Source: Pontibacter coccineus (GTDB lineage Bacteria; Bacteroidota; Bacteroidia; Cytophagales; Hymenobacteraceae). From it: 64,000 nucleotides of DNA. A program made the position numbers and the translations under genes. The stretch is from the NCBI RefSeq assembly GCF_030546575.1, contig NZ_JAUOTN010000001.1, forward strand, positions 186,001 to 250,000, read 5' to 3'. The notes beneath the pieces are model-generated. The model saw only the letters and a program-made list of their open reading frames with translations. It had not been told where the DNA came from and searched no databases. Every line of letters starts with the position of its first letter. Positions within the stretch are counted from its first letter, which is position 1. Shown piece by piece: positions 1-64,000 of this stretch.

Positions 1-497
1 CGCAGTCCGTAGGCATCCCCTGCGATCAGGCGCATCCACACGCCGGTTTCTGTAAAGATGGGTAATTGTTCGGGCTTGTAGTTTTCAAATGCAGGGGCGG
101 CTTCCTCGTCTTTTTCGGGCAGCGCAACCCAGGTCTGGATCATTTCCAGCTCGCCGCCGGCCAGGGTGGCGGGGTCTTCGAAGCGCTCGGAGTGCGCAAT
201 GCCGCTGCCGGCCGTCATCCAATTCACCTCTCCCGGCCGGATGATCTGCTCCACGCCCAGGCTATCGCGGTGGGTCACCTGACCGCCAAACAGGTAGCTG
301 ACCGTGGACAGGCCGATGTGCGGGTGCGGCAGCACGTCCATGTCGTGGATGAGCGGAGGCTGCACCTCAACAGGACCGGCATGGTCCATGAAGATGAAAG
401 GGCCAACCATGCGGCGCAGCCGAAAGGGCAGTATGCGCCGCACATCCATTCCGGGGGCGAGCGAAGCTTTGCGGGCTTCAATGACAATATCCAGCAT
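1..497 (-). CDS. Pirin family protein (3' end cut by window edge)
   Basis: The minus-strand frame opening at ATG 495-497 encodes a pirin N-terminal cupin domain and runs off the left edge, so about 165 residues of an expected 280-290 are visible. The signature PHPHIGLSTV followed by SYLFGG, and the later GSGIAHSE, carry the two histidines plus the His and Glu that bind the metal in characterised pirins. Family members are cupin-fold metal proteins, some with quercetinase activity and others binding transcription factors. The cellular role here is not predictable. The ATG was chosen because the family-typical start (MLDIVIEARKASL) follows directly. It is the most downstream gene of a run of minus-strand genes starting at 5.5 kb. 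Confidence 0.88.
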   Translation of the reverse strand, partial: MLDIVIEARKASLAPGMDVRRILPFRLRRMVGPFIFMDHAGPVEVQPPLIHDMDVLPHPHIGLSTVSYLFGGQVTHRDSLGVEQIIRPGEVNWMTAGSGIAHSERFEDPATLAGGELEMIQTWVALPEKDEEAAPAFENYKPEQLPIFTETGVWMRLIAGDAYGL

Positions 498-579
498 AAA
501 TACGCATTTACATGAATCCTATACCTGACGCAAAGACCTGCCACTTTCTGCAGCAACAGTGCCTGAATCGGTCATAAGC

Positions 580-2706
580 TTACTTACTGAAGTATACGCT
601 GAAGGTTGTGCCCTTGCCCAGCTCGCTCTCCACTTCTATCCTGCCGCCCGCGTTCTCCACAATCCTTTTCACCATATACAATCCCACGCCGGACCCTTCC
701 ACATGGTCATGGAAGCGTTTGAACATGGTAAAGAGTTTGTTCTGCTGCACAGTACTTAAACCCAGGCCGTTATCCTGTACCTGCAGTACCTGAAATCCGT
801 CCCGCTGTTCGCAGCTTATCTTAATGTGCGGCTTCCTGTCCGGATGGCTGTACTTGATGGCGTTCGACAACAGGTTGTAAAGAATGCTGCGCAGGTTTTT
901 CTCTGAGAAGGCCCTGGTCGAGCAATCGGCAACATCCGTTTCCATGTGCGCATCAAACTCCGTGATCATTTTGACCAGGTCAAGCTCCACTTCCCGGATC
1001 ATGTCGGCCACCACCACATACTCCTGCTTGTTCAGTTCCTCTTTCTGCAGCTTGGAGATTTCCGTCAGACTGGCGATCGTCTTCTTGAACCTGGACACTG
1101 AGCCCTGGATCATGTTGAGTATTCTCCTTACCTCCGGTTTGCCGAGGCTGTGCTCAGAGAGTTCGAACAACAGTTCGCTCATCAGCATCTCGATGTTCGA
1201 GATCGGCGCCTTTAAGTCGTGGGAGGCAGTGTAGATGAAGTTATCGAGGTCCTTGTTGATGTAGACGAGTTGCTGGTTGGCGATGCCAAACTCTTTGTTG
1301 GCCTTTTGCAGCTGCTGTTCGCTTGCCTCCACCGTCTTGCGCGCCTGCACCTGCTCGGTCACTTCGAGCGCGAAGACCACCACGCCGTCGATTTGGTTTT
1401 GTTCGTTGTAACGCGCCTGCTGAATGTAGCGGAAGTACCTGTCCTCCATTTCGCCATCGGGACGGGCAAACGGAATGTACATTTCCTTCTCTTCGTGGGT
1501 GTACCCTGTCTCATACACATCTCGAAAGGTCTTATACACCGGGTTATCTTTAATTTCGGGCAGGGCCTCCAGAATGGGTTTCCCAAGCAGCTCCCTCCCG
1601 GGGAAAAAAGCAGCATAGGCCGGGTTTACCAGCTCATATACCAGGTCAGGCCCGTTTAAAATACAGATGGCGGCCGGGGCTCCCATAAAGAGGCTTTGGA
1701 GCCGTTTGCTTTGTCGCTCCGCCTCCGCCTGTGCCTGCTCCAGTTCAAAGGTGCGGCGTTTTATCACTTCCTCCAGCCCCAGGTTCATAGTATGCAGCGA
1801 TGCGGCGCTCGATTCCACCTGCTGGCGCGCCGTCACGAAGTCGGTCACATCCAACGCGAAAATCAGTATGCCATTCACATTCCCCTCCGCATCCAGCAGG
1901 GCCTGGTATATAAAATTCCAGTAAATGTCCTCGGCAGGTTGCCCTTCGTAGCGCGCCACCGGTATTAGCAGTTCCTTCCCTTCGTAGGTGATACCTGTCC
2001 GGTATACCTCGTGTATGATGTCATAAACCGCTTGGTGCCTGAGTTCTGGCAAAGCCTCGAACAGGGGCAGGTTCAGCATCTCGCGGCCCGGGAAAAGCTG
2101 GTAATAGGAGCTATTGATCACCTTGTAGATGAAAGTCGGCCCCTCGAGCATGGCGCAGGCCGCCGGCGCCTGGTCAAAAAAGCGCTCCATGCGCAGGCGC
2201 TGTTGCTCTGCCTGGGCTAGCGCAGCCTGTTCTTTTGCCCGGCTTTCCTGCAGCTGTGCCTCTGTTTTCAGGGCGTCCGAAATATTTTTCGTCTCATGCA
2301 GAATACAAACGAGCTCGTTCTGGCTATTGTAAATGGGGGTGTTTGTGGAGACCCAGTATCGCTCCAGAAATTCCCCGGGTTTGTCGGGGTGCGGAATGTC
2401 GAACCGCGTGCCATCCATTTTGTGGGGTTGGCGGGTAGAAATCGCCCGTTCGATGGATGCCCGCAGGGTTACCGAGGGAGTGAGCTCGGGCGTATTGGGG
2501 TTATCCGGGAAAACAGTGAAGAGATGCTTGCCCATGATGTGCTCACGGGTTAAGAACGCTTCGCGCAAATAAGCCTCTGAGGCACCCATGATGGTCAGGT
2601 CAGGCGAAATAAGCAGGATTAAACCACTCTGCGCTTCCAGCAATTGCCGGTACGGGATGGTTGGGTCTGACTGATTCCCCTGCGTGGGAACGGCGCTATG
2701 TAGCAT
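580..2706 (-). CDS. PAS-domain sensor histidine kinase (three PAS modules)
   Basis: This 708-residue protein has no membrane segments and is probably cytoplasmic. Three PAS-like modules occupy roughly residues 20-150, 170-295 and 335-455, with short coiled linkers rich in Glu, Gln and Ala. Modules two and three are alike (FFDQAPAACAMLEGP and LFMGAPAAICILNGP), which points to internal duplication. The kinase core follows: phosphoacceptor His496 in YTASHDLKAPISNIE, an N-box (LLSNAIKYSH), a G1 box (DNGLGLS) and a G2 box (GSGVGLYMVKRIVE). It should autophosphorylate in response to a small ligand or redox cue sensed by PAS. There is no receiver domain or adjacent response regulator, so it is an orphan kinase. 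The next kinase gene is 140 bp upstream on the same strand. Confidence 0.9.
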   Translation of the reverse strand: MLHSAVPTQGNQSDPTIPYRQLLEAQSGLILLISPDLTIMGASEAYLREAFLTREHIMGKHLFTVFPDNPNTPELTPSVTLRASIERAISTRQPHKMDGTRFDIPHPDKPGEFLERYWVSTNTPIYNSQNELVCILHETKNISDALKTEAQLQESRAKEQAALAQAEQQRLRMERFFDQAPAACAMLEGPTFIYKVINSSYYQLFPGREMLNLPLFEALPELRHQAVYDIIHEVYRTGITYEGKELLIPVARYEGQPAEDIYWNFIYQALLDAEGNVNGILIFALDVTDFVTARQQVESSAASLHTMNLGLEEVIKRRTFELEQAQAEAERQSKRLQSLFMGAPAAICILNGPDLVYELVNPAYAAFFPGRELLGKPILEALPEIKDNPVYKTFRDVYETGYTHEEKEMYIPFARPDGEMEDRYFRYIQQARYNEQNQIDGVVVFALEVTEQVQARKTVEASEQQLQKANKEFGIANQQLVYINKDLDNFIYTASHDLKAPISNIEMLMSELLFELSEHSLGKPEVRRILNMIQGSVSRFKKTIASLTEISKLQKEELNKQEYVVVADMIREVELDLVKMITEFDAHMETDVADCSTRAFSEKNLRSILYNLLSNAIKYSHPDRKPHIKISCEQRDGFQVLQVQDNGLGLSTVQQNKLFTMFKRFHDHVEGSGVGLYMVKRIVENAGGRIEVESELGKGTTFSVYFSK

Positions 2707-2846
2707 GCGGTACTTTTATTGTTTACACTGATTGCGGGTATGTATGGAGGGTGTTACCGGAAAGCGGCCCGGCCATTAGAAGGCGCCATCCACTCATGCT
2801 ATACCTGTATGTTCGCCCCTATACCTGGACCTTTGCCCGGCAGCGA

Positions 2847-4793
2847 TCAGTTTTTTGATTGATGGAAACTGATAATAAAACTGGAGCCTACGCCCACTTC
2901 GCTGTCCACCGCTATGCTGTCGCCGGCATTGTCGAGTATGCGCTTCACCAGGTATAGCCCTATACCTGTACCCTCCACATGGTCGTGCGCACGCTTAAAA
3001 AGCGAGAAGATCTTACCGATCTGCTTCGGAGTGAGGCCAAGGCCATTGTCCTGCACGGTAAGTTCGTATAGCCCCTCCCTGGTGATGGCCGTGCTGATGT
3101 TGACCACCGGGCTGCGATCCGGGTCGGCATACTTGATAGCGTTGGAAACCAGGTTGAACAGGATGCTTCGAAGATTTTTTCGTGCGTAGCGTAGCGTGTC
3201 AAACTCCATAGCGGTGCACTGCACCACGGCGCCGGTGTGCTCGATGTAGGGCTGCAAACTGATCTTGACGTCCTCGAGCATGTCCCTGATCTGCACATCC
3301 TCAGGGGATTCCTGCTCATGATTCAGCCTGGTGACATCTGACAGATCAGCGATCACGTTTTTGAGCGTGCCGAGTGCACTGCCCATGTAACTTAACAGCA
3401 CTTCATGTTGTTCGAGGCTGTCGCCCAGGTCTTCCCTGAGCGCCTGCAGCAGGCCTTCGAGGTTGGTGATCGGGGCTTTTAGGTCGTGGGAGGCCGCGTA
3501 TACAAAATTGTCGAGCTCATTGTTGATCTTGATCAGCTCGCTGTTCTTGTGCATCAGTTCCTCGTTACGCCGCCGCTCCGTCAGGTCACGGGTTACTTTG
3601 GAGAAGCCCAGCAGCCGCTTTTTGCTGTTGTAGATCGGTGTGATCACCACGTTGGCCCAAAATGCGGTGCCGTCTTTGCGGATGCGCCAGCCTTCGTCCT
3701 CGAAGCGCCCCACTTCCTGCGCCTTCTTGAGTTCGTACTGCGGAAACCCGCTCGCGATAGACTCCCGGCTGTAGAAAGTAGAGAAGTGGCGCCCTATGAT
3801 TTCTTTCGGTTTATAGCCCTTGATGCGCTCGGCACCTTCGTTCCAGCTCATGACGATCCCCTCCGGATTCAGCATCAGAATGGCGTAGTCCTTCACGCTG
3901 TCAATCATGAGGCGGCTTTTCTCTTCGCTCTCCCGCAGCTCTTCGTTTGCAAGGAAAAGCTGCTGCTCCATTTTCAGTCTTTCCGTGAGATCGCGCGTGA
4001 TCTTTGAAAAGCCGATCATCTCTTTTTTGGAGTTGTAAATGGCGGTGATCACCGTATTGGCCCAGAAGGCGGAACCGTCTTTCCGGTAACGCCAGCCATT
4101 GTCCTCAAAGCGTCCGTGCTCTTTGGCCTGCTGGAGTTCATAATCCGGGAAACCCTGCGCGATCAGGTCCTGGCTGTAGAACCTGGCAAAATACTTCCCG
4201 ATGATCTCGTGTGCTTCGTAACCGTTCATGCGGTGGGCGCCATTGTTCCAGGTGGCCACGTTACCGGCCGGGTCCAGCATAAAGATGGCATAATCGGTTA
4301 CGCCCTCTATGAGCAGACGAAAGCGCTCTTCGCTCTCCTTCAGCTCCTCGAAGGCACGGTAGAGGTCATCCTCGGCTTTTTTGCGCTCAGAGAGGTCGCG
4401 GGTTATTTTGGAGAAGGCGACCAACTGCTGGTCCTTGTCATACACAGGCGTGATGACCACATTGGCCCAGAAAACAGAGTCATCCTTTTTCACGCGCCAG
4501 CCCTCCTCTTCGTACTTGCCCGCCGCAATCGCTTTGGTCAGTTCCTGAGCCGGGTATTCATCATCAATGTCCTTTTGGGTGTAGAAGATCGAAAAATGCT
4601 TCCCAATGATCTCCTCGGCATCATAGCCTTTGATCTGCTTTGCCCCGGTGTTCCAGGTGATGATGTACCCTTCGGTATTGAGCAGGAAAATAGCATAGTC
4701 TGTGATACTGTCAATAAGAATCCGGTACTGCTCATCGCCGCCGGTGTCTATACCTGCTGCGGTAACAGTAGCTGGGTTTAAGTTTACGTCCAT
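2847..4793 (-). CDS. PAS-domain sensor histidine kinase (three tandem near-identical PAS)
   Basis: This 648-residue soluble kinase has three consecutive PAS/PAC units of about 130 residues (roughly 22-140, 157-272 and 290-405). Each repeats the pattern D(Y/S)AI..L..G.V..WN.GA.R..GY...EIIG and ends in FSK(I/V)TRDL(T/S)ER, so the array arose by duplication. Phosphoacceptor His436 lies in YAASHDLKAPITN. The ATPase has LVSNAIKYAD, DNGLGLT and GTGIGLYLVKRIL. The C-terminal kinase core closely resembles that of the downstream kinase and of the one at 50.5 kb. No TM helix, receiver domain or adjacent regulator is seen. An ATG at the 5' end opens directly into the first PAS domain. The input signal is unknown. 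Confidence 0.9.
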   Translation of the reverse strand: MDVNLNPATVTAAGIDTGGDEQYRILIDSITDYAIFLLNTEGYIITWNTGAKQIKGYDAEEIIGKHFSIFYTQKDIDDEYPAQELTKAIAAGKYEEEGWRVKKDDSVFWANVVITPVYDKDQQLVAFSKITRDLSERKKAEDDLYRAFEELKESEERFRLLIEGVTDYAIFMLDPAGNVATWNNGAHRMNGYEAHEIIGKYFARFYSQDLIAQGFPDYELQQAKEHGRFEDNGWRYRKDGSAFWANTVITAIYNSKKEMIGFSKITRDLTERLKMEQQLFLANEELRESEEKSRLMIDSVKDYAILMLNPEGIVMSWNEGAERIKGYKPKEIIGRHFSTFYSRESIASGFPQYELKKAQEVGRFEDEGWRIRKDGTAFWANVVITPIYNSKKRLLGFSKVTRDLTERRRNEELMHKNSELIKINNELDNFVYAASHDLKAPITNLEGLLQALREDLGDSLEQHEVLLSYMGSALGTLKNVIADLSDVTRLNHEQESPEDVQIRDMLEDVKISLQPYIEHTGAVVQCTAMEFDTLRYARKNLRSILFNLVSNAIKYADPDRSPVVNISTAITREGLYELTVQDNGLGLTPKQIGKIFSLFKRAHDHVEGTGIGLYLVKRILDNAGDSIAVDSEVGVGSSFIISFHQSKN

Positions 4794-4923
4794 TCAAAAA
4801 AGCTGCTTAGGTAAGGTGAGTAAGGTGCGCGTTGTTCAGCCTTTGATGTATAAAACTGATTGTATTGGGCTAATATAAGCGAAAAACTGGTTTAGAAAGC
4901 TCACTAAAGTAAAAAAAACCAGG

Positions 4924-5478
4924 CTATACCTCCTGCGGCTGCAGGTCAGCGCTTCGCTCACTCGGCACAGCAGGCTGGTCGAGGCGCTTAATGACACGGG
5001 CCGGGTTACCCACTGCCACGCAGTTATCGGGTATGTCTTTTACCACGACAGAGCCAGCGCCAATACGCACATTGTTGCCAACGCGCACCTCACCGATGAT
5101 GCACACGTTAGAGCCTAGCTCCACGTTATTGCCGATAATCGGCGAACCGGTGTAACTGCCGTCTTCACGGCGTATGTTACCCAGGGTGGTGGAGTGGCGG
5201 AAAAAGCAGTTCTCACCAATCACGGAGCAGCCATTTACGACCAGGGCCTGTCCGTGGCCCAGGAAGAAATTCTTACCCACTTTGGTCCAGTGGGGCAGTT
5301 CTATACCCAGGATCCATTCGACAAAGATCTTGTAGAAGGCCAGGTAAGGCAACCAGATAATGCGGAAAAAGGTGTTGATAGAGGCAGGGCGGGCGATGCG
5401 GAACATGAGCATCACAAGGCGACCTTTCAGGTTACCCTTGTTCACGTTCCAGTCCTGGAACACATAAGACAAAAACAT
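4924..5478 (-). CDS. Serine-acetyltransferase-like hexapeptide-repeat acyltransferase
   Basis: This 184-residue protein has a left-handed beta-helix acetyltransferase fold. The C-terminal half (about 75-165) is built of hexapeptide turns such as IGENCF, IGNNVELGSNVCIIG and IGAGSVVVKDIP, closing with the family-typical VAVGNPARVIK. The N-terminal half is hydrophobic and aromatic, as in serine O-acetyltransferases and capsule or colanic-acid acetyltransferases that act near the membrane. It may acetylate serine (cysteine synthesis) or a sugar intermediate. The short N-terminus and the absence of a cysK neighbour make a polysaccharide substrate equally possible. It lies 130 bp upstream of the kinase gene on the same strand. 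Confidence 0.8.
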   Translation of the reverse strand: MFLSYVFQDWNVNKGNLKGRLVMLMFRIARPASINTFFRIIWLPYLAFYKIFVEWILGIELPHWTKVGKNFFLGHGQALVVNGCSVIGENCFFRHSTTLGNIRREDGSYTGSPIIGNNVELGSNVCIIGEVRVGNNVRIGAGSVVVKDIPDNCVAVGNPARVIKRLDQPAVPSERSADLQPQEV

Positions 5479-5553
5479 AGGCGAATGTTAATTTATATTC
5501 CACATACGCTATGTTGCGACCTGGCGTTGCAACATTCATGAGCGGCCTGTCCC

Positions 5554-5730
5554 CTATTCAGGCTTTTTCCGGATGGCCCCGTATAGCACAGGGCTGAAAA
5601 AACGCAGGTTTTCCAACACACAGGCCATGCTGAAAAATTTCTCAGGATCGATCTCAGGCTCTTCCGCCATGGTGGCCAGCAGCATGTCCAAGGTATAGGC
5701 AAACGTGGCGTCGAATTCTTCTTCGGTCAT
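5554..5730 (-). CDS. Small conserved-looking protein of unknown function
   Basis: A 58-residue acidic protein is proposed from ATG 5728-5730 (MTEEEFDATFAYTLDML) to the stop at 5554. The frame is open further upstream to 5814, but the extra 28 residues are low-complexity and overlap a TATACCT motif, so the internal ATG is preferred. Two amphipathic helices separated by an EEPEIDPEKF linker can be seen. No known family is recognised. It lies upstream of the acetyltransferase on the same strand with a 75-bp gap and could be co-transcribed. A true small gene is likely but not certain. Confidence 0.5.
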   Translation of the reverse strand: MTEEEFDATFAYTLDMLLATMAEEPEIDPEKFFSMACVLENLRFFSPVLYGAIRKKPE

Positions 5731-5890
5731 ATGTATACTATACCTGTCCGGTATACTCCTGCTGTATAACCACAATGATAGCCAATTAATTTCACACGAA
5801 CCTGATGCGGCCATTTCTTAACTGCAGGTCCGGATGTGCGTACCTTAAGTAGTACTTCATCATTTTCACTACAAAACAAACTTAAGACGT

Positions 5891-7003
5891 ATGACGATCA
5901 AACTCAAACCTTTAAAAGACCAGGTAATGGTAATTACCGGGGCCTCAAGCGGTATCGGGCTGGCCACAGCTCTTGCCGCTGCCGAAAAAGGAGCCCGGCT
6001 GGTGCTGGCAGCCCGCAATGAGCAGGCACTGCAGGAGATAGCCCAGGAAATAAATGACAAGGGCGGACAGGCGATTGCCGTGGGGGCTGATGTAGGCCGG
6101 CAGCAGGACATCCAGCGCATCGCCGATGCGGCCCTCTCCCATTTCGGAGGCTTCGACACCTGGGTGAACGACGCCGGCGTATCCGTTTACGGCCGTCTGC
6201 TGGAAGTGAGCGACGAAGACAACCGCCGCCTCTTCGACACCAACTTCTGGGGACTGGTATACGGCTCGCAGATGGCGGCCATGCACCTGCGCAACCGGGG
6301 TGGCGCGATCATCAACATTGGTAGTGTGCTTTCCGATATCGGCATTACGATGCAGGGCATGTACAGTGCCAGCAAGCACGCCGTGAAGGGCTTTACAGAT
6401 TCGCTCCGCATGGAGCTTGAAGAAGAAGGCGCGCCCATCTCGGTTACCCTGATCAAGCCGTCCGCCATCAACACCCCCTACCCTGACCATGCCAAAAACT
6501 ACACCAGCCACAAGCTGACCCTTCCGCCACCTGTGTACGAACCGGAAGAAGTGGCCAATGCCATCCTACATGCTGCCACACACCAAAAGCGCGATGTTAT
6601 GGTTGGCGGTGGCGGCAAGCTGATGAGCCTGACCAATAAAATTGCCCCTGGCCTGATGGACCTTGCCAACGAAAAGCTCATGACCGACCAGCAGTTGCTC
6701 GACGAGCCGGCGCAGCACCGGGAAGGTACCCTGCACCAGCCCGGTGAGGGCGGCCGCATACACGGTCGCATCAAGGACACGATGCCAACCAGCCTGTATA
6801 CCCGCACTGTTACCAACCCGCTGGTGGCAGGCGCTGTCGTGGCCGCCGCAGGTGCCGCTGCGCTGGCGCTGATGGGCAAAAAGCGCAAGGAAAACGGCAC
6901 CAACAGGTATAAGCAGTCGAATACCAGGCCTGAGATGGTAGAAGTGGTGGAGATCGTGGAGGAAGTACACGTAACCTCGCTCCCACCGCAGCGACCGCTG
7001 TAA
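5891..7003 (+). CDS. SDR family oxidoreductase with C-terminal membrane helix
   Basis: This 370-residue classical short-chain dehydrogenase has the Rossmann glycine motif TGASSGIG (16-23), an NDAG variant of NNAG (93-96), catalytic Ser145, and Tyr158-x3-Lys162 in YSASK. Family members use NAD(P)H to oxidise or reduce alcohols and ketones; the substrate is unknown. The catalytic domain ends near residue 260. A Gly/His-rich linker follows, then a hydrophobic helix (NPLVAGAVVAAAGAAALALM, about 308-327) with a basic flank, and a C-terminal acidic tail. The enzyme is therefore probably anchored to the inner membrane, an arrangement seen in SDRs of Bacteroidota and cyanobacteria. It is monocistronic, with a terminator-like hairpin downstream. 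Confidence 0.9.
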   Translation: MTIKLKPLKDQVMVITGASSGIGLATALAAAEKGARLVLAARNEQALQEIAQEINDKGGQAIAVGADVGRQQDIQRIADAALSHFGGFDTWVNDAGVSVYGRLLEVSDEDNRRLFDTNFWGLVYGSQMAAMHLRNRGGAIINIGSVLSDIGITMQGMYSASKHAVKGFTDSLRMELEEEGAPISVTLIKPSAINTPYPDHAKNYTSHKLTLPPPVYEPEEVANAILHAATHQKRDVMVGGGGKLMSLTNKIAPGLMDLANEKLMTDQQLLDEPAQHREGTLHQPGEGGRIHGRIKDTMPTSLYTRTVTNPLVAGAVVAAAGAAALALMGKKRKENGTNRYKQSNTRPEMVEVVEIVEEVHVTSLPPQRPL

Positions 7004-7048
7004 ACCCGGATTCCCGGCTCACACTATTTGATGAGCCTCGACATGATT

Positions 7049-7096
7049 AAACAAAAACAGGTGCAAAGGCCAGAATTTTTGTACCTGTTTTTGTTT
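7049..7096. terminator. Rho-independent terminator-like hairpin after the SDR gene
   Basis: A perfect 14-bp inverted repeat, AAACAAAAACAGGT at 7049-7062 and its complement at 7083-7096, encloses a 20-nt loop. The A-rich left and T-rich right arms make it usable in either direction. The long loop is somewhat unusual. Confidence 0.6.
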
Positions 7097-7438
7097 ATAT
7101 GGGTAGAGGGACTATTATTACCAATTCATATAATTGAAATAATACAAATAAAACAAATATAAAGACTTCTACGACTTATCATTTACCTTCTTGTTTCTTC
7201 TGCCCAAATATTGCCCTAAAGCGCTTTAAACCTGTTTTAGTCTTGTGGACCTTATCTTACATCTGATGTTATATTTACAATCAGTAAATCACTATATCAA
7301 AAAACTACCAAATCACGTTGAATTATATTGAAAGTCATACTGTTAGCAGTACGGCGGTAAGCGAGCTAGTACATGCGGCTGTCGATTTATTTCAAGCTAC
7401 AGGCTGCTGTACCGATGTATAACCACCGAATTTGCCGC
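7097..7438. other. AT-rich intergenic stretch without recognisable genes
   Basis: These 340 bases contain no plausible coding frame or RNA fold that I recognise. The sequence becomes AT-rich relative to both neighbours and ends in a promoter-like box serving the next gene. Confidence 0.5.
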
Positions 7439-7447
7439 TATATTTGC
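7439..7447 (+). promoter_or_regulatory. Candidate Bacteroidota -7 promoter box
   Basis: TATATTTGC matches the Bacteroidota sigma-A -7 element TAnnTTTG exactly and lies about 42 bases before the ATG at 7489. A clear -33 TTG element is not obvious. Confidence 0.45.
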
Positions 7448-7488
7448 AGGCTTTTACGTAGTAGCTTAGCTTTTTTTCTGAGAATAAT

Positions 7489-7962
7489 ATGTTTGAAACG
7501 CTTCTCTATACCTTTCTTTTGAGTATCTCTCCTTTCGGTGAAGCGCGGGCAGGCATACCGTACGCCATACTTAATAACGTGCATTTTATACTGGCCTTTG
7601 TGGTCGGCACTGTGGCCAACACGCTGGTGTTCCCGCTTTTCATGTGGTTGATCGATACCTTCAGCCGGAAGTTCTGGCCGTTCAGGGCCTATAAAAGAGG
7701 GGTGGTCTTTCTGTCGAAGCGCGCCAAGAAACTGGCCGGCGACAATGTGCAGAAGCACGGTTTCTGGGGGCTGATGGTGTTTGTGATGATCCCGCTTCCG
7801 GGTACGGGCGCCTACATGGGCACCATTGCAGCCAACATCTTCAAGATCGAGCGCAGAAAGGCTTTCCTGGCCATCAGCATTGGCGTCGTGATTTCGTCTA
7901 TTTTCATGGCCTTGGCAACGCACTTCGGTCACCTGGGCGTTACGCAGCTTTCTGCTAATTAA
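7489..7962 (+). CDS. Small multidrug export family (COG2426-type) membrane protein
   Basis: This 157-residue integral membrane protein has three or four hydrophobic segments (about 1-20, 30-55, 88-115 and 125-150). Two re-entrant proline/glycine loops, SPFGEARAGIPYA near residue 14 and PLPGTGAYMGT near residue 102, are the family hallmark and sit at symmetric positions, as in the related DedA/SNARE-associated fold. The family was named for putative small multidrug export, but transport has not been firmly shown, so the function is open. The promoter-like box at 7439 and the strong hairpin after the stop suggest a single-gene transcript. Confidence 0.78.
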   Translation: MFETLLYTFLLSISPFGEARAGIPYAILNNVHFILAFVVGTVANTLVFPLFMWLIDTFSRKFWPFRAYKRGVVFLSKRAKKLAGDNVQKHGFWGLMVFVMIPLPGTGAYMGTIAANIFKIERRKAFLAISIGVVISSIFMALATHFGHLGVTQLSAN

Positions 7963-7985
7963 CGCCATATTGCGTCTAGGCACAC

Positions 7986-8033
7986 AAGCCCTGTTTGCAC
8001 AGTCCGTCCTGTCGAAAGCAAACAGGGCTTTTT
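7986..8033 (+). terminator. Rho-independent terminator
   Basis: AAGCCCTGTTTGC (7986-7998) pairs perfectly with 8018-8030 over 13 bp with a 19-nt loop, followed by a T run. It ends the transcript of the gene at 7489-7962. Confidence 0.85.
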
Positions 8034-8081
8034 GCTTATCCAGCCTACTGCACTGAGCGAAAGAATGCGTAATTTTGGCGC

Positions 8082-9206
8082 ATGACGCTCAAAAAAATCA
8101 CGTCCTACAGTCTACTTTCCCTGCTTTTGATTAGCGGTGTAGCCGGATGCAGCTTTATGCACCTCTCGCCCCAGTTTGGCGGCGAGGCCAAAGGAGAACG
8201 GCTGCAGCTCATGCAGGCTTCGCCCAATTACGAGGATGGTGTCTTCCACAACCCGGTGCCTACCAACATGGACATTGGCTTCGGGGGCTATGTCAAAATG
8301 ATCAACTCTCGCCTCTTCGACAAAACAGAGAACCAATCGCCTGACTGGGAGCTTCCTGTTCAAAAGATAGAGCCGGGCCAGCTCGCTTCGGCGCAAGACA
8401 CCGCCACGGTGCTCACCTGGTTCGGGCACTCCACCTTCCTGATCGAATTGGACGGAAAACGCCTGCTCGTTGACCCTATGCTGGGCGAGCGAGCCTCTCC
8501 GCTCAGCTTCCTGGGGCCGAAACGCTTTACAGACGAACTGCCCATTGCCGCTGAAGACCTCCCTTATATTGATGCGGTACTCATCTCGCACGACCACTAC
8601 GACCACCTCGACTATAGCTCCATCAAAAAACTGGCAGAAAAGACCGGTCATTTCTACGTGGCGCTGGGTGTGGGGGCGCATTTGGAGCGCTGGGACGTTC
8701 CGGCCGAAAAGATCACAGAGCTGGATTGGTGGGACGAGGCCGAACTGGCAGGTATAACATTTGTGGCCACTCCCGCCCGCCACTTCTCCGGCCGCGGCAT
8801 CTCCGACCGCATGAAGACCCTCTGGACCTCCTGGGTGATTCAGGGCAAAAACGATAAGATCTTCTTCAGCGGCGACACAGGTTATTTCGAAGGCTTCAAG
8901 GAGATTGGCGAACGCTACGGTCCCTTCGACATTACCCTGCTGGAGTGCGGGCAGTACAACGAACTCTGGTCCGGCATCCACATGATGCCCGAAGAAACCG
9001 TGCAGGCCCACCTCGACCTGAAAGGAAAGCTGATGATGCCGATCCACTGGGGCGCCTTTGCCCTGGCCCTGCACTCCTGGACCGACCCGATCGAGCGCGT
9101 GACGAAAAAAGCGGAGGAATTGAACGTACCTATGACCACGCCCCGCATCGGCGAGCCCATTATCCTGGAGCGGCAGGTTCCGCACTCGCAGTGGTGGGAG
9201 AAGTAG
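8082..9206 (+). CDS. Metallo-beta-lactamase-fold lipoprotein (NAPE-PLD/UlaG-like)
   Basis: This 374-residue protein has a lipoprotein signal (LLISGVAGCS, lipid Cys23) and should be envelope-anchored. The MBL domain carries WFGHSTFLIELDG, the metal-binding motif SHDHYDHLD at about 168-176, FFSGDTGYF and a late His in MMPIHWGAFALALH. This matches the COG2220 group that includes N-acyl-phosphatidylethanolamine phospholipase D, so a phosphodiesterase acting on lipids is plausible; the substrate is unproven. The ATG at 8082 is preceded at only 5 bases by TAATTTTG, a promoter-like box, so the mRNA may have almost no leader. The acyl-CoA synthetase gene starts 84 bp downstream, which suggests a lipid-metabolism pair. 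Confidence 0.88.
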   Translation: MTLKKITSYSLLSLLLISGVAGCSFMHLSPQFGGEAKGERLQLMQASPNYEDGVFHNPVPTNMDIGFGGYVKMINSRLFDKTENQSPDWELPVQKIEPGQLASAQDTATVLTWFGHSTFLIELDGKRLLVDPMLGERASPLSFLGPKRFTDELPIAAEDLPYIDAVLISHDHYDHLDYSSIKKLAEKTGHFYVALGVGAHLERWDVPAEKITELDWWDEAELAGITFVATPARHFSGRGISDRMKTLWTSWVIQGKNDKIFFSGDTGYFEGFKEIGERYGPFDITLLECGQYNELWSGIHMMPEETVQAHLDLKGKLMMPIHWGAFALALHSWTDPIERVTKKAEELNVPMTTPRIGEPIILERQVPHSQWWEK

Positions 9207-9290
9207 CAGGTATAGCCCATTTGGCAACACCAGAGGCCCTGACGCAGTAATGGTGTATAGGTATAAATTTGAAGGCAGGAATTCGTGAAC

Positions 9291-11102
9291 ATGAACGAAG
9301 AAACAGCACAGGCGGCGAAGCCCAAACGCCTGTTTGATTGCATCGACTGGCAACTGAAAAACTTTCCGCTGGACGACATGCTGGCCGCCAAGGAAGACGG
9401 TGCGTGGATCAGGTATAGCACCCGCGACGCGCAGGACAAAGTGAACCGCATCAGCGCTGCCCTGCTCAGCCTCGGCATTAACAAAGGCGACGGCACTGCC
9501 GAGGGCCGCGACAAGATCGCGATCATCAGCCCCAACTGCCCTGAGTGGATGCTGGTAGACATGGCCATACAGCAGATCGGCGCTATCTCGGTCCCCATTT
9601 ATCCCACCATCAGCAACAGCGAACTGGAGTTTGTGCTGCAGGATGCCGCAGTGAAGCTGGCCTTTGTCGGGAACGAGGCACTCTACCGCAAAATACTGGG
9701 GATGCAGGACGCGCTCCCTGCCCTGGAGTCTGTCTATACCTTCAAACAGGTAAAGGATGCACCGTATTGGAAAGAACTACTGGCGGAGCCCTCTCCCTAT
9801 ACCTTGCAACAGCTGGATGTGCTGCGCGATGCCGTGGACGAGCACGAACTGGCGACCATCCTCTATACCTCCGGCACCACCGGCACGCCCAAAGGCGTGA
9901 TGCTCTCGCACTACAACATCCTGAGCAATATGTTCGACAGTGCGCTCATTATTCAGGAAGTGGGCGTGTTCCGAAAAAAGGCCATCAGTTTTCTGCCGCT
10001 CAATCATGCCTTCGAGCGCATGGCCACCTATTGCTACTTTTACTGCGGCGTGTCGATCTACTATGCCGAAGGGATGGAAACCATTGCGGCAAACCTGCGC
10101 GAAGTGAAGCCCACCATGTTCACGACCGTGCCGCGTCTGCTCGAGAAGGTATACGAAGGCATTGTGGCCAAGGGATCTGAGCTGACAGGCAATAAAAAGA
10201 AGATCTTCTTCTGGGCGCTGGAGCTGGCCGAGCGCTTTGAGATCAACAAACCGATGCCACTTGCTTACCGGCTGCAACTGGCCCTGGCCGACCGGCTGGT
10301 GTTCAGCAAGTGGCGCCAGGCGCTGGGGGGCGAAGTGAAGTCGATCATCACGGGCGCGGCTGCCTGCCAGGTGCGCCTGCTCCGCATTTTCACCGCAGCT
10401 GGCATTGTCATACAGGAAGGTTACGGCCTGACCGAGGCCTCCCCGATCATTAGTGGCAACCGCTATTCCGAAAAGAACCGCACGTTCGGCACAGTCGGTC
10501 CATTGCTCAAAAGCGTGGAGGTGAACATTGCTGAAGATGGCGAGATCCTGTGCAAAGGCCCGAACGTGATGATGGGCTATTACCGCCGTCCGGACCTGAC
10601 TGCCGAGGTGATCGACCAGGACGGCTGGCTGCATACCGGCGACATCGGCACGATGGTAGACGGCAAATTCCTGAAGATAACGGATCGCAAGAAAGAGCTT
10701 TTCAAGACCAGCGGCGGCAAGTACGTAGCCCCGCAGCCGATCGAGAACAAGATGGTGGAAAGCAGCTGGATCGAACAGATCATGGTGGTGGGTGAAACGC
10801 AGAAATTCGTGGGCGCGCTGATCGTGCCGGCTTTCACTAAGTTGCGGGAGTGGTACGACACCCAGGGCAAATCCTACCCGGGCAACCGCGAAGTGCTGGA
10901 AGATCAGGAGGTATGGAAGCTGATTAAGCAGTCAGTGAACCAGTACAACCTGGAGTTTAACCCCGTGGAGCAGGTCAAGAAATTCGCGCTTATACCTGCC
11001 GAGTGGTCCATCGAAAACGGGGAGCTTACCCCGACACTCAAGCTTAAGCGTCGCGTCATCCTGGAAAGGTATAAAGACCTGGTGAGCTCGCTGTACGTGT
11101 AG
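9291..11102 (+). CDS. Long-chain fatty acid--CoA ligase (AMP-forming)
   Basis: This is a roughly 603-residue ANL-superfamily enzyme that activates fatty acids through an acyl-adenylate to acyl-CoA. The P-loop is YTSGTTGTPKG (about 190-200), followed by the A5 motif GYGLTEASP, the A7 motif GWLHTGDIG and the hinge ITDRKKELFKTSGGKYVAPQ. These are typical of the FadD15/long-chain group. ATG 9291 was preferred over GTG 9285 because a GCAGGA ribosome-binding sequence lies about 10 bases before it. The C-terminus (EQVKKFALIPAEWSIENGELTP) is the segment whose decayed relative reappears at 19.4 kb. It probably works with the lipase-like lipoprotein upstream. Confidence 0.93.
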   Translation: MNEETAQAAKPKRLFDCIDWQLKNFPLDDMLAAKEDGAWIRYSTRDAQDKVNRISAALLSLGINKGDGTAEGRDKIAIISPNCPEWMLVDMAIQQIGAISVPIYPTISNSELEFVLQDAAVKLAFVGNEALYRKILGMQDALPALESVYTFKQVKDAPYWKELLAEPSPYTLQQLDVLRDAVDEHELATILYTSGTTGTPKGVMLSHYNILSNMFDSALIIQEVGVFRKKAISFLPLNHAFERMATYCYFYCGVSIYYAEGMETIAANLREVKPTMFTTVPRLLEKVYEGIVAKGSELTGNKKKIFFWALELAERFEINKPMPLAYRLQLALADRLVFSKWRQALGGEVKSIITGAAACQVRLLRIFTAAGIVIQEGYGLTEASPIISGNRYSEKNRTFGTVGPLLKSVEVNIAEDGEILCKGPNVMMGYYRRPDLTAEVIDQDGWLHTGDIGTMVDGKFLKITDRKKELFKTSGGKYVAPQPIENKMVESSWIEQIMVVGETQKFVGALIVPAFTKLREWYDTQGKSYPGNREVLEDQEVWKLIKQSVNQYNLEFNPVEQVKKFALIPAEWSIENGELTPTLKLKRRVILERYKDLVSSLYV

Positions 11103-11212
11103 TATACCTCTACACTGTTTACGGTAGCGTGAACGATAACATCAGCCCAGGTATAGGTGGCTTCGGACCTCTGCCGGAAAACTCTCTGCTTTTCTGAGCA
11201 GTATGTATAGGT

Positions 11213-11635
11213 ATGAATGACCCTGAAGAAAAGCTGGAAGAAGCCGGCACCGTATTGCCCCACCCCCAAACGCTCGTGCCGACAACCCTGAGCAAAGCGA
11301 ATGTTTTGTTTATCGGGCCTGTGGAGAATGGCTATTTCAAGCCGGCGCCGGACCTCAAGCAGAGCCCACCGCGCTGGGAGCCGGGTCAGTACAGCCTGGC
11401 AGCCGGGAAGTGGCCCTCGCCCAACCTCACCGCCGACCTGCTGGACCTTACGCCCTACAACGGGCAGGCCATTCTGGTCATCGCCTCTGACTGGAACCAG
11501 GAGGTGATCAGTGAGGCGCGCATTTTCGGCGTGCTCGACAAAGTTGCCTGCGACGTGCTACAAAAGTTTGCCTACGGGCACATGCAGGACAAGGAGGAAG
11601 AAATAGCCTCCTACATCTCAGGTATAAGTAATTAA
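11213..11635 (+). CDS. Unrecognised 140-residue protein
   Basis: This soluble-looking protein of unknown function has no signal peptide. The N-terminal third is proline-rich and probably flexible (GTVLPHPQTLVPTTL, PAPDLKQSPPRWEPGQY). The C-terminal part (about 70-140) looks folded, with a beta strand AILVIASDWNQE followed by helices. I recognise no family. It starts 110 bp after the acyl-CoA synthetase on the same strand. Its last 70 codons are repeated at about 96 % nucleotide identity (by eye) at 19511-19720, fused there to a decayed synthetase tail. That shows this gene and the synthetase were neighbours when the duplication arose. Confidence 0.6.
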   Translation: MNDPEEKLEEAGTVLPHPQTLVPTTLSKANVLFIGPVENGYFKPAPDLKQSPPRWEPGQYSLAAGKWPSPNLTADLLDLTPYNGQAILVIASDWNQEVISEARIFGVLDKVACDVLQKFAYGHMQDKEEEIASYISGISN

Positions 11636-11954
11636 ATAAAGCTGCTGTAGTGAAAGCTATTTAGAGTACTAACTGGGTGTTCGTGCCGCCATACTCGTTG
11701 GGGGTTTCTCCCTCCTCGTTCGGATCGTTTCGCCATTCGGTGCCGTCTACCAGGTATTTGAATTCGTGCTGCGAATGGCGCGGACGCGTCTGCACACTCT
11801 CGAACGCGCCTCCTTTTTTCCTGTTCATCTGGATCGGCGCGTTCTAATCGCCATTTAGCATCCGTTTCTCTACTCTTTCCCCATCCGCCAGGCCCATCGT
11901 AAACTTCACCTCGCCCTGGTCTTTGGTCTTTAGGTAGGTCTTCCGGATCATCCT
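11426..11954. repeat. Direct repeat copy 1 flanking the giant secreted-protein gene
   Basis: This 529-bp segment recurs in the same orientation at 19511-20045. It contains the last 70 codons of the 140-residue protein gene and the whole broken isoamylase early-set gene on the other strand. Identity is very high in coding parts and lower in the 60-bp spacer around 11640-11700. The copies bracket about 7.5 kb containing only the giant gene. Confidence 0.9.
11661..11951 (-). pseudogene. Isoamylase early-set (CBM48/AMPK-glycogen-binding-like) domain gene with in-frame stop
   Basis: Read on the minus strand from ATG 11951, the frame gives MIRKTYLKTKDQ..., stops at TAG after RMLNGD, and continues in the same frame (NAPIQMNRKKGG...FKYLVDGTEWRNDP...) to TAA at 11661. 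Together these 96 codons match the small isoamylase N-terminal (early-set) domain proteins of Bacteroidota, which bind glycogen-like glucans. The second copy at 19750-20042 has TGG (Trp) where this one has TAG, so a single G-to-A change explains the lesion. The Trp belongs to the GDW motif typical of the family. The frame upstream is open to 12050 with a basic, low-complexity extension that may or may not be translated. Stop read-through or sequencing error cannot be excluded. Confidence 0.75.
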
Positions 11955-12051
11955 TCTGCTTCTAAGCTGGTTTTTCTTCTTATTCTTTCGATTAGCGTAA
12001 GCCGAAGACACGATGCCTGGCTCCTCTCCTCTCTCGCGCATCTGCCTCAAT

Positions 12052-12594
12052 GTTAATTCTTTACTCTAGTGCAAGGAATTTTGTTAGGGATTGGGTAGAC
12101 CAATTATAACCACACTTCGCAGAAGGGATTATAAAATCTCCATCACACTACAGAGAACAACTTGTTACTCTCAACCGCACGTTTAGCGTCAGCGCAACTT
12201 ATATACAACTTCCAGTAGTGTAGCTACATCTCCTAAAGCTACTCAATACGCTACCAATTGGCTTTTATTTATAATGTACTGCACCTCCTTTCCTCACAAA
12301 ACCTGTACAATGTAATCAGCACTGGGTACTTCCAGTAGTTAATTCATCTATCAATACTAAGATGCACCCAGCTTTGCAGCTTTAAAATATTATAGTTTCA
12401 AATATCCCGCAATTAAACCACTGTACTTAGCTAATACAAATTTTTATTCCGTGAGTTATATAATTATTTAAGTTAAAGGTTGTTCATAAAAAAAATTAAA
12501 AGGTATAAGTATAAACCTTTTCACATTTTATTAAACCATACCAATAAATAAAAGCTATTAATTTTAATTACTCCATACCTTATCATTCGTCAAT
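12052..12594. other. AT-rich leader region of the giant gene
   Basis: These 540 bases are strongly AT-rich and contain no convincing gene. A dyad AAAAGGT (12498-12504) / ACCTTTT (12515-12521) with an AGGTATA motif inside it lies about 75-100 bases before the giant gene and could be an operator or part of a leader fold. A mirrored pair of ACTTCCAGTAGT-like words occurs near 12208 and 12330. No promoter consensus stands out. Confidence 0.4.
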
Positions 12595-15500
12595 ATGATA
12601 AATATCTACTCGTTTGCGCAGCTATCGTTTGAATATAAGTTTTCCTTCAAGGAGCATTATTACAAAACATGGATATTCAAGAGAACTTGCTTCAAAGTTG
12701 TTTTTCTGTTCCTGCTTCTTTGTCCTCTTTTGGCATCGGGGCAGTGGACTTCGAGATCAAATGCATTGAAGAAGCGAGCAGAATGCCCCAGCATATTATA
12801 CCAGGGAAAGATTTACATTTTCGGAGGTTTTGGGGAACACCCTGATGTAGAGCTTACCAACGAGGTATATGACCCTGCATTAGATGTATGGTCGCCGCTA
12901 GCGTCTTTTCCAATTGGCAAACACGTGACGCACCAGGGAGCCGTACTAGTGGACGACAAGATCTGGCATATTGGTGGCAGGACCGTTGATAATCGTGGTC
13001 CGATCACGAGTCAGGTGCTTATATTTGATATCACTAGCAACACATGGGCTAATGGGCCTGAACTCAAAGACCCTGCTACGGGCAAGGCACTGCCTATGGG
13101 TGGTGGTGGCGCCGCATTGATAGGTCGAACTATTCACGTATTCGGCGGCTTTTCCGCTGATATATGCATTGACCAAAACTCCTACCACTTAACTATAGAC
13201 ATCGACAAGTGGCTGACAGATCCGCAGAACACTTCCTGGGAGAATAGGAGGTCGCCCATGCCCATTGCGCGCAACCATGTAAATACGACAGTTCTGGGCG
13301 GCAAAATATATGCCCTTGGTGGCCAGTTTGGCCATGACTGCAATGGTGCAGACCAGGTGTTTTGCCATGTGTACGACCCGCTTACAGACACCTGGACGAG
13401 ACTAAGTGACCTACCTGCTGCTAGGTCTCATTCGGAAGGAGGCACTTTCACTTCGGATGGAAAGCTATACATGGTAGGCGGTCAGGGCCCAACTGGCAGT
13501 GGCGTGAATACTGTACTGGTGCTGGATCCCCAAGCAAATAATGGTCTTGGCACCTGGTCGAACGCTACAGAGTTACAACTACCAGGCTCCTACTATGGCA
13601 TCTCTAGCAAAGTGATAGGTAGCACTTTTATAATCTCACATGGAGCGTTGGTAAATATCTCTGACGAGCGAACAGAGACTTATGCGGCACCCATTACACG
13701 TAACATTCCCTATGAGCTCGGCTTTACAGCATCCTGCATTTCAAAGACAATCATTGCCGGCAGGCAGGAAGTTATCAGGAACCTGCTCTTCACAGTGGAA
13801 GAGGAAACACAGTATACGCTAAGCTCTAGTGCCCCCTGGCTCAGTATCACCAAAAACGCCTCAGGCGTGGCTGTCCAGGCAGCGGTTGATGTAGAAGCCA
13901 CGATAGATACAAGAAGCTTAATCCCAGGAGATTACACAGCTACGATCACTGCTAACGGAACAGGAGACGGCCCAACTTTTAAAGGCAGCAGCTTCTGTGT
14001 TAACCTGAAGGTGCTGTCAGAGAATGAAGCGTATACCTTAGAAGTGAACACGGTTGGCCCGGGCACGGTGTCTAAGAGCCCGGACCTGGAGCTGTATCCC
14101 GCTGGATCTACGGTTTCGCTAACGGCCACACCGGCTCCGGGATTTTTATTTGCCGGCTGGAGTGGCGACGTTTCTGGAACGGCTAACCCATTGGCAGTTA
14201 GTATGACTGCAACAAAATCCTACACTGCTACTTTTGTGCGAAGCACCCGGTTAAATGCCGGTGGTGTGCTGTTTACCGATGGTCAGGCACGTATGTGGGC
14301 GACAGATGCCTTTTTCACGGGTGGAGTGGTAAAATCCAGGTCCTTTGACGTAGCCGCTACTACAGACGATGAGCTCTACCTCAACTATAGAAATGCTTTT
14401 TCCTCAAGCTCTACTATCCCAGGTGCTCCATTCAGCTACGCCATCCCCCTTGAGGCCGGGACTTACAATATAAAACTTCACTTCATCGAGCCTTATTACG
14501 GTGCACCAGGAGGCGTGAAGGGCAGTGTTGGAGCCAGGGTGTTCCATGTGGACATAGAAGGGCAGCGGGTGCTGAATAACTTTGATATCTATGCCCAAGA
14601 AGGAGCCGGCAAGGCAGTCGTGAAAATGTTTAACGGAGTGAATGTAACGGGCGGAAATCTTGACGTTCTGTTCACCTCCGTCAAAAACAACGCTACCATT
14701 TCAGGTATAGAGTTCGAAAAGGTCGCTACAACCACAACGTACACATTGGCCACGAGCACCACTGGCAGCGGAACGGTGAGTAAAAGCCCTGATCAAAGCA
14801 GCTACACCGCCGGCACGGAGGTCACGCTGACCGCGACACCTGCTACCGGCTATACCTTTGCCGGCTGGAACGGCGACGCCTCCGGTACCACCAATCCAAT
14901 GAAGGTGCTCTTGGATAAGAATAAGAGCATCGTAGCCAATTTCACGGCCTCCCCCACGGATCCTGAGGAGCCCCTGCTGCTGTTTACCCCCACCTCTGTT
15001 TTGGTAGATCTACCCGTAGGGCAACAGAAGGAACTAAAGGTTAATCTTAACAACTCAGATGAGGATCCGTTAGCCGTGCAACTGACAGCCAGTGAAGGTA
15101 GCAACTCTGATGTTCCAAGCTGGCTTCTTTATGAAGGCAAAACTCTTTCCAATACCAATAATGTCATCTTTAATCTGGGCGCGTCTGGCAACGAGGTAAT
15201 CTTCACCATTAACGCAGGAACACTGAACCCAGGCACCTATACGGCAACAGTCAGGGCTTTCGCTGCAGGTTATTCCCCAGCCGAATTGATCGTGACGCTG
15301 GAGGTTGCCAGTTATGAAGAAAGTCTGCGGCCCTACATAACAGCCGTTCGGCCTGGCCATGGAGCCACAGGAGTGTCACTGAGTCAGTCAGTTTCCGTGG
15401 ATGTGGCCTACCCGAGTGGCAAGTCCCTTGACGGCAATACTGTCAATACTTCTACAGTGAAGCTCTACAAAGTGTCGGGTACCTCTAAAACTGAAGTTTC

Positions 15501-18500
15501 GGGCACAGCGGTGAACGCCACAGCAGCCGGCGATGCTATTACACTTTCCGGCCTGCTACAGATAAATACCACCTATGAGTTTCACATCAGTGATCAGGTA
15601 AAAGACGGCAACGGCTATGCCCTGAAACCTTTTACTTCCCGCTTTACGACCATTACTTCTACCAGCGATGTGCCTACGGATCTGGCAGGCATAGCTTTCT
15701 CGGAGCAGATCCTGGTGGACAACTCCTTCGGCTCAGACGGCTTTACCACGCTGGTGATCGGTCCTGATAACCGCCTTTACGCTGCTACCTCCGGTGGTAA
15801 GATAGAGCGTTGGGACATCAAAACGGATGGCACGCTGGCCAACCACATCACCATCTCCCCCTTTAGTGCCACCAGACGTCTTTTGATCGGTCTGCGCTTT
15901 GCCCCCTCGGCTACCGCCAGTAACCTTGTTGCCTGGATTAGCCACTCCTCTCCCGAGTTTGCTGACGCTCCAGAGTGGAGTGGCAAGATATCGCGCGTGA
16001 ATCTGACAAACCCGGCGAGCCCGCAGGTGACAGACTACGTGATTAACCTGCCGCGATCTACCAAGGACCACGCCACCAATAGTATCGATTTCGGACCGGA
16101 CGGAGCATTATACTTCCTACAGGGAAGCAATACGGCCATGGGTGCTCCGGATGGCGCATGGGGCTACAGGCCAGAAAGACTTCTAACTTCGGCAGTCCTT
16201 CAGCTCGACATAGCAAAGGCAGAGCAACAGACGCTACCGCTCGATGTAAAAACGGAAGAAGGAGGCACGTATAATCCCCACGCTTCCAGTGCTGCGCTTA
16301 CCATCTATGCCACCGGCATCCGTAATGCCTACGACCTGGTGTGGCATTCGAACGGGCAGCTGTATGTTCCGACAAATGGATCCGCGGCGGGCGGCAATAC
16401 GCCTGCGTTAAAGTCCGGAGCGGTATGGTCAAATGGCCAGGTATATACCGGACCTGATGTGCCGGAAATGACTAACGTAAGAGATACACAGAGCGATTAC
16501 CTCTTCCGGGTAGTGAAGGGCGGCTACTATGGTCATCCGAATGTACTACGAGGCGAGTACATCATGAACGGGGGCAACCCCACCTCTGGTACCGACCCAG
16601 GCGAAGTAACCTGGACAGCAAACGGACTAACGTATGGCTATCCGGTTGGCACGCCCATGGAACCAAACCATAAAGGCTGGGCCTTCGACTTCGGCCTTAA
16701 CAAATCTCCCAACGGGGTGATTGAGTTCAAGAGCAACGCATTTGAGGGCAAGTTGAAGGGCAAGCTGCTTGTGTGCCGCTTCAGCGGCGGAGATGACATC
16801 ATGGTGCTGGAACCAGGTACAACAAACCTGGACATCATCCGGGCTACCGAAGGCAGTGACGTGCCGGGGCTACGACGACCCTTTGCCAACCCGCTTGACA
16901 TGATAGAAGACGTGCGTACAGGAAACCTCTACATCTCTGAGTACTTTGACGGCAACGGAGGCGGACAGCCCCGCATAACGCTGCTCCGCGTGGGCCAACC
17001 ACAAGTAGCCTCCAACCTCATAAACGCCGGCGGCAACCAGTATACTGATAGCCAGTCCCGCACCTGGTCGGCAGACGTACACTTTTCAGGAGGTCTTACG
17101 AGAACCAGATCCTTTGATGTGGCAGGTACTACCGATGATGCGTTGTACCTGAGCTACCGCTATGCGGCAAGTGGAGCACCTTTCAGCTATAATGTGCCGG
17201 TTACCGAGCCGGGTACCTATGTAGTAAAGCTATACTTCCTGGAGCCGTACTTTGGTGCTCCAGGCGGCGTAGCGGCAAAGGGAGGTGAGCGTGTCTTTCA
17301 TGTAGATGTGGAAGGCTTGCGTGTACTATCTAACTATGACATCTTCTTACAGGACGGTGCAGGTAAGTCCGTGGTGAAAACTTACAGTGGCATTGAGGTA
17401 AAGGATGGCACCCTGGATATTGTTTTCAGTTCGTTAAAGGATAATGCCATTATCTCAGCCATAGAATTTGAAAAGGTCGCTACGTCCACCAACTACTCGT
17501 TAACTACAAGCACAACTGGCAACGGTTCAGTGGGCAGAAGTCCTGATCAGAGCAATTACACCGCCGGTACAGAGGTCACGCTCACCGCGACACCTGCTTC
17601 CGGCTATACCTTTGCCGGCTGGAGCGGAGACGCCTCCGGTACCACAAACCCGCTAACTCTTACCATGAACTCAAACAAGAACATTACTGCCACCTTCACG
17701 GCAGTACAGCAGACGGCCTATTCTCTTTCTGTGATTGTTTCTGGTAATGGTACAGTTACCTCAAATCCGGACGAGGCAAGTCATCCGGCAGGATCTGAGG
17801 TAACGCTGACGGCTGTACCGGCAGTTGGTTTCCAGTTTTCGGGGTGGAGTGGTGATGCCTCAGGTGATATAAATCCACTCGTCCTTACCATGGATGGGAA
17901 CAAGGAAGTCACAGCTGGTTTTACAGCCGTAGCAGAAGAGACTTACACCATAACAGCAGAAGCAGGAACAGGCGGCTCCACAAGCCTGACACCATCTAAA
18001 TCCAGCTATGCCTCCGGTGACAATGTAAAAATAACGGCCACGCCAGACGCTAACTATGAATTTGTAAACTGGACTGGTGATATAACAGACACCAGCAACC
18101 CATTGAGCGTTACCGTGACAGGAAATCTTGCTGTAAAAGCAAATTTTAAACTGAAGCAATATAGATTGGTAGTTAGCGCAGGGCCCGGTGGCAACGTCTC
18201 CTGGAGCCCTGAACAGAGCAGCTACGAACATGGCACAACAGTAACGCTCACAGCAAATCCGGACCAAGGTTATCAGTTCTCAGGCTGGAGCGGCAGCGTT
18301 ACCGGCATGGCAAACCCTACCACCATCACCATGGATGCTGAGAAGTCCGTGACAGCAAATTTTGTTGCCATGCCTACGGCAGGCAGTACGGTTCGCATCA
18401 ATGCCGGTGGCCCGATGCGGGAAATAGAAGGAATCGTCTGGACAGGATGCCCTACTTCTATGGACTGCAATGGCTTTGTTTCAGGTGGCAACCCATTCTT

Positions 18501-19206
18501 AAAAGTGGCTCCTTCAATCGTGGGTGTTCCTCAGTTTATGGACCGGGATATTTTCGAGACAGGATGGACGAATTCCACCGGAGGCAGCGCACGAAAGAAT
18601 ATGTCAGCCTTTGCATTCAATATCCCGGTGACAAATGGTGATTATTTGATCAGGCTCTACTTCGCGGATCTGGATAAGACGGCAGCGGGGCAGCGAGTCT
18701 TCGATGTAAATATAGAAGGTGGTAAGAAAGAACTCACCAGCTTTGATATAGTGAAAGAGGCAGGACGCAACACGGTTGTTATGCGAGAAATACCAATGAA
18801 AATTCTGGACGGAACGGTGACCATTGATTTTATCCGGCAGTTAGACAACCCTATTATCAGTGCTATAGGTATTGTCCCAGTGCAGGCAGAAGCGTCAGCC
18901 AATGCGATGCTCCTAAAAGAGGAGAAGACTGCAGTTGAACATATACGCACCATCAAGGTCTATCCAAACCCTATGTCCAGAGAAACAGGTAACGTCGAGA
19001 TGGAAAACTTTGGCAAAAACGAAGTTGTCAACATTTCTGTTTACACTGCTACAGGACAAAAGGTATATGAGAATGATATGGAAACGGATGTGATGGGTGC
19101 AGCCAGCATACAAATCAGGATCGATAAGCAATTGAACAGAGGCATTTATTTTATCAAGGCGACATCTGCCTCGGGCTCAACCTTAGCTAAACTTTTGATA
19201 GAATAG
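12595..19206 (+). CDS. Giant secreted multidomain protein: kelch, InlB-type repeats, malectin, propeller, T9SS tail
   Basis: This 2203-residue protein is predicted to be exported by Sec (hydrophobic FKVVFLFLLLCPLLASG near 33-49) and then by the type IX system. Domains in order: kelch propeller (about 55-350, with FGG/GG turns); Ig-like stretch; InlB B-like repeat (480-548); malectin-like domain (551-710, opening RLNAGG); InlB-like repeat (715-785); Ig-like and Big-type domains (790-1020); sugar-dehydrogenase/NHL-like propeller (1030-1470); second malectin (1475-1640, LINAGG); four InlB-like repeats (1640-1930, each with F.GWSGD); third malectin (1933-2100, VRINAGG); and a Por sorting domain (2119-2203, starting IKVYPNP). 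It probably binds carbohydrate or acts as an adhesin on the cell surface. The malectin-InlB pair is an internal duplication. It is bracketed by direct repeats and has lower GC than the adjacent synthetase gene. Confidence 0.9.
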   Translation: MINIYSFAQLSFEYKFSFKEHYYKTWIFKRTCFKVVFLFLLLCPLLASGQWTSRSNALKKRAECPSILYQGKIYIFGGFGEHPDVELTNEVYDPALDVWSPLASFPIGKHVTHQGAVLVDDKIWHIGGRTVDNRGPITSQVLIFDITSNTWANGPELKDPATGKALPMGGGGAALIGRTIHVFGGFSADICIDQNSYHLTIDIDKWLTDPQNTSWENRRSPMPIARNHVNTTVLGGKIYALGGQFGHDCNGADQVFCHVYDPLTDTWTRLSDLPAARSHSEGGTFTSDGKLYMVGGQGPTGSGVNTVLVLDPQANNGLGTWSNATELQLPGSYYGISSKVIGSTFIISHGALVNISDERTETYAAPITRNIPYELGFTASCISKTIIAGRQEVIRNLLFTVEEETQYTLSSSAPWLSITKNASGVAVQAAVDVEATIDTRSLIPGDYTATITANGTGDGPTFKGSSFCVNLKVLSENEAYTLEVNTVGPGTVSKSPDLELYPAGSTVSLTATPAPGFLFAGWSGDVSGTANPLAVSMTATKSYTATFVRSTRLNAGGVLFTDGQARMWATDAFFTGGVVKSRSFDVAATTDDELYLNYRNAFSSSSTIPGAPFSYAIPLEAGTYNIKLHFIEPYYGAPGGVKGSVGARVFHVDIEGQRVLNNFDIYAQEGAGKAVVKMFNGVNVTGGNLDVLFTSVKNNATISGIEFEKVATTTTYTLATSTTGSGTVSKSPDQSSYTAGTEVTLTATPATGYTFAGWNGDASGTTNPMKVLLDKNKSIVANFTASPTDPEEPLLLFTPTSVLVDLPVGQQKELKVNLNNSDEDPLAVQLTASEGSNSDVPSWLLYEGKTLSNTNNVIFNLGASGNEVIFTINAGTLNPGTYTATVRAFAAGYSPAELIVTLEVASYEESLRPYITAVRPGHGATGVSLSQSVSVDVAYPSGKSLDGNTVNTSTVKLYKVSGTSKTEVSGTAVNATAAGDAITLSGLLQINTTYEFHISDQVKDGNGYALKPFTSRFTTITSTSDVPTDLAGIAFSEQILVDNSFGSDGFTTLVIGPDNRLYAATSGGKIERWDIKTDGTLANHITISPFSATRRLLIGLRFAPSATASNLVAWISHSSPEFADAPEWSGKISRVNLTNPASPQVTDYVINLPRSTKDHATNSIDFGPDGALYFLQGSNTAMGAPDGAWGYRPERLLTSAVLQLDIAKAEQQTLPLDVKTEEGGTYNPHASSAALTIYATGIRNAYDLVWHSNGQLYVPTNGSAAGGNTPALKSGAVWSNGQVYTGPDVPEMTNVRDTQSDYLFRVVKGGYYGHPNVLRGEYIMNGGNPTSGTDPGEVTWTANGLTYGYPVGTPMEPNHKGWAFDFGLNKSPNGVIEFKSNAFEGKLKGKLLVCRFSGGDDIMVLEPGTTNLDIIRATEGSDVPGLRRPFANPLDMIEDVRTGNLYISEYFDGNGGGQPRITLLRVGQPQVASNLINAGGNQYTDSQSRTWSADVHFSGGLTRTRSFDVAGTTDDALYLSYRYAASGAPFSYNVPVTEPGTYVVKLYFLEPYFGAPGGVAAKGGERVFHVDVEGLRVLSNYDIFLQDGAGKSVVKTYSGIEVKDGTLDIVFSSLKDNAIISAIEFEKVATSTNYSLTTSTTGNGSVGRSPDQSNYTAGTEVTLTATPASGYTFAGWSGDASGTTNPLTLTMNSNKNITATFTAVQQTAYSLSVIVSGNGTVTSNPDEASHPAGSEVTLTAVPAVGFQFSGWSGDASGDINPLVLTMDGNKEVTAGFTAVAEETYTITAEAGTGGSTSLTPSKSSYASGDNVKITATPDANYEFVNWTGDITDTSNPLSVTVTGNLAVKANFKLKQYRLVVSAGPGGNVSWSPEQSSYEHGTTVTLTANPDQGYQFSGWSGSVTGMANPTTITMDAEKSVTANFVAMPTAGSTVRINAGGPMREIEGIVWTGCPTSMDCNGFVSGGNPFLKVAPSIVGVPQFMDRDIFETGWTNSTGGSARKNMSAFAFNIPVTNGDYLIRLYFADLDKTAAGQRVFDVNIEGGKKELTSFDIVKEAGRNTVVMREIPMKILDGTVTIDFIRQLDNPIISAIGIVPVQAEASANAMLLKEEKTAVEHIRTIKVYPNPMSRETGNVEMENFGKNEVVNISVYTATGQKVYENDMETDVMGAASIQIRIDKQLNRGIYFIKATSASGSTLAKLLIE

Positions 19207-19217
19207 CGTAGTGAAAA

Positions 19218-19262
19218 AGCAAAAGGGCTGAGACGATAAAACGCTTAAGCCTTTTTGCTATT
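19218..19262 (+). terminator. Rho-independent terminator after the giant gene
   Basis: AGCAAAAGGGCT (19218-19229) pairs with AGCCTTTTTGCT (19248-19259) with one G-U pair. The T-rich right arm is in the usual place, 12 bases after the stop. Confidence 0.7.
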
Positions 19263-19364
19263 TCTGCCTATATTTCAACATTTTAACCCACTTATCTTTC
19301 ACACCCCATCTACGTAATCACCACCTCCATCTGCTGTGCTACCTGATTACCCGATAATTATCTA

Positions 19365-19720
19365 CCGTGTTGGAAGTCCAAGAGGTATGATCGCTGGTCA
19401 AACAGTCGGTAAACCATTATAACAAAGAGTTAAATCCAGTGGCACAAGTCAAAAAACTTGTGCTTACACCATGCGGGTGGTCCATTGAAAACGGTAAACT
19501 CACCCCTTATCTCACCGCCGACCTGCTGGACCTTGCGCCCTACAACGGGCAGGCCATTCTGGTCATCGCCTCTGACTGGAACCAGGAAGTGATCAGTGAA
19601 GCGCGCATTTTCGGAGTGCTCGACAAAGTTGCCTGCGACGTGCTACAAAAGTTTGCCTACGGGCACATGCAGGACAAAGAAGAGGAAATAGCCTCCTACA
19701 TCTCAGGTATAAGCAATTAG
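19365..19720 (+). pseudogene. Decayed acyl-CoA synthetase tail fused in frame to the C-terminal half of the 140-residue protein
   Basis: From about 19365 the sequence aligns with the 3' part of the synthetase gene (GTGTTGGAAG..CAAGAGGTATG against GTGCTGGAAG..CAGGAGGTATG). It reads VLEVQEV*SLVKQSVNHYNKELNPV and continues into GWSIENGKLTP. A TGA replaces the Trp codon (EVWKL in the intact gene). After TP at 19510 it joins, in frame, codons 71-140 of the protein at 11213-11635. The synthetase part is clearly more diverged than the second part, so the two halves have different ages or origins. A GTG at 19439 leaves a 93-codon open frame, but its N-terminus is only synthetase debris. A functional product is unlikely. 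Confidence 0.7.
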
Positions 19721-20045
19721 ATTAAGCTGCTATTTTAAAGGAAGTTTGTTTACAAGACCAACAGGGAGTTGGTGCCGCCAGACTCATTGGGGGCTTCTCT
19801 GTCGGCATCCGGGTCGTTTCGCCATTCGGTGCCGTCTACCAGGTATTTGAATTCGTGCTGTGAATGGCGCGGAAGCGTCTGCACACTCTCGAAAACGCCT
19901 CCTTTTTTCCTGTTCATCTGGATCGGCGTGTCCCAATCGCCATTTAGCCTCCGTTTCTCTACTCTTTCCCCCCATCCGCCAGGCCCATCGTAAACTTCAC
20001 CTTGCCCTGGTCCTTGGTCTTTAGGTAGGTCTTCCGGACCATCCT
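19511..20045. repeat. Direct repeat copy 2 flanking the giant secreted-protein gene
   Basis: This 535-bp segment matches 11426-11954 in the same orientation. It ends exactly after the start of the broken isoamylase-type gene (CTTCCGGACCATCCT against CTTCCGGATCATCCT), and beyond that point the two copies diverge completely. Confidence 0.9.
19750..20042 (-). pseudogene. Second isoamylase early-set domain gene, frameshifted
   Basis: This is a near-copy of 11661-11951. From ATG 20042 it reads MVRKTYLKTKDQGKVKFTMGLADGG and then runs into TAG. The plus-strand C run at this point has six C here against four in the other copy, a +2 shift. Correcting it restores VEKRRLNGDWDTPIQMNRKKGG through the stop at 19750. 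The family Trp is intact here, so each copy carries a different lesion. The 293-bp span is two bases more than a multiple of three, consistent with the shift. A phase-variable homopolymer or a sequencing error in the C run is an alternative. Confidence 0.75.
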
Positions 20046-20237
20046 AATTATGTTTTTTCCTGCGAAGGAAGGTTGCTTAAGTGAATCAATTCCGGAAGGC
20101 GTTGCATTTTCCTGCAAACGATAACATGTGCTCTTTCCTGATAAGTACTGAATTCGCAGAAGACATCTGTTCAAAAAAAAGAATAAACGTATCTAAAGGC
20201 TTTACTTTTTAGCAACTTGCGTCTTTATTTTTCCGCA

Positions 20238-21371
20238 ATGCATTCTATCACCACGAACCGGCTTTCACTTAGCCTTTTTTTCCTTCTTTCCGGCTTCAAC
20301 TTTTCAAGCTGGGCATCCCGCATCCCCACCATCGTTTCCACACTTCGCCTGAACGAGGCCGAACTGGGCAGCATTCTCCTGACCATGCCGGTGAGCTCGC
20401 TGATCGGCTTGCCTTTATCAAGCTGGCTTGTCACCAGGTTCGACAGCCGCTTACCCTTGATTGTGGCTATGGTCCTGAATGCCGCTTCGCTTTCGCTGAT
20501 CGGAATAGCTGCCACACCATTTGCCCTGGTCGTGGCCTTATTCCTGTTCTCGCTGAGTATGCGTGTGTTTAACATCGCGATCAATACCCAGGCCATTACG
20601 CTGCAGAAACTCTACGACCGCAAAATAAACGGCGCCTTCCATGGTCTCTGGAGCACAGGCGGCATTGTGGGCGTCGGCGTTACCACACTGCTGGTTTCGC
20701 TTGGCATATCCATCGTGCCGCACCTGGTAGCAGTCTCTGTCATCACGACGCTACTTGTGCTGGGCGCCTTCCCATACCTGCTGCGCAATGACCGCTCCAC
20801 GACGGGCAATAAACTCACGTTTGGCAAGCCCGATCCGTACATCCTATACCTGGGGCTGCTTGTGTTCTTTGCAGCCGTTTGCGAAGGCGGCATGTTCGAC
20901 TGGAGTGGCATTTACTTCCAGCAGGTGGTGGGCGAAGAGGTCTTTACCGCAGGCTATCTCATTTTTATGTCGTTTATGGCGCTTTCGCGATTCGTTTCAG
21001 ATCGTATCATCGAGAAGATCGGAATGGAAAGAACCTACGTGCTCAGTGCCAGCCTTATTTTCTCAGGTATAGCACTGGCCATTCTGTTCCCGAGTTTCTG
21101 GCCTGCCATGATTGGCTTCTCACTGGTAGGCTTCGGCACCGCCTCGGTTATACCGATGACGTACACGCTGGCGGGCGCCTCCAAAAAGTACTCGCCTGGC
21201 ATCGCCATCTCCATGATCGTGACCTTCGGTATTGTGGGTATGCTCATGGGCCCGCCGCTCATCGGTTACCTGGCCCACGCCTTTAACCTCAAGTTCGCTT
21301 TCGTCACCTTCGCCCTGGCAGGCGCCATGCTGATCCCTATCTCCAGAAAATTCTTCCGGTTGGAGCGTTAG
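20238..21371 (+). CDS. MFS transporter (YbjJ/fucose-permease-like)
   Basis: This 377-residue transporter has 12 hydrophobic segments. The N-terminal region FFLLSGFNFSSWASRIPTI and the loop LRLNEAELGSILLTMPVSS resemble the YbjJ-type subgroup of the major facilitator superfamily, and the conserved WSGIYFQ follows later in a periplasmic or re-entrant position. The substrate is unknown; relatives include sugar permeases and putative drug exporters. The ATG at 20238 is preferred over an in-frame TTG 21 bases upstream. It is monocistronic, with a terminator downstream. Confidence 0.85.
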   Translation: MHSITTNRLSLSLFFLLSGFNFSSWASRIPTIVSTLRLNEAELGSILLTMPVSSLIGLPLSSWLVTRFDSRLPLIVAMVLNAASLSLIGIAATPFALVVALFLFSLSMRVFNIAINTQAITLQKLYDRKINGAFHGLWSTGGIVGVGVTTLLVSLGISIVPHLVAVSVITTLLVLGAFPYLLRNDRSTTGNKLTFGKPDPYILYLGLLVFFAAVCEGGMFDWSGIYFQQVVGEEVFTAGYLIFMSFMALSRFVSDRIIEKIGMERTYVLSASLIFSGIALAILFPSFWPAMIGFSLVGFGTASVIPMTYTLAGASKKYSPGIAISMIVTFGIVGMLMGPPLIGYLAHAFNLKFAFVTFALAGAMLIPISRKFFRLER

Positions 21372-21449
21372 GTTTGGCTGTAAGTGATGGCTGTTAGCGC
21401 TGCTGTGTGGGTGGTCTGCTAATCCGTAAAATTATTTTTGATTATCAGC

Positions 21450-21486
21450 AGGGAGTCTGGGCTTTGGCTTAGGCTCCCTTTTTTTA
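21450..21486 (+). terminator. Rho-independent terminator
   Basis: AGGGAGTCT (21450-21458) pairs with AGGCTCCCT (21471-21479) with one G-U wobble and is followed by a run of seven T. It lies about 80 bases after the MFS stop. Confidence 0.75.
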
Positions 21487-21649
21487 TTGTTATACCACTC
21501 AACATGAGGAATTTACTTCAGGCTTATATGCAGCAATTCCCGTTTAAACCGACCTGCATCCCGAACAACAACCCTAAGTAAGTCCTTACTTATTAAATTT
21601 TCTGTTTAATTTAAACAGCCAAAACCTTATTAACCCCTACCATCAGCCC

Positions 21650-23125
21650 ATGGAAAACCTTATCAGTTCGGTAAACGACATCGTCTGGAGCAATGCGCTT
21701 ATCATACTTTGCCTTGGGGCAGGTGTATACTTCTCCATTGTCACAAAATTCCTGCAGGTACGCTATATCCGTGAAATGCTGCGCCTGCTTTTCCAGGGGG
21801 AATCCTCCAACAAGGGCATCAGCTCTTTTCAGGCCTTTACCGTAGCCATTGCCGGGCGTGTCGGCACTGGTAATATCGCCGGTGTAGCCACTGCCATTGC
21901 CATGGGTGGACCGGGTGCCGTGTTCTGGATGTGGGCGATCGCCTTCCTGGGCAGCTCTTCTGCCTTTATAGAAGCGACACTGGGCCAGATTTATAAGCAG
22001 GTAAAAGATGGCCAGTACAGAGGTGGCCCGGCCTTCTACATTGAGAAAGGGCTTGGCGTAAAATGGTATGCTGTTTTGTTTGCTGTCGCTACCATCATCA
22101 GTATGGCCCTATTCCTGCCAGGCGTGCAGAGCAACAGCATCGCCTCCGGGATCAGCAATGCCTTCCAGGTACCGGTGGCGTATACGGGTGGCGCCGTTAC
22201 CTTGCTGTTGGCCCTTATTATTGTAGGGGGTGTGAGGCGCATCGGCAACGTGGCACAGGTGGTAGTTCCGTTTATGGCGGGTGCCTACGTCCTGATGTCG
22301 GTCGTCATCATCCTGATGAATATTTCGGAAGTGCCCGCCGTGCTGAACCTGATCATCAGCTCTGCATTTGACCTGGAGCCCGCTTTTGCCGGCGTGTTTG
22401 GCATGGCCATTTCGTGGGGCGTGAAGCGAGGCATTTACTCCAACGAAGCAGGCCAGGGCACTGCCCCGCATGCTGCCGCCGCGGCCGAGGTGAGCCATCC
22501 TGCTAAGCAGGGCCTGGTGCAGGCCTTCTCTGTATATGTGGATACGCTTTTTGTATGTACGGCTACGGCGTTCATGATCCTGTTTACAGGACAATACAAT
22601 GTGGTGAATCCGGAGGGCGGCTTCCTGGTGGAGAACCTGCCAGGTGTGCCATTCGGGCCGGAGTACACGCAGTTGGCGGTTAGCTCCCACTTCCCCGCGC
22701 TGGGTAGCGGCTTTATCGCCATTTCGCTGTTTTTCTTTGCCTTCACCACCATCATGGCCTACTACTACATTGCCGAAACCAACCTGAGCTACCTGAATAC
22801 CAAAAACAAAAAGTGGATGCTCTGGGCGCTTCGCTTCTTTATACTTGCCGCCACCTTCTACGGCTCCGTAAAGACGGCAGAATCGGCCTGGATGCTCGGC
22901 GATATCGGCGTGGGTATCATGGCCTGGCTGAACGTGGTCGCCATCATCCTGTTGCGCAAGCCAGCCTTACGCACCCTGCAAGATTACATATCCCAGCGCA
23001 AAGCCGGACTCGACCCGACGTTTGATCCAGAAAAACTTGGTATAAAGAACGCCGGAGACTGGAATAAAGCAATCGGCGCTGACGAGCCGGAGGCGCAGGA
23101 CCAAAGAGCGCTGGAAGCAGTTTAG
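21650..23125 (+). CDS. Alanine/glycine:cation symporter (AGCS family)
   Basis: This 491-residue polytopic membrane protein couples Na+ (or H+) influx to uptake of alanine or glycine. Family signatures are SFQAFTVAIAGRVGTGNIAG (about 63-82), GGPGAVFWMW and the KRGIYSNEAGQGTAPHAAAAA stretch near 262-282. About eleven hydrophobic segments are visible. The length is typical for the family. A strong terminator follows, and the neighbours are unrelated, so it is a single-gene unit. Confidence 0.93.
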   Translation: MENLISSVNDIVWSNALIILCLGAGVYFSIVTKFLQVRYIREMLRLLFQGESSNKGISSFQAFTVAIAGRVGTGNIAGVATAIAMGGPGAVFWMWAIAFLGSSSAFIEATLGQIYKQVKDGQYRGGPAFYIEKGLGVKWYAVLFAVATIISMALFLPGVQSNSIASGISNAFQVPVAYTGGAVTLLLALIIVGGVRRIGNVAQVVVPFMAGAYVLMSVVIILMNISEVPAVLNLIISSAFDLEPAFAGVFGMAISWGVKRGIYSNEAGQGTAPHAAAAAEVSHPAKQGLVQAFSVYVDTLFVCTATAFMILFTGQYNVVNPEGGFLVENLPGVPFGPEYTQLAVSSHFPALGSGFIAISLFFFAFTTIMAYYYIAETNLSYLNTKNKKWMLWALRFFILAATFYGSVKTAESAWMLGDIGVGIMAWLNVVAIILLRKPALRTLQDYISQRKAGLDPTFDPEKLGIKNAGDWNKAIGADEPEAQDQRALEAV

Positions 23126-23150
23126 CTTCTTAAATGAAATTCCTTAAACT

Positions 23151-23182
23151 AAAAGAGACGCAATGAACGCGTCTCTTTTTTG
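23151..23182 (+). terminator. Rho-independent terminator
   Basis: AAAAGAGACGC (23151-23161) and GCGTCTCTTTT (23169-23179) form a perfect 11-bp stem with a 7-nt loop and a T tail, about 25 bases after the symporter stop. Confidence 0.9.
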
Positions 23183-23275
23183 TTTTGCAGGGTAGTCGTT
23201 TTTTGGGGACTATCCCATTACTGTTCGAAACCTGTGAAAGTATTGTTTTCTGGCCTGGATACAGGAAGCGAAACT

Positions 23276-23300
23276 GTCCCCTTGAGGGGATTATACGGGT
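23276..23300. repeat. Degenerate core of the GTCCCCTTGAGGGGAC repeat family
   Basis: GTCCCCTTGAGGGG followed by ATTATACGGGT matches the start of the intact arms at 23791-23955 (GTCCCCTTGAGGGGAC, then TACAGGGGTGTAA), with decay after the hairpin. It lies 113 bases upstream of the DUF559 gene, so that gene is bracketed by members of the same family. Confidence 0.65.
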
Positions 23301-23412
23301 ATTCTCTTGAATCTATAAAGCCTTCAATACGCGCAATCTGGGGTCTCCGCAGAACTTAAAAACCCTGCCTTGTGTATGGGTTACAGAGCGTTGCATGTGG
23401 TAAATACCAGGC

Positions 23413-23781
23413 ATGAAAAAGAACACCATTATACCTTACAAGGAGTATCTTAAAGTCAAAGCAAGAGAACTGAGGAAAAACAGCACGCTTGCTGAGATTC
23501 TTTTATGGCAGGAAATAAAGGAGAGAAAACTACTGGGCTACCAATTTCACAGGCAAGTGCCTATGTTAGATTATATTGTTGATTTCTACTGTCATGAATT
23601 ACAACTAGCAATTGAGATAGATGGGGATAGCCATGATTATAGCTTTGATAATGATGCAAAGCGACAGTCGGAGCTGGAAAGGTATGGAGTAATGTTTTTA
23701 AGATTTGATGATATCGAAATCAAGAAAAACATCCAAAATATACTGCGAACATTAGAGCATTGGGTAACTGAGAACCAGTGA
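23413..23781 (+). CDS. DUF559 (Vsr-like endonuclease fold) protein
   Basis: This 122-residue protein matches the DUF559 family, which shares the PD-(D/E)xK/Vsr nuclease fold. The visible motif order is TLAEILLWQEIKERKLLGYQFHRQVP, then YIVDFYCHELQLAIEIDGDSH (Asp, Glu and Asp-Gly-Asp as candidate metal ligands) and MFLRFDDIEI. These proteins are single-domain nucleases of unknown biological role. It is lower in GC than its neighbours and sits between members of an inverted-repeat family (23276-23300 and 23791-23955), which suggests arrival with, or association to, that element. The ATG opens directly into the domain. Confidence 0.82.
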   Translation: MKKNTIIPYKEYLKVKARELRKNSTLAEILLWQEIKERKLLGYQFHRQVPMLDYIVDFYCHELQLAIEIDGDSHDYSFDNDAKRQSELERYGVMFLRFDDIEIKKNIQNILRTLEHWVTENQ

Positions 23782-23790
23782 TATTGCCTG

Positions 23791-23955
23791 TGCATGATTA
23801 CACCCCTGTGGTCCCCTCAAGGGGACAGTTCCGCTATTACTATTTCAAAATTTAGTACGCTTAGCATCGAAAGAATAAGGTTACTACCTGGTATAGTCTT
23901 AAAAACGGAAGAAAAGAGTGTCCCCTTGAGGGGACTACAGGGGTGTAATCATGCA
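23791..23955. repeat. Inverted-repeat element with 36-bp arms, adjacent to the DUF559 gene
   Basis: The left arm 23791-23826 and right arm 23920-23955 are reverse complements with one mismatch. Each contains ATGATTACACCCCTGT and the hairpin GTCCCC-TCAA-GGGGAC. The arms enclose 93 bases with no coding potential. The element begins 9 bases after the DUF559 stop and ends 9 bases before the hrpB stop. Related elements occur at 30179-30356 and 45050-45193. Confidence 0.9.
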
Positions 23956-23964
23956 CAAACATCA

Positions 23965-26418
23965 CTAAACTCCCCGCTCCCATTTCACTTCCGGAAACAC
24001 CACCTCCAGCTGCCGCTTGATCACACGGTAATTCCCTTTCCAGAAACTCGCCAGGTCTGATACAGTAGTGATCGGCTTAAGCTCCGGACTGAGCAAAGCC
24101 AGCTCTACTGTCATCTCGCCATCATCCACTGTCGGGCTTTGCTCCCAGTCCAGCACGTCCTGCAGACGGATTTCCAGCGTGGGTTGCTCACCGTTTGGCT
24201 TGTAGTCGAGCGCTATATCGGCGCCATCCGGCAAGGCTATGCTGGTCGGAGCCAATACCGCTAGCCGCGCCCGTTGCTCTTCGCTCAGGAACCTGGCTTC
24301 CAGTATCGGCAGGAGCTCCAACTCCATCAACTCGTCCGGGTGCTCGATGTCGAAGAGGTAAGACTTCAGCCAGTCCCAGTTGGTCATGAGCAAAGTGGCG
24401 GTGCTCACGTCGGGCCAGGCTTCTGAAGGGCGCCACTTGCGCAGACTCAGTACACGATTTTGCCATTGGGTGAGTTCGTGGTTGAAATCCAGCAGGTGTT
24501 CGCCTTCGTGCTTGATGGCTTCGGAGATGGCCGGTACGCGGTGCTTCTCGTCGGGGGCTGGCAACGGCTTGCTTTGCAGCACAATGCTGCCGATGCGAGT
24601 GTCAATGGAGGCGGTGAGTTCGCCGTCGTTCAGGTCCCAATGGTAACATTCCTGCTGCTTCACGAGCGGCGCCAGATCCCGTGGGTTAAGCGGCGAGGCC
24701 AGGAAAATGCGGCCCGGGTTATCGCCTGTTCCCGCATGCAGGTGCGCGATGGCCAGCCAGGGCTCATGCGCCAGGTCGTCGCGGTGACCGGCGGAGGCGT
24801 ATTGTCCGCTAGCCAACTGGAACTGGGCATTGTTGCCGGGACGGGCGTAGGCGATGCGCTCGGGGTAGCAATGCGTGAGCAACACACCGGTTTCGTAATC
24901 ATCAAAAGTGCCATTCTCCGGCTCTATGCTGAACAGGGAGCGGTACGAGCGGGCGATCTTCTCGATCTTGCCGAAACGCTTGCCCTGCCCCTGCTCTTTC
25001 CTATACCTGCGCAGGGCTTCCACTCTTAAATTAATGTCGATGCCGGCGTTGCGGTCCAGCGGGTCGCGCTCTTCCAGCACGGCGGCAATATCACTTGCCA
25101 GCGCTACCTGTTTGGTTTCTTCGGCTTTGAGCAGCATGTGCGCAATGCGCGGGTGGCAGGGCAGCGTGTGCATACGCTTGCCGTGCTCGGTGATGCGGCC
25201 ATGCTCCAGCGCCTGCAACTGGTGCAGCATCTCGGTAGCATATTGCAGGGCAGCGCGGGGTGGCGGATTCAGCCAGGTCAGGCCCCGAATATCGGTAATG
25301 CCCCACTGCGCCATATCCAGCACCAGCGAAGCCAGGTCGGCTTCCATGATCTCGGGGGTGCGGTGCGGGGCCATGCGCTCCTGCGTGGTTTTGCTCCACA
25401 TGCGGTAGGCGGTGCCGGGGCCCAAACGACCGGCGCGACCGGCCCGCTGGTCGGCGGCGTCTTTGGAGATGCGCACCGTTTCGAGGCGCGACAAACCGGA
25501 CTTCGCATCGAAGCGCGAGGTTTTGCCGAAGCCTGTATCCACCACTACCGAAATGCCTTCAATGGTCAAACTGGTCTCTGCGATGCTGGTGGCCAGCACT
25601 ACTTTGCGTCTGCCGTCGCGGTCGGGCATGATGGCGGCGTACTGTTTGCCAAAAGGCAGCATCCCGAAAAGGGGGTGTATCCTGAAATCGCGCAGCTGCC
25701 TGCGCAGGAGCTCTTCTACTTTCCGGATATCGTTTTCACCGGGCAGGAACACAAGGATATCCCCTTGCTGCTCCTTTGCCGCCTGCACCACCACTTTGGC
25801 CGTCATTTCGGGCAGTATGCGGTCGTCGGCGTCGCCGGTGTAAAAAGTCTCGATCGGGTATTGCCGCCCCATGCTTTGCGCCACCGGGGCCTTGAGCAAG
25901 CTCGTGAGCTGGGGCATATCCAAGGTGGCCGACATCACCATGATGCGCAGGTCGGGCCGCAAGGTATGCTGTGCCTCCCGGCTCAGGGCCATGGCCACAT
26001 CGGCGTGGATACTGCGCTCATGAAACTCGTCGAAGATCACGATCCCTATACCTGTCAGCGAGCGGTCGCTGTGAATCATGCGCGTCAGGATGCCTTCGGT
26101 TACGACCTCAATGCGGGTCTTGTCTGAGATGCGCGTCTCGAAACGGATGCGGTAACCGACGGTCTGGCCTACCTCCTCGCCCAATAGCTGCGCCAGGCGT
26201 TCGGCAATGGTTTTGGCTGCCAGGCGCCGTGGCTCCAGCATGATGATCTTCTGACCCTCGAGCCAGGGCTCGTCGAGTATGGCCAGTGGCAGCAAGGTGC
26301 TTTTACCGGCTCCCGGAGGGGCATTGACGATCAGGGTATTCTGTTCCGAAAGATGTTCTCTGACGGCAGGTATAATTTCCCGAACGGGCAGGTCTATGGT
26401 GAAGGGATTGAAAGGCAA
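23965..26418 (-). CDS. hrpB: ATP-dependent helicase HrpB
   Basis: This is a DEAH-box RNA helicase of about 817 residues, the usual HrpB length. Motifs: Walker A APPGAGKST (33-41), LEPRRLAA, Walker B FDEFHERS, motif III MSATLD, and motif VI DQRAGRAGR within the second RecA domain. A HrpB-specific C-terminal region ends in WKGNYRVIKRQLEVVFPEVKWERGV. No ATG precedes the conserved start, but the family start (PFNPFTIDLPV) is reached from TTG 26418, which I propose as initiator. The frame is open upstream to 26532 with hydrophobic, family-unlike residues. Its 5' end has a decayed partial copy at 31493-31567. Confidence 0.92.
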   Translation of the reverse strand: MPFNPFTIDLPVREIIPAVREHLSEQNTLIVNAPPGAGKSTLLPLAILDEPWLEGQKIIMLEPRRLAAKTIAERLAQLLGEEVGQTVGYRIRFETRISDKTRIEVVTEGILTRMIHSDRSLTGIGIVIFDEFHERSIHADVAMALSREAQHTLRPDLRIMVMSATLDMPQLTSLLKAPVAQSMGRQYPIETFYTGDADDRILPEMTAKVVVQAAKEQQGDILVFLPGENDIRKVEELLRRQLRDFRIHPLFGMLPFGKQYAAIMPDRDGRRKVVLATSIAETSLTIEGISVVVDTGFGKTSRFDAKSGLSRLETVRISKDAADQRAGRAGRLGPGTAYRMWSKTTQERMAPHRTPEIMEADLASLVLDMAQWGITDIRGLTWLNPPPRAALQYATEMLHQLQALEHGRITEHGKRMHTLPCHPRIAHMLLKAEETKQVALASDIAAVLEERDPLDRNAGIDINLRVEALRRYRKEQGQGKRFGKIEKIARSYRSLFSIEPENGTFDDYETGVLLTHCYPERIAYARPGNNAQFQLASGQYASAGHRDDLAHEPWLAIAHLHAGTGDNPGRIFLASPLNPRDLAPLVKQQECYHWDLNDGELTASIDTRIGSIVLQSKPLPAPDEKHRVPAISEAIKHEGEHLLDFNHELTQWQNRVLSLRKWRPSEAWPDVSTATLLMTNWDWLKSYLFDIEHPDELMELELLPILEARFLSEEQRARLAVLAPTSIALPDGADIALDYKPNGEQPTLEIRLQDVLDWEQSPTVDDGEMTVELALLSPELKPITTVSDLASFWKGNYRVIKRQLEVVFPEVKWERGV

Positions 26419-26711
26419 TGGAAAGGCTTTTAATAAAATTAGAATCAGGTATAGCTTGGTACTGGCCTGCAATTTACACAATGTCGGGCGAGAAAGTACA
26501 ATGCACCAGTATAGGAAGCAGCAAACGCTCACTGCCCCATGCAGTTAACTGCTACTTATCATGCCTTCACTAAACTTTTTAGTACACCGGCATGCTATAC
26601 GTTGAATAGGTATAATTATTATAATATAAATCATAAATAACACGTATTGTAATTATACTTATATCCCGAGTCAGTATCACGCAACAGCAGCCATCAATTA
26701 CAATTTAGCAT

Positions 26712-27608
26712 ATGAAAAAGCTTAAAGCAACCTTATCCGTAGCGCTAGCTGCCTGTATGACCTTTTCCTGTCAGGATCAGCTACAGGAAGCAGAAATGGC
26801 ACCTCAGGCTGCCTCATCTGAAAGCATGCTGCAGACCAATACCCGGCATGGAAAGTACATGGTGTACAAAGCAGAGTACATCACTTCCGGCGAGGGAAAA
26901 GAAGTGGGCAATGTGGTTTACTTCAACCACCGGGGCAACAAGCAGCTCTCCGATGACTTTGTAGAGGATTATAGCGAGGATGGCACCCGCGACATCACCT
27001 ACTATGTCGATAATAACAGACCGTCAGAGGATTTGTCTGCGGACGTTACTGAAGCTGCCATCGACAGAGCGATGGACACCTGGGATGATGTGACCTGCTC
27101 CGATCTGGGTATGACGAAAGTACCATACGACGGCCGGCCAGCCGGATTCATCGCTGCCCTGCTGGGCTATGAAGGGAGTTTTGCGTATGTGGCAGATGTC
27201 GTGCATGCAGGCTGGCTTCCGGCAGAATTCTTTGATATGATTGCCCCTGGCGGAAGTACCTTTATCCTTGCCGCAACGTTCACGCTCATTTATGTAGATG
27301 GTGAAGGGAACCTGACAGACATGGATGGCAATGGTAAAGCGGACGTCGCCTGGAGAGAGATCTACTACAACGATGCCTTCACCTGGAATGATGGCTATAC
27401 CTACGATGTGGAGACAATTGCTTTGCATGAAGCAGGCCATGGCCTGAGCCAGAATCACTTCGGAAAGGCATTTACAACCCTGAAGAACGGCAAACTGCAT
27501 TTCGCTCCCCGATCTGTTATGAACGCAGCCTATTCGGGTGTGCAGACCGAGATATCCGGCACCGACCTGGGCGGCCATTGCAGCAATTGGGCGAACTGGG
27601 GTAAGTAA
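26712..27608 (+). CDS. Metzincin-type zinc metalloprotease lipoprotein
   Basis: This 298-residue lipoprotein precursor (signal ending TFSC, lipid Cys20) has the metzincin zinc motif HEAGHGLSQNHFG (about 239-251), with three histidines and catalytic Glu, and a Met-turn SVMNAAYSG about 20 residues later. The central part (YYVDNNRPSEDLSADVTEAAI onward) is typical of matrixin-like propeptide-catalytic junctions. The product should be a surface or periplasmic protease. It stands alone, with AT-rich DNA upstream and a terminator after it. The physiological substrate is unknown. Confidence 0.85.
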   Translation: MKKLKATLSVALAACMTFSCQDQLQEAEMAPQAASSESMLQTNTRHGKYMVYKAEYITSGEGKEVGNVVYFNHRGNKQLSDDFVEDYSEDGTRDITYYVDNNRPSEDLSADVTEAAIDRAMDTWDDVTCSDLGMTKVPYDGRPAGFIAALLGYEGSFAYVADVVHAGWLPAEFFDMIAPGGSTFILAATFTLIYVDGEGNLTDMDGNGKADVAWREIYYNDAFTWNDGYTYDVETIALHEAGHGLSQNHFGKAFTTLKNGKLHFAPRSVMNAAYSGVQTEISGTDLGGHCSNWANWGK

Positions 27609-27630
27609 CGATGAAAGCACGCTAGCAAAA

Positions 27631-27668
27631 AAGGACCCTTCCATGGAATTGGAAGGGTTTCTTTTTTT
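27631..27668 (+). terminator. Rho-independent terminator
   Basis: ACCCTTCC (27635-27642) and GGAAGGGT (27651-27658) form the stem with A and T extensions and a TTTCTTTTTTT tail, following the metalloprotease gene. Confidence 0.85.
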
Positions 27669-27838
27669 ATAGGCTATACCTGTTTGCATTTCCGGAAGCA
27701 TTCGAAGCAGCTGCGTGCCCCTTCCAGCCTGTGTGGGCTATTATAGCCGGAGACCTGCATCTGCAGCGAGGCTGGTGCGTAAACAGAAGGTATACTGTGC
27801 GTGAAAAGCGGTTGTGTTACCAGTAATCCAGACCAGCT

Positions 27839-28915
27839 ATGATCCTACGGAAATCATATAAGATACTAGCCTTCCTTGTGCTCCTGCTGATCGCCTTCCG
27901 GGTGGCGCTCCCCTACCTGGTGAAAGACTATGTGAACAAAACGCTCAACGAGCTGCCCGGCTACACGGGCCATGTCGAAGATATTGACATTTCCCTGTAC
28001 AGAGGCGCTTACGCCATCGACCACCTGGTGCTGGAGGAAGAAGGCGGCAATCCCAAATATTCTTTTCTCAACATCCCCCGAACGGACCTGTCTGTTGAGT
28101 GGAAATCGCTGCTGAAGGGGAAACTGGTTGGGGAGGTCGTGATGCAGGACCCGGTGCTGAATATGGTGGAAGTGAAAAAGGCTGCGGCCTCCGGTGAAGA
28201 GCCAACCCGTGCACATTGGACGAAAGTGGTGAAGGATCTGATGCCGATCACCATTAACCGCTTTGTGGTGAACAACGGCAAACTGGCTTACTTCGATTTC
28301 AGCAAGAAACAGCAGGTTGACCTGCACATCTCCGACATGCAGCTGGTTGCCTACAACCTGGCCAACGTGGAGGATGCCGCCCACGAGCTTCCGTCGACGG
28401 TGCACCTGACGGGGCAGTCGGTTGGTGGCGGCAAACTGAAGGGAGATATGAAAGCCAACCTGCTCAAGGAGCTGCCCGACTTTGACATGACCATCGAGCT
28501 CACAGGGGTAGACCTGACCAGCATCAATGACTTTATAGAGGCCTACGGCAAGTTTGATGTGGAACGTGGCCGCATGGACATGTATAGTGAGCTCAAGCTG
28601 AAAGATGGCCAGCTGGATGGCTATGTGAAGCCCTTCTTCGAGAATGTAAAAGTGCTGAACCTGAAAAAGGACGTGAAAGAGGAAGGCATCTTACGGACAG
28701 CCTGGGAAGCCATTGCCGGCCTGTTCGTGGAGGCCGCCGAAAACCAGCCCCGGGACCAGATCGCCACCAAAGTCCCCATCAGCGGCAATATAAACCAACC
28801 CGACACCGACGTCTCCACCACGGTGTTCAACGTGCTGCGCCATGCCTATATCAAAGCCTTCAACAAAGGTATAGAAGCAGAAGCAACCAAAGCAACTGCA
28901 ACGGAAGAGAAATAG
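27839..28915 (+). CDS. DUF748 (AsmA-like) envelope protein
   Basis: This 358-residue protein has an N-terminal membrane anchor (about 9-30) followed by a long beta-rich region. Phrases such as IDISLYRGAYAIDHLVLEEEGG, LVGEVVMQDPVLNMVE, ITINRFVVNNGKLAYFDFS and the C-terminal VPISGNINQPDTDVSTTVFNVLRHAYIKAF fit DUF748 proteins, which are AsmA/TamB-like bridges with a proposed role in envelope lipid traffic. It should reside in the periplasm, tethered to the inner membrane. There is no operon partner. Confidence 0.82.
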   Translation: MILRKSYKILAFLVLLLIAFRVALPYLVKDYVNKTLNELPGYTGHVEDIDISLYRGAYAIDHLVLEEEGGNPKYSFLNIPRTDLSVEWKSLLKGKLVGEVVMQDPVLNMVEVKKAAASGEEPTRAHWTKVVKDLMPITINRFVVNNGKLAYFDFSKKQQVDLHISDMQLVAYNLANVEDAAHELPSTVHLTGQSVGGGKLKGDMKANLLKELPDFDMTIELTGVDLTSINDFIEAYGKFDVERGRMDMYSELKLKDGQLDGYVKPFFENVKVLNLKKDVKEEGILRTAWEAIAGLFVEAAENQPRDQIATKVPISGNINQPDTDVSTTVFNVLRHAYIKAFNKGIEAEATKATATEEK

Positions 28916-29056
28916 GAAAGTCAGGGTGTCCTTACTGGTTTGGGGTTTCGTGCAGAAAGGTGTTCCCTCCCGGCAATTATACCACAGCTCATAAGAGGAA
29001 GGGACACCTACAGGTAGAAAATTAAAGCCTGGCCGAAACGCTGTAGAGTATAAATA

Positions 29057-30124
29057 ATGTGTTTATTTGCGCTCATGTCTACAGGTCATGTCCTTCTTAT
29101 TCTGCTCAGCGGCTTAGGTGTTTTCCATGGCTTGGTATTGGCTGTTTTTCTCTGGTTCTACCCCAAAGGGCTTCCCGTCTCCAATAAAATTCTGAGCGTC
29201 CTGTTGCTGGTGCTTTCCTTCCGTGTCGGGAAGTCCTTGTTTCTGGAATTCGTGGACGGCGTATACCTGCAGGTCATCTTTGCAGGCCTTTCCACGCTAA
29301 TGCTCATCGGGCCGCTCTTTTACTTCTATACCCGTTCGGTGCTCGAAAAATCGATCCGGTTCACCGCTGCTTCCCTCCTGCACCTCCTCCCTTTCCTGGC
29401 CGGGCTGGCTTTTAGCTTTTTCATCAACAAGGAGAATGCGAAAACAACGCCTATACCTGTGTTTGTGCTCCTTTTCTGTGTGTATTATGGCCATTACCTG
29501 CTATACCTATACCTGACTTACCGGAAGATACAGCGGTACAGGGTAGCGATCGGGCAGGCTGATGCCGCTGCGCAATGGCTGCGCCTGCTCGCCTATGCAT
29601 TGGCGGCGCTTTGGGTGGTGTATGTCCTCAACCTGCTCGATGACGATGTGCCCTACATCCTGGGGCCCATCCTGTATTCTGTTATCGCGTATGGGGTGAG
29701 TTATGTCGTGATCCAGAAAGGCTATATCGGTGCGCTTGACACGGCCAAGTATAAAACGACGCCATTGCCGGAGGCGGAAGTAAACCAGATCTACGAGGAA
29801 GTGAAGGCGCTACTGGAAGAGCAGGAGCTTTACAAAAACCCGGACCTCTCGTTGAGCACCTTCAGCAAGGCGCTGAAAGTAAGTCCGCAAAAAATCTCGA
29901 TGGCGATCAACAGCAAATCCGGCTCCAATTTTAACGGCTTCGTGAACCAGCACCGCATCAGGCACGCGCAGGCATTACTGCAAACGGGCCAGGGCAGCGA
30001 ACTCACCATTGCGGCCATCGCCTTTGAGGTGGGTTTCAACAGCCTTACCAGCTTTAACACCGCCTTCAAAAAACAACTGCACGAAACGCCTTCTGCTTAC
30101 CGCAAAAGAGTCATGCAAGGCTAG
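29057..30124 (+). CDS. AraC-family regulator with seven-helix membrane N-terminus
   Basis: This 355-residue protein has about seven hydrophobic helices in residues 8-220, followed by a charged linker and an AraC-type double helix-turn-helix (about 255-352). The DNA-binding part has LSLSTFSKALKVSPQKISMAIN as the first HTH and IAAIAFEVGFNSLTSFNTAFKKQLHETPSAYRK as the second, with the P-S-A-Y-R signature. Such membrane-bound AraC proteins are common in Bacteroidota and presumably sense envelope cues; the ligand is unknown. An internal Met7 is a possible alternative start. No partner gene is adjacent, and the target is not evident. Confidence 0.87.
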   Translation: MCLFALMSTGHVLLILLSGLGVFHGLVLAVFLWFYPKGLPVSNKILSVLLLVLSFRVGKSLFLEFVDGVYLQVIFAGLSTLMLIGPLFYFYTRSVLEKSIRFTAASLLHLLPFLAGLAFSFFINKENAKTTPIPVFVLLFCVYYGHYLLYLYLTYRKIQRYRVAIGQADAAAQWLRLLAYALAALWVVYVLNLLDDDVPYILGPILYSVIAYGVSYVVIQKGYIGALDTAKYKTTPLPEAEVNQIYEEVKALLEEQELYKNPDLSLSTFSKALKVSPQKISMAINSKSGSNFNGFVNQHRIRHAQALLQTGQGSELTIAAIAFEVGFNSLTSFNTAFKKQLHETPSAYRKRVMQG

Positions 30125-30178
30125 GGCAACTCTTGACATCACTTCATACAGTAGAACTATTAAGTTATGGAAGAAGCT

Positions 30179-30356
30179 ATCCCCTTGAGGACAAGTGAGA
30201 CGCGAGTCGAAACTTGCGACCGTAGGTCATAGGGGTGTAAATTCGGCGCTAAGATGATAGTAGGCTAGTTTGCAATTTATCGCACCTGTAAACACAGCCC
30301 TCTGAGAGCTCCGCTCGCAAGTTTCGAACTCGCGTTCTCACTTGTCCTCAAGGGGA
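30179..30356. repeat. Inverted-repeat element (type B of the CCCCTTGAGG family)
   Basis: Arms of about 43 bp, beginning CCCCTTGAGGACAAGTGAGA (30181) and ending with its complement (to 30355), also contain a GCGAGT(C)GAAACTTGCGA motif. The left arm runs on into AGGGGTGTAA, the same inner word as in the element at 23791-23955. The interior has no coding potential. It fills most of the 375-bp gap between the AraC and esterase genes. Confidence 0.88.
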
Positions 30357-30499
30357 GAATTATCAGGATCTAAACAGCCCTAGCTTTTGCAGTTCCTTCT
30401 CTCCTTTTTATTCAAAAATCGTGATTTACTATAGGTAAATGATCATTCCGGAAGATTCTGACACCTGCTCGCGCTTCATTTGTGTCATAACTAAACCCT

Positions 30500-31384
30500 A
30501 TGATCATGTTACGACTTCTTTTTACAGCGGCGCTACTGCTTGCCGCTATCACGGCTTCGGCACAGCTAACACCTTTTGAGTTTGAAGGTACCAAGCGAAA
30601 GTACCTGCTCTACCTGCCTGCCTCCTATGCGGCAAACCCTTCTCAGGCCTTTCCGGTGGTGTTCCATTTTCATGGTGGGGGCATGACGGTAGTCGAGCAA
30701 ATGTTTTACTCCAGAATGAATGAGGCCGCCGACAAACACAATTTTATTGTAGTGTACCCATCGGGTATAAAGCAGGACTGGAATGTAGGCTTTGAGATGT
30801 CGCACCAAAAGGGCACCAACGATGTGGGCTTTGTACGCGCCTTGCTCGACAGCCTGAAACAAAGCTACCGGATAGATGCCAAAGCGATCTTTGCGACCGG
30901 ACTGTCGCGGGGCGGTTTCTTCTGCCACCGCCTGGCGGCTGAAATGCCCGATGATTTTGCAGCCATTGCCTCTGTCGGCGGCCCCCTGCCCGATTCGGTA
31001 AAATTCTATCACCGCACAGCTAAACCGATCAGCGTGATGCAGGTGCATGGCACGGCCGACGAGGTGGTGAAATACGACGGGAAAGCCAATGCCTATGCCT
31101 CGGCCCCGGCTACTTATACTTACTGGCTGACGCACAACAAACTGCCTGACCAGAAAGAAAGCAAGAAGGTGCTCAATACGAATAAGAAAGACAATACCTC
31201 CGTCACGATCCAGGAAGTAAGCGGCAAAGGCATTACCGTGTCGCTTGTCACGGTCGAAAACGGGGGCCATACATGGCCGGGCAGTGATCCGTTTAACATC
31301 GGCTACCCCTTGGGGAATACCACCTCTGATATTGATATAAATGAAGTCATGTGGAGCTTCTTCAACAAAAACAGGAAGCGGTGA
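30500..31384 (+). CDS. PHB-depolymerase/feruloyl-esterase-like secreted hydrolase
   Basis: This 294-residue precursor has a Sec signal peptide (about 1-21, ending ASA) and an alpha/beta-hydrolase domain of the LpqC/PHB-depolymerase group. The oxyanion region is FHFHGGG (56-62) and the nucleophile is Ser136 in GLSRGG. The acid is probably in VHGTADEVVKYDG, and the catalytic His in NGGHTWPGS (about 256). Relatives cleave polyhydroxyalkanoates or feruloyl esters in plant cell walls; the exact ester is not predictable. It is monocistronic with a strong terminator. Confidence 0.85.
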   Translation: MIMLRLLFTAALLLAAITASAQLTPFEFEGTKRKYLLYLPASYAANPSQAFPVVFHFHGGGMTVVEQMFYSRMNEAADKHNFIVVYPSGIKQDWNVGFEMSHQKGTNDVGFVRALLDSLKQSYRIDAKAIFATGLSRGGFFCHRLAAEMPDDFAAIASVGGPLPDSVKFYHRTAKPISVMQVHGTADEVVKYDGKANAYASAPATYTYWLTHNKLPDQKESKKVLNTNKKDNTSVTIQEVSGKGITVSLVTVENGGHTWPGSDPFNIGYPLGNTTSDIDINEVMWSFFNKNRKR

Positions 31385-31443
31385 GGTATAGGTTGGTATA
31401 GGAAAGCAGTAAAATTGAGATAGCGGCTATACCTGTTAAAAAG

Positions 31444-31486
31444 AGCAGTCCCGGAACTTAGTATCCGGGACTGCTTTGTTTTTTTG
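31444..31486 (+). terminator. Rho-independent terminator
   Basis: AGCAGTCCCGGA (31444-31455) and TCCGGGACTGCT (31464-31475) form a perfect 12-bp stem with an 8-nt loop, followed by TTGTTTTTTT. It ends the esterase transcript. Confidence 0.92.
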
Positions 31487-31492
31487 AGTGAT

Positions 31493-31567
31493 TTGCCGAA
31501 AGATGTGCCTTTACGACAGGTATAATTTTCCGAACGAGTAAGTCTATGTTTAAATGGGTTGAAGGGC
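31493..31567 (-). pseudogene. Decayed fragment of the hrpB 5' end
   Basis: This stretch is alignable over about 75 bases with the start of hrpB (26345-26416). Shared blocks are CCGAAAGATGT, CAGGTATAATTT, CCGAACG and GTCTATG, ending in GAAGGG. On the minus strand it begins like the family N-terminus (PFNPF) but then loses frame through indels. It lies immediately downstream of the last gene of the AT-rich four-gene cassette and in the same orientation as the true hrpB. It may mark a recombination junction. Confidence 0.6.
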
Positions 31568-31631
31568 TAAGTATTTTTACTATTAAACCACTTTTAGAGC
31601 AACCACCTGTTAAAGAATCTTTTATTTTAAA

Positions 31632-33764
31632 TTAATTAGTCTCAATAAACTTTATACTTTTTCCTACTTCATCTAGTTCATAGATATAATAGTCCTCTTC
31701 TCTCTTTAAATCTTTCAGTAAATCAGTTAAATCAATTTTGTCATCATCTCCTAAATTTTTATCTACTGAGGTAAATATGATAATTTGTTTATCTCTAATA
31801 GCTGCACACTCCTCAAATAATGCTTTCAAACTAGCACTATCTGTTCTATGCTGACCTGGTTCATCAAAGAGTACAAGACCTGGATGATTTTCACCTTTTT
31901 GAAGCAATGAAATAGAATATGCCCATATATTTCTCACAAAATCAGAAGCAGAAGAATTTACTCTAATAGATTGTGGCTGAGCATCATCTTTTCTGAACTT
32001 GAAAACAGGAAAATATTTAAAAGGGTCATCGTCCTGAATGGATATATTCCAAATGGGGTTACTTGAGTACTTAAAATTTTCTAAATAAAGCTTATAGGCT
32101 TTTTCAAATTCATTTAACTTTAGCTTATCTTCTAGATGACTCTTGTTAAGTTTATCTTCATCTTTTAACAACTCATAATAAGAGCCTGCCAGCTCCTCAA
32201 GTGCTTTTAGATCTTCTTTAAATCTTTTATACAAGTATTGAAATTCGCTTATACTTTTTTCTAATCGAACTCTGATCAAGGTATCAGACTCAGAAAACTC
32301 TCTGTCATCAGCAACTAATTCTTTTAGTAATATTTTTATTTCATCCTCAAGCTCCCTTTGCTGCCTTACGTAATACTTTCTAACTGTTTCCTTCTCCTTG
32401 ATAACCTTCTCTAATGAATCAATTGAGCTTTGAATAAGTTTTCTTTGCCCGTCTAAATATGCAATATTCTCTTGCAAACTAAGTTTCTCAATCTTAATAT
32501 TTTCAGAAGACATCAAGTCCACTGATATATGCTGGGTACAAGTGGGACACTTGCTGTAAACATCTTCTTTGATTATGGCTTGATCAAATACCTTCTGGAT
32601 TCCTTTTTGTGAGGAAAGCTCTTTTACTACATCTTTTTGATGTTTCTGCAATGCAACCAGCTGTTCCTTTTGGATACCAAAATTTTGATCGAAGGATTTA
32701 AATTTCTTTAAAAAAGAGTCATACTCCTTATTTGTATTCTCGAAACTGATTCTAGCTTCTTCCTTATTATCCCCTACTCGAACAAGAGGTTTTTGCCTTA
32801 AAAGTTGTAGGCTCTTTTCTTTTGTTTCTATTAATTGATTTATGGGCAGTGGTAAATCCCCTGCTTTATCTTTGATAAACAGATTAGTTGTTTTTAAAAC
32901 ATCTTTATCTTTAGTTATATTCTCAGGAACATCTTTCAATAATCCGTCATATTCAGCAGAAAGTAACTCCAATTTATTATAAATGAATTTCCATCTTATC
33001 TCTAAGTCTCTTTTAGTTCTACCTATTTTATCCTTCTCAGTAGAAGTATTAAGTTCATTTAAGTTTAAAAGAAATTCGACTACTTTCTCTTTTGTTTTCG
33101 GAATCCCGAAATAAGGAGTTGTAGCAAAAAAATCAGACCAGCCTTTAGTCTGCTCAATAAATAAAGAAGGGAAAATTGCCTGTAAATAAAGGGGGCTGTA
33201 ACCATCTTTTTTTGATGAATTTGAAACTATAGGCAGATCAACCCCAATGAATTCTGCAAACCAGCTATAAAAACCAAAGTCGTTGTCATTATTATTAGCA
33301 CCCCTTATATATAAAGTTCTAGTTCTTGTATTAGATGAAATAGCAGAATATTCATCATTGTATACTGTGACTGTTTTCGCTAGTTCCCTTCCCTCAGCAT
33401 CATCTTGCCCAGGGTTTATATATCTTCTAACAGTTACAATTTCACCTTTTGTATTAGAAATTTCAACTAGAACTTTTGAAGTAAAGACGCTATAGCTTTT
33501 TACTACTTTCCCTGAAGCTTTCTCATAAATATTGAATTCGGATTTTACTGCTTTATCTAGTGCCTTTTCATTTTGGCCACCGAGTAATTCTTCCATACCC
33601 AAACTATAGTATATGCAAGAATTTATTGTTGTTTTACCTTTAGAGTTGTGACCAGCTACAATATTTAATCCGTGTTCAAAAGGTATATCAAAACCAAAAA
33701 TGTCTTTAGAACTTTCTTGTTCCTTAGTCTTGATCTCTAATCTGAGTCTATTAATTCTAAACAT
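31632..33764 (-). CDS. Rad50-like ABC ATPase with CxxC hook, likely ABC-3C system ATPase
   Basis: This 710-residue protein is built like an SMC/Rad50-type ABC ATPase. Walker A is GHNSKGKT (38-45) and Walker B LVLFDEP (630-636). A degenerate signature region VNSSASDFVRN (602-612) precedes it, and a long coiled coil (about 245-560) is interrupted by a zinc-hook-like CPTC (406-409). It overlaps the gene for the 152-residue middle protein by 8 bp, as the ATPase of ABC three-component systems commonly does. The known family trait is ATP-driven sensing or remodelling of nucleic acid or protein complexes that controls an effector. GC content is about one third, unlike the GC-rich neighbours, which indicates horizontal acquisition. 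The end of the operon is marked by the hrpB fragment. Confidence 0.8.
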   Translation of the reverse strand: MFRINRLRLEIKTKEQESSKDIFGFDIPFEHGLNIVAGHNSKGKTTINSCIYYSLGMEELLGGQNEKALDKAVKSEFNIYEKASGKVVKSYSVFTSKVLVEISNTKGEIVTVRRYINPGQDDAEGRELAKTVTVYNDEYSAISSNTRTRTLYIRGANNNDNDFGFYSWFAEFIGVDLPIVSNSSKKDGYSPLYLQAIFPSLFIEQTKGWSDFFATTPYFGIPKTKEKVVEFLLNLNELNTSTEKDKIGRTKRDLEIRWKFIYNKLELLSAEYDGLLKDVPENITKDKDVLKTTNLFIKDKAGDLPLPINQLIETKEKSLQLLRQKPLVRVGDNKEEARISFENTNKEYDSFLKKFKSFDQNFGIQKEQLVALQKHQKDVVKELSSQKGIQKVFDQAIIKEDVYSKCPTCTQHISVDLMSSENIKIEKLSLQENIAYLDGQRKLIQSSIDSLEKVIKEKETVRKYYVRQQRELEDEIKILLKELVADDREFSESDTLIRVRLEKSISEFQYLYKRFKEDLKALEELAGSYYELLKDEDKLNKSHLEDKLKLNEFEKAYKLYLENFKYSSNPIWNISIQDDDPFKYFPVFKFRKDDAQPQSIRVNSSASDFVRNIWAYSISLLQKGENHPGLVLFDEPGQHRTDSASLKALFEECAAIRDKQIIIFTSVDKNLGDDDKIDLTDLLKDLKREEDYYIYELDEVGKSIKFIETN

Positions 33765-34215
33765 TTTCTTTAGTTAATACCCAAGCTTTACTTGCTTTTT
33801 CAATTATGACTTTAGGAATGATGCCTATTTGCTTAATCTTAGTAATATCATCCTCAAAAACCTTTAGCTTCTCAATTTTTGATAAGAATTGGTTTCCTTT
33901 ACCTGTCAGTTTAATTTCTAGTGAATTAGAGACTATTTCTCTTACACAGTATTCATTTACTAAAGCTAGAATTATTGTTTTATCAAGAGATGGTTCGAAA
34001 CTCCAAGGTACAATAGTATCTCTACCAGCTCTGGCTATACTTCTAAGTACATCAAAGTTTTCTTCTGACCTAATTCCCCAAAGGAAAACATGTAGTGATA
34101 GTAATGGAGCCTTGAAGGGTTTACGTGTACCGTATCTCAACACAGCAAGGAGCAACACTAGCTTATAGATAAGTGGTACTGGAATTGGTTTAGTATCTAA
34201 TTTTATTTCGATCAT
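33757..34215 (-). CDS. Probable ABC-3C middle component
   Basis: This 152-residue small protein lies between the effector and ATPase genes. It overlaps the upstream stop by one base (TAATG) and the downstream start by 8 bp, so translation is coupled. It opens with helices (PLIYKLVLLLAVLRYGTRKPFKAPLLSLHVFLWGIRS) and then appears to form a winged-helix-like region (VNEYCVREIVSNSLEIKLTGKGNQFLSKIEKL). Size, position and the helix-then-wing pattern fit the middle components of ABC three-component conflict systems, which bridge ATPase and effector. The assignment rests on context more than on sequence motifs. Confidence 0.6.
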   Translation of the reverse strand: MIEIKLDTKPIPVPLIYKLVLLLAVLRYGTRKPFKAPLLSLHVFLWGIRSEENFDVLRSIARAGRDTIVPWSFEPSLDKTIILALVNEYCVREIVSNSLEIKLTGKGNQFLSKIEKLKVFEDDITKIKQIGIIPKVIIEKASKAWVLTKENV

Positions 34216-35342
34216 TACTCTTCTTGAAAATCAAATGAACAATTCATCAACCATTCTGTAACCTTATGTCGAGCTAGCTCAGTATTGAGATAGTTACTAT
34301 TGTCATTAAACATATCTTTGATATGTTTTGCAAAGTCTTCTTCAAGCTGTCGAATAAGTTCTTTAGCCTCATTTCTATCTGCTACATCTCTCGTGTAAGT
34401 TTCTTTTACTCTCTTTTCAAATGAAGTTGCAGTATTTTCATAGCTCTTAATCAGTTCACTCTTGCTCCTAATATTTTCTAGTTTCTCATTTTGGCAAAGA
34501 AACTCTAAGATTCTCTCACTAGTGAGCCTAACTGCTTTCGCTTCCGGGTATAATACTCTATGTTTTCTTATAATATTATCAAAATCATCTACATTAAGTT
34601 TTGACCATTCCTTAACATCTTCCTCAGATTTGGTTTGATCTAATCCTTCTACATATTCCTCTAAAAAATCTATATCACTTAGATCTTTAAAACTATCAAA
34701 TAAGTTTTCAAGTAAGTTTGTAATTGGACAACAGTCTAAATCATCATTCAAAGCTTTTTCGCCAACTACACTCTTCAGTATTCCAATAAGATAAAGTTCT
34801 TTGCCTTTAAGTATAAACACCCCACTACCAGATAAACCTTTAGCCAATGTAGCTCCATCTTCCCCTCCTTGATCAAAAGTTTTGGCTTCCAGCGTGATCT
34901 TGAACTGGTTTTTAGATATTGTTAATATTTTGGCGCCCCAAGGTCTGTATTCATTAGGATTACTGTTTTGGTACCCACAAAAGCGAACGTTCTCTTCTTC
35001 AATGAACCTAGTTCCTTTGTAAATCCTTAAGAAATCACAATCACTTATGCATGGGTCTTCAATTTTTAGTAATACCCAATCATTATTGTCACAGAACTCG
35101 ACTATTTCAAGGACATTCACCCTCCTGAACTTACTTGAGTAGTTGTCTTGTATTTCTACACAAATTTTGTCTGCTGTTACCCCACAGTATTCGTTATTCT
35201 CTCCAAAAATGCAATGATGTGCTGTTATCAAATAGAAAGAACCACCATCTAAAACTATAACTCCACTTCCTTGATTTGCAAAATCATCATCAGAAATTTT
35301 AATAGATGTTCTTGCACAACATTGCTGAATTCTCCTTGGCAT
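34215..35342 (-). CDS. Trypsin-fold serine protease with C-terminal helical domain, putative effector
   Basis: This 375-residue cytoplasmic-looking protein has no signal peptide. Residues 1-215 form a chymotrypsin-like protease: His43 in LITAHHC, Asp88 in NDWVLLKIED, and nucleophile Ser171 in GLSGSG. Residues about 220-375 are helical and charged and end in ELARHKVTEWLMNCSFDF; this part is the probable adaptor that docks on the ABC-3C middle component or ATPase. Proteases of this type fused to such adaptors serve as effectors or activators in conflict systems. The gene follows the MBL gene after 2 bp and overlaps the next gene by one base. Possible targets are the neighbouring MBL protein or host proteins. 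Confidence 0.78.
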   Translation of the reverse strand: MPRRIQQCCARTSIKISDDDFANQGSGVIVLDGGSFYLITAHHCIFGENNEYCGVTADKICVEIQDNYSSKFRRVNVLEIVEFCDNNDWVLLKIEDPCISDCDFLRIYKGTRFIEEENVRFCGYQNSNPNEYRPWGAKILTISKNQFKITLEAKTFDQGGEDGATLAKGLSGSGVFILKGKELYLIGILKSVVGEKALNDDLDCCPITNLLENLFDSFKDLSDIDFLEEYVEGLDQTKSEEDVKEWSKLNVDDFDNIIRKHRVLYPEAKAVRLTSERILEFLCQNEKLENIRSKSELIKSYENTATSFEKRVKETYTRDVADRNEAKELIRQLEEDFAKHIKDMFNDNSNYLNTELARHKVTEWLMNCSFDFQEE

Positions 35343-35344
35343 AA

Positions 35345-36406
35345 TTATAAAGGGACTTCGGTGATAGAGTCAAAGTAACTCCAATTTCCAATACTTAAGT
35401 CTGAGGAATTAATAAGCTGACCACACTTTTTTTGGATATCATCCACAGGATAGTTAAAAAAGATTAATCTTTCAACTTCATAGTCTCTTTCAGGATGATG
35501 CACTATTCTAGCTATTGTCTCTCTATCAGGATGTTTATGGCTTGCATTACCACCGTTAGTAGATATTCCAAATTTATCACAATTGATTATATCTAATAAT
35601 TCACAACTTGTGTTATTGATACTTCCATGGTGTGACACCTTTACAAAATCAACTAATAGTTTATTATCTTTAGTATAGCCCTTATCATTTAAAGAATTTA
35701 CTAAAACTTCAGATCTTGCATCCCCTAGCATCAGAATAGACTTGTCAGGAGTTCTTAATATAAAAGCTATTGAAGAACTGTTAAATAAATCATTTTCAAT
35801 ATTCTTAGAAGGTTTAAACTCTTCTTTAGCGAGGTCTACTAGGGCTCCTTTGGATATTTGAGATGCTGTCCCAGTGGAAGCTTTAACTTTGACATCAGAC
35901 GCGTTTAATTCTTTTGATATTATAGGCCACTGTGCATACAAGGAATTAAGTATTGATGTAGTAGGGGACAGAATTTCAATCTCTATACCCTCAGGTAGTG
36001 AAGGAGAAAATTCGTTTGTAACGAGAGAAAATATAGAAGAGCGAGCTACCTTATTGTCTATAAGTAGCTGCTCTATAGACTTCCCTTGATTATAGCTTAT
36101 CTTTTCGCCACTAGGAGTCTTCGCTAAATTTGCTCCATTGATCCAGAATGATCCAACCTTTATCTTAGCAAATAGTGAGTTTTTGAAGAATCTTATTAAT
36201 CCTGCAATATGATCTGAGTCGATATGAGTAAGAATAAGTAAATCAATTTTTGAGATTTGCTTTAGCTCATTTTTAAGGCTGTAGTCAAAAGTTGAAGCAG
36301 TTCCTCCATCAATAAGGATAATAAAGTCATTGCCAGAACAGTCAAAGGTTTTAATTAAAATACAATCACCATGATATGCTTCTAGTAGTTTAAGCTGTGT
36401 CTCCAA
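35345..36406 (-). CDS. ComEC/Rec2-like metallo-beta-lactamase hydrolase
   Basis: This 353-residue MBL-fold protein has no membrane part. Metal-binding motifs are THIDSDH (60-66, the HxDxDH variant of ComEC-like enzymes), MLGDA (226-230), SHHGS (258-262) and SHKHPD (289-294). The start KLLEAYHGDCILI is typical of the family. Relatives are nucleases or phosphodiesterases. It is the first gene of the four-gene operon and probably starts at TTG 36406, since no ATG lies before the conserved N-terminus. A DNA- or nucleotide-degrading effector controlled by the protease next door is a reasonable inference. An MBL/trypsin pairing is also known from type 1 Avs (AVAST) defence loci. Confidence 0.8.
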   Translation of the reverse strand: METQLKLLEAYHGDCILIKTFDCSGNDFIILIDGGTASTFDYSLKNELKQISKIDLLILTHIDSDHIAGLIRFFKNSLFAKIKVGSFWINGANLAKTPSGEKISYNQGKSIEQLLIDNKVARSSIFSLVTNEFSPSLPEGIEIEILSPTTSILNSLYAQWPIISKELNASDVKVKASTGTASQISKGALVDLAKEEFKPSKNIENDLFNSSSIAFILRTPDKSILMLGDARSEVLVNSLNDKGYTKDNKLLVDFVKVSHHGSINNTSCELLDIINCDKFGISTNGGNASHKHPDRETIARIVHHPERDYEVERLIFFNYPVDDIQKKCGQLINSSDLSIGNWSYFDSITEVPL

Positions 36407-36504
36407 TAGGTAGAAGTTGATTACTATTTTTAATGATCCAATGTAAGAGCGAATATAATATATTTAAACTTTAATATAAACTTTTACTCTTTTGTTTCAT
36501 CTCT

Positions 36505-36590
36505 TGCTGCCGCGAGCTTACAGCTCGCGCCTTTTCTTTACCTCGCCGCATTATAGCAAGCGCGAGTAACAGCCCCTGGCAAGTGCTGGA
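36505..36590. repeat. 90-bp inverted-repeat family, copy 1 (degenerate)
   Basis: GCTGCCGCGAGCTTACAGCTC, then GCGCCTTTTCTTTACC, and a decayed right half (GCGAGTAACAG) match the family consensus described for the copy at 39970-40060. It lies between the AT-rich cassette and the anti-sigma gene. Confidence 0.7.
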
Positions 36591-36666
36591 GCTGGAAGTC
36601 TGTTTGTTCAAAAAACACAAGGGAGTACCAAAGGCTCCTGCACACACAGTTGCCTTTCTCATGATC

Positions 36667-37281
36667 TTACTCCACACTCAAACGCTGCAAAATGGCTTTG
36701 CAGGGTGAAGCGGATGTGACGGTGAGTTGGTGAGGCGTGTGGAGCGGAACGGCAAAGTAATCGCCGGCGACCAGGTTGTAGGTCTCCTCCCCTGCACGCA
36801 TCAGGCAGGTGCCCTCCACGATCAGGAAGCGTTCGTATTCATCGTGATGCAACTCCTCCTCGGTTTGATGACGCACCCACACAATAGCAGTGGTGGCAGT
36901 GGGCGTATAGCCGATGATGCGGGCATGGATCTGATCGGCATCAGCGGGCAGGATGGCCTTGGGGTCGTCGAGCCATTTGCCATAGTCGCTGATGCGGGAG
37001 TTGGGCGTGACTGCCGGTGGAGATTCCGGGAGTTCCCCCTGTTTCATCCGCTCCAGGTAATCGACGGTAGCCATCACCAGGGTTTTTACGGTGGAGCGGG
37101 GCTTTATGGCTGAGGCCTGTGCGTAATGCTCCATAGCCAGGCTGATCTGCTCAATCTCCTGTTTTACTTCGGGATAGGCAGCCGCCATTTTTTCTACGGC
37201 AAGCACGTCCTCCTCACTGGCAGCTCCCATCACATACAGCTCCAGTATACCGGATTCTATAAATTCTGCAACTGTGTTCAT
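36667..37281 (-). CDS. Cupin-domain anti-sigma factor (ChrR-like)
   Basis: This 204-residue protein has an N-terminal helical half (about 1-80) and a C-terminal cupin (about 110-200). The cupin contains HHDEYERFLIVEGTC, then AGDYFAVPLHTPH, which supply the His and Glu residues of a metal-binding cupin. The layout fits ChrR-type anti-sigma factors, which bind an ECF sigma through the N-terminal domain and sense stress through the cupin. The gene overlaps the upstream sigma gene by 4 bp (ATGA), confirming the pair. A classical HxxxCxxC zinc motif is not visible in the N-terminal part. Confidence 0.8.
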   Translation of the reverse strand: MNTVAEFIESGILELYVMGAASEEDVLAVEKMAAAYPEVKQEIEQISLAMEHYAQASAIKPRSTVKTLVMATVDYLERMKQGELPESPPAVTPNSRISDYGKWLDDPKAILPADADQIHARIIGYTPTATTAIVWVRHQTEEELHHDEYERFLIVEGTCLMRAGEETYNLVAGDYFAVPLHTPHQLTVTSASPCKAILQRLSVE

Positions 37282-37817
37282 GCTGACTTATCTGCCTTTA
37301 AATGAGTGAATGCACTTTTCAACACCTCTTTCAAAGCTGCTTCGGTCATATGCAACTCGCCTGCCGCTTCGGAACAGGAGCGCCCTTTCAGGTATATCAG
37401 TTCCAACGCGCTTTTCTCCAGTGGGTCAAGCGAACAAAAGTTTTCCTGACTGGCATGCCCCTGCTGCAAAGGTACTATATTATTTTGCTGCGGTTTAGGT
37501 TCACTTGCAGGATTTACAGAAGAGCTAAAGCGACCTGTCTTCACAGCTTCCAGGGCAATTCCCCTGGCAATGGCAAGCCCCCAGGTGAGCAGGCGTTCTT
37601 TGGAGGCGTCGTATACCCCGATACGCGCCCAGATGGCAACAAAAGTTTCCTGTAGTACTTGTTCAGCCACTTCCGCATCAGGCACAATCCGGGAGATCAC
37701 CCCCAGCAGCACGGGAGCGTAGGCGTCGTACAATACGCCAAGCATTTCCTGCCTGCCCCGCCTGAGCGCGTCCACCAGACTCTGTTCTGTTTCACCCTGA
37801 AAATCTATTCCTGACAT
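37278..37817 (-). CDS. ECF RNA polymerase sigma factor
   Basis: This is a sigma-70 family ECF factor of 179 residues from ATG 37817 (MSGIDFQGETEQSL). The frame is open to 37904, but region 2 begins only after this ATG. Region 2 shows MLGVLYDAYAPVLLGVISRIV and AEQVLQETFVAIWARI; region 4 shows LDPLEKSALELIYLKGRSCSEAAGELHMTEAALKEVLKSAFTHL. It is translationally coupled to the ChrR-like anti-sigma gene. It probably directs an oxidative or photo-oxidative stress regulon, as ChrR partners do. The promoter it recognises was not identified. Confidence 0.87.
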   Translation of the reverse strand: MSGIDFQGETEQSLVDALRRGRQEMLGVLYDAYAPVLLGVISRIVPDAEVAEQVLQETFVAIWARIGVYDASKERLLTWGLAIARGIALEAVKTGRFSSSVNPASEPKPQQNNIVPLQQGHASQENFCSLDPLEKSALELIYLKGRSCSEAAGELHMTEAALKEVLKSAFTHLKADKSA

Positions 37818-37904
37818 ATATGGTTTACTTTCCCACTCAAAGTCTTTGCAGAAGCCGAAGGAGACATTTTGTTGAACTGAAAGTTTAAAGGTGCCTGGCC
37901 GCAA

Positions 37905-38162
37905 CCAGGACTCGAATTAGGTATTTACAGGGACTTATACAGAAAGGAATAAACCATCCGGACTGCTTCAAAGTCCTTTCAGGAATCGCTTACTGGCATT
38001 GCACTTGATCTAACCAACCAAGGCCACCCACTCCGGTTCATATCCAAAAAGCCTGGGTATAAACCTGATTTATTGCACTAATACGTAATTACTTTACGCA
38101 CGTTTTACATTATACACCTTGTGCTATGTATTATGAAAAAGAACAGCATGCAACCGGCCCGG
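37905..38162. other. Intergenic stretch without recognisable genes
   Basis: This region holds no plausible frame and no terminator that I can see. At about 37891-37917 (minus strand) the words TTCGAGTCC and TTGCGGCCA resemble a tRNA T-loop and acceptor strand, but the rest of a cloverleaf is absent. Confidence 0.4.
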
Positions 38163-38254
38163 CTGTTGGCGCAGGCTTGCAGCTCCTGCCTTTTCTTTTC
38201 CACGCAGCTATACCTTCAGTACGAGTAACAGTAGAAGCTACAAGCCCGCGCCAG
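38163..38254. repeat. 90-bp inverted-repeat family, copy 2
   Basis: The pattern is TTGGCGCAGGCTTGCAGCTC, CCTTTTCTTTTCCACGCAGC, TATACCTTCAG, ACGAGTAACAGTA, then GAAGCTACAAGCCCGCGCCAGC. Left and right ends are complementary. It ends 37 bases before the ASCH gene. Confidence 0.85.
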
Positions 38255-38291
38255 CGGGTGTAATAGCCTGATATTTTACGTAAATTAGCAC

Positions 38292-38633
38292 ATGACAAAA
38301 GCTGAAACAGAGATCATCGACCACCTGCACTTTCATCCAAAATACCTTGAGCTGGTGCGGCAGCGCCGGAAAACGTCTACGGTCCGGTTAGGGTATGTCC
38401 TGCCAAACGCCATACAGTTGCCGCTGGTTTTTGGGGATATGGCTTTACCGGAAAAGGCACAGATAGAAAAGTTGGATTTCACCAAATCGTTTGCCGACTT
38501 GACCGAGGCTGATGCCCTAATGGATGGGTTTGAGAGCCTGGATACCCTCCGGGCAGACCTGAAAGTGTTTTATCCGGACATTACAGCCGAAGACCGTTGT
38601 ACCATCATTTACTTTAAGTTGCTACCCGCGTAA
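38292..38633 (+). CDS. ASCH domain protein
   Basis: This 113-residue protein is a single ASCH domain, the RNA-binding-like beta-barrel related to PUA. The N-terminal LHFHPKYLELVRQRRKTSTVRLG carries the typical KTxTxR substrate-facing strand, and DLTEADALMDGFESLDTLRADL is the conserved acidic helix before a Y-P motif. Some ASCH proteins hydrolyse N4-acetylcytidine, while others are thought to bind modified RNA. The key residues for either function cannot be confirmed. It is flanked on both sides by copies of the 90-bp repeat. A TAAATTAG promoter-like box lies five bases before the ATG. Confidence 0.75.
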   Translation: MTKAETEIIDHLHFHPKYLELVRQRRKTSTVRLGYVLPNAIQLPLVFGDMALPEKAQIEKLDFTKSFADLTEADALMDGFESLDTLRADLKVFYPDITAEDRCTIIYFKLLPA

Positions 38634-38658
38634 AAATTGAAATGCAGGCGATTCCCCC

Positions 38659-38749
38659 GCTGCCGCAAGTTTGCAATTCGTGTCTTTTCTTTTCCACACA
38701 GCTATACCTTCAGCTAAAGCAACAGTACGAGCGACAAGCTCGCACTAGC
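38659..38749. repeat. 90-bp inverted-repeat family, copy 3
   Basis: GCTGCCGCAAGTTTGCAATTCG, TTTTCTTTTCCACACAGC, TATACCTTCAG, then AACAGTACGAGC and GACAAGCTCGCACTAGC. The right end matches the consensus almost exactly. The ASCH gene lies between copies 2 and 3. Confidence 0.85.
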
Positions 38750-38760
38750 ACAGGAGGGGC

Positions 38761-39147
38761 CTAAGCGGATTCGAAATAAAGCGCAAAGCTGGCCTCTATC
38801 ACCTTTGCTTCCTCATCTGTTCAGGCAGTAAATTCCTTTTCCCTTGCCCGCTTCGACAGCTTGCCTCCTGACTGCTCCAGGAACTTGATCAGCAGGGCCG
38901 CCATTTTATCCGGCATCTGGAATCTATCATCCAGCCAGGTTTTCATGCGATCGTATTGCTGCAGATAGACTACTGATCTTATCCAAGGTATAGGCCACAC
39001 AGTCGAAGAGGCACTCTGCCTGCGGGGTGGGGTCTGCCTGTATCTCACACCAGTACAAAAACATGCGTATTCACTGCTGTAACCAGGACATTGAACCTCC
39101 TTTATCACTATCTTGCAAGGCAATTTCCATCTCCTATACCTGAGCAA
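38761..39147 (-). pseudogene. Decayed gene remnant with internal stop (possibly C-terminus of a Fic-type protein)
   Basis: On the minus strand a frame reads RMKTWLDDRFQMPDKMAALLIKFLEQ, continues KLSKRAREKEFTA, meets TGA (38821-38823) and then goes on in frame TDEEAKVIEASFALYFESA to TAG at 38761. A Leu codon is expected where the TGA lies. Upstream of about 38960 a different frame (CEIQADPTPQAECLFDCVAYTLDKI) gives the more protein-like sequence, so there is also a frameshift. The KRAREKEF...LTDEE ending recalls C-termini of some Fic family proteins, but this is a weak recollection. The 5' end abuts the truA start with no room for a promoter, so the N-terminal part is missing. Confidence 0.5.
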
Positions 39148-39151
39148 AACC

Positions 39152-39937
39152 TTGCGCTACTTCTTTCATATCGGCTATAGCGGCACGCACTACAAAGGCT
39201 GGCAGCGACACCCCTATGGCGTGGGAGTGCAGCAGGTGATAGAGGAATGTCTGAAGAAGATTCTGAAGCAGCCCGTCGCGATTGTGGGTTGTGGCCGGAC
39301 GGATGCCGGGGTACACGCGAGCCAGTTCTTTTTTCACCTGGATGTAGCGCAGCCTTGGGACTTTGACATGCTTTTCCGGCTGAACAAAGTGTTACCGCCC
39401 GATATTGCCGTGTTCGACATACTACCGGTGGAGGGCCTGCCCCATGCCCGCTTCGATGCCTGCCAAAGAAGCTACGACTATTTTATCCATACCTACAAAG
39501 ATCCGTTTCTGCACGATGTAAGCGCCCTGTACCCCCTTCGGAACCTGAACCTGGAGGCCATGCAGGCGGCCACTGCCCTGCTCCCCCTTTACTCTGATTA
39601 CCGGAACCTATGCCTGACGCCGGCCGACCATGACAGCACCATCTGTCATGTAACAGAAGCCCGCTGGTTGATGGATACGCAGGGTGACAGGCTGCGTTTT
39701 CAGATATCGGCCAACCGGTTTCTGAGCCGCATGATCCGCATTCTGGTGGGCCAACTCTTGAAGATTGGAACCGGCGCACTCAGCCTGCCCGAGTTTGAAA
39801 GTTACCTGGCGCTTGAGACAGCACCCAAACACCTGACACCTGCCTATCCGCAGGGGCTATACCTGTCCAAAGTCACCTACCCTTTCCTGGACATTCCGCC
39901 CCGTCCTTCCTTCTCTCCTGCCTTCCGGCAGGTATAG
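39152..39937 (+). CDS. truA: tRNA pseudouridine synthase A
   Basis: This 261-residue TruA is proposed from TTG 39152 (MRYFFHIGYSGTHYKGWQ), which matches the conserved family N-terminus exactly. The frame is open for 13 further codons but these are unlike the family. The catalytic Asp51 lies in GCGRTDAGVHA. Later conserved parts include FDACQRSYDYFIH and ANRFLSRMIRILVGQLLKIG. The enzyme forms pseudouridine at positions 38-40 of the tRNA anticodon arm. It is abutted on the other strand by a pseudogene and followed by a 90-bp repeat. The start codon is unusual, but the identification is firm. Confidence 0.92.
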   Translation: MRYFFHIGYSGTHYKGWQRHPYGVGVQQVIEECLKKILKQPVAIVGCGRTDAGVHASQFFFHLDVAQPWDFDMLFRLNKVLPPDIAVFDILPVEGLPHARFDACQRSYDYFIHTYKDPFLHDVSALYPLRNLNLEAMQAATALLPLYSDYRNLCLTPADHDSTICHVTEARWLMDTQGDRLRFQISANRFLSRMIRILVGQLLKIGTGALSLPEFESYLALETAPKHLTPAYPQGLYLSKVTYPFLDIPPRPSFSPAFRQV

Positions 39938-39969
39938 CTGCCAACTGGCAAACACACTGACATTACTCT

Positions 39970-40060
39970 GCTGGCGCGAGCTTGTAGCTCGTGCCTTTTC
40001 TTTTCTATGCCACTATACCTCCAGCAGGAGTAACAGTACGGGCTACAAGATCGCACTAGC
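39970..40060. repeat. 90-bp inverted-repeat family, copy 4 (near consensus)
   Basis: The left end GCTGGCGCGAGCTTGTAGCTC and right end GGGCTACAAGATCGCACTAGC are near-complementary. Between them lie GTGCCTTTTCTTTTC, CACTATACCTCCAGCA and GAGTAACAGTAC. Each end is itself a small hairpin (GAGCT-TGT-AGCTC). The whole element could fold into a long cruciform or RNA hairpin. It lies 33 bases after truA. Confidence 0.88.
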
Positions 40061-40325
40061 ATCACCAGTTAAACGGGAAAGCCCCTGCTCATTGCAAGGA
40101 CTCTTCTGTTGTAGTACTTAAGTCCACTAACACTGAGGTCAGGTATACAAACCAATTAAAGCGCTATTACAATTATATAAGTAGCTCATATCAAGGTAGC
40201 TAACAATTTTTTTATGTAGATATCAAAAATACCTATTAGTGGGTATTTTTGATATTTTTTATAACTTTAGTGATAATATATAGTAAGTTCATTGTTTTCA
40301 ATGTATAAACTATAAAAACCAGATC

Positions 40326-41708
40326 ATGAAGAAGTTATATCTATTATTACTGCTTCCTTTTTTTATCTTCTCTTGTAGCGATGATTCGGAAGAAGTTAAT
40401 CCAAACTTATCTAAACTTGAGGTGAATTTATACACACCACGAAGCATCACCCAGGAAGTAGTACCCCAACTTACGATTAAAAATGATGAAGTACAGGCCA
40501 CTGCCTTCGGGCGATTCAATGGTACAGTGCCACTGGGTATTGAGAAGCTTTATATTTCTGATAGCGAAACAAAGACTGAGTGGGTGGTACTAGTAGATGA
40601 AAGTGTCAGACCCGTTTTTATGTATGGCATCAATTCAGCCACCAAACAAAAGCTCCCCTATCTGTACTGGATAGACCATACGAGCCAATCGCAGTATACA
40701 TTACGATTTTATGAATACGACTGGGTTAACAGACTCGGTACACTTGAATATGAAGTGAAAGTCACCGATGATAAGCATGAGGTGATTTTCGATAATGCCA
40801 CGCCTTCAAAAGGAGGAAGAAGTGCAGGAAAGAGAACAAAGTCCTATCCTGCACCTGTTATTTCATTTGAAACGTACGGCTTGAAAACTTCCGAAAGTTC
40901 AAGTAAGCTTGCTGCAGACGAAAGTATAGATGAAATTTTCGACAGGAAAGTAGGTGAACTCATGGACCTGCTGAAAGAAACAAAGACCAAACTAATTGAA
41001 GCACCCTGCGACGTCAGCGAAGCTGTAGACAGCCCTAACAAGAGCTTTGTATGTAAACTCTCCGAGCAGGTAAATAAAATAACAGATAAAGAGATATTTG
41101 AAGATGTTGAGAAGGCTACCGAACAAGAGCAATCGGGAAGCAAATTCGGATTTGATGGGTTGAAGATAAAGTTAGACCTGGATTTCTTTGATGACTATGA
41201 CATCACGGATAACATTGAAAGGCATCTGAATGATGTACATAACTCGGGAAATGCCAATTCAAATTTAGAGGACTGGGTATCAGATATGCAAGAGCTCTCC
41301 GATACCGAAAACGAAGCGCTAAACGACTTATCGGATTCTAAAGGAGTTATTCAGATAGGGCTCAGCTGGAATACTACAGCTGATATAGACTTGCATGTTG
41401 TAGATCCATTTGGCGAAGAAATTTATTATAGTAATCCTTCTTCTTCTTCAGGCGGGTATCTAGACCTGGATGATACAGACGGCCATGGACCTGAAAACGT
41501 TTACTGGACTAAAAATATACCTGATGGCCAGTATAAAATATACTTGGTTTATTTTGCTCCCGAAAATGGTCCAGCTACAGATTTCACTGTTAAGATAATA
41601 AATGGATTAGGTGTCAGAGAAAGCATACCGGGATCACTCGGTTTTTTTGATCACAATAAAGTGCACATAGTCACATTCACTAAATCTGGCAACACACTTA
41701 AGTTTTAG
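40326..41708 (+). CDS. Lipoprotein with C-terminal DUF2135-like (YfaP) domain
   Basis: This 460-residue lipoprotein precursor (LLPFFIFSCS, lipid Cys17) has an Ig-like N-terminal region, then a long acidic, helical middle (about 160-335, rich in Glu, Lys and Asp). It ends in a beta domain (about 340-455) with IQIGLSWNTTADIDLHVVDP, YLDLDDTDGHGPENVYW and DGQYKIYLVYF. That end is typical of DUF2135/YfaP-type domains found with von Willebrand modules. The function is unknown; a surface binding role is possible. GC content is lower than in the adjacent genes, suggesting separate acquisition. A strong bidirectional terminator follows. Confidence 0.7.
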   Translation: MKKLYLLLLLPFFIFSCSDDSEEVNPNLSKLEVNLYTPRSITQEVVPQLTIKNDEVQATAFGRFNGTVPLGIEKLYISDSETKTEWVVLVDESVRPVFMYGINSATKQKLPYLYWIDHTSQSQYTLRFYEYDWVNRLGTLEYEVKVTDDKHEVIFDNATPSKGGRSAGKRTKSYPAPVISFETYGLKTSESSSKLAADESIDEIFDRKVGELMDLLKETKTKLIEAPCDVSEAVDSPNKSFVCKLSEQVNKITDKEIFEDVEKATEQEQSGSKFGFDGLKIKLDLDFFDDYDITDNIERHLNDVHNSGNANSNLEDWVSDMQELSDTENEALNDLSDSKGVIQIGLSWNTTADIDLHVVDPFGEEIYYSNPSSSSGGYLDLDDTDGHGPENVYWTKNIPDGQYKIYLVYFAPENGPATDFTVKIINGLGVRESIPGSLGFFDHNKVHIVTFTKSGNTLKF

Positions 41709-41770
41709 AAAAAATTTATTTTGTCCCTCAGATAACTTAGTAAAAAATTTAATCACCAGAACTTCAAACA

Positions 41771-41802
41771 AAACAGCCCCTGATCTAAAGCAGGGGCTGT
41801 TT
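41771..41802. terminator. Bidirectional terminator between convergent genes
   Basis: AAACAGCCCCTG (41771-41782) and CAGGGGCTGTTT (41791-41802) form a perfect 12-bp stem with an 8-nt loop and A/T flanks. It serves the converging genes at 41708 and 41828. Confidence 0.92.
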
Positions 41803-41827
41803 TATTCCTATAAACTGTTGCTTCCAC

Positions 41828-42334
41828 TTAATCTTCAAAGCCTTCCCGCAATTCTTTTGAGTCGGCATAACAGACGGGACTGCTATTTTCCTTCCGCTCT
41901 GCTTTTTCCTTTACCAGTTCATCGTAGTTGGCTGGGGTGGCCAATAGCCTGCACTTCGGGTAAATCACGACACCCCTTCGGACGATCTTACTGTTCACCT
42001 CTATCTCCTGCGCGTTTACGCCTTCAGCCCCATACACATGGATTGTGAAGAAATGATAGTTCGTTTTCTTCGCATATCCTTCTGCCGTTATTCTGCCGGT
42101 TACAGTCCGCTCCCCGATAAAGTCGGATGTCTCCCCTTCTGTATAAGGCGTGTACACCGACTCCGTCCACTCTACTTTACAACCTACTGTCAGATTCATA
42201 TTCCTGCTATTTGCTTTAGTAGCTATACGTTTACCGTGCCGCAAAATATAAATTTCCTGGCTCCCGTTGCAGTTACACGCCAGCACATCCGCTAAAGTAT
42301 AAAATGCTTGCCTGGGTCGCGGATAGTAAAGCAT
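41828..42334 (-). CDS. Unrecognised 168-residue protein
   Basis: This soluble protein has no signal peptide. It begins with a Tyr/Arg-rich segment (MLYYPRPRQAFYTLADVLACNCNGSQEIY) and then looks beta-rich (GCKVEWTESVYTPYTEGETS, ERTVTGRITAEGY). Five or more cysteines, including CNC near residue 20, are notable. I recognise no family. It lies between two strong terminators (41771-41802 and 42371-42403) and so is transcribed alone. The codon usage and the intact frame speak for a real gene. Confidence 0.55.
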   Translation of the reverse strand: MLYYPRPRQAFYTLADVLACNCNGSQEIYILRHGKRIATKANSRNMNLTVGCKVEWTESVYTPYTEGETSDFIGERTVTGRITAEGYAKKTNYHFFTIHVYGAEGVNAQEIEVNSKIVRRGVVIYPKCRLLATPANYDELVKEKAERKENSSPVCYADSKELREGFED

Positions 42335-42370
42335 AAACAGGAACTTCCGGACACAGGATACCAGAAAAAA

Positions 42371-42403
42371 AACCAGCCTCTCAAGTTAAGTGAGAGGCTG
42401 GTT
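42371..42403 (-). terminator. Rho-independent terminator
   Basis: AACCAGCCTCTCA (42371-42383) pairs perfectly with 42391-42403 with a 7-nt loop. On the minus strand a TTTTTTTT run follows the stem, so it ends the transcript of the gene at 42433-43608. Confidence 0.92.
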
Positions 42404-42432
42404 TCCAGATCAGGCTAAAGCATTTGAACCTG

Positions 42433-43608
42433 TTATTTATTGCAGCCGCATTGCCACGTATAGCCGTCGAACTCTACTGTAACCTGGGCCACGGTTGTTC
42501 CTTTCTGGTATTTAGACACCTTTGGTGCCTTCCCTTTCATGGGTCCGGAAAGCCAGGTGATGACGCCTGTTTTGGCGTTATAGCTATACCTACCTGTTCC
42601 GCCATCATCCAGCCAACGGTAGGTACCATCCTTTTTCAGGGCAAAATACCCTTTGTAATCATACCGGTAGGCGGGGCTAACATTCGGGCCATTCCATACA
42701 GACTGGTCGCAGGTATAGTTGCCGTACACCAGGGCACCGCCATACGTTACTTTGCGGGCAGGAGTAGTTTTAACTTCTTTGGAAGCCTGCAGTTTACTCC
42801 ATTTTGCTTTGCCCGAAGCCACATCTCCGGCATAGCGTGCAGCCAGCGTTTTGTCGCCGGCTATGGCTGCCTGGTAAAAGGGTTTTGCCGCTGCGTCGTT
42901 GCCCTGGGCAGCGAGCGAGACCGCTTTCAGGTAATTGACATAAGGGTTCTCAGGGTCTACGCTTAGCGAAAGGCTGAACCTGGTTTCAGCACTGCTGAAC
43001 TCGCCTTTTTCATAATAAAATATGCCTTGCACCGCTTCCTGGCCAGGGGCAAACATCTGCGTTTCTTTACCACCCGTGGCATCAGAATGCTTTAGCTGCG
43101 CGATGTAGGCATCCAGTCCAGTAGCTACTGCTTCAGTTTTGGCTGGAGTAGTTTCGGCAGGCTGATCGTTATTGGCAGGTGTGGCTGGTTTTACAGGTTC
43201 AGAAGCAGCTTGGGCAGGCACGTCCTTTTCATGGCGCGCCTTGAGTGAAGGGTCCAGTTCGATCGCTTTCTGGAAAAACTGCTGTGCCAGCTTTGTCTTT
43301 TCAGGGTCTTTTTGTTTGAGAAGCGAAACAGCATACTGGTAATTGGCAAAAGCATGATCGGGGTGCGCCCGCACGATGCTCGCAAAACTATAGGCAGCAG
43401 AAGCATAATTACCTGCCTCCAGGTACTCCTGGGCATACATAAAATCAGAACCAACTGACAAGAAAGCAGTTTCGCTCCCGCCCGTAGCCGAGGAATGTTT
43501 CAGTTTCTTAATGTAAGCATCCAGCGCATCGCTCGCTTCCTGAGCATAAAGCTGTGCGGTGCCTAGGGCCAGTGAGCAGACAAGTATGAATTTTAGAATT
43601 TTTCGCAT
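42433..43608 (-). CDS. Secreted TPR-type protein with duplicated module
   Basis: This 391-residue protein has a Sec signal peptide (1-22, ending YAQ). Two copies of one module are visible, about 28-125 and 165-260: each begins LDAYI..LKHS.ATGG.ET and continues with TPR-like helices (A..F..IV..HP.. and FSLSLSVDPENPYVNYLKAVSL). A Pro/Ala/Thr-rich linker (about 128-163) separates them. The C-terminal 110 residues are beta-rich with CDQSVWNGPN, GYFALKKDGTYRWLDDGGTGRY and a terminal CGCNK, and resemble small lipocalin-like or WG-type strands. The function is unknown; TPRs suggest protein binding in the periplasm. Confidence 0.65.
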   Translation of the reverse strand: MRKILKFILVCSLALGTAQLYAQEASDALDAYIKKLKHSSATGGSETAFLSVGSDFMYAQEYLEAGNYASAAYSFASIVRAHPDHAFANYQYAVSLLKQKDPEKTKLAQQFFQKAIELDPSLKARHEKDVPAQAASEPVKPATPANNDQPAETTPAKTEAVATGLDAYIAQLKHSDATGGKETQMFAPGQEAVQGIFYYEKGEFSSAETRFSLSLSVDPENPYVNYLKAVSLAAQGNDAAAKPFYQAAIAGDKTLAARYAGDVASGKAKWSKLQASKEVKTTPARKVTYGGALVYGNYTCDQSVWNGPNVSPAYRYDYKGYFALKKDGTYRWLDDGGTGRYSYNAKTGVITWLSGPMKGKAPKVSKYQKGTTVAQVTVEFDGYTWQCGCNK

Positions 43609-43787
43609 CTTATAAAAGTATAAGTTATCCAGCTATAAATCTAAAAATTATTTATATAAATATAGGCTTTCTAACTACACTTTTTATGTCGTTTATTTCC
43701 CATTGCAGGACCTGGCAGTTCTTGTTATTCCCTTACAGAAATATACCCACAACGCACTTTTATAAGACACCATCCTGATAGCCATAC

Positions 43788-44900
43788 CTACTTCTCAATT
43801 TGCAACACATCTGCCAGCACATCATGCTCTCCCACCGTACGTTCATCGGTCGGGCTGTCGAAGACCACCAGCACACGCTCCTCATCGAGTATGGCAAGGC
43901 CTTCGGCTTTGTCTTTCCCGGAGTCCTCGCCAGTGCCGTGCGGTACCTCGCACAGGCGCTCCAGTTCATTGTGGTGTAGCAGCTGCTCTGTGCGCCCGTT
44001 CACAGCATCGCGCCAGCGGTAAATGGCAATCACGCCGTCCAAGTCCATGGTGGGCCCGGCCAGCAGGTACATATCATTCCCGAAAATGCGCAGCTCCCGT
44101 ATACCTTTGCCCCGCAGGTTGAGAAAGTGCTTCCGGTAGGGCTTCTCCTTGGTCAGCTGCTTCAGGTGCAGGATGCCAGCCTTGTCCTCCTCGGGCTCTA
44201 CTTCCAGCACCATGGCCCAGCCGCGCAACACCGGACCGCGCAACCCGATAAAAATGCGATGCCCGTGTATAGCCAGTCCTTCTATATCGAAGCCGTTGTC
44301 TTTGCCGGGGATGTTCATGAAAGGCGCTATGTGCTCGTCCTGCTCCATCAATTCCGTTAAGATGTTGCTGTTCTTGTCGCCCTTCAACTGCCCCGCACGC
44401 AGCATTTTGCCGGGCTGGTCCGGGTGTGCCACTTCTTTGTACAAGGTATAGTCCCCTGTTGCCGGATCCTGAAGAATAGGTATGCGCGCCAGCAGGTAGC
44501 GGTTGGGGTCACTCTTGATTTGAGCCAGGCGCTTGATCTGTTTTTTGATGGAGTCGTGCCGCTTCGGCTTCTTCCGCTTCAGGCTGTGGGAGCCCACCAG
44601 CCACAGGTAATGGTCGGCCATGCCCATGCCCTCTATGTCTATCTCGCTGAAATCTTTTGCCGGGAGATCCAGGTAATCATGAATATCAAAGGAATGGTGT
44701 TTACCAAAGTCCCCGTCGGGTAGGCGGGTGAGGCGCTCGATGGTGGTGCGCTCGTCGCAGCTCAACCATAAATTATCGCCAGTAAGCATGGCGGTCGAAA
44801 GGCCATCGCGCACATGCTTGCCTTCGGCATTCAGGCTCAGGTCGGGGGAAAAGCAAAGTTTAATCTGATCACGCATGTTTGGTTTCGGTTTAGGTATCAC
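43788..44900 (-). CDS. DUF3616 protein (beta-propeller-like)
   Basis: This 370-residue soluble protein matches DUF3616. Characteristic phrases are DIEGMGMADHYLWLVGSHS, FDIEGLAIHGHRIFIGLRGPVLRGWA and KAEGLAILDEERVLVVFDSPT, each an EGL-type strand as in SdiA-regulated or phytase-like propellers. No signal peptide is present. Met9 (MRDQIKLCF) is a possible start, as the first eight residues are Pro/Lys-rich. The function is not established. It is followed after 180 bp by the TPR-type gene on the same strand, but the spacing does not prove co-transcription. Confidence 0.75.
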   Translation of the reverse strand: MIPKPKPNMRDQIKLCFSPDLSLNAEGKHVRDGLSTAMLTGDNLWLSCDERTTIERLTRLPDGDFGKHHSFDIHDYLDLPAKDFSEIDIEGMGMADHYLWLVGSHSLKRKKPKRHDSIKKQIKRLAQIKSDPNRYLLARIPILQDPATGDYTLYKEVAHPDQPGKMLRAGQLKGDKNSNILTELMEQDEHIAPFMNIPGKDNGFDIEGLAIHGHRIFIGLRGPVLRGWAMVLEVEPEEDKAGILHLKQLTKEKPYRKHFLNLRGKGIRELRIFGNDMYLLAGPTMDLDGVIAIYRWRDAVNGRTEQLLHHNELERLCEVPHGTGEDSGKDKAEGLAILDEERVLVVFDSPTDERTVGEHDVLADVLQIEK

Positions 44901-45049
44901 CTGTTCTGGTGTACGTACGCAGGTTCAGGTGTACAGACTGTGGCTATATAACGAACCATGCGACAAATCGTATGTCCCCCGCTAACGCGACCTTATAACC
45001 TTATCTTGTCCCATAAATTTCTGGGTATGGGCCTTGATTTTGGGGAACT

Positions 45050-45193
45050 GTCCCCTTAAGGGGACCACAGGGGTGTAAAGCTACAAAGCGGCCGTCTTGT
45101 GTGCACCTATGCCGATAGATCCACAGGAGTAGACACCCCTATTGACCTTTGGTCGCAAGTTTCGACTCTCGTCTCACTTGTCCTCATGGGGAT
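45050..45193. repeat. Chimeric inverted-repeat element (type A left, type B right)
   Basis: The left end GTCCCCTTAAGGGGAC, then ACAGGGGTGTAAA, matches the element beside the DUF559 gene. The right end (ACACCCCTATTGACC... to CACTTGTCCTCATGGGGATA) matches the complement of the left arm at 30179. The arms therefore differ except at the outermost CCCC(T/A) and inner GGGGTGT words. It occupies part of the 550-bp gap 44901-45447, where I see no gene. Confidence 0.82.
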
Positions 45194-45257
45194 ACTTTTA
45201 GCCTGCGACTGGTATTCTTCAGCAGGGAAAGGCCGAAACTGAAAAAAATGTAGGACA

Positions 45258-45338
45258 GGATAAGGTTTGCAGCTCGTGTCGATACTTTTCCACGCAGCTA
45301 TACCTCCGGCACGCGAACAGAACGAGCTACAAACTTGA
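45258..45338. repeat. 90-bp inverted-repeat family, copy 5
   Basis: AGGATAAGGTTTGCAGCTCGTG, TTTTCCACGCAGC, TATACCTCCGGCACG, then GAACGAGCTACAAACTTG. It lies 65 bases after the other repeat type, so the two families are side by side here. Confidence 0.8.
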
Positions 45339-45368
45339 ACCGGCACTTCATGAATGCGCGCTGTAAAC

Positions 45369-45413
45369 TATAAAAGCGGGGCGCCAAGGTTTTGTCCCTG
45401 CCCCGCTTTTATA
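45369..45413. terminator. Bidirectional terminator-like hairpin
   Basis: TATAAAAGCGGGGC (45369-45382) and GCCCCGCTTTTATA (45400-45413) form a perfect 14-bp stem with a 17-nt loop, 35 bases after the AHSA1 gene stop. Confidence 0.85.
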
Positions 45414-45447
45414 GCATACTATTCAAAATTTCTGCAGTCTACAGACT

Positions 45448-45957
45448 TCAGGCCTCCTGTTTCTGGGCAGCCAGCAAGGCATCAAGGCCTTCCATAGCCA
45501 TGGTCAAGCCTTCTTTAAAGCCCATCTGGATGGTGGTTTCGAGTTGCGCCAGGTCATCGAATACGATCAGGTTCTCAACCAGCGTCACCTCGTCTTTGGG
45601 TGTAAAGCTGACCTCCCACTTCGATTGCGGCATTTCCGGGTTTACTACTCCTTCGGCATCTGCAAAGCCATCCAGTGCGGTAAAGCGCTTTTTAGGATCA
45701 ATGGACTTGTAATTAGCCAGTGCCCAATGCTCTTCCCCTTCCGGACCAACCATGGCATAGTGCCAGTGGCCGCCTTCTCTGAAGTCCATCGTTTTGGTGC
45801 GGGCTTTCCAGGGTTTAGGCGCCCACCACTGGTCCAGGATCTCACTCTTGGTATAGGCATCCCATACGAGCGGAAGCTCTGCGGCAAATTCTCTTTTAAC
45901 GGTGATCGTTTTGTTTTCCTTGTTCACGGAAAACTCAAATTCCAGGTCTTTTTTCAT
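45448..45957 (-). CDS. SRPBCC/AHSA1-type protein
   Basis: This 169-residue protein belongs to the START-like (SRPBCC) fold, AHSA1 group. [54 protein letters not shown] is the typical beginning, with the W-W-A-P stretch near 48-51. These small proteins bind hydrophobic ligands and are commonly co-transcribed with ArsR-type repressors. Here the gene overlaps the upstream regulator by 4 bp (ATGA). The ligand is unknown. Confidence 0.87.
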
Positions 45958-46274
45958 GGCTTATTTGTTTTTAGGTTTGATAATACGGTGTCAAGTTCGC
46001 TGAAACGGTCTTCCCAGATCTTCCTGAATTGTTCCAGCCATTTGTCAATCTCTTTCATTTTAGCTACTTCCAGTTGATAGTAAATCTCGCGCCCCTGCTG
46101 TTCCTGTTTTACAAGTTGGCACTCCACAAGGATCTGCAGGTGTTTGGAGACAGCTTGCCTGCTGGTGTCAAAATGTTCGGCTATCGCATTAGGCGTCATG
46201 GCCTGCAAGGCAATCAAACCAATAATGGCTCTTCGGGTAGGGTCTGCTATCGCCTGAAAAACGTCTCTTCTCAT
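45954..46274 (-). CDS. ArsR-family winged-helix repressor
   Basis: This 106-residue regulator shows the canonical opening [17 protein letters not shown], the recognition helix region [20 protein letters not shown] and the wing [14 protein letters not shown]. Metal-binding cysteines of classical ArsR proteins are absent from helix 3, so it probably belongs to the non-metal group that pairs with AHSA1/SRPBCC genes. It is translationally coupled to the downstream AHSA1 gene and probably represses its own operon through the dyad at 46291-46332. Confidence 0.88.
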
Positions 46275-46290
46275 CTCTTAATTAAAATAT

Positions 46291-46332
46291 GCAACCGTTT
46301 CATTGCTAATATACGCGCAATTAATCGGTTGC
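46291..46332. promoter_or_regulatory. Candidate operator dyad upstream of the ArsR gene
   Basis: GCAACCG (46291-46297) and CGGTTGC (46326-46332) are exact inverted repeats in the promoter region, 17 bases before the regulator start. The 28-base spacing is long for one dimer site, so they could be two half-sites or two operators. Confidence 0.4.
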
Positions 46333-46409
46333 GCAAGTTATTTCGCAATTATTTTTGTCTAATGTACTGAAGTATAGCCATTAAGGAGTTAATGTGAAAG
46401 AATTTTTTC

Positions 46410-46466
46410 CGCATACTTATACCTGCAGCTTGCGTCATAGTCCGATCTACAAGTCAACACTAGCGG
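46410..46466. repeat. 90-bp inverted-repeat family, degenerate fragment
   Basis: GCATACTTATACCTGCAGC, then GATCTACAAGTC and ACTAGCGG resemble the centre and right end of the family. A separate left-end fragment (CCGCTGGCGCGAGCCTGC) is at 46526-46543. Both are decayed. Confidence 0.5.
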
Positions 46467-46569
46467 AGCTAATAAGCAATTTCACCTGTTATTTCCAGTA
46501 CTCCGGGTACCACCCCAGGTATACCCGCTGGCGCGAGCCTGCCGCTTCCGAAAATTCCACCTGATACTT

Positions 46570-46995
46570 TTATGATAGCTTCAAGCGTATCCACTTTTCT
46601 GCTACTGCTTCATCTTCAAAAGATTTCACCTCAAAATGCTTCTCCATTTCAGGCTTTAGTTTTTCGAAAGAACGTTTACCGAATATACCATGCGACAACA
46701 CATGGGCAAAGTAGAGCGTACCCAGCGCTTTTGCCTGTGGGGCCCACTTGTACGCCATCCAATTTACAGCAATTTCCCAGGGACCTATCAGTTCGCGGTT
46801 GCTGTTTAATATAGCAAGACAAGACTCTTCTCGCAGCATGGTCAGCACCTGGTTCCCTCCCATCACCATGGTCTCCAGAGATTGTATGCCAATCCAGTTC
46901 ACATAGATAAAAGCGTTATCAGCCGACCTTTTCAACTCGCAGAACACATCTCCATTAGCTTTTCTCAGCTCCTTGTTATTTGTGGTCTCTGTCAA
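46570..46995 (-). CDS. Unrecognised protein, STAS/SpoIIAA-like in outline
   Basis: This 141-residue soluble protein lacks a signal peptide. The pattern (AFIYVNWIGIQSLETMVMGGNQVLTMLREESCLAILNSNRELIGPW, then a helix and FEVKSFEDEAVAEKWI) has the strand-helix alternation and C-terminal single helix of small STAS/SpoIIAA-like proteins common in Bacteroidota. This is only a likeness, and no catalytic residue stands out. It lies 84 bp after the RsbQ-like hydrolase gene on the same strand and could share its transcript. RsbQ works in stress signalling with phosphatases that act on STAS proteins, which makes the neighbourhood suggestive. Confidence 0.55.
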   Translation of the reverse strand: MTETTNNKELRKANGDVFCELKRSADNAFIYVNWIGIQSLETMVMGGNQVLTMLREESCLAILNSNRELIGPWEIAVNWMAYKWAPQAKALGTLYFAHVLSHGIFGKRSFEKLKPEMEKHFEVKSFEDEAVAEKWIRLKLS

Positions 46996-47079
46996 TTGCT
47001 AAATATCTTTTTTATATGTGTGCTTTCAATACTTCAGAATTTCTAATGCAAGGAAGTGCTGCAGCTGCCTGAGCGGCCC

Positions 47080-47871
47080 CTAATTTAAAAAGCTTTTCAT
47101 GGCTGCAATGGTTGTTGCGGGTGAGCTCAGATTCGGGCAATGCCCGGTTGCATCCAGCAGTACCATCTTACTTCCGGCAATATGCTTGTGCACATAATCG
47201 CCAACACTGATAGGGGCAATAGCATCTTCAGAGCACTGCAGAATCAGGGTACCTGTTTTTACTTGAGGCAGGTCTTTCCTGTTATCAGACAAGAAAGTGA
47301 TGTGAGCAAAGTCTCTGGCTACTTCCGGGTTGCTTCTGCAGAAACTTCCGGCCAACTCCTGCCCTAGCTCCGGCTTATCTTCATTACCCATAATAACGGG
47401 CGCTATGGTGTTGGCCCAGCCCAGGTAATCGCTGTCCAGCGATTGCAGCAGGCCATCTATTGCCTCTCTTGTAAAGCCTCCTATGTATTCCCCGTCGTTA
47501 ATAAAACTTGGCGACGGACAGATCAGGATCAGCTTCGAAAAGCGGCCCGGTTCCTGAATGGAAGCCAGTACACCTATCATAGCACTTACCGAGTGGCCGA
47601 CATAGATCACATCCTGCAGTTCTAACGCCTGGCATATCTCCAGTACATCGGCAGCATAACCCTGCAGGGAATCATACCGCTCTTTGGAATAGGTAGAGGC
47701 ATCGGAGTTTCCGAAACCGATATGATCGAAAAGAACAATCGTGTAATCGTTATAAAATGCCGGCGTAATGTAGCGCCACATATTTTGGTCGCAGCCATAG
47801 CCATGGGCAAACAACATCGTCTTTTCACCTTTACCAATAACCTTAACGTTATTCCTTTTCAGTACATCCAT
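47080..47871 (-). CDS. RsbQ-like alpha/beta hydrolase
   Basis: This 263-residue hydrolase has the catalytic triad Ser94 (VGHSVSAM), Asp216 (CSEDAIAP) and His244 (ATGHCPN). The sequence DHIGFGNSD and GHSVSAMIG are characteristic of RsbQ, the energy-stress hydrolase of Bacillus, and of the related strigolactone/karrikin receptors D14 and KAI2. It may hydrolyse or bind a small signalling molecule. In Bacillus it pairs with the PAS phosphatase RsbP; no phosphatase is visible here, but a STAS-like protein gene follows. Confidence 0.85.
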   Translation of the reverse strand: MDVLKRNNVKVIGKGEKTMLFAHGYGCDQNMWRYITPAFYNDYTIVLFDHIGFGNSDASTYSKERYDSLQGYAADVLEICQALELQDVIYVGHSVSAMIGVLASIQEPGRFSKLILICPSPSFINDGEYIGGFTREAIDGLLQSLDSDYLGWANTIAPVIMGNEDKPELGQELAGSFCRSNPEVARDFAHITFLSDNRKDLPQVKTGTLILQCSEDAIAPISVGDYVHKHIAGSKMVLLDATGHCPNLSSPATTIAAMKSFLN

Positions 47872-48006
47872 AGTCCAAAGTTCGGTTAAACGACTACCAT
47901 CAGACGCTATTACGTATACAGGTTAATTTTATGATGGTAATTTCTATAAACAAAAGTACTATAAATACCCGCACAAATCGAATAAAGAAAACTAAAGCAA
48001 CCCTCT

Positions 48007-48054
48007 GTTGGTGAAAGCTTGCAGCTAGTGCCTTTTCCACGCCGTTATACCCTC
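48007..48054. repeat. 90-bp inverted-repeat family, left-half fragment
   Basis: TTGGTGAAAGCTTGCAGCTAGTGCC, TTTTCCACGCC and GTTATACC match the left half. The right half is missing, replaced directly by the full copy at 48061. Confidence 0.7.
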
Positions 48055-48060
48055 CCCCCC

Positions 48061-48152
48061 GCTGGCGCGAGTTTGCAGCTCGTGCCTATACCTTGCTACG
48101 CAGCTATACCCCTGGCACGAGTAACAGTACGAGCTACAAGCTCGCACTAGCG
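48061..48152. repeat. 90-bp inverted-repeat family, copy 6 (near consensus)
   Basis: GCTGGCGCGAGTTTGCAGCTC, GTGCCTATACCTTGCTACGC, AGCTATACCCCTGGCACGAG, TAACAGTACGAGC, TACAAGCTCGCACTAGCGG. It carries two TATACC motifs. It fills much of the 380-bp gap between the RsbQ-like gene and the aminopeptidase-like gene, in which I see no gene. Confidence 0.88.
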
Positions 48153-48253
48153 GAGTATAAAGTCGATTTTATTGGATTTACCAGGTAGCATGAAGTTATA
48201 CTTTTTGTATATTTCTCGTACATATTCCTTCCTCCCACCTTAAACAATACACT

Positions 48254-49279
48254 ATGAAATCACGCCTCTCCATTCGCCAGTTCTCCCCCTCCGAAAACTC
48301 CGGCAGTTCCACCCCTTCGGTAGCAGACTACCACAACTACGCCGGAACGGTAGACGAACTAAGCGGTGGCGCGAGACGAATCACCATCAGCACCCCCAAA
48401 GGCGATTTTTTTGTGTGGACGAAACGGGTAGGCAACAACCCCACCATGAAGCTGTTGTTGCTGCATGGCGGACCGGGCGGCACGCACGAGGCCTTTGAGT
48501 GCTTCGACAGCTTCCTGCCAAAGGCGGGCATCGAATACTATTACTACGACCAACTAGGCTCTCACTACAGCGACAAACCCGACGACACCAGCCTTTGGGA
48601 AATCGACCGCTTTGTGGAGGAAGTGGAGCAGGTGCGCCAGGCGCTGAACCTGGACAAAAGCAACTTTTACCTGCTGGGTCACTCCTGGGGCGGCATCCTG
48701 GCCATGGAGTACGCGCTCAAGTACCAGCAGCACCTCAAAGGCCTGATCATCTCGAACATGATGTCGAGCGTGCCCGACTACAACCGCTATGCCGACGAGG
48801 TGCTGGGTCCGCAGATGCCTGCCGAGGTGCTGGCCGAGATCAAGCAGCTGGAAGCCGACAACGACTTTGATAATCCGCGTTACATGGAGCTGCTGCTACC
48901 GCACTTCTATACCCAGCACGCGCTGCGCATGCCGCTGGAAGAGTGGCCGGACCCGGCGCTGCGCATGCTCGACCACATGAACCAGACCATCTACGTGCAG
49001 ATGCAGGGCCCGAGCGAGTTCGGCATCCGGGGCGAGGCCTCACTCCTGAAATGGGACCGCTCCCGGGATTTGCCTGACATCAATGTGCCCACCCTCACCA
49101 TCGGCGGCCAGCACGACACCATGGACCCGAAGCACATGGAATGGATGGCCACGCAGTTTCCGAACGGCCGCTACCTGCACTGCGCCAAAGGCAGTCACAT
49201 GGCCTTTTACGACGATCAGCAAACCTACTTTGAGGGGCTGGTGCAGTTTATGAAGGAGGTGGATCAGTTGGGGAGTTAA
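48254..49279 (+). CDS. Proline iminopeptidase-family alpha/beta hydrolase
   Basis: This 341-residue protein has the family motif HGGPGG (71-76), Ser144 in LGHSWGG, Asp in GGQHDTMDP and His in KGSHMAF. It therefore belongs to the S33 peptidase group (prolyl aminopeptidase or tricorn-interacting factor F1 type), which releases N-terminal proline and other residues from peptides. A 40-residue Ser/Pro-rich N-terminal extension has no clear signal peptide. It is not in an operon; the tandem hexamer array lies 80 bases downstream. Confidence 0.85.
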   Translation: MKSRLSIRQFSPSENSGSSTPSVADYHNYAGTVDELSGGARRITISTPKGDFFVWTKRVGNNPTMKLLLLHGGPGGTHEAFECFDSFLPKAGIEYYYYDQLGSHYSDKPDDTSLWEIDRFVEEVEQVRQALNLDKSNFYLLGHSWGGILAMEYALKYQQHLKGLIISNMMSSVPDYNRYADEVLGPQMPAEVLAEIKQLEADNDFDNPRYMELLLPHFYTQHALRMPLEEWPDPALRMLDHMNQTIYVQMQGPSEFGIRGEASLLKWDRSRDLPDINVPTLTIGGQHDTMDPKHMEWMATQFPNGRYLHCAKGSHMAFYDDQQTYFEGLVQFMKEVDQLGS

Positions 49280-49358
49280 AAAAATTAAAAAGTTTAGGAG
49301 TCATGGGTTCTGCGTTTCGTAGGGACAGGTCGCGACCTATCCGAATCGTGCAAAAGGG

Positions 49359-49414
49359 CTATACCTATACCTATACCTATACCTATACCTATACCTATAC
49401 CTATACCTATACCT
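49359..49414. repeat. Tandem hexamer array (CTATAC)n
   Basis: The unit CTATAC is repeated just over nine times in 56 bases without an error. It is made of overlapping copies of TATACCT, the word that is over-represented throughout the window. It lies in a 393-bp gap (49280-49672) without a gene; the rest of that gap shows nothing else recognisable. Confidence 0.97.
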
Positions 49415-49672
49415 GAAGCGAGGGCTCCGGCATGACGGCGGGTCTACCTGTGACTAAAAGACCTCGCAGCGTCCGAAGGTCCTGCAAGTGCCTGGGCAAA
49501 CACTAAGCATGCAGCAGACCGTTACAAAAGCGATTTATTTCAAAATTTATAGCCTTTACACCAGCCATCAGTCTGTTCACGCGGTAATCCGGTTAGTTGT
49601 TCCGGAACACCTGGATTATAGGTAAATTAGGTAGTACAGTTAACTTGTTTATTCTACCTAATCCTTACCACT

Positions 49673-50287
49673 ATGAAAATTTTTCTGTTTATCTCCTCTC
49701 TCCTTCTCTTCTCCATCCTGTTGCTTTCTACACCGATTTTGAAAAATAAGCCTGAAACAAGTAAGCAGCCTACTGGTTCTACTACCGCTCTTCAGCAGGA
49801 TCAGGAAAAGATCAAACTCGGGAAGCACCTGGTCTTAACATCTGCCTGCCATGACTGTCATACGCCCAAGAAAATGTCCGACAAGGGTCCGGTGTTTGAC
49901 TACGACAGAGCTTTATCTGGCCATCCGGCTAATTTGCCTCCTCCTGATATAGACCGCAAAGAAATAGAACAGAAAAATCTGGTGGTTACGCAAACACTGA
50001 CTGCCTGGATAGGACCCTGGGGAATTTCGTATGCGGCCAATCTAACCTCTGATGCTACCGGCATTGGCAACTGGACGGAAAAACAGTTCTTTACGGCCAT
50101 ACGGGAAGGTAAGTATAAAGGCCTGGAAAATTCACGGATGTTGCTGCCTCCCATGCCCTGGGACATGTACAAGAACATGACAGACGAAGAGTTGAGTGCC
50201 ATCTTCGCCTACCTCAAATCTACCAAGCCCATCAAGAACGTCGTTCCGGCCGCCACCCCTCCGGTGACAGCCGCAACCGGCAAGTAA
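49673..50287 (+). CDS. Secreted or membrane-anchored monohaem cytochrome c
   Basis: This 204-residue protein has an N-terminal hydrophobic segment (about 3-24) acting as signal or anchor, then a cytochrome c domain with the haem-binding CHDCH (near residue 60) in GKHLVLTSACHDCHTPK. The probable distal Met ligand is in RMLLPPMPW (near 155-163), and LSAIFAYLKSTKPI is the usual C-terminal helix. It should carry electrons in the periplasm. The Pro/Ala/Thr tail is disordered. No oxidase or dehydrogenase gene is adjacent. Confidence 0.87.
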   Translation: MKIFLFISSLLLFSILLLSTPILKNKPETSKQPTGSTTALQQDQEKIKLGKHLVLTSACHDCHTPKKMSDKGPVFDYDRALSGHPANLPPPDIDRKEIEQKNLVVTQTLTAWIGPWGISYAANLTSDATGIGNWTEKQFFTAIREGKYKGLENSRMLLPPMPWDMYKNMTDEELSAIFAYLKSTKPIKNVVPAATPPVTAATGK

Positions 50288-50350
50288 AGGTTATATCTTG
50301 CTTTTTTCCATCGAACAGAAAGGTCCGCTTGTCAGATCAGACAGGCATCC

Positions 50351-50440
50351 GCTGTTGCGAGCATGCAACTCGTGCCCAAACCTTGCCACACAGCTATACC
50401 TGCCAGCACGGGCAACAGCACGAACAACGAGCACACATCA
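50351..50440. repeat. 90-bp inverted-repeat family, copy 7
   Basis: GCTGTTGCGAGCATGCAACTCGTGCC, AACCTTGCCACACAGC, TATACCTGCCAGCACG, GGCAACAGCACGAAC, AACGAGCACAC. An open frame (from 50329) runs through it into the kinase gene, but this is repeat DNA, not protein. Confidence 0.78.
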
Positions 50441-50544
50441 TTAGGTGGCTTCGTTCTGCTGAATCAGGCTATTCTTCCTGGCAAACATTACAACCTGCGC
50501 CCTGTTTAAAGAGTAAACAGGTAAAAAAAAATCGCGCACTCTGC

Positions 50545-51681
50545 ATGAACCCACAGCATTCACCGGAAGAAATCAACTCTTATTTTATTGAGCAAGTTAA
50601 AGATTACGCCATATTCGCGATGGATACCCAGGGTATCATTACAACTTGGAACCAGGGGGTAGAGCAGCTGAAGGGCTACAAGGAAGAAGAATTTGTTGGC
50701 GAATATTACGGTATGCTTTTTCCGGATGAATACCAGCAGGCGGGCAAACCCGAAACAGAGCTGAAATCTGCCCTGAAAGATGGCGTGTACGAAATGCAGG
50801 ACTGGCGCAAACGAAAAGACGGCTCCCTGTTCTGGGCCAACATCAAACTCACTCCTATATTCGATGCCGAGGGCAAACACATCGGTTTCACGAAAGTGAC
50901 GGGCGACAGAACCGAGCAGAAAGAGCTGCGGGACAAACTGGCCGCTCGCCAGCAAAGTGCGCTCGAGCACAAGAATATGGAGCTACAGCGCATCAACCTC
51001 GACCTGGATACCTTTATTTACACCGCTTCCCACGATCTTCGCTCCCCGATCATGAACATTGAGGGGCTGATGGTTATCCTGAAAAAGGAACTCGAAGCCT
51101 CCAAGGCCCTGAACAACACCACCGAAGAGATCCTGAAGCACGTAGTGGATTCTGTTAACCGGTTTAAACGCACCATCGCAGACCTGACCGAGATCAGCAG
51201 GATGCAGAAAGGATTCAGCGAAAGTGCCTCGAACGAAGTGATCAACATCAAAGATGTGTATGATGAGATCATGGCCGACCTCAACAAGCCGGCCAAGCTA
51301 AAGGATTGCTTCATCCATACCGACCTGCAGGTTTATCAGCTAAAGTTCTCACGAAAGAACTTCAGGAGTATCCTGTACAACCTGATCAGCAATGCCGTCA
51401 AGTTTCAGTCGCCGGACCGGGAGTGCCTGATCACGCTCAGCACCCGCCTGGAAGAGCCCTGGGTGGTGCTCAGCATGAAAGACAATGGCCTGGGTATCAA
51501 TAGTCGCCAGCATCCACAAATGTTCACGATGTTCAAGCGTTTTCATGACCACGTGGAAGGCACCGGTATTGGACTTTACATGGTAAAGCGTATTTTGGAG
51601 AATGCCGGCGGCAAAATAGAATTGAAAAGTGAAGAGGACGCCGGTGCAGAATTCAGGCTCTATTTTCCGGCGGCTGTTTAG
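50545..51681 (+). CDS. PAS-domain sensor histidine kinase (single PAS)
   Basis: This 378-residue soluble kinase is read from ATG 50545 (MNPQHSPEEINSYF). An upstream in-frame start at 50329 would translate a 90-bp repeat, so it is rejected. The PAS/PAC domain is residues 10-128 (DYAIFAMDTQGIITTWNQGVEQLKGY and GFTKVTGDRTEQ). Phosphoacceptor His163 is in YTASHDLRSPI. ATPase boxes are LISNAVKFQS, DNGLGIN and GTGIGLYMVKRILE. Its PAS resembles those of the three-PAS kinase at 2847-4793, so the two share ancestry. It lacks a receiver and an adjacent regulator. Confidence 0.9.
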   Translation: MNPQHSPEEINSYFIEQVKDYAIFAMDTQGIITTWNQGVEQLKGYKEEEFVGEYYGMLFPDEYQQAGKPETELKSALKDGVYEMQDWRKRKDGSLFWANIKLTPIFDAEGKHIGFTKVTGDRTEQKELRDKLAARQQSALEHKNMELQRINLDLDTFIYTASHDLRSPIMNIEGLMVILKKELEASKALNNTTEEILKHVVDSVNRFKRTIADLTEISRMQKGFSESASNEVINIKDVYDEIMADLNKPAKLKDCFIHTDLQVYQLKFSRKNFRSILYNLISNAVKFQSPDRECLITLSTRLEEPWVVLSMKDNGLGINSRQHPQMFTMFKRFHDHVEGTGIGLYMVKRILENAGGKIELKSEEDAGAEFRLYFPAAV

Positions 51682-51730
51682 GGCTTTCTTTGGGTATGCA
51701 TCATTTAGAAAACCTCCGAGCAGGCTGAGC

Positions 51731-51786
51731 TCCCTGCCGCTATACCTTCAGCACGAAAACTGCACGCGCTACAAGCGCACGCTTGC
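51731..51786. repeat. 90-bp inverted-repeat family, right-half fragment
   Basis: CTGCCGCTATACCTTCAGCACG, then GCGCTACAAGCGCACGCTTGC match the centre and right end of the family; the left end is lost. It sits 25 bases from the TonB receptor gene stop. Confidence 0.65.
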
Positions 51787-51810
51787 ATAGAACCCGACAG
51801 CAGGTACTAC

Positions 51811-54078
51811 TTAAAACGAATAGGTTATGCCTGCTTTGATGAAGAACGGGGTGCCCGGCGTGAAGTGTATTTCCGATACCGGCTCCGTCTCATTTCTCAG
51901 CCTGGATTCCGTTTCGAACTGGGCTTCCTTCCAGTCGTTGTTCAGCAGGTTCTCGGCCGTCAGCTTCAGCTCCAAGTTTTTTAAGGTATAGCTGGCCACC
52001 GCATTCAGCAACAGATACCCTTCCGCGGTCAGGCTGTAGTCTTCGTTTGCCGGGCGGCTTTTCAGGTAGCGGTAGCGGGCGCTGGCATTCAGCCCCGTCT
52101 TGTTCCGGAAGGTCAGCCCTCCGGCACTGGTTACCATGGGCGCCAGAGGAATATAATCGCTGCCTTCTGCTGCTTCCCGCGCTCTCGGCCGGGTCACACT
52201 GAGGTCGCCGTCTGCAAACAGGTACGGGCTGAGCTGCCAACGTGCCGTTACATCCACGCCGTAGCGCCTTGTTTTCCCTGACGGTTCCACAATGCCTTCA
52301 TCCCCGACATAGACAAACTCCTCCTCCAGGTCGAGCGCCCACAGCGCCGTATGCAGCACCAGGCTGGGAAGCGGTTTGAAGATAAACCCCAGGTCAGCCC
52401 CGTAAGCTGCCGGCAGTATGCGGTTTTTGTCAGCCAATACTGATACCCTGGTGTCGTTGGAATGGAACCCCATGCCGGCACTGGCATAAAGGCGCAAGGT
52501 TGGGGAATAGGTATAGAAAAGATTTAGCTTGGGACTGAACCGGTTTTGCGATGCCACCTGCCTGTTAAAGACGGAGTCCGCTGGCAGGCGGCTCACGTAA
52601 TCGAAGAGGAACTGATCGAAGCGAAGCGCGGCATTCACCGTCCAGGCGGGGCTCAGCTCCAGCGTCTCACTGATATACGCCGAAGCGTTCACTTCATCTA
52701 TGTCTCCTTTCTGCACCTCGCTCAGGGTAATTTTTCGGCCCAGTGTGCGCGACAATTCCGAGTCCTGCACCCTGTCGTAACGCAGGCCAAGCCCGGCTAC
52801 GCTTTTGAGTGGGAGATTGAACAAAGTGCCCTCTCTGCTGTAGGCCCCTTTGTATCCGATGATGCTGCGTTGCTCTTTCTGCCTGATCTGGTCACCGTTC
52901 ACGCTGTCGTGCAGGAAAAAAGTAAAGTTGGAGTAGAGCTCGAAGTCGTAGTGGATGATGTATACCTGGTTATCGAGCACCGCATTGTTCGGGAGCACGG
53001 TCATCAGGCTTATGTTCAGGCTCTGGCGCGACGTACTGCCTCCTTCCGTATCGTCAATGGCGCCAAACCGGCTAATGGTACCATCGGCTATGGCACGCTC
53101 GGGTATCTGCCCGGAGGCATCCCATTTGCTCCCGAAGCTGGCCATTGATACAGACAGTACTTTATTGCCGTCCAGCAGGCCGTTGTAGCGGCCGAACAGG
53201 TTGATGCGGTTAAAATTTTGCGGAGACTCAAAATACCCGTTGGTGAACATGTACTCTGTGGCCAGGTAGGCGTTTTGTTGTTTCTGCTGTGCGCCCTCGC
53301 CGAGCAGGTTAAACAGGCCTACGGCCCGGTAGGTATCGAAGCGGCCCGCCTCCAGCTTTAGGCTGCTCCTGCTCAGCCTGGAGCGGGTGCTGAAATCGGC
53401 ATACCCGGCTGTGGCGAAATTGCCCTGCCTGGCCTCATATGGTCCTTTGCCGAAGTCGACCTGCTCAATGGTTTCGGGAATGATGAAGTGGAGGTCCGAG
53501 TACCCCTGCCCGTGTGCATGCGACACCATGTTGACAGGCATGCCATCCACGGAGAGGCTTATATCGGTACCGTGGTCAATGTCGAACCCCCTCAGAAATA
53601 TCTGCTCGGCTTTGCCGCCGCCGGCATGCTGGGCAATGAACAGGCCCGGCACAATGCGCAGTACGTCCTGCGAGTTTTGTGTCGGGCGCAGGTTAATATC
53701 GATGGAACTGATGGTGTTGAGGGGCGTTTCCTGCCCGGCAGTTACGTTAACCTCAGATAGGCTGAACTCCCCCCGCTCCAGGTATGAGGTCACCAGGCTA
53801 GTTTCAGTACTTTTCACCTCCACCACCTGTGTAACCGTCTTAAAACCCATATAAGAAACCTGCAGGCTGTACCGCCCTTCGGCCAGGTTGCTGAAGGAGA
53901 ACACACCGAAGACGTCGGTGGTAGTGCCTTTATCCTGGCTCGTGAGTACAACGGTAGCCCCTGCCAGTGGCGCATGGTCCGCTTTGCTGAACACCCCACC
54001 CCGGATGGTGCCGTTGTGGCCGTAGGCAGCCCCACCCAGCAGCAGAAGCAGTGTGACGATCAGGAATGGCTTTGTCAT
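51811..54078 (-). CDS. TonB-dependent outer-membrane receptor
   Basis: This 755-residue receptor has a signal peptide (about 1-20, ending AYG) and a CarboxypepD_reg-like beta domain (about 22-105: GTIRGGVFSKADHAPLAGATVVLTS). A plug follows (about 115-225: TQNSQDVLRIVPGLFIAQ, then GGKAEQIFLRGFDIDHGTDISLSVDG) and then a 22-strand barrel ending in the outer-membrane signature Phe. It imports a substrate across the outer membrane with TonB energy. Histidines in SHAHGQGYSDLHFI within the plug could face a metal ligand. It is the third gene of the operon with the TPR protein and DUF4331 protein. Confidence 0.9.
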   Translation of the reverse strand: MTKPFLIVTLLLLLGGAAYGHNGTIRGGVFSKADHAPLAGATVVLTSQDKGTTTDVFGVFSFSNLAEGRYSLQVSYMGFKTVTQVVEVKSTETSLVTSYLERGEFSLSEVNVTAGQETPLNTISSIDINLRPTQNSQDVLRIVPGLFIAQHAGGGKAEQIFLRGFDIDHGTDISLSVDGMPVNMVSHAHGQGYSDLHFIIPETIEQVDFGKGPYEARQGNFATAGYADFSTRSRLSRSSLKLEAGRFDTYRAVGLFNLLGEGAQQKQQNAYLATEYMFTNGYFESPQNFNRINLFGRYNGLLDGNKVLSVSMASFGSKWDASGQIPERAIADGTISRFGAIDDTEGGSTSRQSLNISLMTVLPNNAVLDNQVYIIHYDFELYSNFTFFLHDSVNGDQIRQKEQRSIIGYKGAYSREGTLFNLPLKSVAGLGLRYDRVQDSELSRTLGRKITLSEVQKGDIDEVNASAYISETLELSPAWTVNAALRFDQFLFDYVSRLPADSVFNRQVASQNRFSPKLNLFYTYSPTLRLYASAGMGFHSNDTRVSVLADKNRILPAAYGADLGFIFKPLPSLVLHTALWALDLEEEFVYVGDEGIVEPSGKTRRYGVDVTARWQLSPYLFADGDLSVTRPRAREAAEGSDYIPLAPMVTSAGGLTFRNKTGLNASARYRYLKSRPANEDYSLTAEGYLLLNAVASYTLKNLELKLTAENLLNNDWKEAQFETESRLRNETEPVSEIHFTPGTPFFIKAGITYSF

Positions 54079-54156
54079 CTGTGCGCACTTGACTTGACGA
54101 ATAGGATTATGGTACCGCTGCGTGAAGCGTGACAGCCAGCGGGCAGCTGCTTTCTG

Positions 54157-55509
54157 TTATTTTAGGCTTGTGCGCTTAGCTATAGCTTTTCCCAACAGCC
54201 GCTGCCCTTCCTCCCCGATGGAGTTTGTCTGAAACGGGTTGATAGCAAAAGACTTTTGCAGCAGCTCCTTCCCGGCTACGGTGTCTCCCAGTTTGTAGTG
54301 TACCAGGCCATTCAGGCAGAGCAGGCTCGCATCCTGCCGGTTGGTGCGGTTTGCTTTTTTCAGATAGGCCTCCGCCTGCTTGTAATCCTGCTTTTTATAG
54401 TAAATGGTGGCCATGGTTTTGCAGACTTCGATGTTGTCGGGCCGCCTCTTATATTCTTTCGAGGCATACTGCATGGCCTTACCCAGGTCCCCATCCAACT
54501 CCAGGTAGATGTTTGCCAGCTCCAGGTCTACAATGTGCCCTGCGTCCTCATCTTCCTGCAAGCCATCCAGTAACTCCTGTCTGCTGGCTTTCGCTTTTCT
54601 GGGCTGACCTGTCAGTTGGTACAGACTGGTGAGCTCTTCCTGAAAAGTGAATTCAGGGATGACGGTTGCCGCACGTTCAAATAGTTGAATGGCCTCCTGG
54701 TAGTTTTTCTTTTTCGCCTCCAGCCTTCCAAGGCCGCCAAGTGCAAAGGCATAATCAGGGTACTCATAAAGCGCTCTCTGAAACTCCGCCTCTGCCTGTT
54801 GCAGGTCTCCGTTCTGCTCATAGAGCTTACCCAGCGTGACGCGTGTCCAGGCGGTCTGCTCCAGGCCGGGGTATCCGGCATCGGCCGCCATGCGCATTGC
54901 ATCAATGGCCCCCGGCATGTCGCCGTGTAGCTCACGCAGGTAAGAAACGCGTGCGTAGGATTGCAGGTCCGGGCGAACACTCACCATTTTATCGGCCATT
55001 TCAATGGCCTCCTCATAGTTGCCCAGCTCCACATTCGCGTCGCACAACACCCCATACACGGCTGCTCTGTGGGCATTCATCTTCAATGCCGCATGGCCGG
55101 TTTTAAGGGCTTCCTCAAACTGGTGCAGGGAGAGTTGTATCAGGGCTTTGGCCACGGTGGCTTCAAAGCGAATGGCCTCATCCGCGTTTCGCCGGGCCAG
55201 TACATCGTTCACGAGTTTAAGGGCTGCCGGGTAATAGTAGGGATGCTCCCCCGTAACGCGTGCTTCCTGCATGTAGGCCATGGCCAGGAACAGCTTGCTT
55301 TGGGTGTCATTCGCGTTTTGCCGCAGCTTGTACTGCAGGCCCTCAATGGCTGCCTTGGTATTCACCCATTCGCTGGTGGTGGAGATGGGCCCGGACCTTT
55401 CCAGCAGCGGGGGAATAGGCTCCTCTTTTTCTCTGCTATAGAGGAAAATGACAAGAGCGGCAGTAAGAAGAACGATGAAGGTAATGGAGTAAATGTTTTC
55501 TCTTTTCAT
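54157..55509 (-). CDS. TPR-repeat protein with N-terminal membrane anchor
   Basis: This 450-residue protein begins with a membrane helix (about 7-24) and then consists of about nine tetratricopeptide repeats. Typical repeat residues are seen in LFLAMAYMQEARVTGEHPYYYPAALKLV, FEEALKTGHAALKMNAHRAAVYGVLCDANVELGNYEEAI and LQQAEAEFQRALYEYPDYAFALGGLGRLEAKKKNYQEAI. It faces the periplasm. It lies between the DUF4331 and TonB receptor genes (gaps 60 and 78 bp), so it probably helps assemble or present the DUF4331 protein. No enzymatic motif is seen. Confidence 0.85.
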   Translation of the reverse strand: MKRENIYSITFIVLLTAALVIFLYSREKEEPIPPLLERSGPISTTSEWVNTKAAIEGLQYKLRQNANDTQSKLFLAMAYMQEARVTGEHPYYYPAALKLVNDVLARRNADEAIRFEATVAKALIQLSLHQFEEALKTGHAALKMNAHRAAVYGVLCDANVELGNYEEAIEMADKMVSVRPDLQSYARVSYLRELHGDMPGAIDAMRMAADAGYPGLEQTAWTRVTLGKLYEQNGDLQQAEAEFQRALYEYPDYAFALGGLGRLEAKKKNYQEAIQLFERAATVIPEFTFQEELTSLYQLTGQPRKAKASRQELLDGLQEDEDAGHIVDLELANIYLELDGDLGKAMQYASKEYKRRPDNIEVCKTMATIYYKKQDYKQAEAYLKKANRTNRQDASLLCLNGLVHYKLGDTVAGKELLQKSFAINPFQTNSIGEEGQRLLGKAIAKRTSLK

Positions 55510-55569
55510 ATAGTGTGCTTTATGAGGCTTGAAAAAGCAGGCCGGACATGGTGCCCGGCCTGCTTCTGC

Positions 55570-57660
55570 TTATTTTGCTACAACTATTTTCACTGTCTGC
55601 TTCTTGCCGTCACTGTCCTCCATGGTAGCGAAGTAAACGCCTCTGTCGAGCTTGCTCACATCTATCTTTACTTCATGCACTCCAGCGCGCTGCTGCCTGT
55701 TCTGGAGCGGAGAACCTACCAGGCGTCCGGCCATATCGAAAACCTGCATCGATACCGTGGCATCGTTTATGAGGTTGTAGCGGATGGTCGTGAACTCCGA
55801 CGCTGGGTTCGGGTACGTCTCGATCTCCTTCATCAGGATGGCGGGAGGCGCCATGTTCAAACCCATGTTCATACCTTGTATGTTTTGGGATCCGGGCATG
55901 CCGTCGTCACCGCAGTCGCACTGGGCGCCGTCCTCAAAGCCGTTCCATGGTGGTGCCACATAAGGGAAACCTTGCAGGAGCGGCCTGTCATTCTGCTCTA
56001 CCCCGGTGGTGAAGGAGAGTGTGCTCACCAGCTGCGGCGTTACCGGATTGGGTGAGCCAACGGTATAGTCGTCGTACCAGAGGCCGATGGCTGCCAGCAC
56101 TACGCCGCCTACTGCCTGCAATTCAATGCGGGTCACATCGTCTTCCAACCGGCGTCCGTTCGGGAAGCCATCCATGTTCGGTATATTCTGCCATTCGGTG
56201 CTTGTGTTAAAGCGCGGGTCAGTGAGGCCCAGCACCGCGGCATGCAAAAGACCCAGGCTGCTGAAGTCCGGTGAGTCACGCGGAGTGGTGGGCGTAGACA
56301 CGTTGATGCGGAGCATGTCGCCGAAAGTTGGGAGGAAGTTATTCACAAAAGGTTTGCCCTGGGCCAGTGGGTTCCCGTTTTTGCCGGTAGCCAGCTGGTA
56401 AGGAGGCAGGTTAGGAACTCCCGTCATGAATATGGGCAGGATGTCTACCGAGCGTGGCGCATTGGCTCTCAGGAGGTAATTCCCGAACAGTTGCGGGTCC
56501 AGGGCCGTGCCTTTTACCGCTTCGCTGCCTAACAATGGAAACAGGCCGGGCTTGCCGTTGCGGAAGTCAAACTGCTGCAGGGAGTTGGTCTGTATGCGAA
56601 GCTGGGATAAGCCCGGCACCGCAGCTCCAAACTGGGATTCATCCATGTAAAGGGCCAGTTCCGGATTGGTGAAGTACTGCTCAAATTCCTTGTCCTCATC
56701 ATAAGGAGTTTTGGCGTTCCACTCATCTTTTCTGCCAATCGGAATGATCACCTCGTTCGTTAGCGGCATACCCAGGCGAGATACCTGCACCAGTGGTCCA
56801 TGGTGCTTTATCAGGCCATTTGATTCCCGCACGGTTATTTTAGGGCGGCTGGCAGAAGCCCAGATACCTAACACAAAGTCGGAGTCCAGGATGCTCTTGG
56901 CCTGGTCGGGGTGTTTTCCATCTTTCTGCAACAGGGTAATAGGTATGTTCAGGGCCAGGGTATGGACGTTGAGACATTTGAGCCCGTCCACGGCATTTGT
57001 GGGTCTGATGTTTCCTAAGTCAGCAATGGCGCCGATATCAACGAAGAACGGATCGTCTATTGCACCTACAAAGGCTATCTCGCCGGTAGCCGCCCGCTCA
57101 ATACCTTTCAGCAACAGTTCCTGGTGGTAATTGGTGTTCAGACCGACAGCACTTTGTATGGTACGCGGGCCGGCATTGTAAGCGGGCACGGCTCCATCGG
57201 CGATCACTGTTGTAAACGACCTACCCCCGTTGTCACTCCTGGAGAGTGTATAGGTCTGCTTTAGGTTTTGCTTGCCCAATCGGGCGTAGAAAAACGTGGT
57301 GGGATCTTCATTGACAGTCTTGAACTTGAAGCGGTACAGGATGTCGTCTCCCTCCGTTTCTGCATTGTTCTTGATGTGGATGTCGTAGGCCACATCATCG
57401 CTGAAAAAATAATAGTTGGGCCCTCCCTGCGGTAACTGAAAGGGAATGTAGTTGGCTATGATGACTAATTTACTCGGATCATGTGGATTTCGGAAAGCAT
57501 ATAGATCGGTATTGTCTGCCTGCGGGTCGTTGGCGATCATTGGCGCCTCGCGGTGGCTGGATGACTCCAGGTAATTTGTCTGCGTGCCTACCACTGCCAA
57601 ACCGGCAATAGCAAGCCCCATGAGCCACGTTTTATGGCTCCCCCTCGTAAAAATTTTCAT
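55570..57660 (-). CDS. DUF4331 protein with T9SS sorting domain
   Basis: This 696-residue precursor has a signal peptide (about 1-27) and a DUF4331 domain. The conserved start SSHREAPMIANDPQADNTDLYAFRNP (about 34-59) and the YYFFSDDVAYDIHI block are diagnostic. The C-terminal 80 residues form a Por-type sorting domain (EIETYPNPASEFTTIRY...MQVFDMAGRLV...GVYFATMEDSDGKKQTVKIVV), so it should cross the outer membrane by type IX secretion. The function of DUF4331 is unknown. The TonB receptor in the same operon suggests a surface protein that captures a substrate for import. Confidence 0.9.
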   Translation of the reverse strand: MKIFTRGSHKTWLMGLAIAGLAVVGTQTNYLESSSHREAPMIANDPQADNTDLYAFRNPHDPSKLVIIANYIPFQLPQGGPNYYFFSDDVAYDIHIKNNAETEGDDILYRFKFKTVNEDPTTFFYARLGKQNLKQTYTLSRSDNGGRSFTTVIADGAVPAYNAGPRTIQSAVGLNTNYHQELLLKGIERAATGEIAFVGAIDDPFFVDIGAIADLGNIRPTNAVDGLKCLNVHTLALNIPITLLQKDGKHPDQAKSILDSDFVLGIWASASRPKITVRESNGLIKHHGPLVQVSRLGMPLTNEVIIPIGRKDEWNAKTPYDEDKEFEQYFTNPELALYMDESQFGAAVPGLSQLRIQTNSLQQFDFRNGKPGLFPLLGSEAVKGTALDPQLFGNYLLRANAPRSVDILPIFMTGVPNLPPYQLATGKNGNPLAQGKPFVNNFLPTFGDMLRINVSTPTTPRDSPDFSSLGLLHAAVLGLTDPRFNTSTEWQNIPNMDGFPNGRRLEDDVTRIELQAVGGVVLAAIGLWYDDYTVGSPNPVTPQLVSTLSFTTGVEQNDRPLLQGFPYVAPPWNGFEDGAQCDCGDDGMPGSQNIQGMNMGLNMAPPAILMKEIETYPNPASEFTTIRYNLINDATVSMQVFDMAGRLVGSPLQNRQQRAGVHEVKIDVSKLDRGVYFATMEDSDGKKQTVKIVVAK

Positions 57661-58215
57661 ACAGTTTCTTTAAATTAGTAAAACAGAAGAATAAATTAAA
57701 CAGAGCTTTACAGGAGGGCGCCTGAATAGCATTAACTCACTAAAGGCAAGCTAGTTATATCTCAAAACATATAATTATCTACGTACTTAGTCAAGATTAG
57801 GCTCAGTAATTTGCATAATTAAACCACATAATTTTATAAATGAATACAATTAATCCTATACATGACGCGAATAAATTGCACACATTATGAGCCCTGCCCT
57901 TTACGCTTCTTCTATACTAAAGCCCCGGATATAGGTTCATATACTTTCTGAGCGGATTTTGCGTGCAAGTGAAGGTTATACAATAGTACTCAGATGATAA
58001 GATACATATTTAATATATTATAAAAGTCCTACATATAATTGAACTTTTAACAACCTAAAGACCGCTGTGCTGTGTCAGAGAAATCACCTGAGCTTCCAGT
58101 TAAAATTCGAGAAATAGCAAAAGGTTCGAAAGCATAGGTATACCTCTAGCGTTTTGATCTGGTCATAGCTCGCCATCCATGGTACAGAAATGACAGCGCC
58201 ATCGACAACGGCAGG
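57661..58215. other. AT-rich promoter region of the DUF4331 operon
   Basis: About 550 bases hold no convincing gene. The part next to the DUF4331 start is very AT-rich and should contain its promoter, but no clear TAnnTTTG box with a matching -33 element was found. A possible decayed piece of the 90-bp repeat (ATGCAACTCGTGTC) lies near 58230. Confidence 0.4.
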
Positions 58216-58256
58216 AAAGCAAGCAGGAGGATGCAACTCGTGTCTATAGCTGCAGT

Positions 58257-59063
58257 TTACCGACACTGGTAGGTATAGCTTACCACCTCTTCCCTCCCAT
58301 CGGTATAGCGGGTGATGGCCGTAGTCGGGAAACCCTGTGTGTTGTAGGTATAGGCCGTGGTATGGCTGGCGAAACTTGGGTTGACCTCCAGCACGATATA
58401 GCTCACCACGTTATGGGCAGACGGCGGGCGCAGCGGCTCGAAATAGGTATGGGCCAGCGTCGCTGCGGGCAGGGGATTCGCATCGTAGGTCAACTGCACA
58501 TGATAGTAGCTGTCGGCGCCAGGCACAAGCTGTTCTAACGTAACAGGATCGCCATTCACATAGGTATACCGCCACATCAGCTCCGTAACCGGCTTTCCGG
58601 ATGACATACTGATGTATTGCGCTTCGGCTAGTTCCTGCCGGTTGTTGTAGGTCAGGGTATAGTAGCCCAATTCCACTTCTTTGAAGTCGCCGGTGCGCTT
58701 GTTGAACCGGGTCTGTTTCGCCAGTTTTCCCTGTCCGTTGTACTCGTTCACGTAGCGGTTATACTTTTGTACAACCTCTGTTACCTGGCTTTGTTTATTA
58801 TACTTCAGGTCGGCTCTGTCAAAGTATAAACCGGCATACTCTGTCTGGAAAATGGTTGCGAGCGCCTGCCTATCGGTGTATTCCAACCGGGTGGTGATCG
58901 TCTGGGGTTTGATGGGGTTATCGGGATACCGGACGGGGTCATAGGTGAGCGTACTGGTTTGCTCAATCAGCAGGCACTCCGGTACCGAAACAGGTGCAGG
59001 TTCATCGCGCTCGGAGCAGCCCCACAGCAACAGGACCAGAGGGAAAAGGAAGCGTACTTTCAT
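58257..59063 (-). CDS. Lipoprotein with YD-repeat-like sequence
   Basis: This 268-residue lipoprotein precursor (LVLLLWGCS, lipid Cys16) is beta-rich and Tyr-rich. Segments such as KYNKQSQVTEVVQKYNRYVNEYNGQGKL, YYTLTYNNRQELAEAQY and TTAYTYNTQGFPTTAITRYTDG resemble RHS/YD repeats and the DUF4595-type lipoproteins of Bacteroidota. The function is unknown. It is followed upstream on the same strand by another small lipoprotein gene (65-bp gap), so the two may form one transcript. Confidence 0.68.
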   Translation of the reverse strand: MKVRFLFPLVLLLWGCSERDEPAPVSVPECLLIEQTSTLTYDPVRYPDNPIKPQTITTRLEYTDRQALATIFQTEYAGLYFDRADLKYNKQSQVTEVVQKYNRYVNEYNGQGKLAKQTRFNKRTGDFKEVELGYYTLTYNNRQELAEAQYISMSSGKPVTELMWRYTYVNGDPVTLEQLVPGADSYYHVQLTYDANPLPAATLAHTYFEPLRPPSAHNVVSYIVLEVNPSFASHTTAYTYNTQGFPTTAITRYTDGREEVVSYTYQCR

Positions 59064-59128
59064 GCCAGCTTTGCAGTTATAATTTGTCCTTCAGAAAAAG
59101 CCTATTCGGTAAAGGAGTGCCCTCCCGC

Positions 59129-59821
59129 TTATTTGACAGGAACACCTATCACCGCAAACTCCTGCACCACCAGGGTATCGCCCTCGCGGAGCACGGAAAC
59201 ACCCGTCGGATCAAACTGGTTGTTAATGACCATGCTGCGCCCACTGGACTGCCGTTGATGGGCATAGGCCAGGCGATGCAAGAGCAATTCCTGCCCTTTC
59301 AGCGAAACCGCCAGCTGCTCTTTTGTTTTGTAGGTATAGTCGTAACCGACGCCCAGGGCCGGAGGCAAAGGTTGCTTGTCGTAGATGAGGGGCTTGTGCT
59401 TGCTGATGCCGGCGAGTAGATTCATGTAGAACTCGTCGTTGCGACTATACCCGGCTGTTCGCTCTTCTCTGGAGGTGAGCACCAGCGCATTGTCCTCCTT
59501 TCGCACGTCATACCTGGTTACCCTCCCGTTGTCCATTTCCGCTTCTGAGCCGGATAGGAAAGTGATTTTGGTGCCTGTAGCATCATCGGGCTCTGTGGCT
59601 CCCAAATCGTAGAGCGACTGCATTCTGAGGGTTAAAGCGTGGCTCTTGATGAAGGCCTGGTCCTTCACTTCCCCAGTGCGGGTAAACATGCGGACAGGTT
59701 GTGCCTGGTCGAAGCGCTTGAGTTGAAAGGTAGCGGGATAATCCATGTTCGGACCATCCGAGTCTTTGCCGCAGGCGCTCAGCCATACCAGCGCGAGGAA
59801 AAGGAGGAAGCGTGTGTTCAT
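59129..59821 (-). CDS. Unrecognised lipoprotein
   Basis: This 230-residue precursor has the lipobox LVWLSACG (lipid Cys17) followed by a polar linker, then a mixed beta domain (TFQLKRFDQAQPVRMFTRTGEV, ALTLRMQSLYDLGATEPDD, KDNALVLTSREERTAG). No family is recognised. It lies just upstream of the YD-like lipoprotein gene on the same strand. A role in the envelope is likely from the signal only. Confidence 0.6.
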   Translation of the reverse strand: MNTRFLLFLALVWLSACGKDSDGPNMDYPATFQLKRFDQAQPVRMFTRTGEVKDQAFIKSHALTLRMQSLYDLGATEPDDATGTKITFLSGSEAEMDNGRVTRYDVRKEDNALVLTSREERTAGYSRNDEFYMNLLAGISKHKPLIYDKQPLPPALGVGYDYTYKTKEQLAVSLKGQELLLHRLAYAHQRQSSGRSMVINNQFDPTGVSVLREGDTLVVQEFAVIGVPVK

Positions 59822-60039
59822 GTAAGCAGGTATAAGTCAGACAAATATATTGTTTTCTGAATAAAAGTGTGCTGCTACCCGTCTATTTATTCATCCTCTT
59901 GATAGCAGCAACAGCGCCGTCCGTTGGTGTCAGGTATAGCGCACAGCTTATACTCCTTACCTGCATAAAATCCGTATAGGGCTTAGCCGTTTTGAAGTGC
60001 CTGCGGCTGTCTGGTACGGGTTCAAAGACTTTAAAAAGC

Positions 60040-60831
60040 ATGACGAAGGAATTTTTGTACGAGCTCAACAGTATCCTGATTGTGTCGGTATTGTTTATAC
60101 TGATCCTGCTGGCCCAGGAAGCAGGCTACCGCATAGGCCGCCATCACCAGCGCATATCCGACAGGGACGTAAAAGCGCAGACCAACACCATACAGGCTGC
60201 CACCCTGGGCTTGCTGGCGCTTATACTTGGTTTTGCCTTTAACATGTCCCTGCAAAGTTATAACAACCGCAGCAAGGCTGTTTTAAACGAGGCCAACGCC
60301 ATCGGCACGGCCCTTATGCGCACGCACCTGCTCCCCTCCCCCTATGATTCGCTCACCCGCATGCAGCTGCAACAGTACATCGACCTGCGGCTGGCCATTA
60401 GCAACACGAATGACTCGCTGGTGACAGAGCAGAAGACGCTCGCCTCCGACACCGAAACACTGCAGCGCACCCTCTGGGGCGAGGCCGTACAGGCCGCACG
60501 CATAGACCCGAACCCAGTGACCACAGGCTCCTTTGTCACAGCGCTCAACAGTATGGTAGTCGCCCATAACGAACGAAACGCACTGCTGATCATGCATGTA
60601 CCCGAAGTAATTCTATACCTGATGTTTACTGTGTTCATCATGTCAGGGGGGCTGATCGGGTATGGCAGCGGACTGGGCCAAAAACGCACCATCCTACCAT
60701 CGGCGCTGCTGAGTTTGATGATCTGCCTGGTCGTTTTCATCATCATCGACCTGGACCGGCCCATGCGTGGCATCATTAACGTGGACCAGCAAAGTCTGGA
60801 GCGGCTTAAATCGGATGATCATCCTGAGTAA
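60040..60831 (+). CDS. DUF4239 (bestrophin-like) membrane protein
   Basis: This 263-residue protein is read from ATG 60040 (MTKEFLYELNSIL). An earlier in-frame ATG at 59992 gives a basic, less likely extension. It has two hydrophobic helices near the N-terminus (about 10-28 and 52-72), a long helical soluble middle and two more helices near the C-terminus (195-250). RISDRDVKAQTNTIQAATLGLLALILGFAFNMSLQSYNNR is the DUF4239 signature. The family is distantly related to bestrophin channels, but its function is unknown. Confidence 0.75.
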   Translation: MTKEFLYELNSILIVSVLFILILLAQEAGYRIGRHHQRISDRDVKAQTNTIQAATLGLLALILGFAFNMSLQSYNNRSKAVLNEANAIGTALMRTHLLPSPYDSLTRMQLQQYIDLRLAISNTNDSLVTEQKTLASDTETLQRTLWGEAVQAARIDPNPVTTGSFVTALNSMVVAHNERNALLIMHVPEVILYLMFTVFIMSGGLIGYGSGLGQKRTILPSALLSLMICLVVFIIIDLDRPMRGIINVDQQSLERLKSDDHPE

Positions 60832-60972
60832 AATCCTGTTTTCCGTGCAATGTTTACGACTGCACACTTGTTTCTGAAACCCAATAAGCCCGCTCATCCG
60901 GCCCAAAGGCTGCTTTGTTAAAATAGAACAGAATAAGCCGTTGATAATGGTTTAAAGTGCGTATCTTAGAAT

Positions 60973-61149
60973 ATGTTAGAAAACACATTCCCCATCGGAT
61001 CTGAAGTGTTCGCAAAAGTGAATCCGGATCTAAAATTAATCATCAGACAATACCTGAAGCGTATTTACTACTGCACCGTCATGGGTAACCCTTTGCAGAA
61101 GGACCTTGTGTACTTCGAGCGGGAGTTGATACCGGTACGCGTTAAATAA
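60973..61149 (+). CDS. Small conserved-looking protein (58 residues)
   Basis: From ATG 60973 a frame encodes MLENTFPIGSEVFAKVNPDLK, then a basic Tyr-rich helix (RQYLKRIYYC) and DLVYFERELIPVRVK before TAA at 61149. The even composition, the start placed 10 bases after a TATCTTAG promoter-like word, and a perfect terminator just after the stop support a real gene. I recall similar short proteins in related bacteria but know no function. The FPIGSEVFAKV beginning resembles small SH3-like barrels. Confidence 0.65.
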   Translation: MLENTFPIGSEVFAKVNPDLKLIIRQYLKRIYYCTVMGNPLQKDLVYFERELIPVRVK

Positions 61150-61155
61150 AAAGTG

Positions 61156-61186
61156 AAAGCCCCCGCCAAAAGCAGGGGCTTTTTTA
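61156..61186 (+). terminator. Rho-independent terminator
   Basis: AAAGCCCC (61156-61163) and GGGGCTTT (61175-61182) form an 8-bp stem with an 11-nt loop and a T run, seven bases after the small gene. Confidence 0.88.
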
Positions 61187-61218
61187 ATAGATGCGGCTTT
61201 TGCGGTCCTGCGTAAAAG

Positions 61219-61833
61219 CTACTTGATACTGTACGTCATCAGCGGAATGTTAGCGTACTGTCCGGCATCTGTCATGATCAGGCCGACGCCTTTGGCCCAG
61301 AAGTAATTCATCTCGATGCCCGAATCAATTTCCATTTCCATGAAAGTAATAGAGGTCTTGGTTTGCACATGGATCACCTCCTTGTAGGTCTTTCCCTCCA
61401 CCGTTTTGGTCATGTTTTTGGCGATAATGGTAAAGGTCATTTTGGTATCGATGCCATTCATCACATTGGTCTGGTACCACGGCTTGCCCTCAGGCGTTTC
61501 TTCTTTCAGAAATGTCAAGGCTATATTCCCGATGGTTGGATCCATTCCGACACCGGTATACACGCCCTTTTCTTTCAGCAGATAAGATTTTCTTGTTTCA
61601 CTTCCCTGCTTCGTTTCAAACTCTGAGTAGGTTTTCCCTTCGATGACCTTGGTGTTGCCTGTGGCGGTAAGGGAGTAAGGATTGGTACCACCATAATTCC
61701 AGGTGGAGCCTTTTGTCGTAGGGAAGTAATCCAGTTCCGTTGTTGCAGGCGAAGCATCGTCGTCCTTGTCGCCACACGAAACCAGGATGCCCAGCATCAG
61801 GCACCACATCATCACAAATCTAAGCTTGTTCAT
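61219..61833 (-). CDS. Unrecognised lipoprotein
   Basis: This 204-residue precursor (GILVSCGDKDDD, lipid Cys20, with an acidic linker typical of surface-exposed lipoproteins in Bacteroidota) is followed by a beta-rich domain. Its opening is FPTTKGSTWNYGGTNPYSLT, and later strands are VEGKTYKEVIHVQTKTSITFMEMEI and YFWAKGVGLIMTDAG. The pattern, a domain starting with a Trp-Tyr strand and ending in a KGVGLI strand, is common in this phylum but of unknown role. Transcription converges with the small gene at 60973. Confidence 0.65.
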   Translation of the reverse strand: MNKLRFVMMWCLMLGILVSCGDKDDDASPATTELDYFPTTKGSTWNYGGTNPYSLTATGNTKVIEGKTYSEFETKQGSETRKSYLLKEKGVYTGVGMDPTIGNIALTFLKEETPEGKPWYQTNVMNGIDTKMTFTIIAKNMTKTVEGKTYKEVIHVQTKTSITFMEMEIDSGIEMNYFWAKGVGLIMTDAGQYANIPLMTYSIK

Positions 61834-62066
61834 AGGTATATAGTTATTTTACTATGCAAGATAGGAAAATAAAATTCCAGCCGAAATAGAATAGTTATCT
61901 GCCTCGCCAACCAACAAAACTGGGGCACCAACTCGCCGCGGCGTTTCCGGCCTATCCGGATAAGAAATGGATTTCCGGGAACATTTACCCTCACAATCAG
62001 TTAAAAGAAAGCGCCTTCCGGCATAAACTGAACAACATCTATAACCACTAAAACAAACTTAAAACT

Positions 62067-62903
62067 ATGCCTTTTATCGAAACAGAAGACATCCAGCGGG
62101 GAGAGAATGTATACCTGAACTACCAGGACTATGGCGACGGACAGCCCGTGATCCTGATCCATGGCTGGCCGCTTAGCCACAAAATGTGGGAGAACCAGGT
62201 ACAAGCAATCGTTAAAGCTGGCTTTCGCTGCATTGCCTACGACCGCCGCGGCTTTGGTGACTCCGACCGGCCCTATCTCAACTACGACTATACCTCCCTG
62301 GCGCGGGACCTTCGCGCCCTGATCGAACAGCTCGACCTGCGCCACTGCGTACTGGTGGGCTTCTCGATGGGCGGTGGTGAAGTGGTGCGCTACCTGAGCA
62401 TGTACGGCAATGACCGCATCGACAAGGCGGTGCTTGTGAGCTCGGTTATCCCGATCGTAAAGAAAACTGAAAATAACCCGGACGGTGTGCCGGAAGACAA
62501 ACTGGACGAGATCATGGAAGCGCTCGAAACCAAGCGAGTAACTTTCCTGGCGGAGTTCAGCAAGCAGTTCTACAACTCCAGCGAGAACAAAGACACGGTC
62601 ACAGAAGAAGTGCTAAAATATGATTGGGCCATTGCCACAGCAGCCTCTCCGCATGCTACCATCGAAACCGCCAAGGCCTGGGCCAATACCGACTTCCGCC
62701 CTGAGCTCCGCAACGTAATGGTGCCGACACTGATCGTGCACGGCGATGCCGACCAGATCGTGCCGATCAAGACCAGCAGTGACCAGTCTTCCAAAGAAAT
62801 CCGAGACAACAAGTACATTAAAATAAAAGGGGCACCGCACGGCTTGTTCCTCACGCACAAAGAAGAACTGAACAATGCGCTGCTGGATTTCCTACGGCAG
62901 TAA
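62067..62903 (+). CDS. Alpha/beta hydrolase (cofactor-free chloroperoxidase-like)
   Basis: This 278-residue hydrolase has the oxyanion motif HGWPLSH (32-38), YDRRGFGDSD (58-67) and nucleophile Ser100 in VGFSMGGGEVVRY. The acid is Asp in VHGDADQIVPI, and the His is in GAPHGLFLTH. These fit the non-haem chloroperoxidase/arylesterase group, which hydrolyses esters and can form peracids. The natural substrate is unknown. A terminator follows, so it is a single-gene unit. Confidence 0.88.
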   Translation: MPFIETEDIQRGENVYLNYQDYGDGQPVILIHGWPLSHKMWENQVQAIVKAGFRCIAYDRRGFGDSDRPYLNYDYTSLARDLRALIEQLDLRHCVLVGFSMGGGEVVRYLSMYGNDRIDKAVLVSSVIPIVKKTENNPDGVPEDKLDEIMEALETKRVTFLAEFSKQFYNSSENKDTVTEEVLKYDWAIATAASPHATIETAKAWANTDFRPELRNVMVPTLIVHGDADQIVPIKTSSDQSSKEIRDNKYIKIKGAPHGLFLTHKEELNNALLDFLRQ

Positions 62904-62953
62904 CCAATTCAATCGCAAAGAAAGGCGAGTGCTGCAGCAATTTTACCAAACAA

Positions 62954-62983
62954 AAAGGTCCGGACTTTTCAGCCCGGACCTTT
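62954..62983. terminator. Bidirectional terminator between convergent genes
   Basis: AAAGGTCCGG (62954-62963) and CCGGACCTTT (62974-62983) form a perfect 10-bp stem with a 10-nt loop and A/T flanks. It serves the hydrolase and the converging penicillin acylase gene. Confidence 0.92.
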
Positions 62984-63005
62984 CTGTTTTAGCAACTTAT
63001 ACCTG

Positions 63006-64000
63006 CTATCTGCTTACTTTCTGCCCTGGCTTGTAGGTAGCTTTGGCTCTTTTCTCCACGTCTTCGCGGTAGTAGGCAACGTCTTTGAACTCCACATCGG
63101 CATAGCGTTGCGCCTGGTCGTTGAAGTGCGGGGATTTCGGGTCGCCGCTCTGGCCACCAGCCAACATGGTTTTGGCTTTCACCTTGTCACCAAACTCTAC
63201 CACGGCCACAAAGCTGTTGCCGGAAGTGCCGTACAGGCGCTTGGTGTTGTAGCTGTTGGCGCCATAGGAAGCCAGGGCTCCCCAGTTGCCGGATGCCATA
63301 CCTACCGGTATACTAGGAGCCGCATCGTTGAACGGCTGCTTAATGTCGCCGGTGAGGCGCTGGAAACGGTTGATCTCACCCCAAGGTGTGTTCCATTTGC
63401 CAAAGTCGTGCTCTAGTTGCGCAATGGTCTTCCCGAAAATATCCAGGCGCTCCGTTGCAGGTGCCGTGTTGGCATAGTAGTCAAAACGCTCCATAACGTG
63501 GCCTTTTGGCGCATTGCCGTCGCGCAGCAGGTTGGTGGCATAGAAATGCGCAAGCGACATCGCCACCGATTCTTTCGACACAGAATAGTCCCAGGTGCGC
63601 ATCACCTCGATGGCTGCTTTCAGTTTCGGGTCGTTTGGCTTTTGAGTATCATAGGCTTTTACGAGCCCGGGTATGAGCACTTCGAAGCCTGGCAGGTAGG
63701 GATCATAAGCCAGGTCGATCAGTTTGTCGAGCGTCAGGTTCTCTGCTTTCTTGAGCAGGCGGATGGCGTGCACTCCCCGGAAGTTTTCAGGTGACGGTGC
63801 CATGTAGACCGGGTAGTCTTCTTTTTTCGGACTGTACTCAGCGGCTGCAGTAAACGGCGTGGAGTTGCAGTTCTGGATCCAGCCGTTTGGCGGATTTACA
63901 AGGCGGATGGTTTCATCGAGCGGGTGCAGCCCGTTCCAGTCAGTTTTCGGATTGCTGCCGTCTACCGGCTTGGAGTAGTCGAAGGAAGTGTCGCGCTTCG
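63006..64000 (-). CDS. Penicillin acylase family protein (5' part beyond the window)
   Basis: The frame is open from the right edge to the stop at 63006, giving 331 residues of the beta chain. The sequence LVNPPNGWIQNCNSTPF (about 63840-63900) is the conserved NPP-G-W-NCN segment of the Ntn-hydrolase acylases, and EVMRTWDYSVSKES, FGKWNTPWGEINRF and PVGMASGNWGA follow as in family members. Relatives split acyl groups from penicillins, homoserine lactones or other amides. The alpha chain, the spacer and the catalytic N-terminal Ser of the beta chain lie outside the window. A short internal ATG at 63803 is not the start. Confidence 0.88.
   Translation of the reverse strand, partial: KRDTSFDYSKPVDGSNPKTDWNGLHPLDETIRLVNPPNGWIQNCNSTPFTAAAEYSPKKEDYPVYMAPSPENFRGVHAIRLLKKAENLTLDKLIDLAYDPYLPGFEVLIPGLVKAYDTQKPNDPKLKAAIEVMRTWDYSVSKESVAMSLAHFYATNLLRDGNAPKGHVMERFDYYANTAPATERLDIFGKTIAQLEHDFGKWNTPWGEINRFQRLTGDIKQPFNDAAPSIPVGMASGNWGALASYGANSYNTKRLYGTSGNSFVAVVEFGDKVKAKTMLAGGQSGDPKSPHFNDQAQRYADVEFKDVAYYREDVEKRAKATYKPGQKVSR

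Follow-up and report, generated by a model that had tools for sequence, protein, structure and literature searches.

Bacterial hairpin repeats of the REP/REPIN kind associate with RAYT transposases, which are HUH (Y1) enzymes. Rickettsia palindromic elements are not known to carry a gene. Another class, the potential intrastrand triplex repeats known as PIT, TM or BoxC (Holder et al. 2015, PMC4666352; Hoyne et al. 2000 as cited there), consists of a hairpin followed by a mirror third strand, found partly in inverted pairs and dispersed in many bacteria. PMC4666352 found neither a consensus among the genes flanking these repeats nor a connection with mobile elements, and no word of its main text begins with "DUF" or "nuclease." Its Discussion holds that a triplex of the E. 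coli motif was shown in vitro, with a stable triplex in vivo unsupported. The repeats we describe share this architecture, and E. coli ycjD, a DUF559 gene, adjoins one of the known kind; ours differ in that the stem varies by lineage, many have a hairpin in the linker, and the repeats bound a nuclease gene.

The window, meaning the whole 64-kb stretch of DNA analyzed, is G000:C4:186001-250000 of a 4.66-Mb genome. Its relevant features, in window coordinates, are as follows.

23413..23781, + strand: DUF559 (PF04480) nuclease gene of the Vsr/EDxHD type, 122 aa (Pfam E 1.1e-30; AlphaFold model)
23267..23309, + strand: left arm of the DUF559 element, with hairpin 23276-23291 (one mismatch to GTCCCCTTGAGGGGAC) and a decayed third strand on the gene side
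23793..23835, − strand: right arm of the DUF559 element, with the third strand toward the gene and hairpin 23811-23826 outside (PIT 23802-23825)
23919..23957, + strand: third PIT repeat, with hairpin 23920-23935 and third strand AGGGGTGT; 91 nt separate it from the right arm, to which it is inverted
45050..45193, no strand: gene-free inverted pair, MITE-like, with a PIT at 45051-45074, an expanded right arm, and inner arms of 15 nt (80%)
30180..30356, no strand: more distant gene-free relative with expanded arms; outer arms 30180-30200 and 30336-30356 (21 nt, 100% complementary)

The sequence-only reading had called the gene a DUF559 nuclease, and it is one: the protein scores 106.1 bits against PF04480, whose cut-off is 20.6. 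The only defense annotation was a weak PADLOC match (mREase_II, E 5.8e-5). A degenerate hairpin core had been placed to the left of the gene, and it is present at 23276-23291. The gene had further been described as lying between that core and a 165-bp inverted pair with 36-bp arms. It does lie amid hairpin repeats, but its own ends are another inverted repeat, I2 (23267-23309 / 23793-23835, 79% complementary). The 165-bp pair, I1 (23789-23827 / 23919-23957), is real, with arms slightly longer than proposed (39 nt, 97%). We rejected it as a self-contained element and as the encloser of the gene because its left arm belongs to I2, as the right end of the element that holds the gene; its right arm is the third repeat. 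Two gene-free relatives had also been proposed. The one at 45050-45193 stands, but that at 30179-30356 is more distant and carries TCCCCTTGAGGACAAGTGAGA in place of the compact hairpin.

When up to three mismatches are allowed, GTCCCCTTGAGGGGAC has eight matches in the window (four places, both strands) against 0.52 expected, a number reached by none of 100 shuffled windows. The 12-nt tag ACAGGGGTGTAA beside it includes the mirror-image third strand. Our strict PIT detector, which requires a stem and a third strand of at least 7 each, finds no PIT in the 64-kb window. Relaxed to a 6-bp stem and a 6-nt third strand, it finds four, three of them at the DUF559 gene and the fourth at 45051-45074; between zero and two were found in each of ten shuffled windows. 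The right arm and the third repeat have a 6-bp stem and a 6-nt third strand at this setting and so satisfy the definition of a PIT as a purine hairpin arm with a mirror third strand and a stem of at least 6. The match to the left of the gene has its third strand 48 nt off and is better described as a hairpin whose tag has decayed. Plain-hairpin DNA folding of the three arms was unremarkable against shuffles (z −0.8 to −1.5), the program being unable to score a third strand.

We then considered the enzyme. An AlphaFold model of the window protein (pLDDT 91.8, pTM 0.84) has Neisseria NGO0050 (3hrl) as its best Foldseek match, followed by the catalytic domain of I-Bth0305I (3r3p; E 4.1e-5, TM 0.66/0.80); Vsr (1vsr) ranks lower, with E 0.027. 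A profile search of PDB sequences concurs (3hrl, E 1.6e-33; 3r3p, E 5.2e-6). Across 241 domains, E28 and W32 are invariant, and Q48, D57, E68, D70, H74, and D81 are kept in 238 to 240; D57, E68, D70, H74, and D81 are the putative active site. By its predicted structure, then, DUF559 is folded like the homing endonuclease I-Bth0305I, with both the fold and the conserved acidic and histidine residues in place. The median dN/dS is 0.0655 and the highest value 0.227 (24 close, partly overlapping pairs); the nuclease is conserved and under purifying selection. In two earlier papers, YcjD of E. coli is placed in the PD-(D/E)XK superfamily (PMC1189080) and a Caulobacter DUF559 protein is linked to the DNA damage response (PMC12907096).

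An arm consists of a pyrimidine/purine hairpin and a tag that mirrors the purine strand. The rule holds across many loci: the tag 3′ of the hairpin mirrors the purine arm, with T permitted opposite A (for example, arm GGAGAGGGGG with GGGGGGTGAGG, and arm AAGGGAAGG with GGAAGGGTT). Related loci have stems and third strands of at least 7 by the detector. For a mirror test, the best hairpin to either side of every DUF559 gene was chosen without requiring a mirror, 267 sides in all. A hairpin's own mirror (at least 7.5 of 8) lay on its 3′ side in 108 cases, against 8/267 on the 5′ side and 7/267 for the unmirrored arm, and swapped arms scored below own arms (Wilcoxon p 1e-16). The linker in many Bacteroidota holds a second hairpin of variable sequence: the mean longest perfect stem in 96 distinct linkers of more than 12 nt is 6.4 bp, against 3.4 after shuffling. 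This figure is inflated, since some detector matches combine a hairpin with part of a neighboring repeat, either its hairpin or its third strand. As judged from these letters alone, the anatomy of the arms is that of the PIT/TM/BoxC repeats. Third strands continue to match their stems as the stems change, which suggests that a triplex, or at least mirror symmetry, matters in the cell, with an origin by slippage duplication not excluded. Opposite a stem A, the third strand has 45 A and 4 T at positions 2-3 from the hairpin base and 25 A and 88 T at loop-near positions 7-8; this polarity may reflect triplex geometry.

To relate gene and repeat, we assembled 172 loci: 3 from the genome of the window, the 30 best-scoring and a further 58 listed DUF559 genes from 120 genomes of its family, 80 named loci, and E. 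coli K-12. They encode 167 distinct proteins, and 159 have both 250-bp flanks. Windows of the same size from the same loci served as controls. The strict detector places a PIT within 250 bp of 147/159 DUF559 genes, compared with 95/4110 control windows. PITs stand inverted on both sides of 90 genes, an arrangement seen in 1/4110 controls; 53/159 genes have a PIT on one side only, and 4/159 have them on both sides without inversion. No PIT is detected near the remaining 12 of 159, among them the window's own gene, which is missed because its stems are 6 bp. The preference of DUF559 genes for the neighborhood of the repeat, which the sequence-only reading had proposed as a check, is thus borne out. 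That reading had also likened a Vsr-like nuclease with hairpins to REP elements and their transposase, and the organization supports it; cutting or moving has not been shown. As with REP/REPIN and RAYT, inverted hairpin pairs surround a single small nuclease gene. But the enclosed gene is DUF559, of the Vsr/EDxHD fold, and not an HUH Y1 transposase (HUH genes elsewhere were not searched), and REP has a short tag where the DUF559 arms have a mirror third strand. The likeness is organizational only, because the enclosed enzyme is DUF559.

The two flanks also match each other. Aligned in inverted orientation, they score at least 40 in 29/33 loci of the genome and family sets, and a score of 30 is reached by 39/72 named loci against 6/809 windows (8 of the 80 named loci were dropped for short flanks). 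In the named loci, repeat density is 2.5 per kb within 250 bp of the gene, about 0.2 or less beyond 500 bp, and at most 0.14 beyond 1.25 kb. Terminal inverted repeats, the mark of a transposon or MITE, are therefore a property of these elements. The third strand is on the outer side in 58 of the 90 inverted pairs and on the inner side in 32, which is odd for a transposon with fixed ends.

The detector was designed after the flank alignments had been viewed, so the first locus set is not blind. Three later sets (L139-L198, L234-L271, and L332-L361) were collected once it was fixed; L324-L331 stand outside the analysis. Among the 30 best loci of 148 Bacteroidota genomes, 2 were cut off and dropped; a PIT adjoins 25 of the other 28, inverted on both sides in 16 (controls, 13/135 with any PIT and none inverted). 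Thirty loci from 98 genomes in the phylum to which a Pseudanabaena genome belongs (Cyanobacteria) gave 26 with a PIT and 21 inverted on both sides (controls, 8/152 and 1). Eight loci of a plasmid collection, from Azospirillum, Sphingomonas, Picosynechococcus, Synechocystis, Deinococcus, Sinorhizobium, Klebsiella, and Pseudanabaena, gave 7 and 4 (controls, 0/41 and 0). The detector finds no PIT at 3/28, 4/30, and 1/8 of these loci, respectively. Related genomes are not independent, no test fully corrects for shared ancestry, and control windows are few in short loci. The association of DUF559 with PITs is general and tight, and it crosses phyla.

We read the gene and its two inverted PIT arms as one small, homing-like mobile element, with a probability of roughly 0.7; recognition of the PIT, cutting, and repair are inferred. 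It is conceivable, if barely, that the hairpins are merely terminators or mRNA stabilizers around a short gene, as GC-rich hairpins near gene ends could suggest. However, an inverted pair occurs in only 1/4110 control windows, the hairpins are translated in frame inside larger genes (see below), and earlier work cited in PMC4666352 saw no promoter or terminator activity of PITs. Still less credible is a coincidence of habitat, in which permissive, variable spots collect DUF559 genes and PITs alike. Single spots that hold composite arrays of several types of PIT (L017 and L020) and several genomes with repeats and no DUF559 gene at one site, described below, would fit such a coincidence. It does not account for left and right arms that match each other and follow the protein, nor for a PIT density that drops about twelvefold within 750 bp of DUF559, with control windows of the same loci nearly empty.

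By genome, too, the repeat and the gene keep company. DUF559 is present in 78/148 Bacteroidota genomes and the commonest hairpin (CCCCTCCT, a loop, AGGAGGGG) in 25. Of those 25, 23 carry DUF559, as do 55 of the 123 others (Fisher p 6.6e-6); counting strong DUF559 matches only, the figures are 23/25 and 40/123 (p 2.6e-8). Almost all copies of the hairpin, 304/313, sit in DUF559 genomes. The two genomes that have it without DUF559 are G130 (8 copies) and G243 (1 copy); two other genomes of G130's genus have 124 and 57 copies, both with DUF559. Conversely, 55 of the 78 DUF559 genomes lack the commonest hairpin, and these are left unexplained because other hairpin types were not counted. Independent distribution of gene and repeat, or repeat-rich genomes without the gene, had been named beforehand as what would refute the link; neither was found.

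The arms also track the enzyme. Within the family set, distances between arms correlate with those between proteins (76 loci, r 0.47; 0/500 permutations), and in genomes with several DUF559 genes an arm is nearer to that of the closest protein in another genome than to that of its genome mate in 13 cases against 2, with 7 ties (22 loci, p 0.010). No correlation was seen in the named set (70 loci, r −0.03). Arms follow the protein more than the genome, as shown for one family. One locus (G247:C1:3558331-3558784) has two arms around a broken DUF559 gene, with two overlapping partial matches, one containing a stop; this element is decaying in place.

The genome of the window has three DUF559 genes by Pfam, all enclosed by inverted hairpin repeats. 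At the other two (L008 and L010), the arms are of different sequence: ATTCCCCTCCTCGGAGGGGTTAGGGGTGGGTT (32 nt, 100%) and a 36-nt pair at 83%. Their hairpin type, CCCCTCCTCGGAGGGG plus tag, has 5 exact-pattern copies in 4.66 Mb, 4 of which are the arms of L008 and L010. The window hairpin type plus tag has 17 copies by exact pattern, several of them gene-free inverted pairs of about 90 to 115 bp. Two further loci of this genome, L017 and L020 on contig C5, are composite, BIME-like arrays in which three different types of PIT share one orientation.

Such gene-free pairs raise the prospect that the PIT pair is mobile by way of an unidentified recombinase, with DUF559 as captured cargo; HUH transposases move REP-type repeats elsewhere. 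We think this improbable. DUF559 turns up as the cargo time and again, in Bacteroidota, Cyanobacteria, Proteobacteria, and Deinococcus, and repeat and gene co-occur by genome, although other recombinases were not searched for genome-wide. A homing-like element driven by the nuclease itself remains our preferred reading.

Homing elements leave occupied and empty alleles at one site. The window's element sits between hrpB and a symporter gene, and of 41 genomes of the genus we inspected 30 at this site. A DUF559 match is present in nine (partial in L220). The window-type hairpin is beside it in five (L199, L203, L208, L219, and L227; L203 has another type on the far side), and four have a different arm type (L204, L220, L222, and L224). 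The other genomes have repeats alone or nothing. L200 and L216 keep a single, somewhat degenerate repeat. The sequence to its left aligns with that to the left of the occupied sites, and the final repeat of L208, together with its right flank, aligns with the lone repeat and right flank of L200 and L216. In the window genome, the right junction lies about 80 bp further on, at a repeat remnant. The third repeat of the window (23919-23957) is on the hrpB side, where by this comparison gene-less relatives retain the lone repeat. By these alignments, where one genome has a lone repeat another has repeat-insert-repeat. Empty and occupied alleles of a homing site show this pattern, although a deletion between direct repeats would produce it as well. 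Other repeats occur downstream of hrpB as well. L218, L225, L226, and L228 have another inverted repeat family, AAGATCCCTCGGCTGCGCTCGGGATGAC (imperfect in L228), at the same intergenic site, and L202 has the palindrome GGACAGGTCGCGACCTGTCC twice.

Many DUF559 domains in long ORFs proved to be a DUF559-PIT unit read through in frame, with the arms translated into peptides such as SPLPLGEDLGEG. Twelve interrupted frames were checked against Pfam or NCBIfam; most host genes were otherwise named by eye. The host frames carrying a DUF559 unit are these.

L028 and L249: MetH, methionine synthase (Pfam/NCBIfam)
L236: leucyl-tRNA synthetase, leuS (Pfam/NCBIfam)
L120: isoleucyl-tRNA synthetase, ileS (Pfam/NCBIfam)
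L340: PriA (NCBIfam)
L332, 334-2064, + strand: IspE with two DUF559 copies, one N-terminal and one internal, in a single frame
L348: HydE C-terminus (Pfam/NCBIfam)
L341: MpaA-like peptidase (below the family cut-off)
L241: HsdR (Pfam/NCBIfam)
L246: HsdM (Pfam/NCBIfam)
L133: MmeI (Pfam/NCBIfam)
L037: C-terminus of the PurL/PurQ amidotransferase (Pfam/NCBIfam)

In one genus, 3 of 16 genomes have a DUF559 unit in the metH linker, and the other 13 are uninterrupted, with 88 to 92% identity to the query. In the two clearest metH cases, the insert starts and ends with third strands; no target-site duplication could be read at the metH junctions. In a second genus, none of 61 genomes searched had metH interrupted at that point. 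In the 241-domain tree, the seven recognized metH inserts fall into four separate groups, and ten purL/purQ inserts also into four, two of these with support of 1.00 and 0.99. The metH clades are weakly supported (0.40 and 0.67). Tree positions thus suggest that the metH and purL/purQ units were inserted repeatedly, weakly so for metH. Four priA genes (L334, L336, L340, and L343; Cyanobacteria phylum) have a DUF559 unit just before the helicase motif GVTASGKT; only L340 was checked against NCBIfam, and the four inserts form one clade in the tree (support 0.97).

These inserts resemble homing endonucleases of the I-Bth0305I type (EDxHD/Vsr) in fold, in their insertion into conserved genes, and in having empty and occupied alleles at one site, which both metH (3/16) and the hrpB site provide. 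The difference is that no intron or intein was found around DUF559: no intein domain is listed for 7 ORFs, no Rfam family matches in 9 loci, and the host frame runs on through the arms and the nuclease, so what would define a self-splicing intron or intein is absent. Like Rickettsia palindromic elements, the units are palindromic repeats inserting in frame within genes, but those are not known to carry a gene, and the DUF559 repeats bring a nuclease.

The alternative we take most seriously, while holding it to be unlikely, casts the enzyme as a guardian: PITs would spread otherwise, by replication slippage or an unknown transposase, and DUF559, resolving or repairing these fragile folded repeats, would be retained nearby. 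Vsr-type nucleases function in repair. TM loci of E. coli are unstable according to PMC4666352, and the damage-response tie of the Caulobacter protein (PMC12907096) points the same way. Yet a repair enzyme needs no matching arms on both sides, no arms that track its own sequence, and no insertion with arms inside metH, leuS, or priA.

We therefore return to the homing-like element and propose how it might work. The DUF559 nuclease would recognize PIT DNA, probably when single-stranded or extruded and folded, and would nick or cut there. The break would be repaired by copying from a PIT-flanked DUF559 locus, giving homing-like spread, and solitary PITs and gene-free inverted pairs would be targets or non-autonomous derivatives of the same enzyme. 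We know of no nuclease of the Vsr/EDxHD fold that joins DNA, and for this reason we favor cutting or nicking, with host recombination needed to finish the reaction. A wider proposal strikes us as evenly balanced between right and wrong: that a single ancient class of mobile element, found across phyla and with a Vsr/EDxHD nuclease as its sole enzyme, has the PIT/BoxC repeats as its ends, its targets, and its non-autonomous descendants. The folded hairpin and third strand would be the signal recognized, and cut and repair would carry the element both into PITs and into the linkers of essential proteins, in which it would remain unspliced and be translated. On sequence evidence, the DUF559 enzyme and its PIT ends appear to evolve together, the unit behaving as a mobile element would.

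To our knowledge, no one known kind of element combines the organization of REP/RAYT, the enzyme of a homing endonuclease, and in-frame insertion; because no single kind has all three, the DUF559-PIT unit is, as far as known, a new kind of element. The data point to DUF559 as the likely maker of a long-known, unexplained bacterial repeat and to an unrecognized kind of mobile DNA. If this is true, the element runs on an enzyme that is not of the HUH or the DDE type, selection has apparently maintained its DNA third strand, and conserved proteins can acquire a nuclease domain through it with no splicing involved. A role is also suggested for DUF559, seldom named in the literature searched. PIT repeats, known in hundreds of bacterial genomes (PMC4666352) but with neither a partner gene nor a mechanism for their origin in the literature searched, gain a candidate partner gene. 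No link of DUF559 or YcjD to them was found in the literature searched, which left most subscription papers outside, so that a prior report is possible.

With a dedicated nuclease, the origin of PITs becomes testable in E. coli K-12 by a single gene knockout. There, ycjD has a PIT on one side only. At least 80% of a fabI-ycjD-sapF query is present in 3330 of 5426 E. coli genomes. We considered ycjD as a clean empty-site case and rejected it: in the three strains inspected among those with low coverage (L229, L230, and L231), a TetR/RND efflux operon follows fabI and replaces the ycjD-sapF stretch of K-12.
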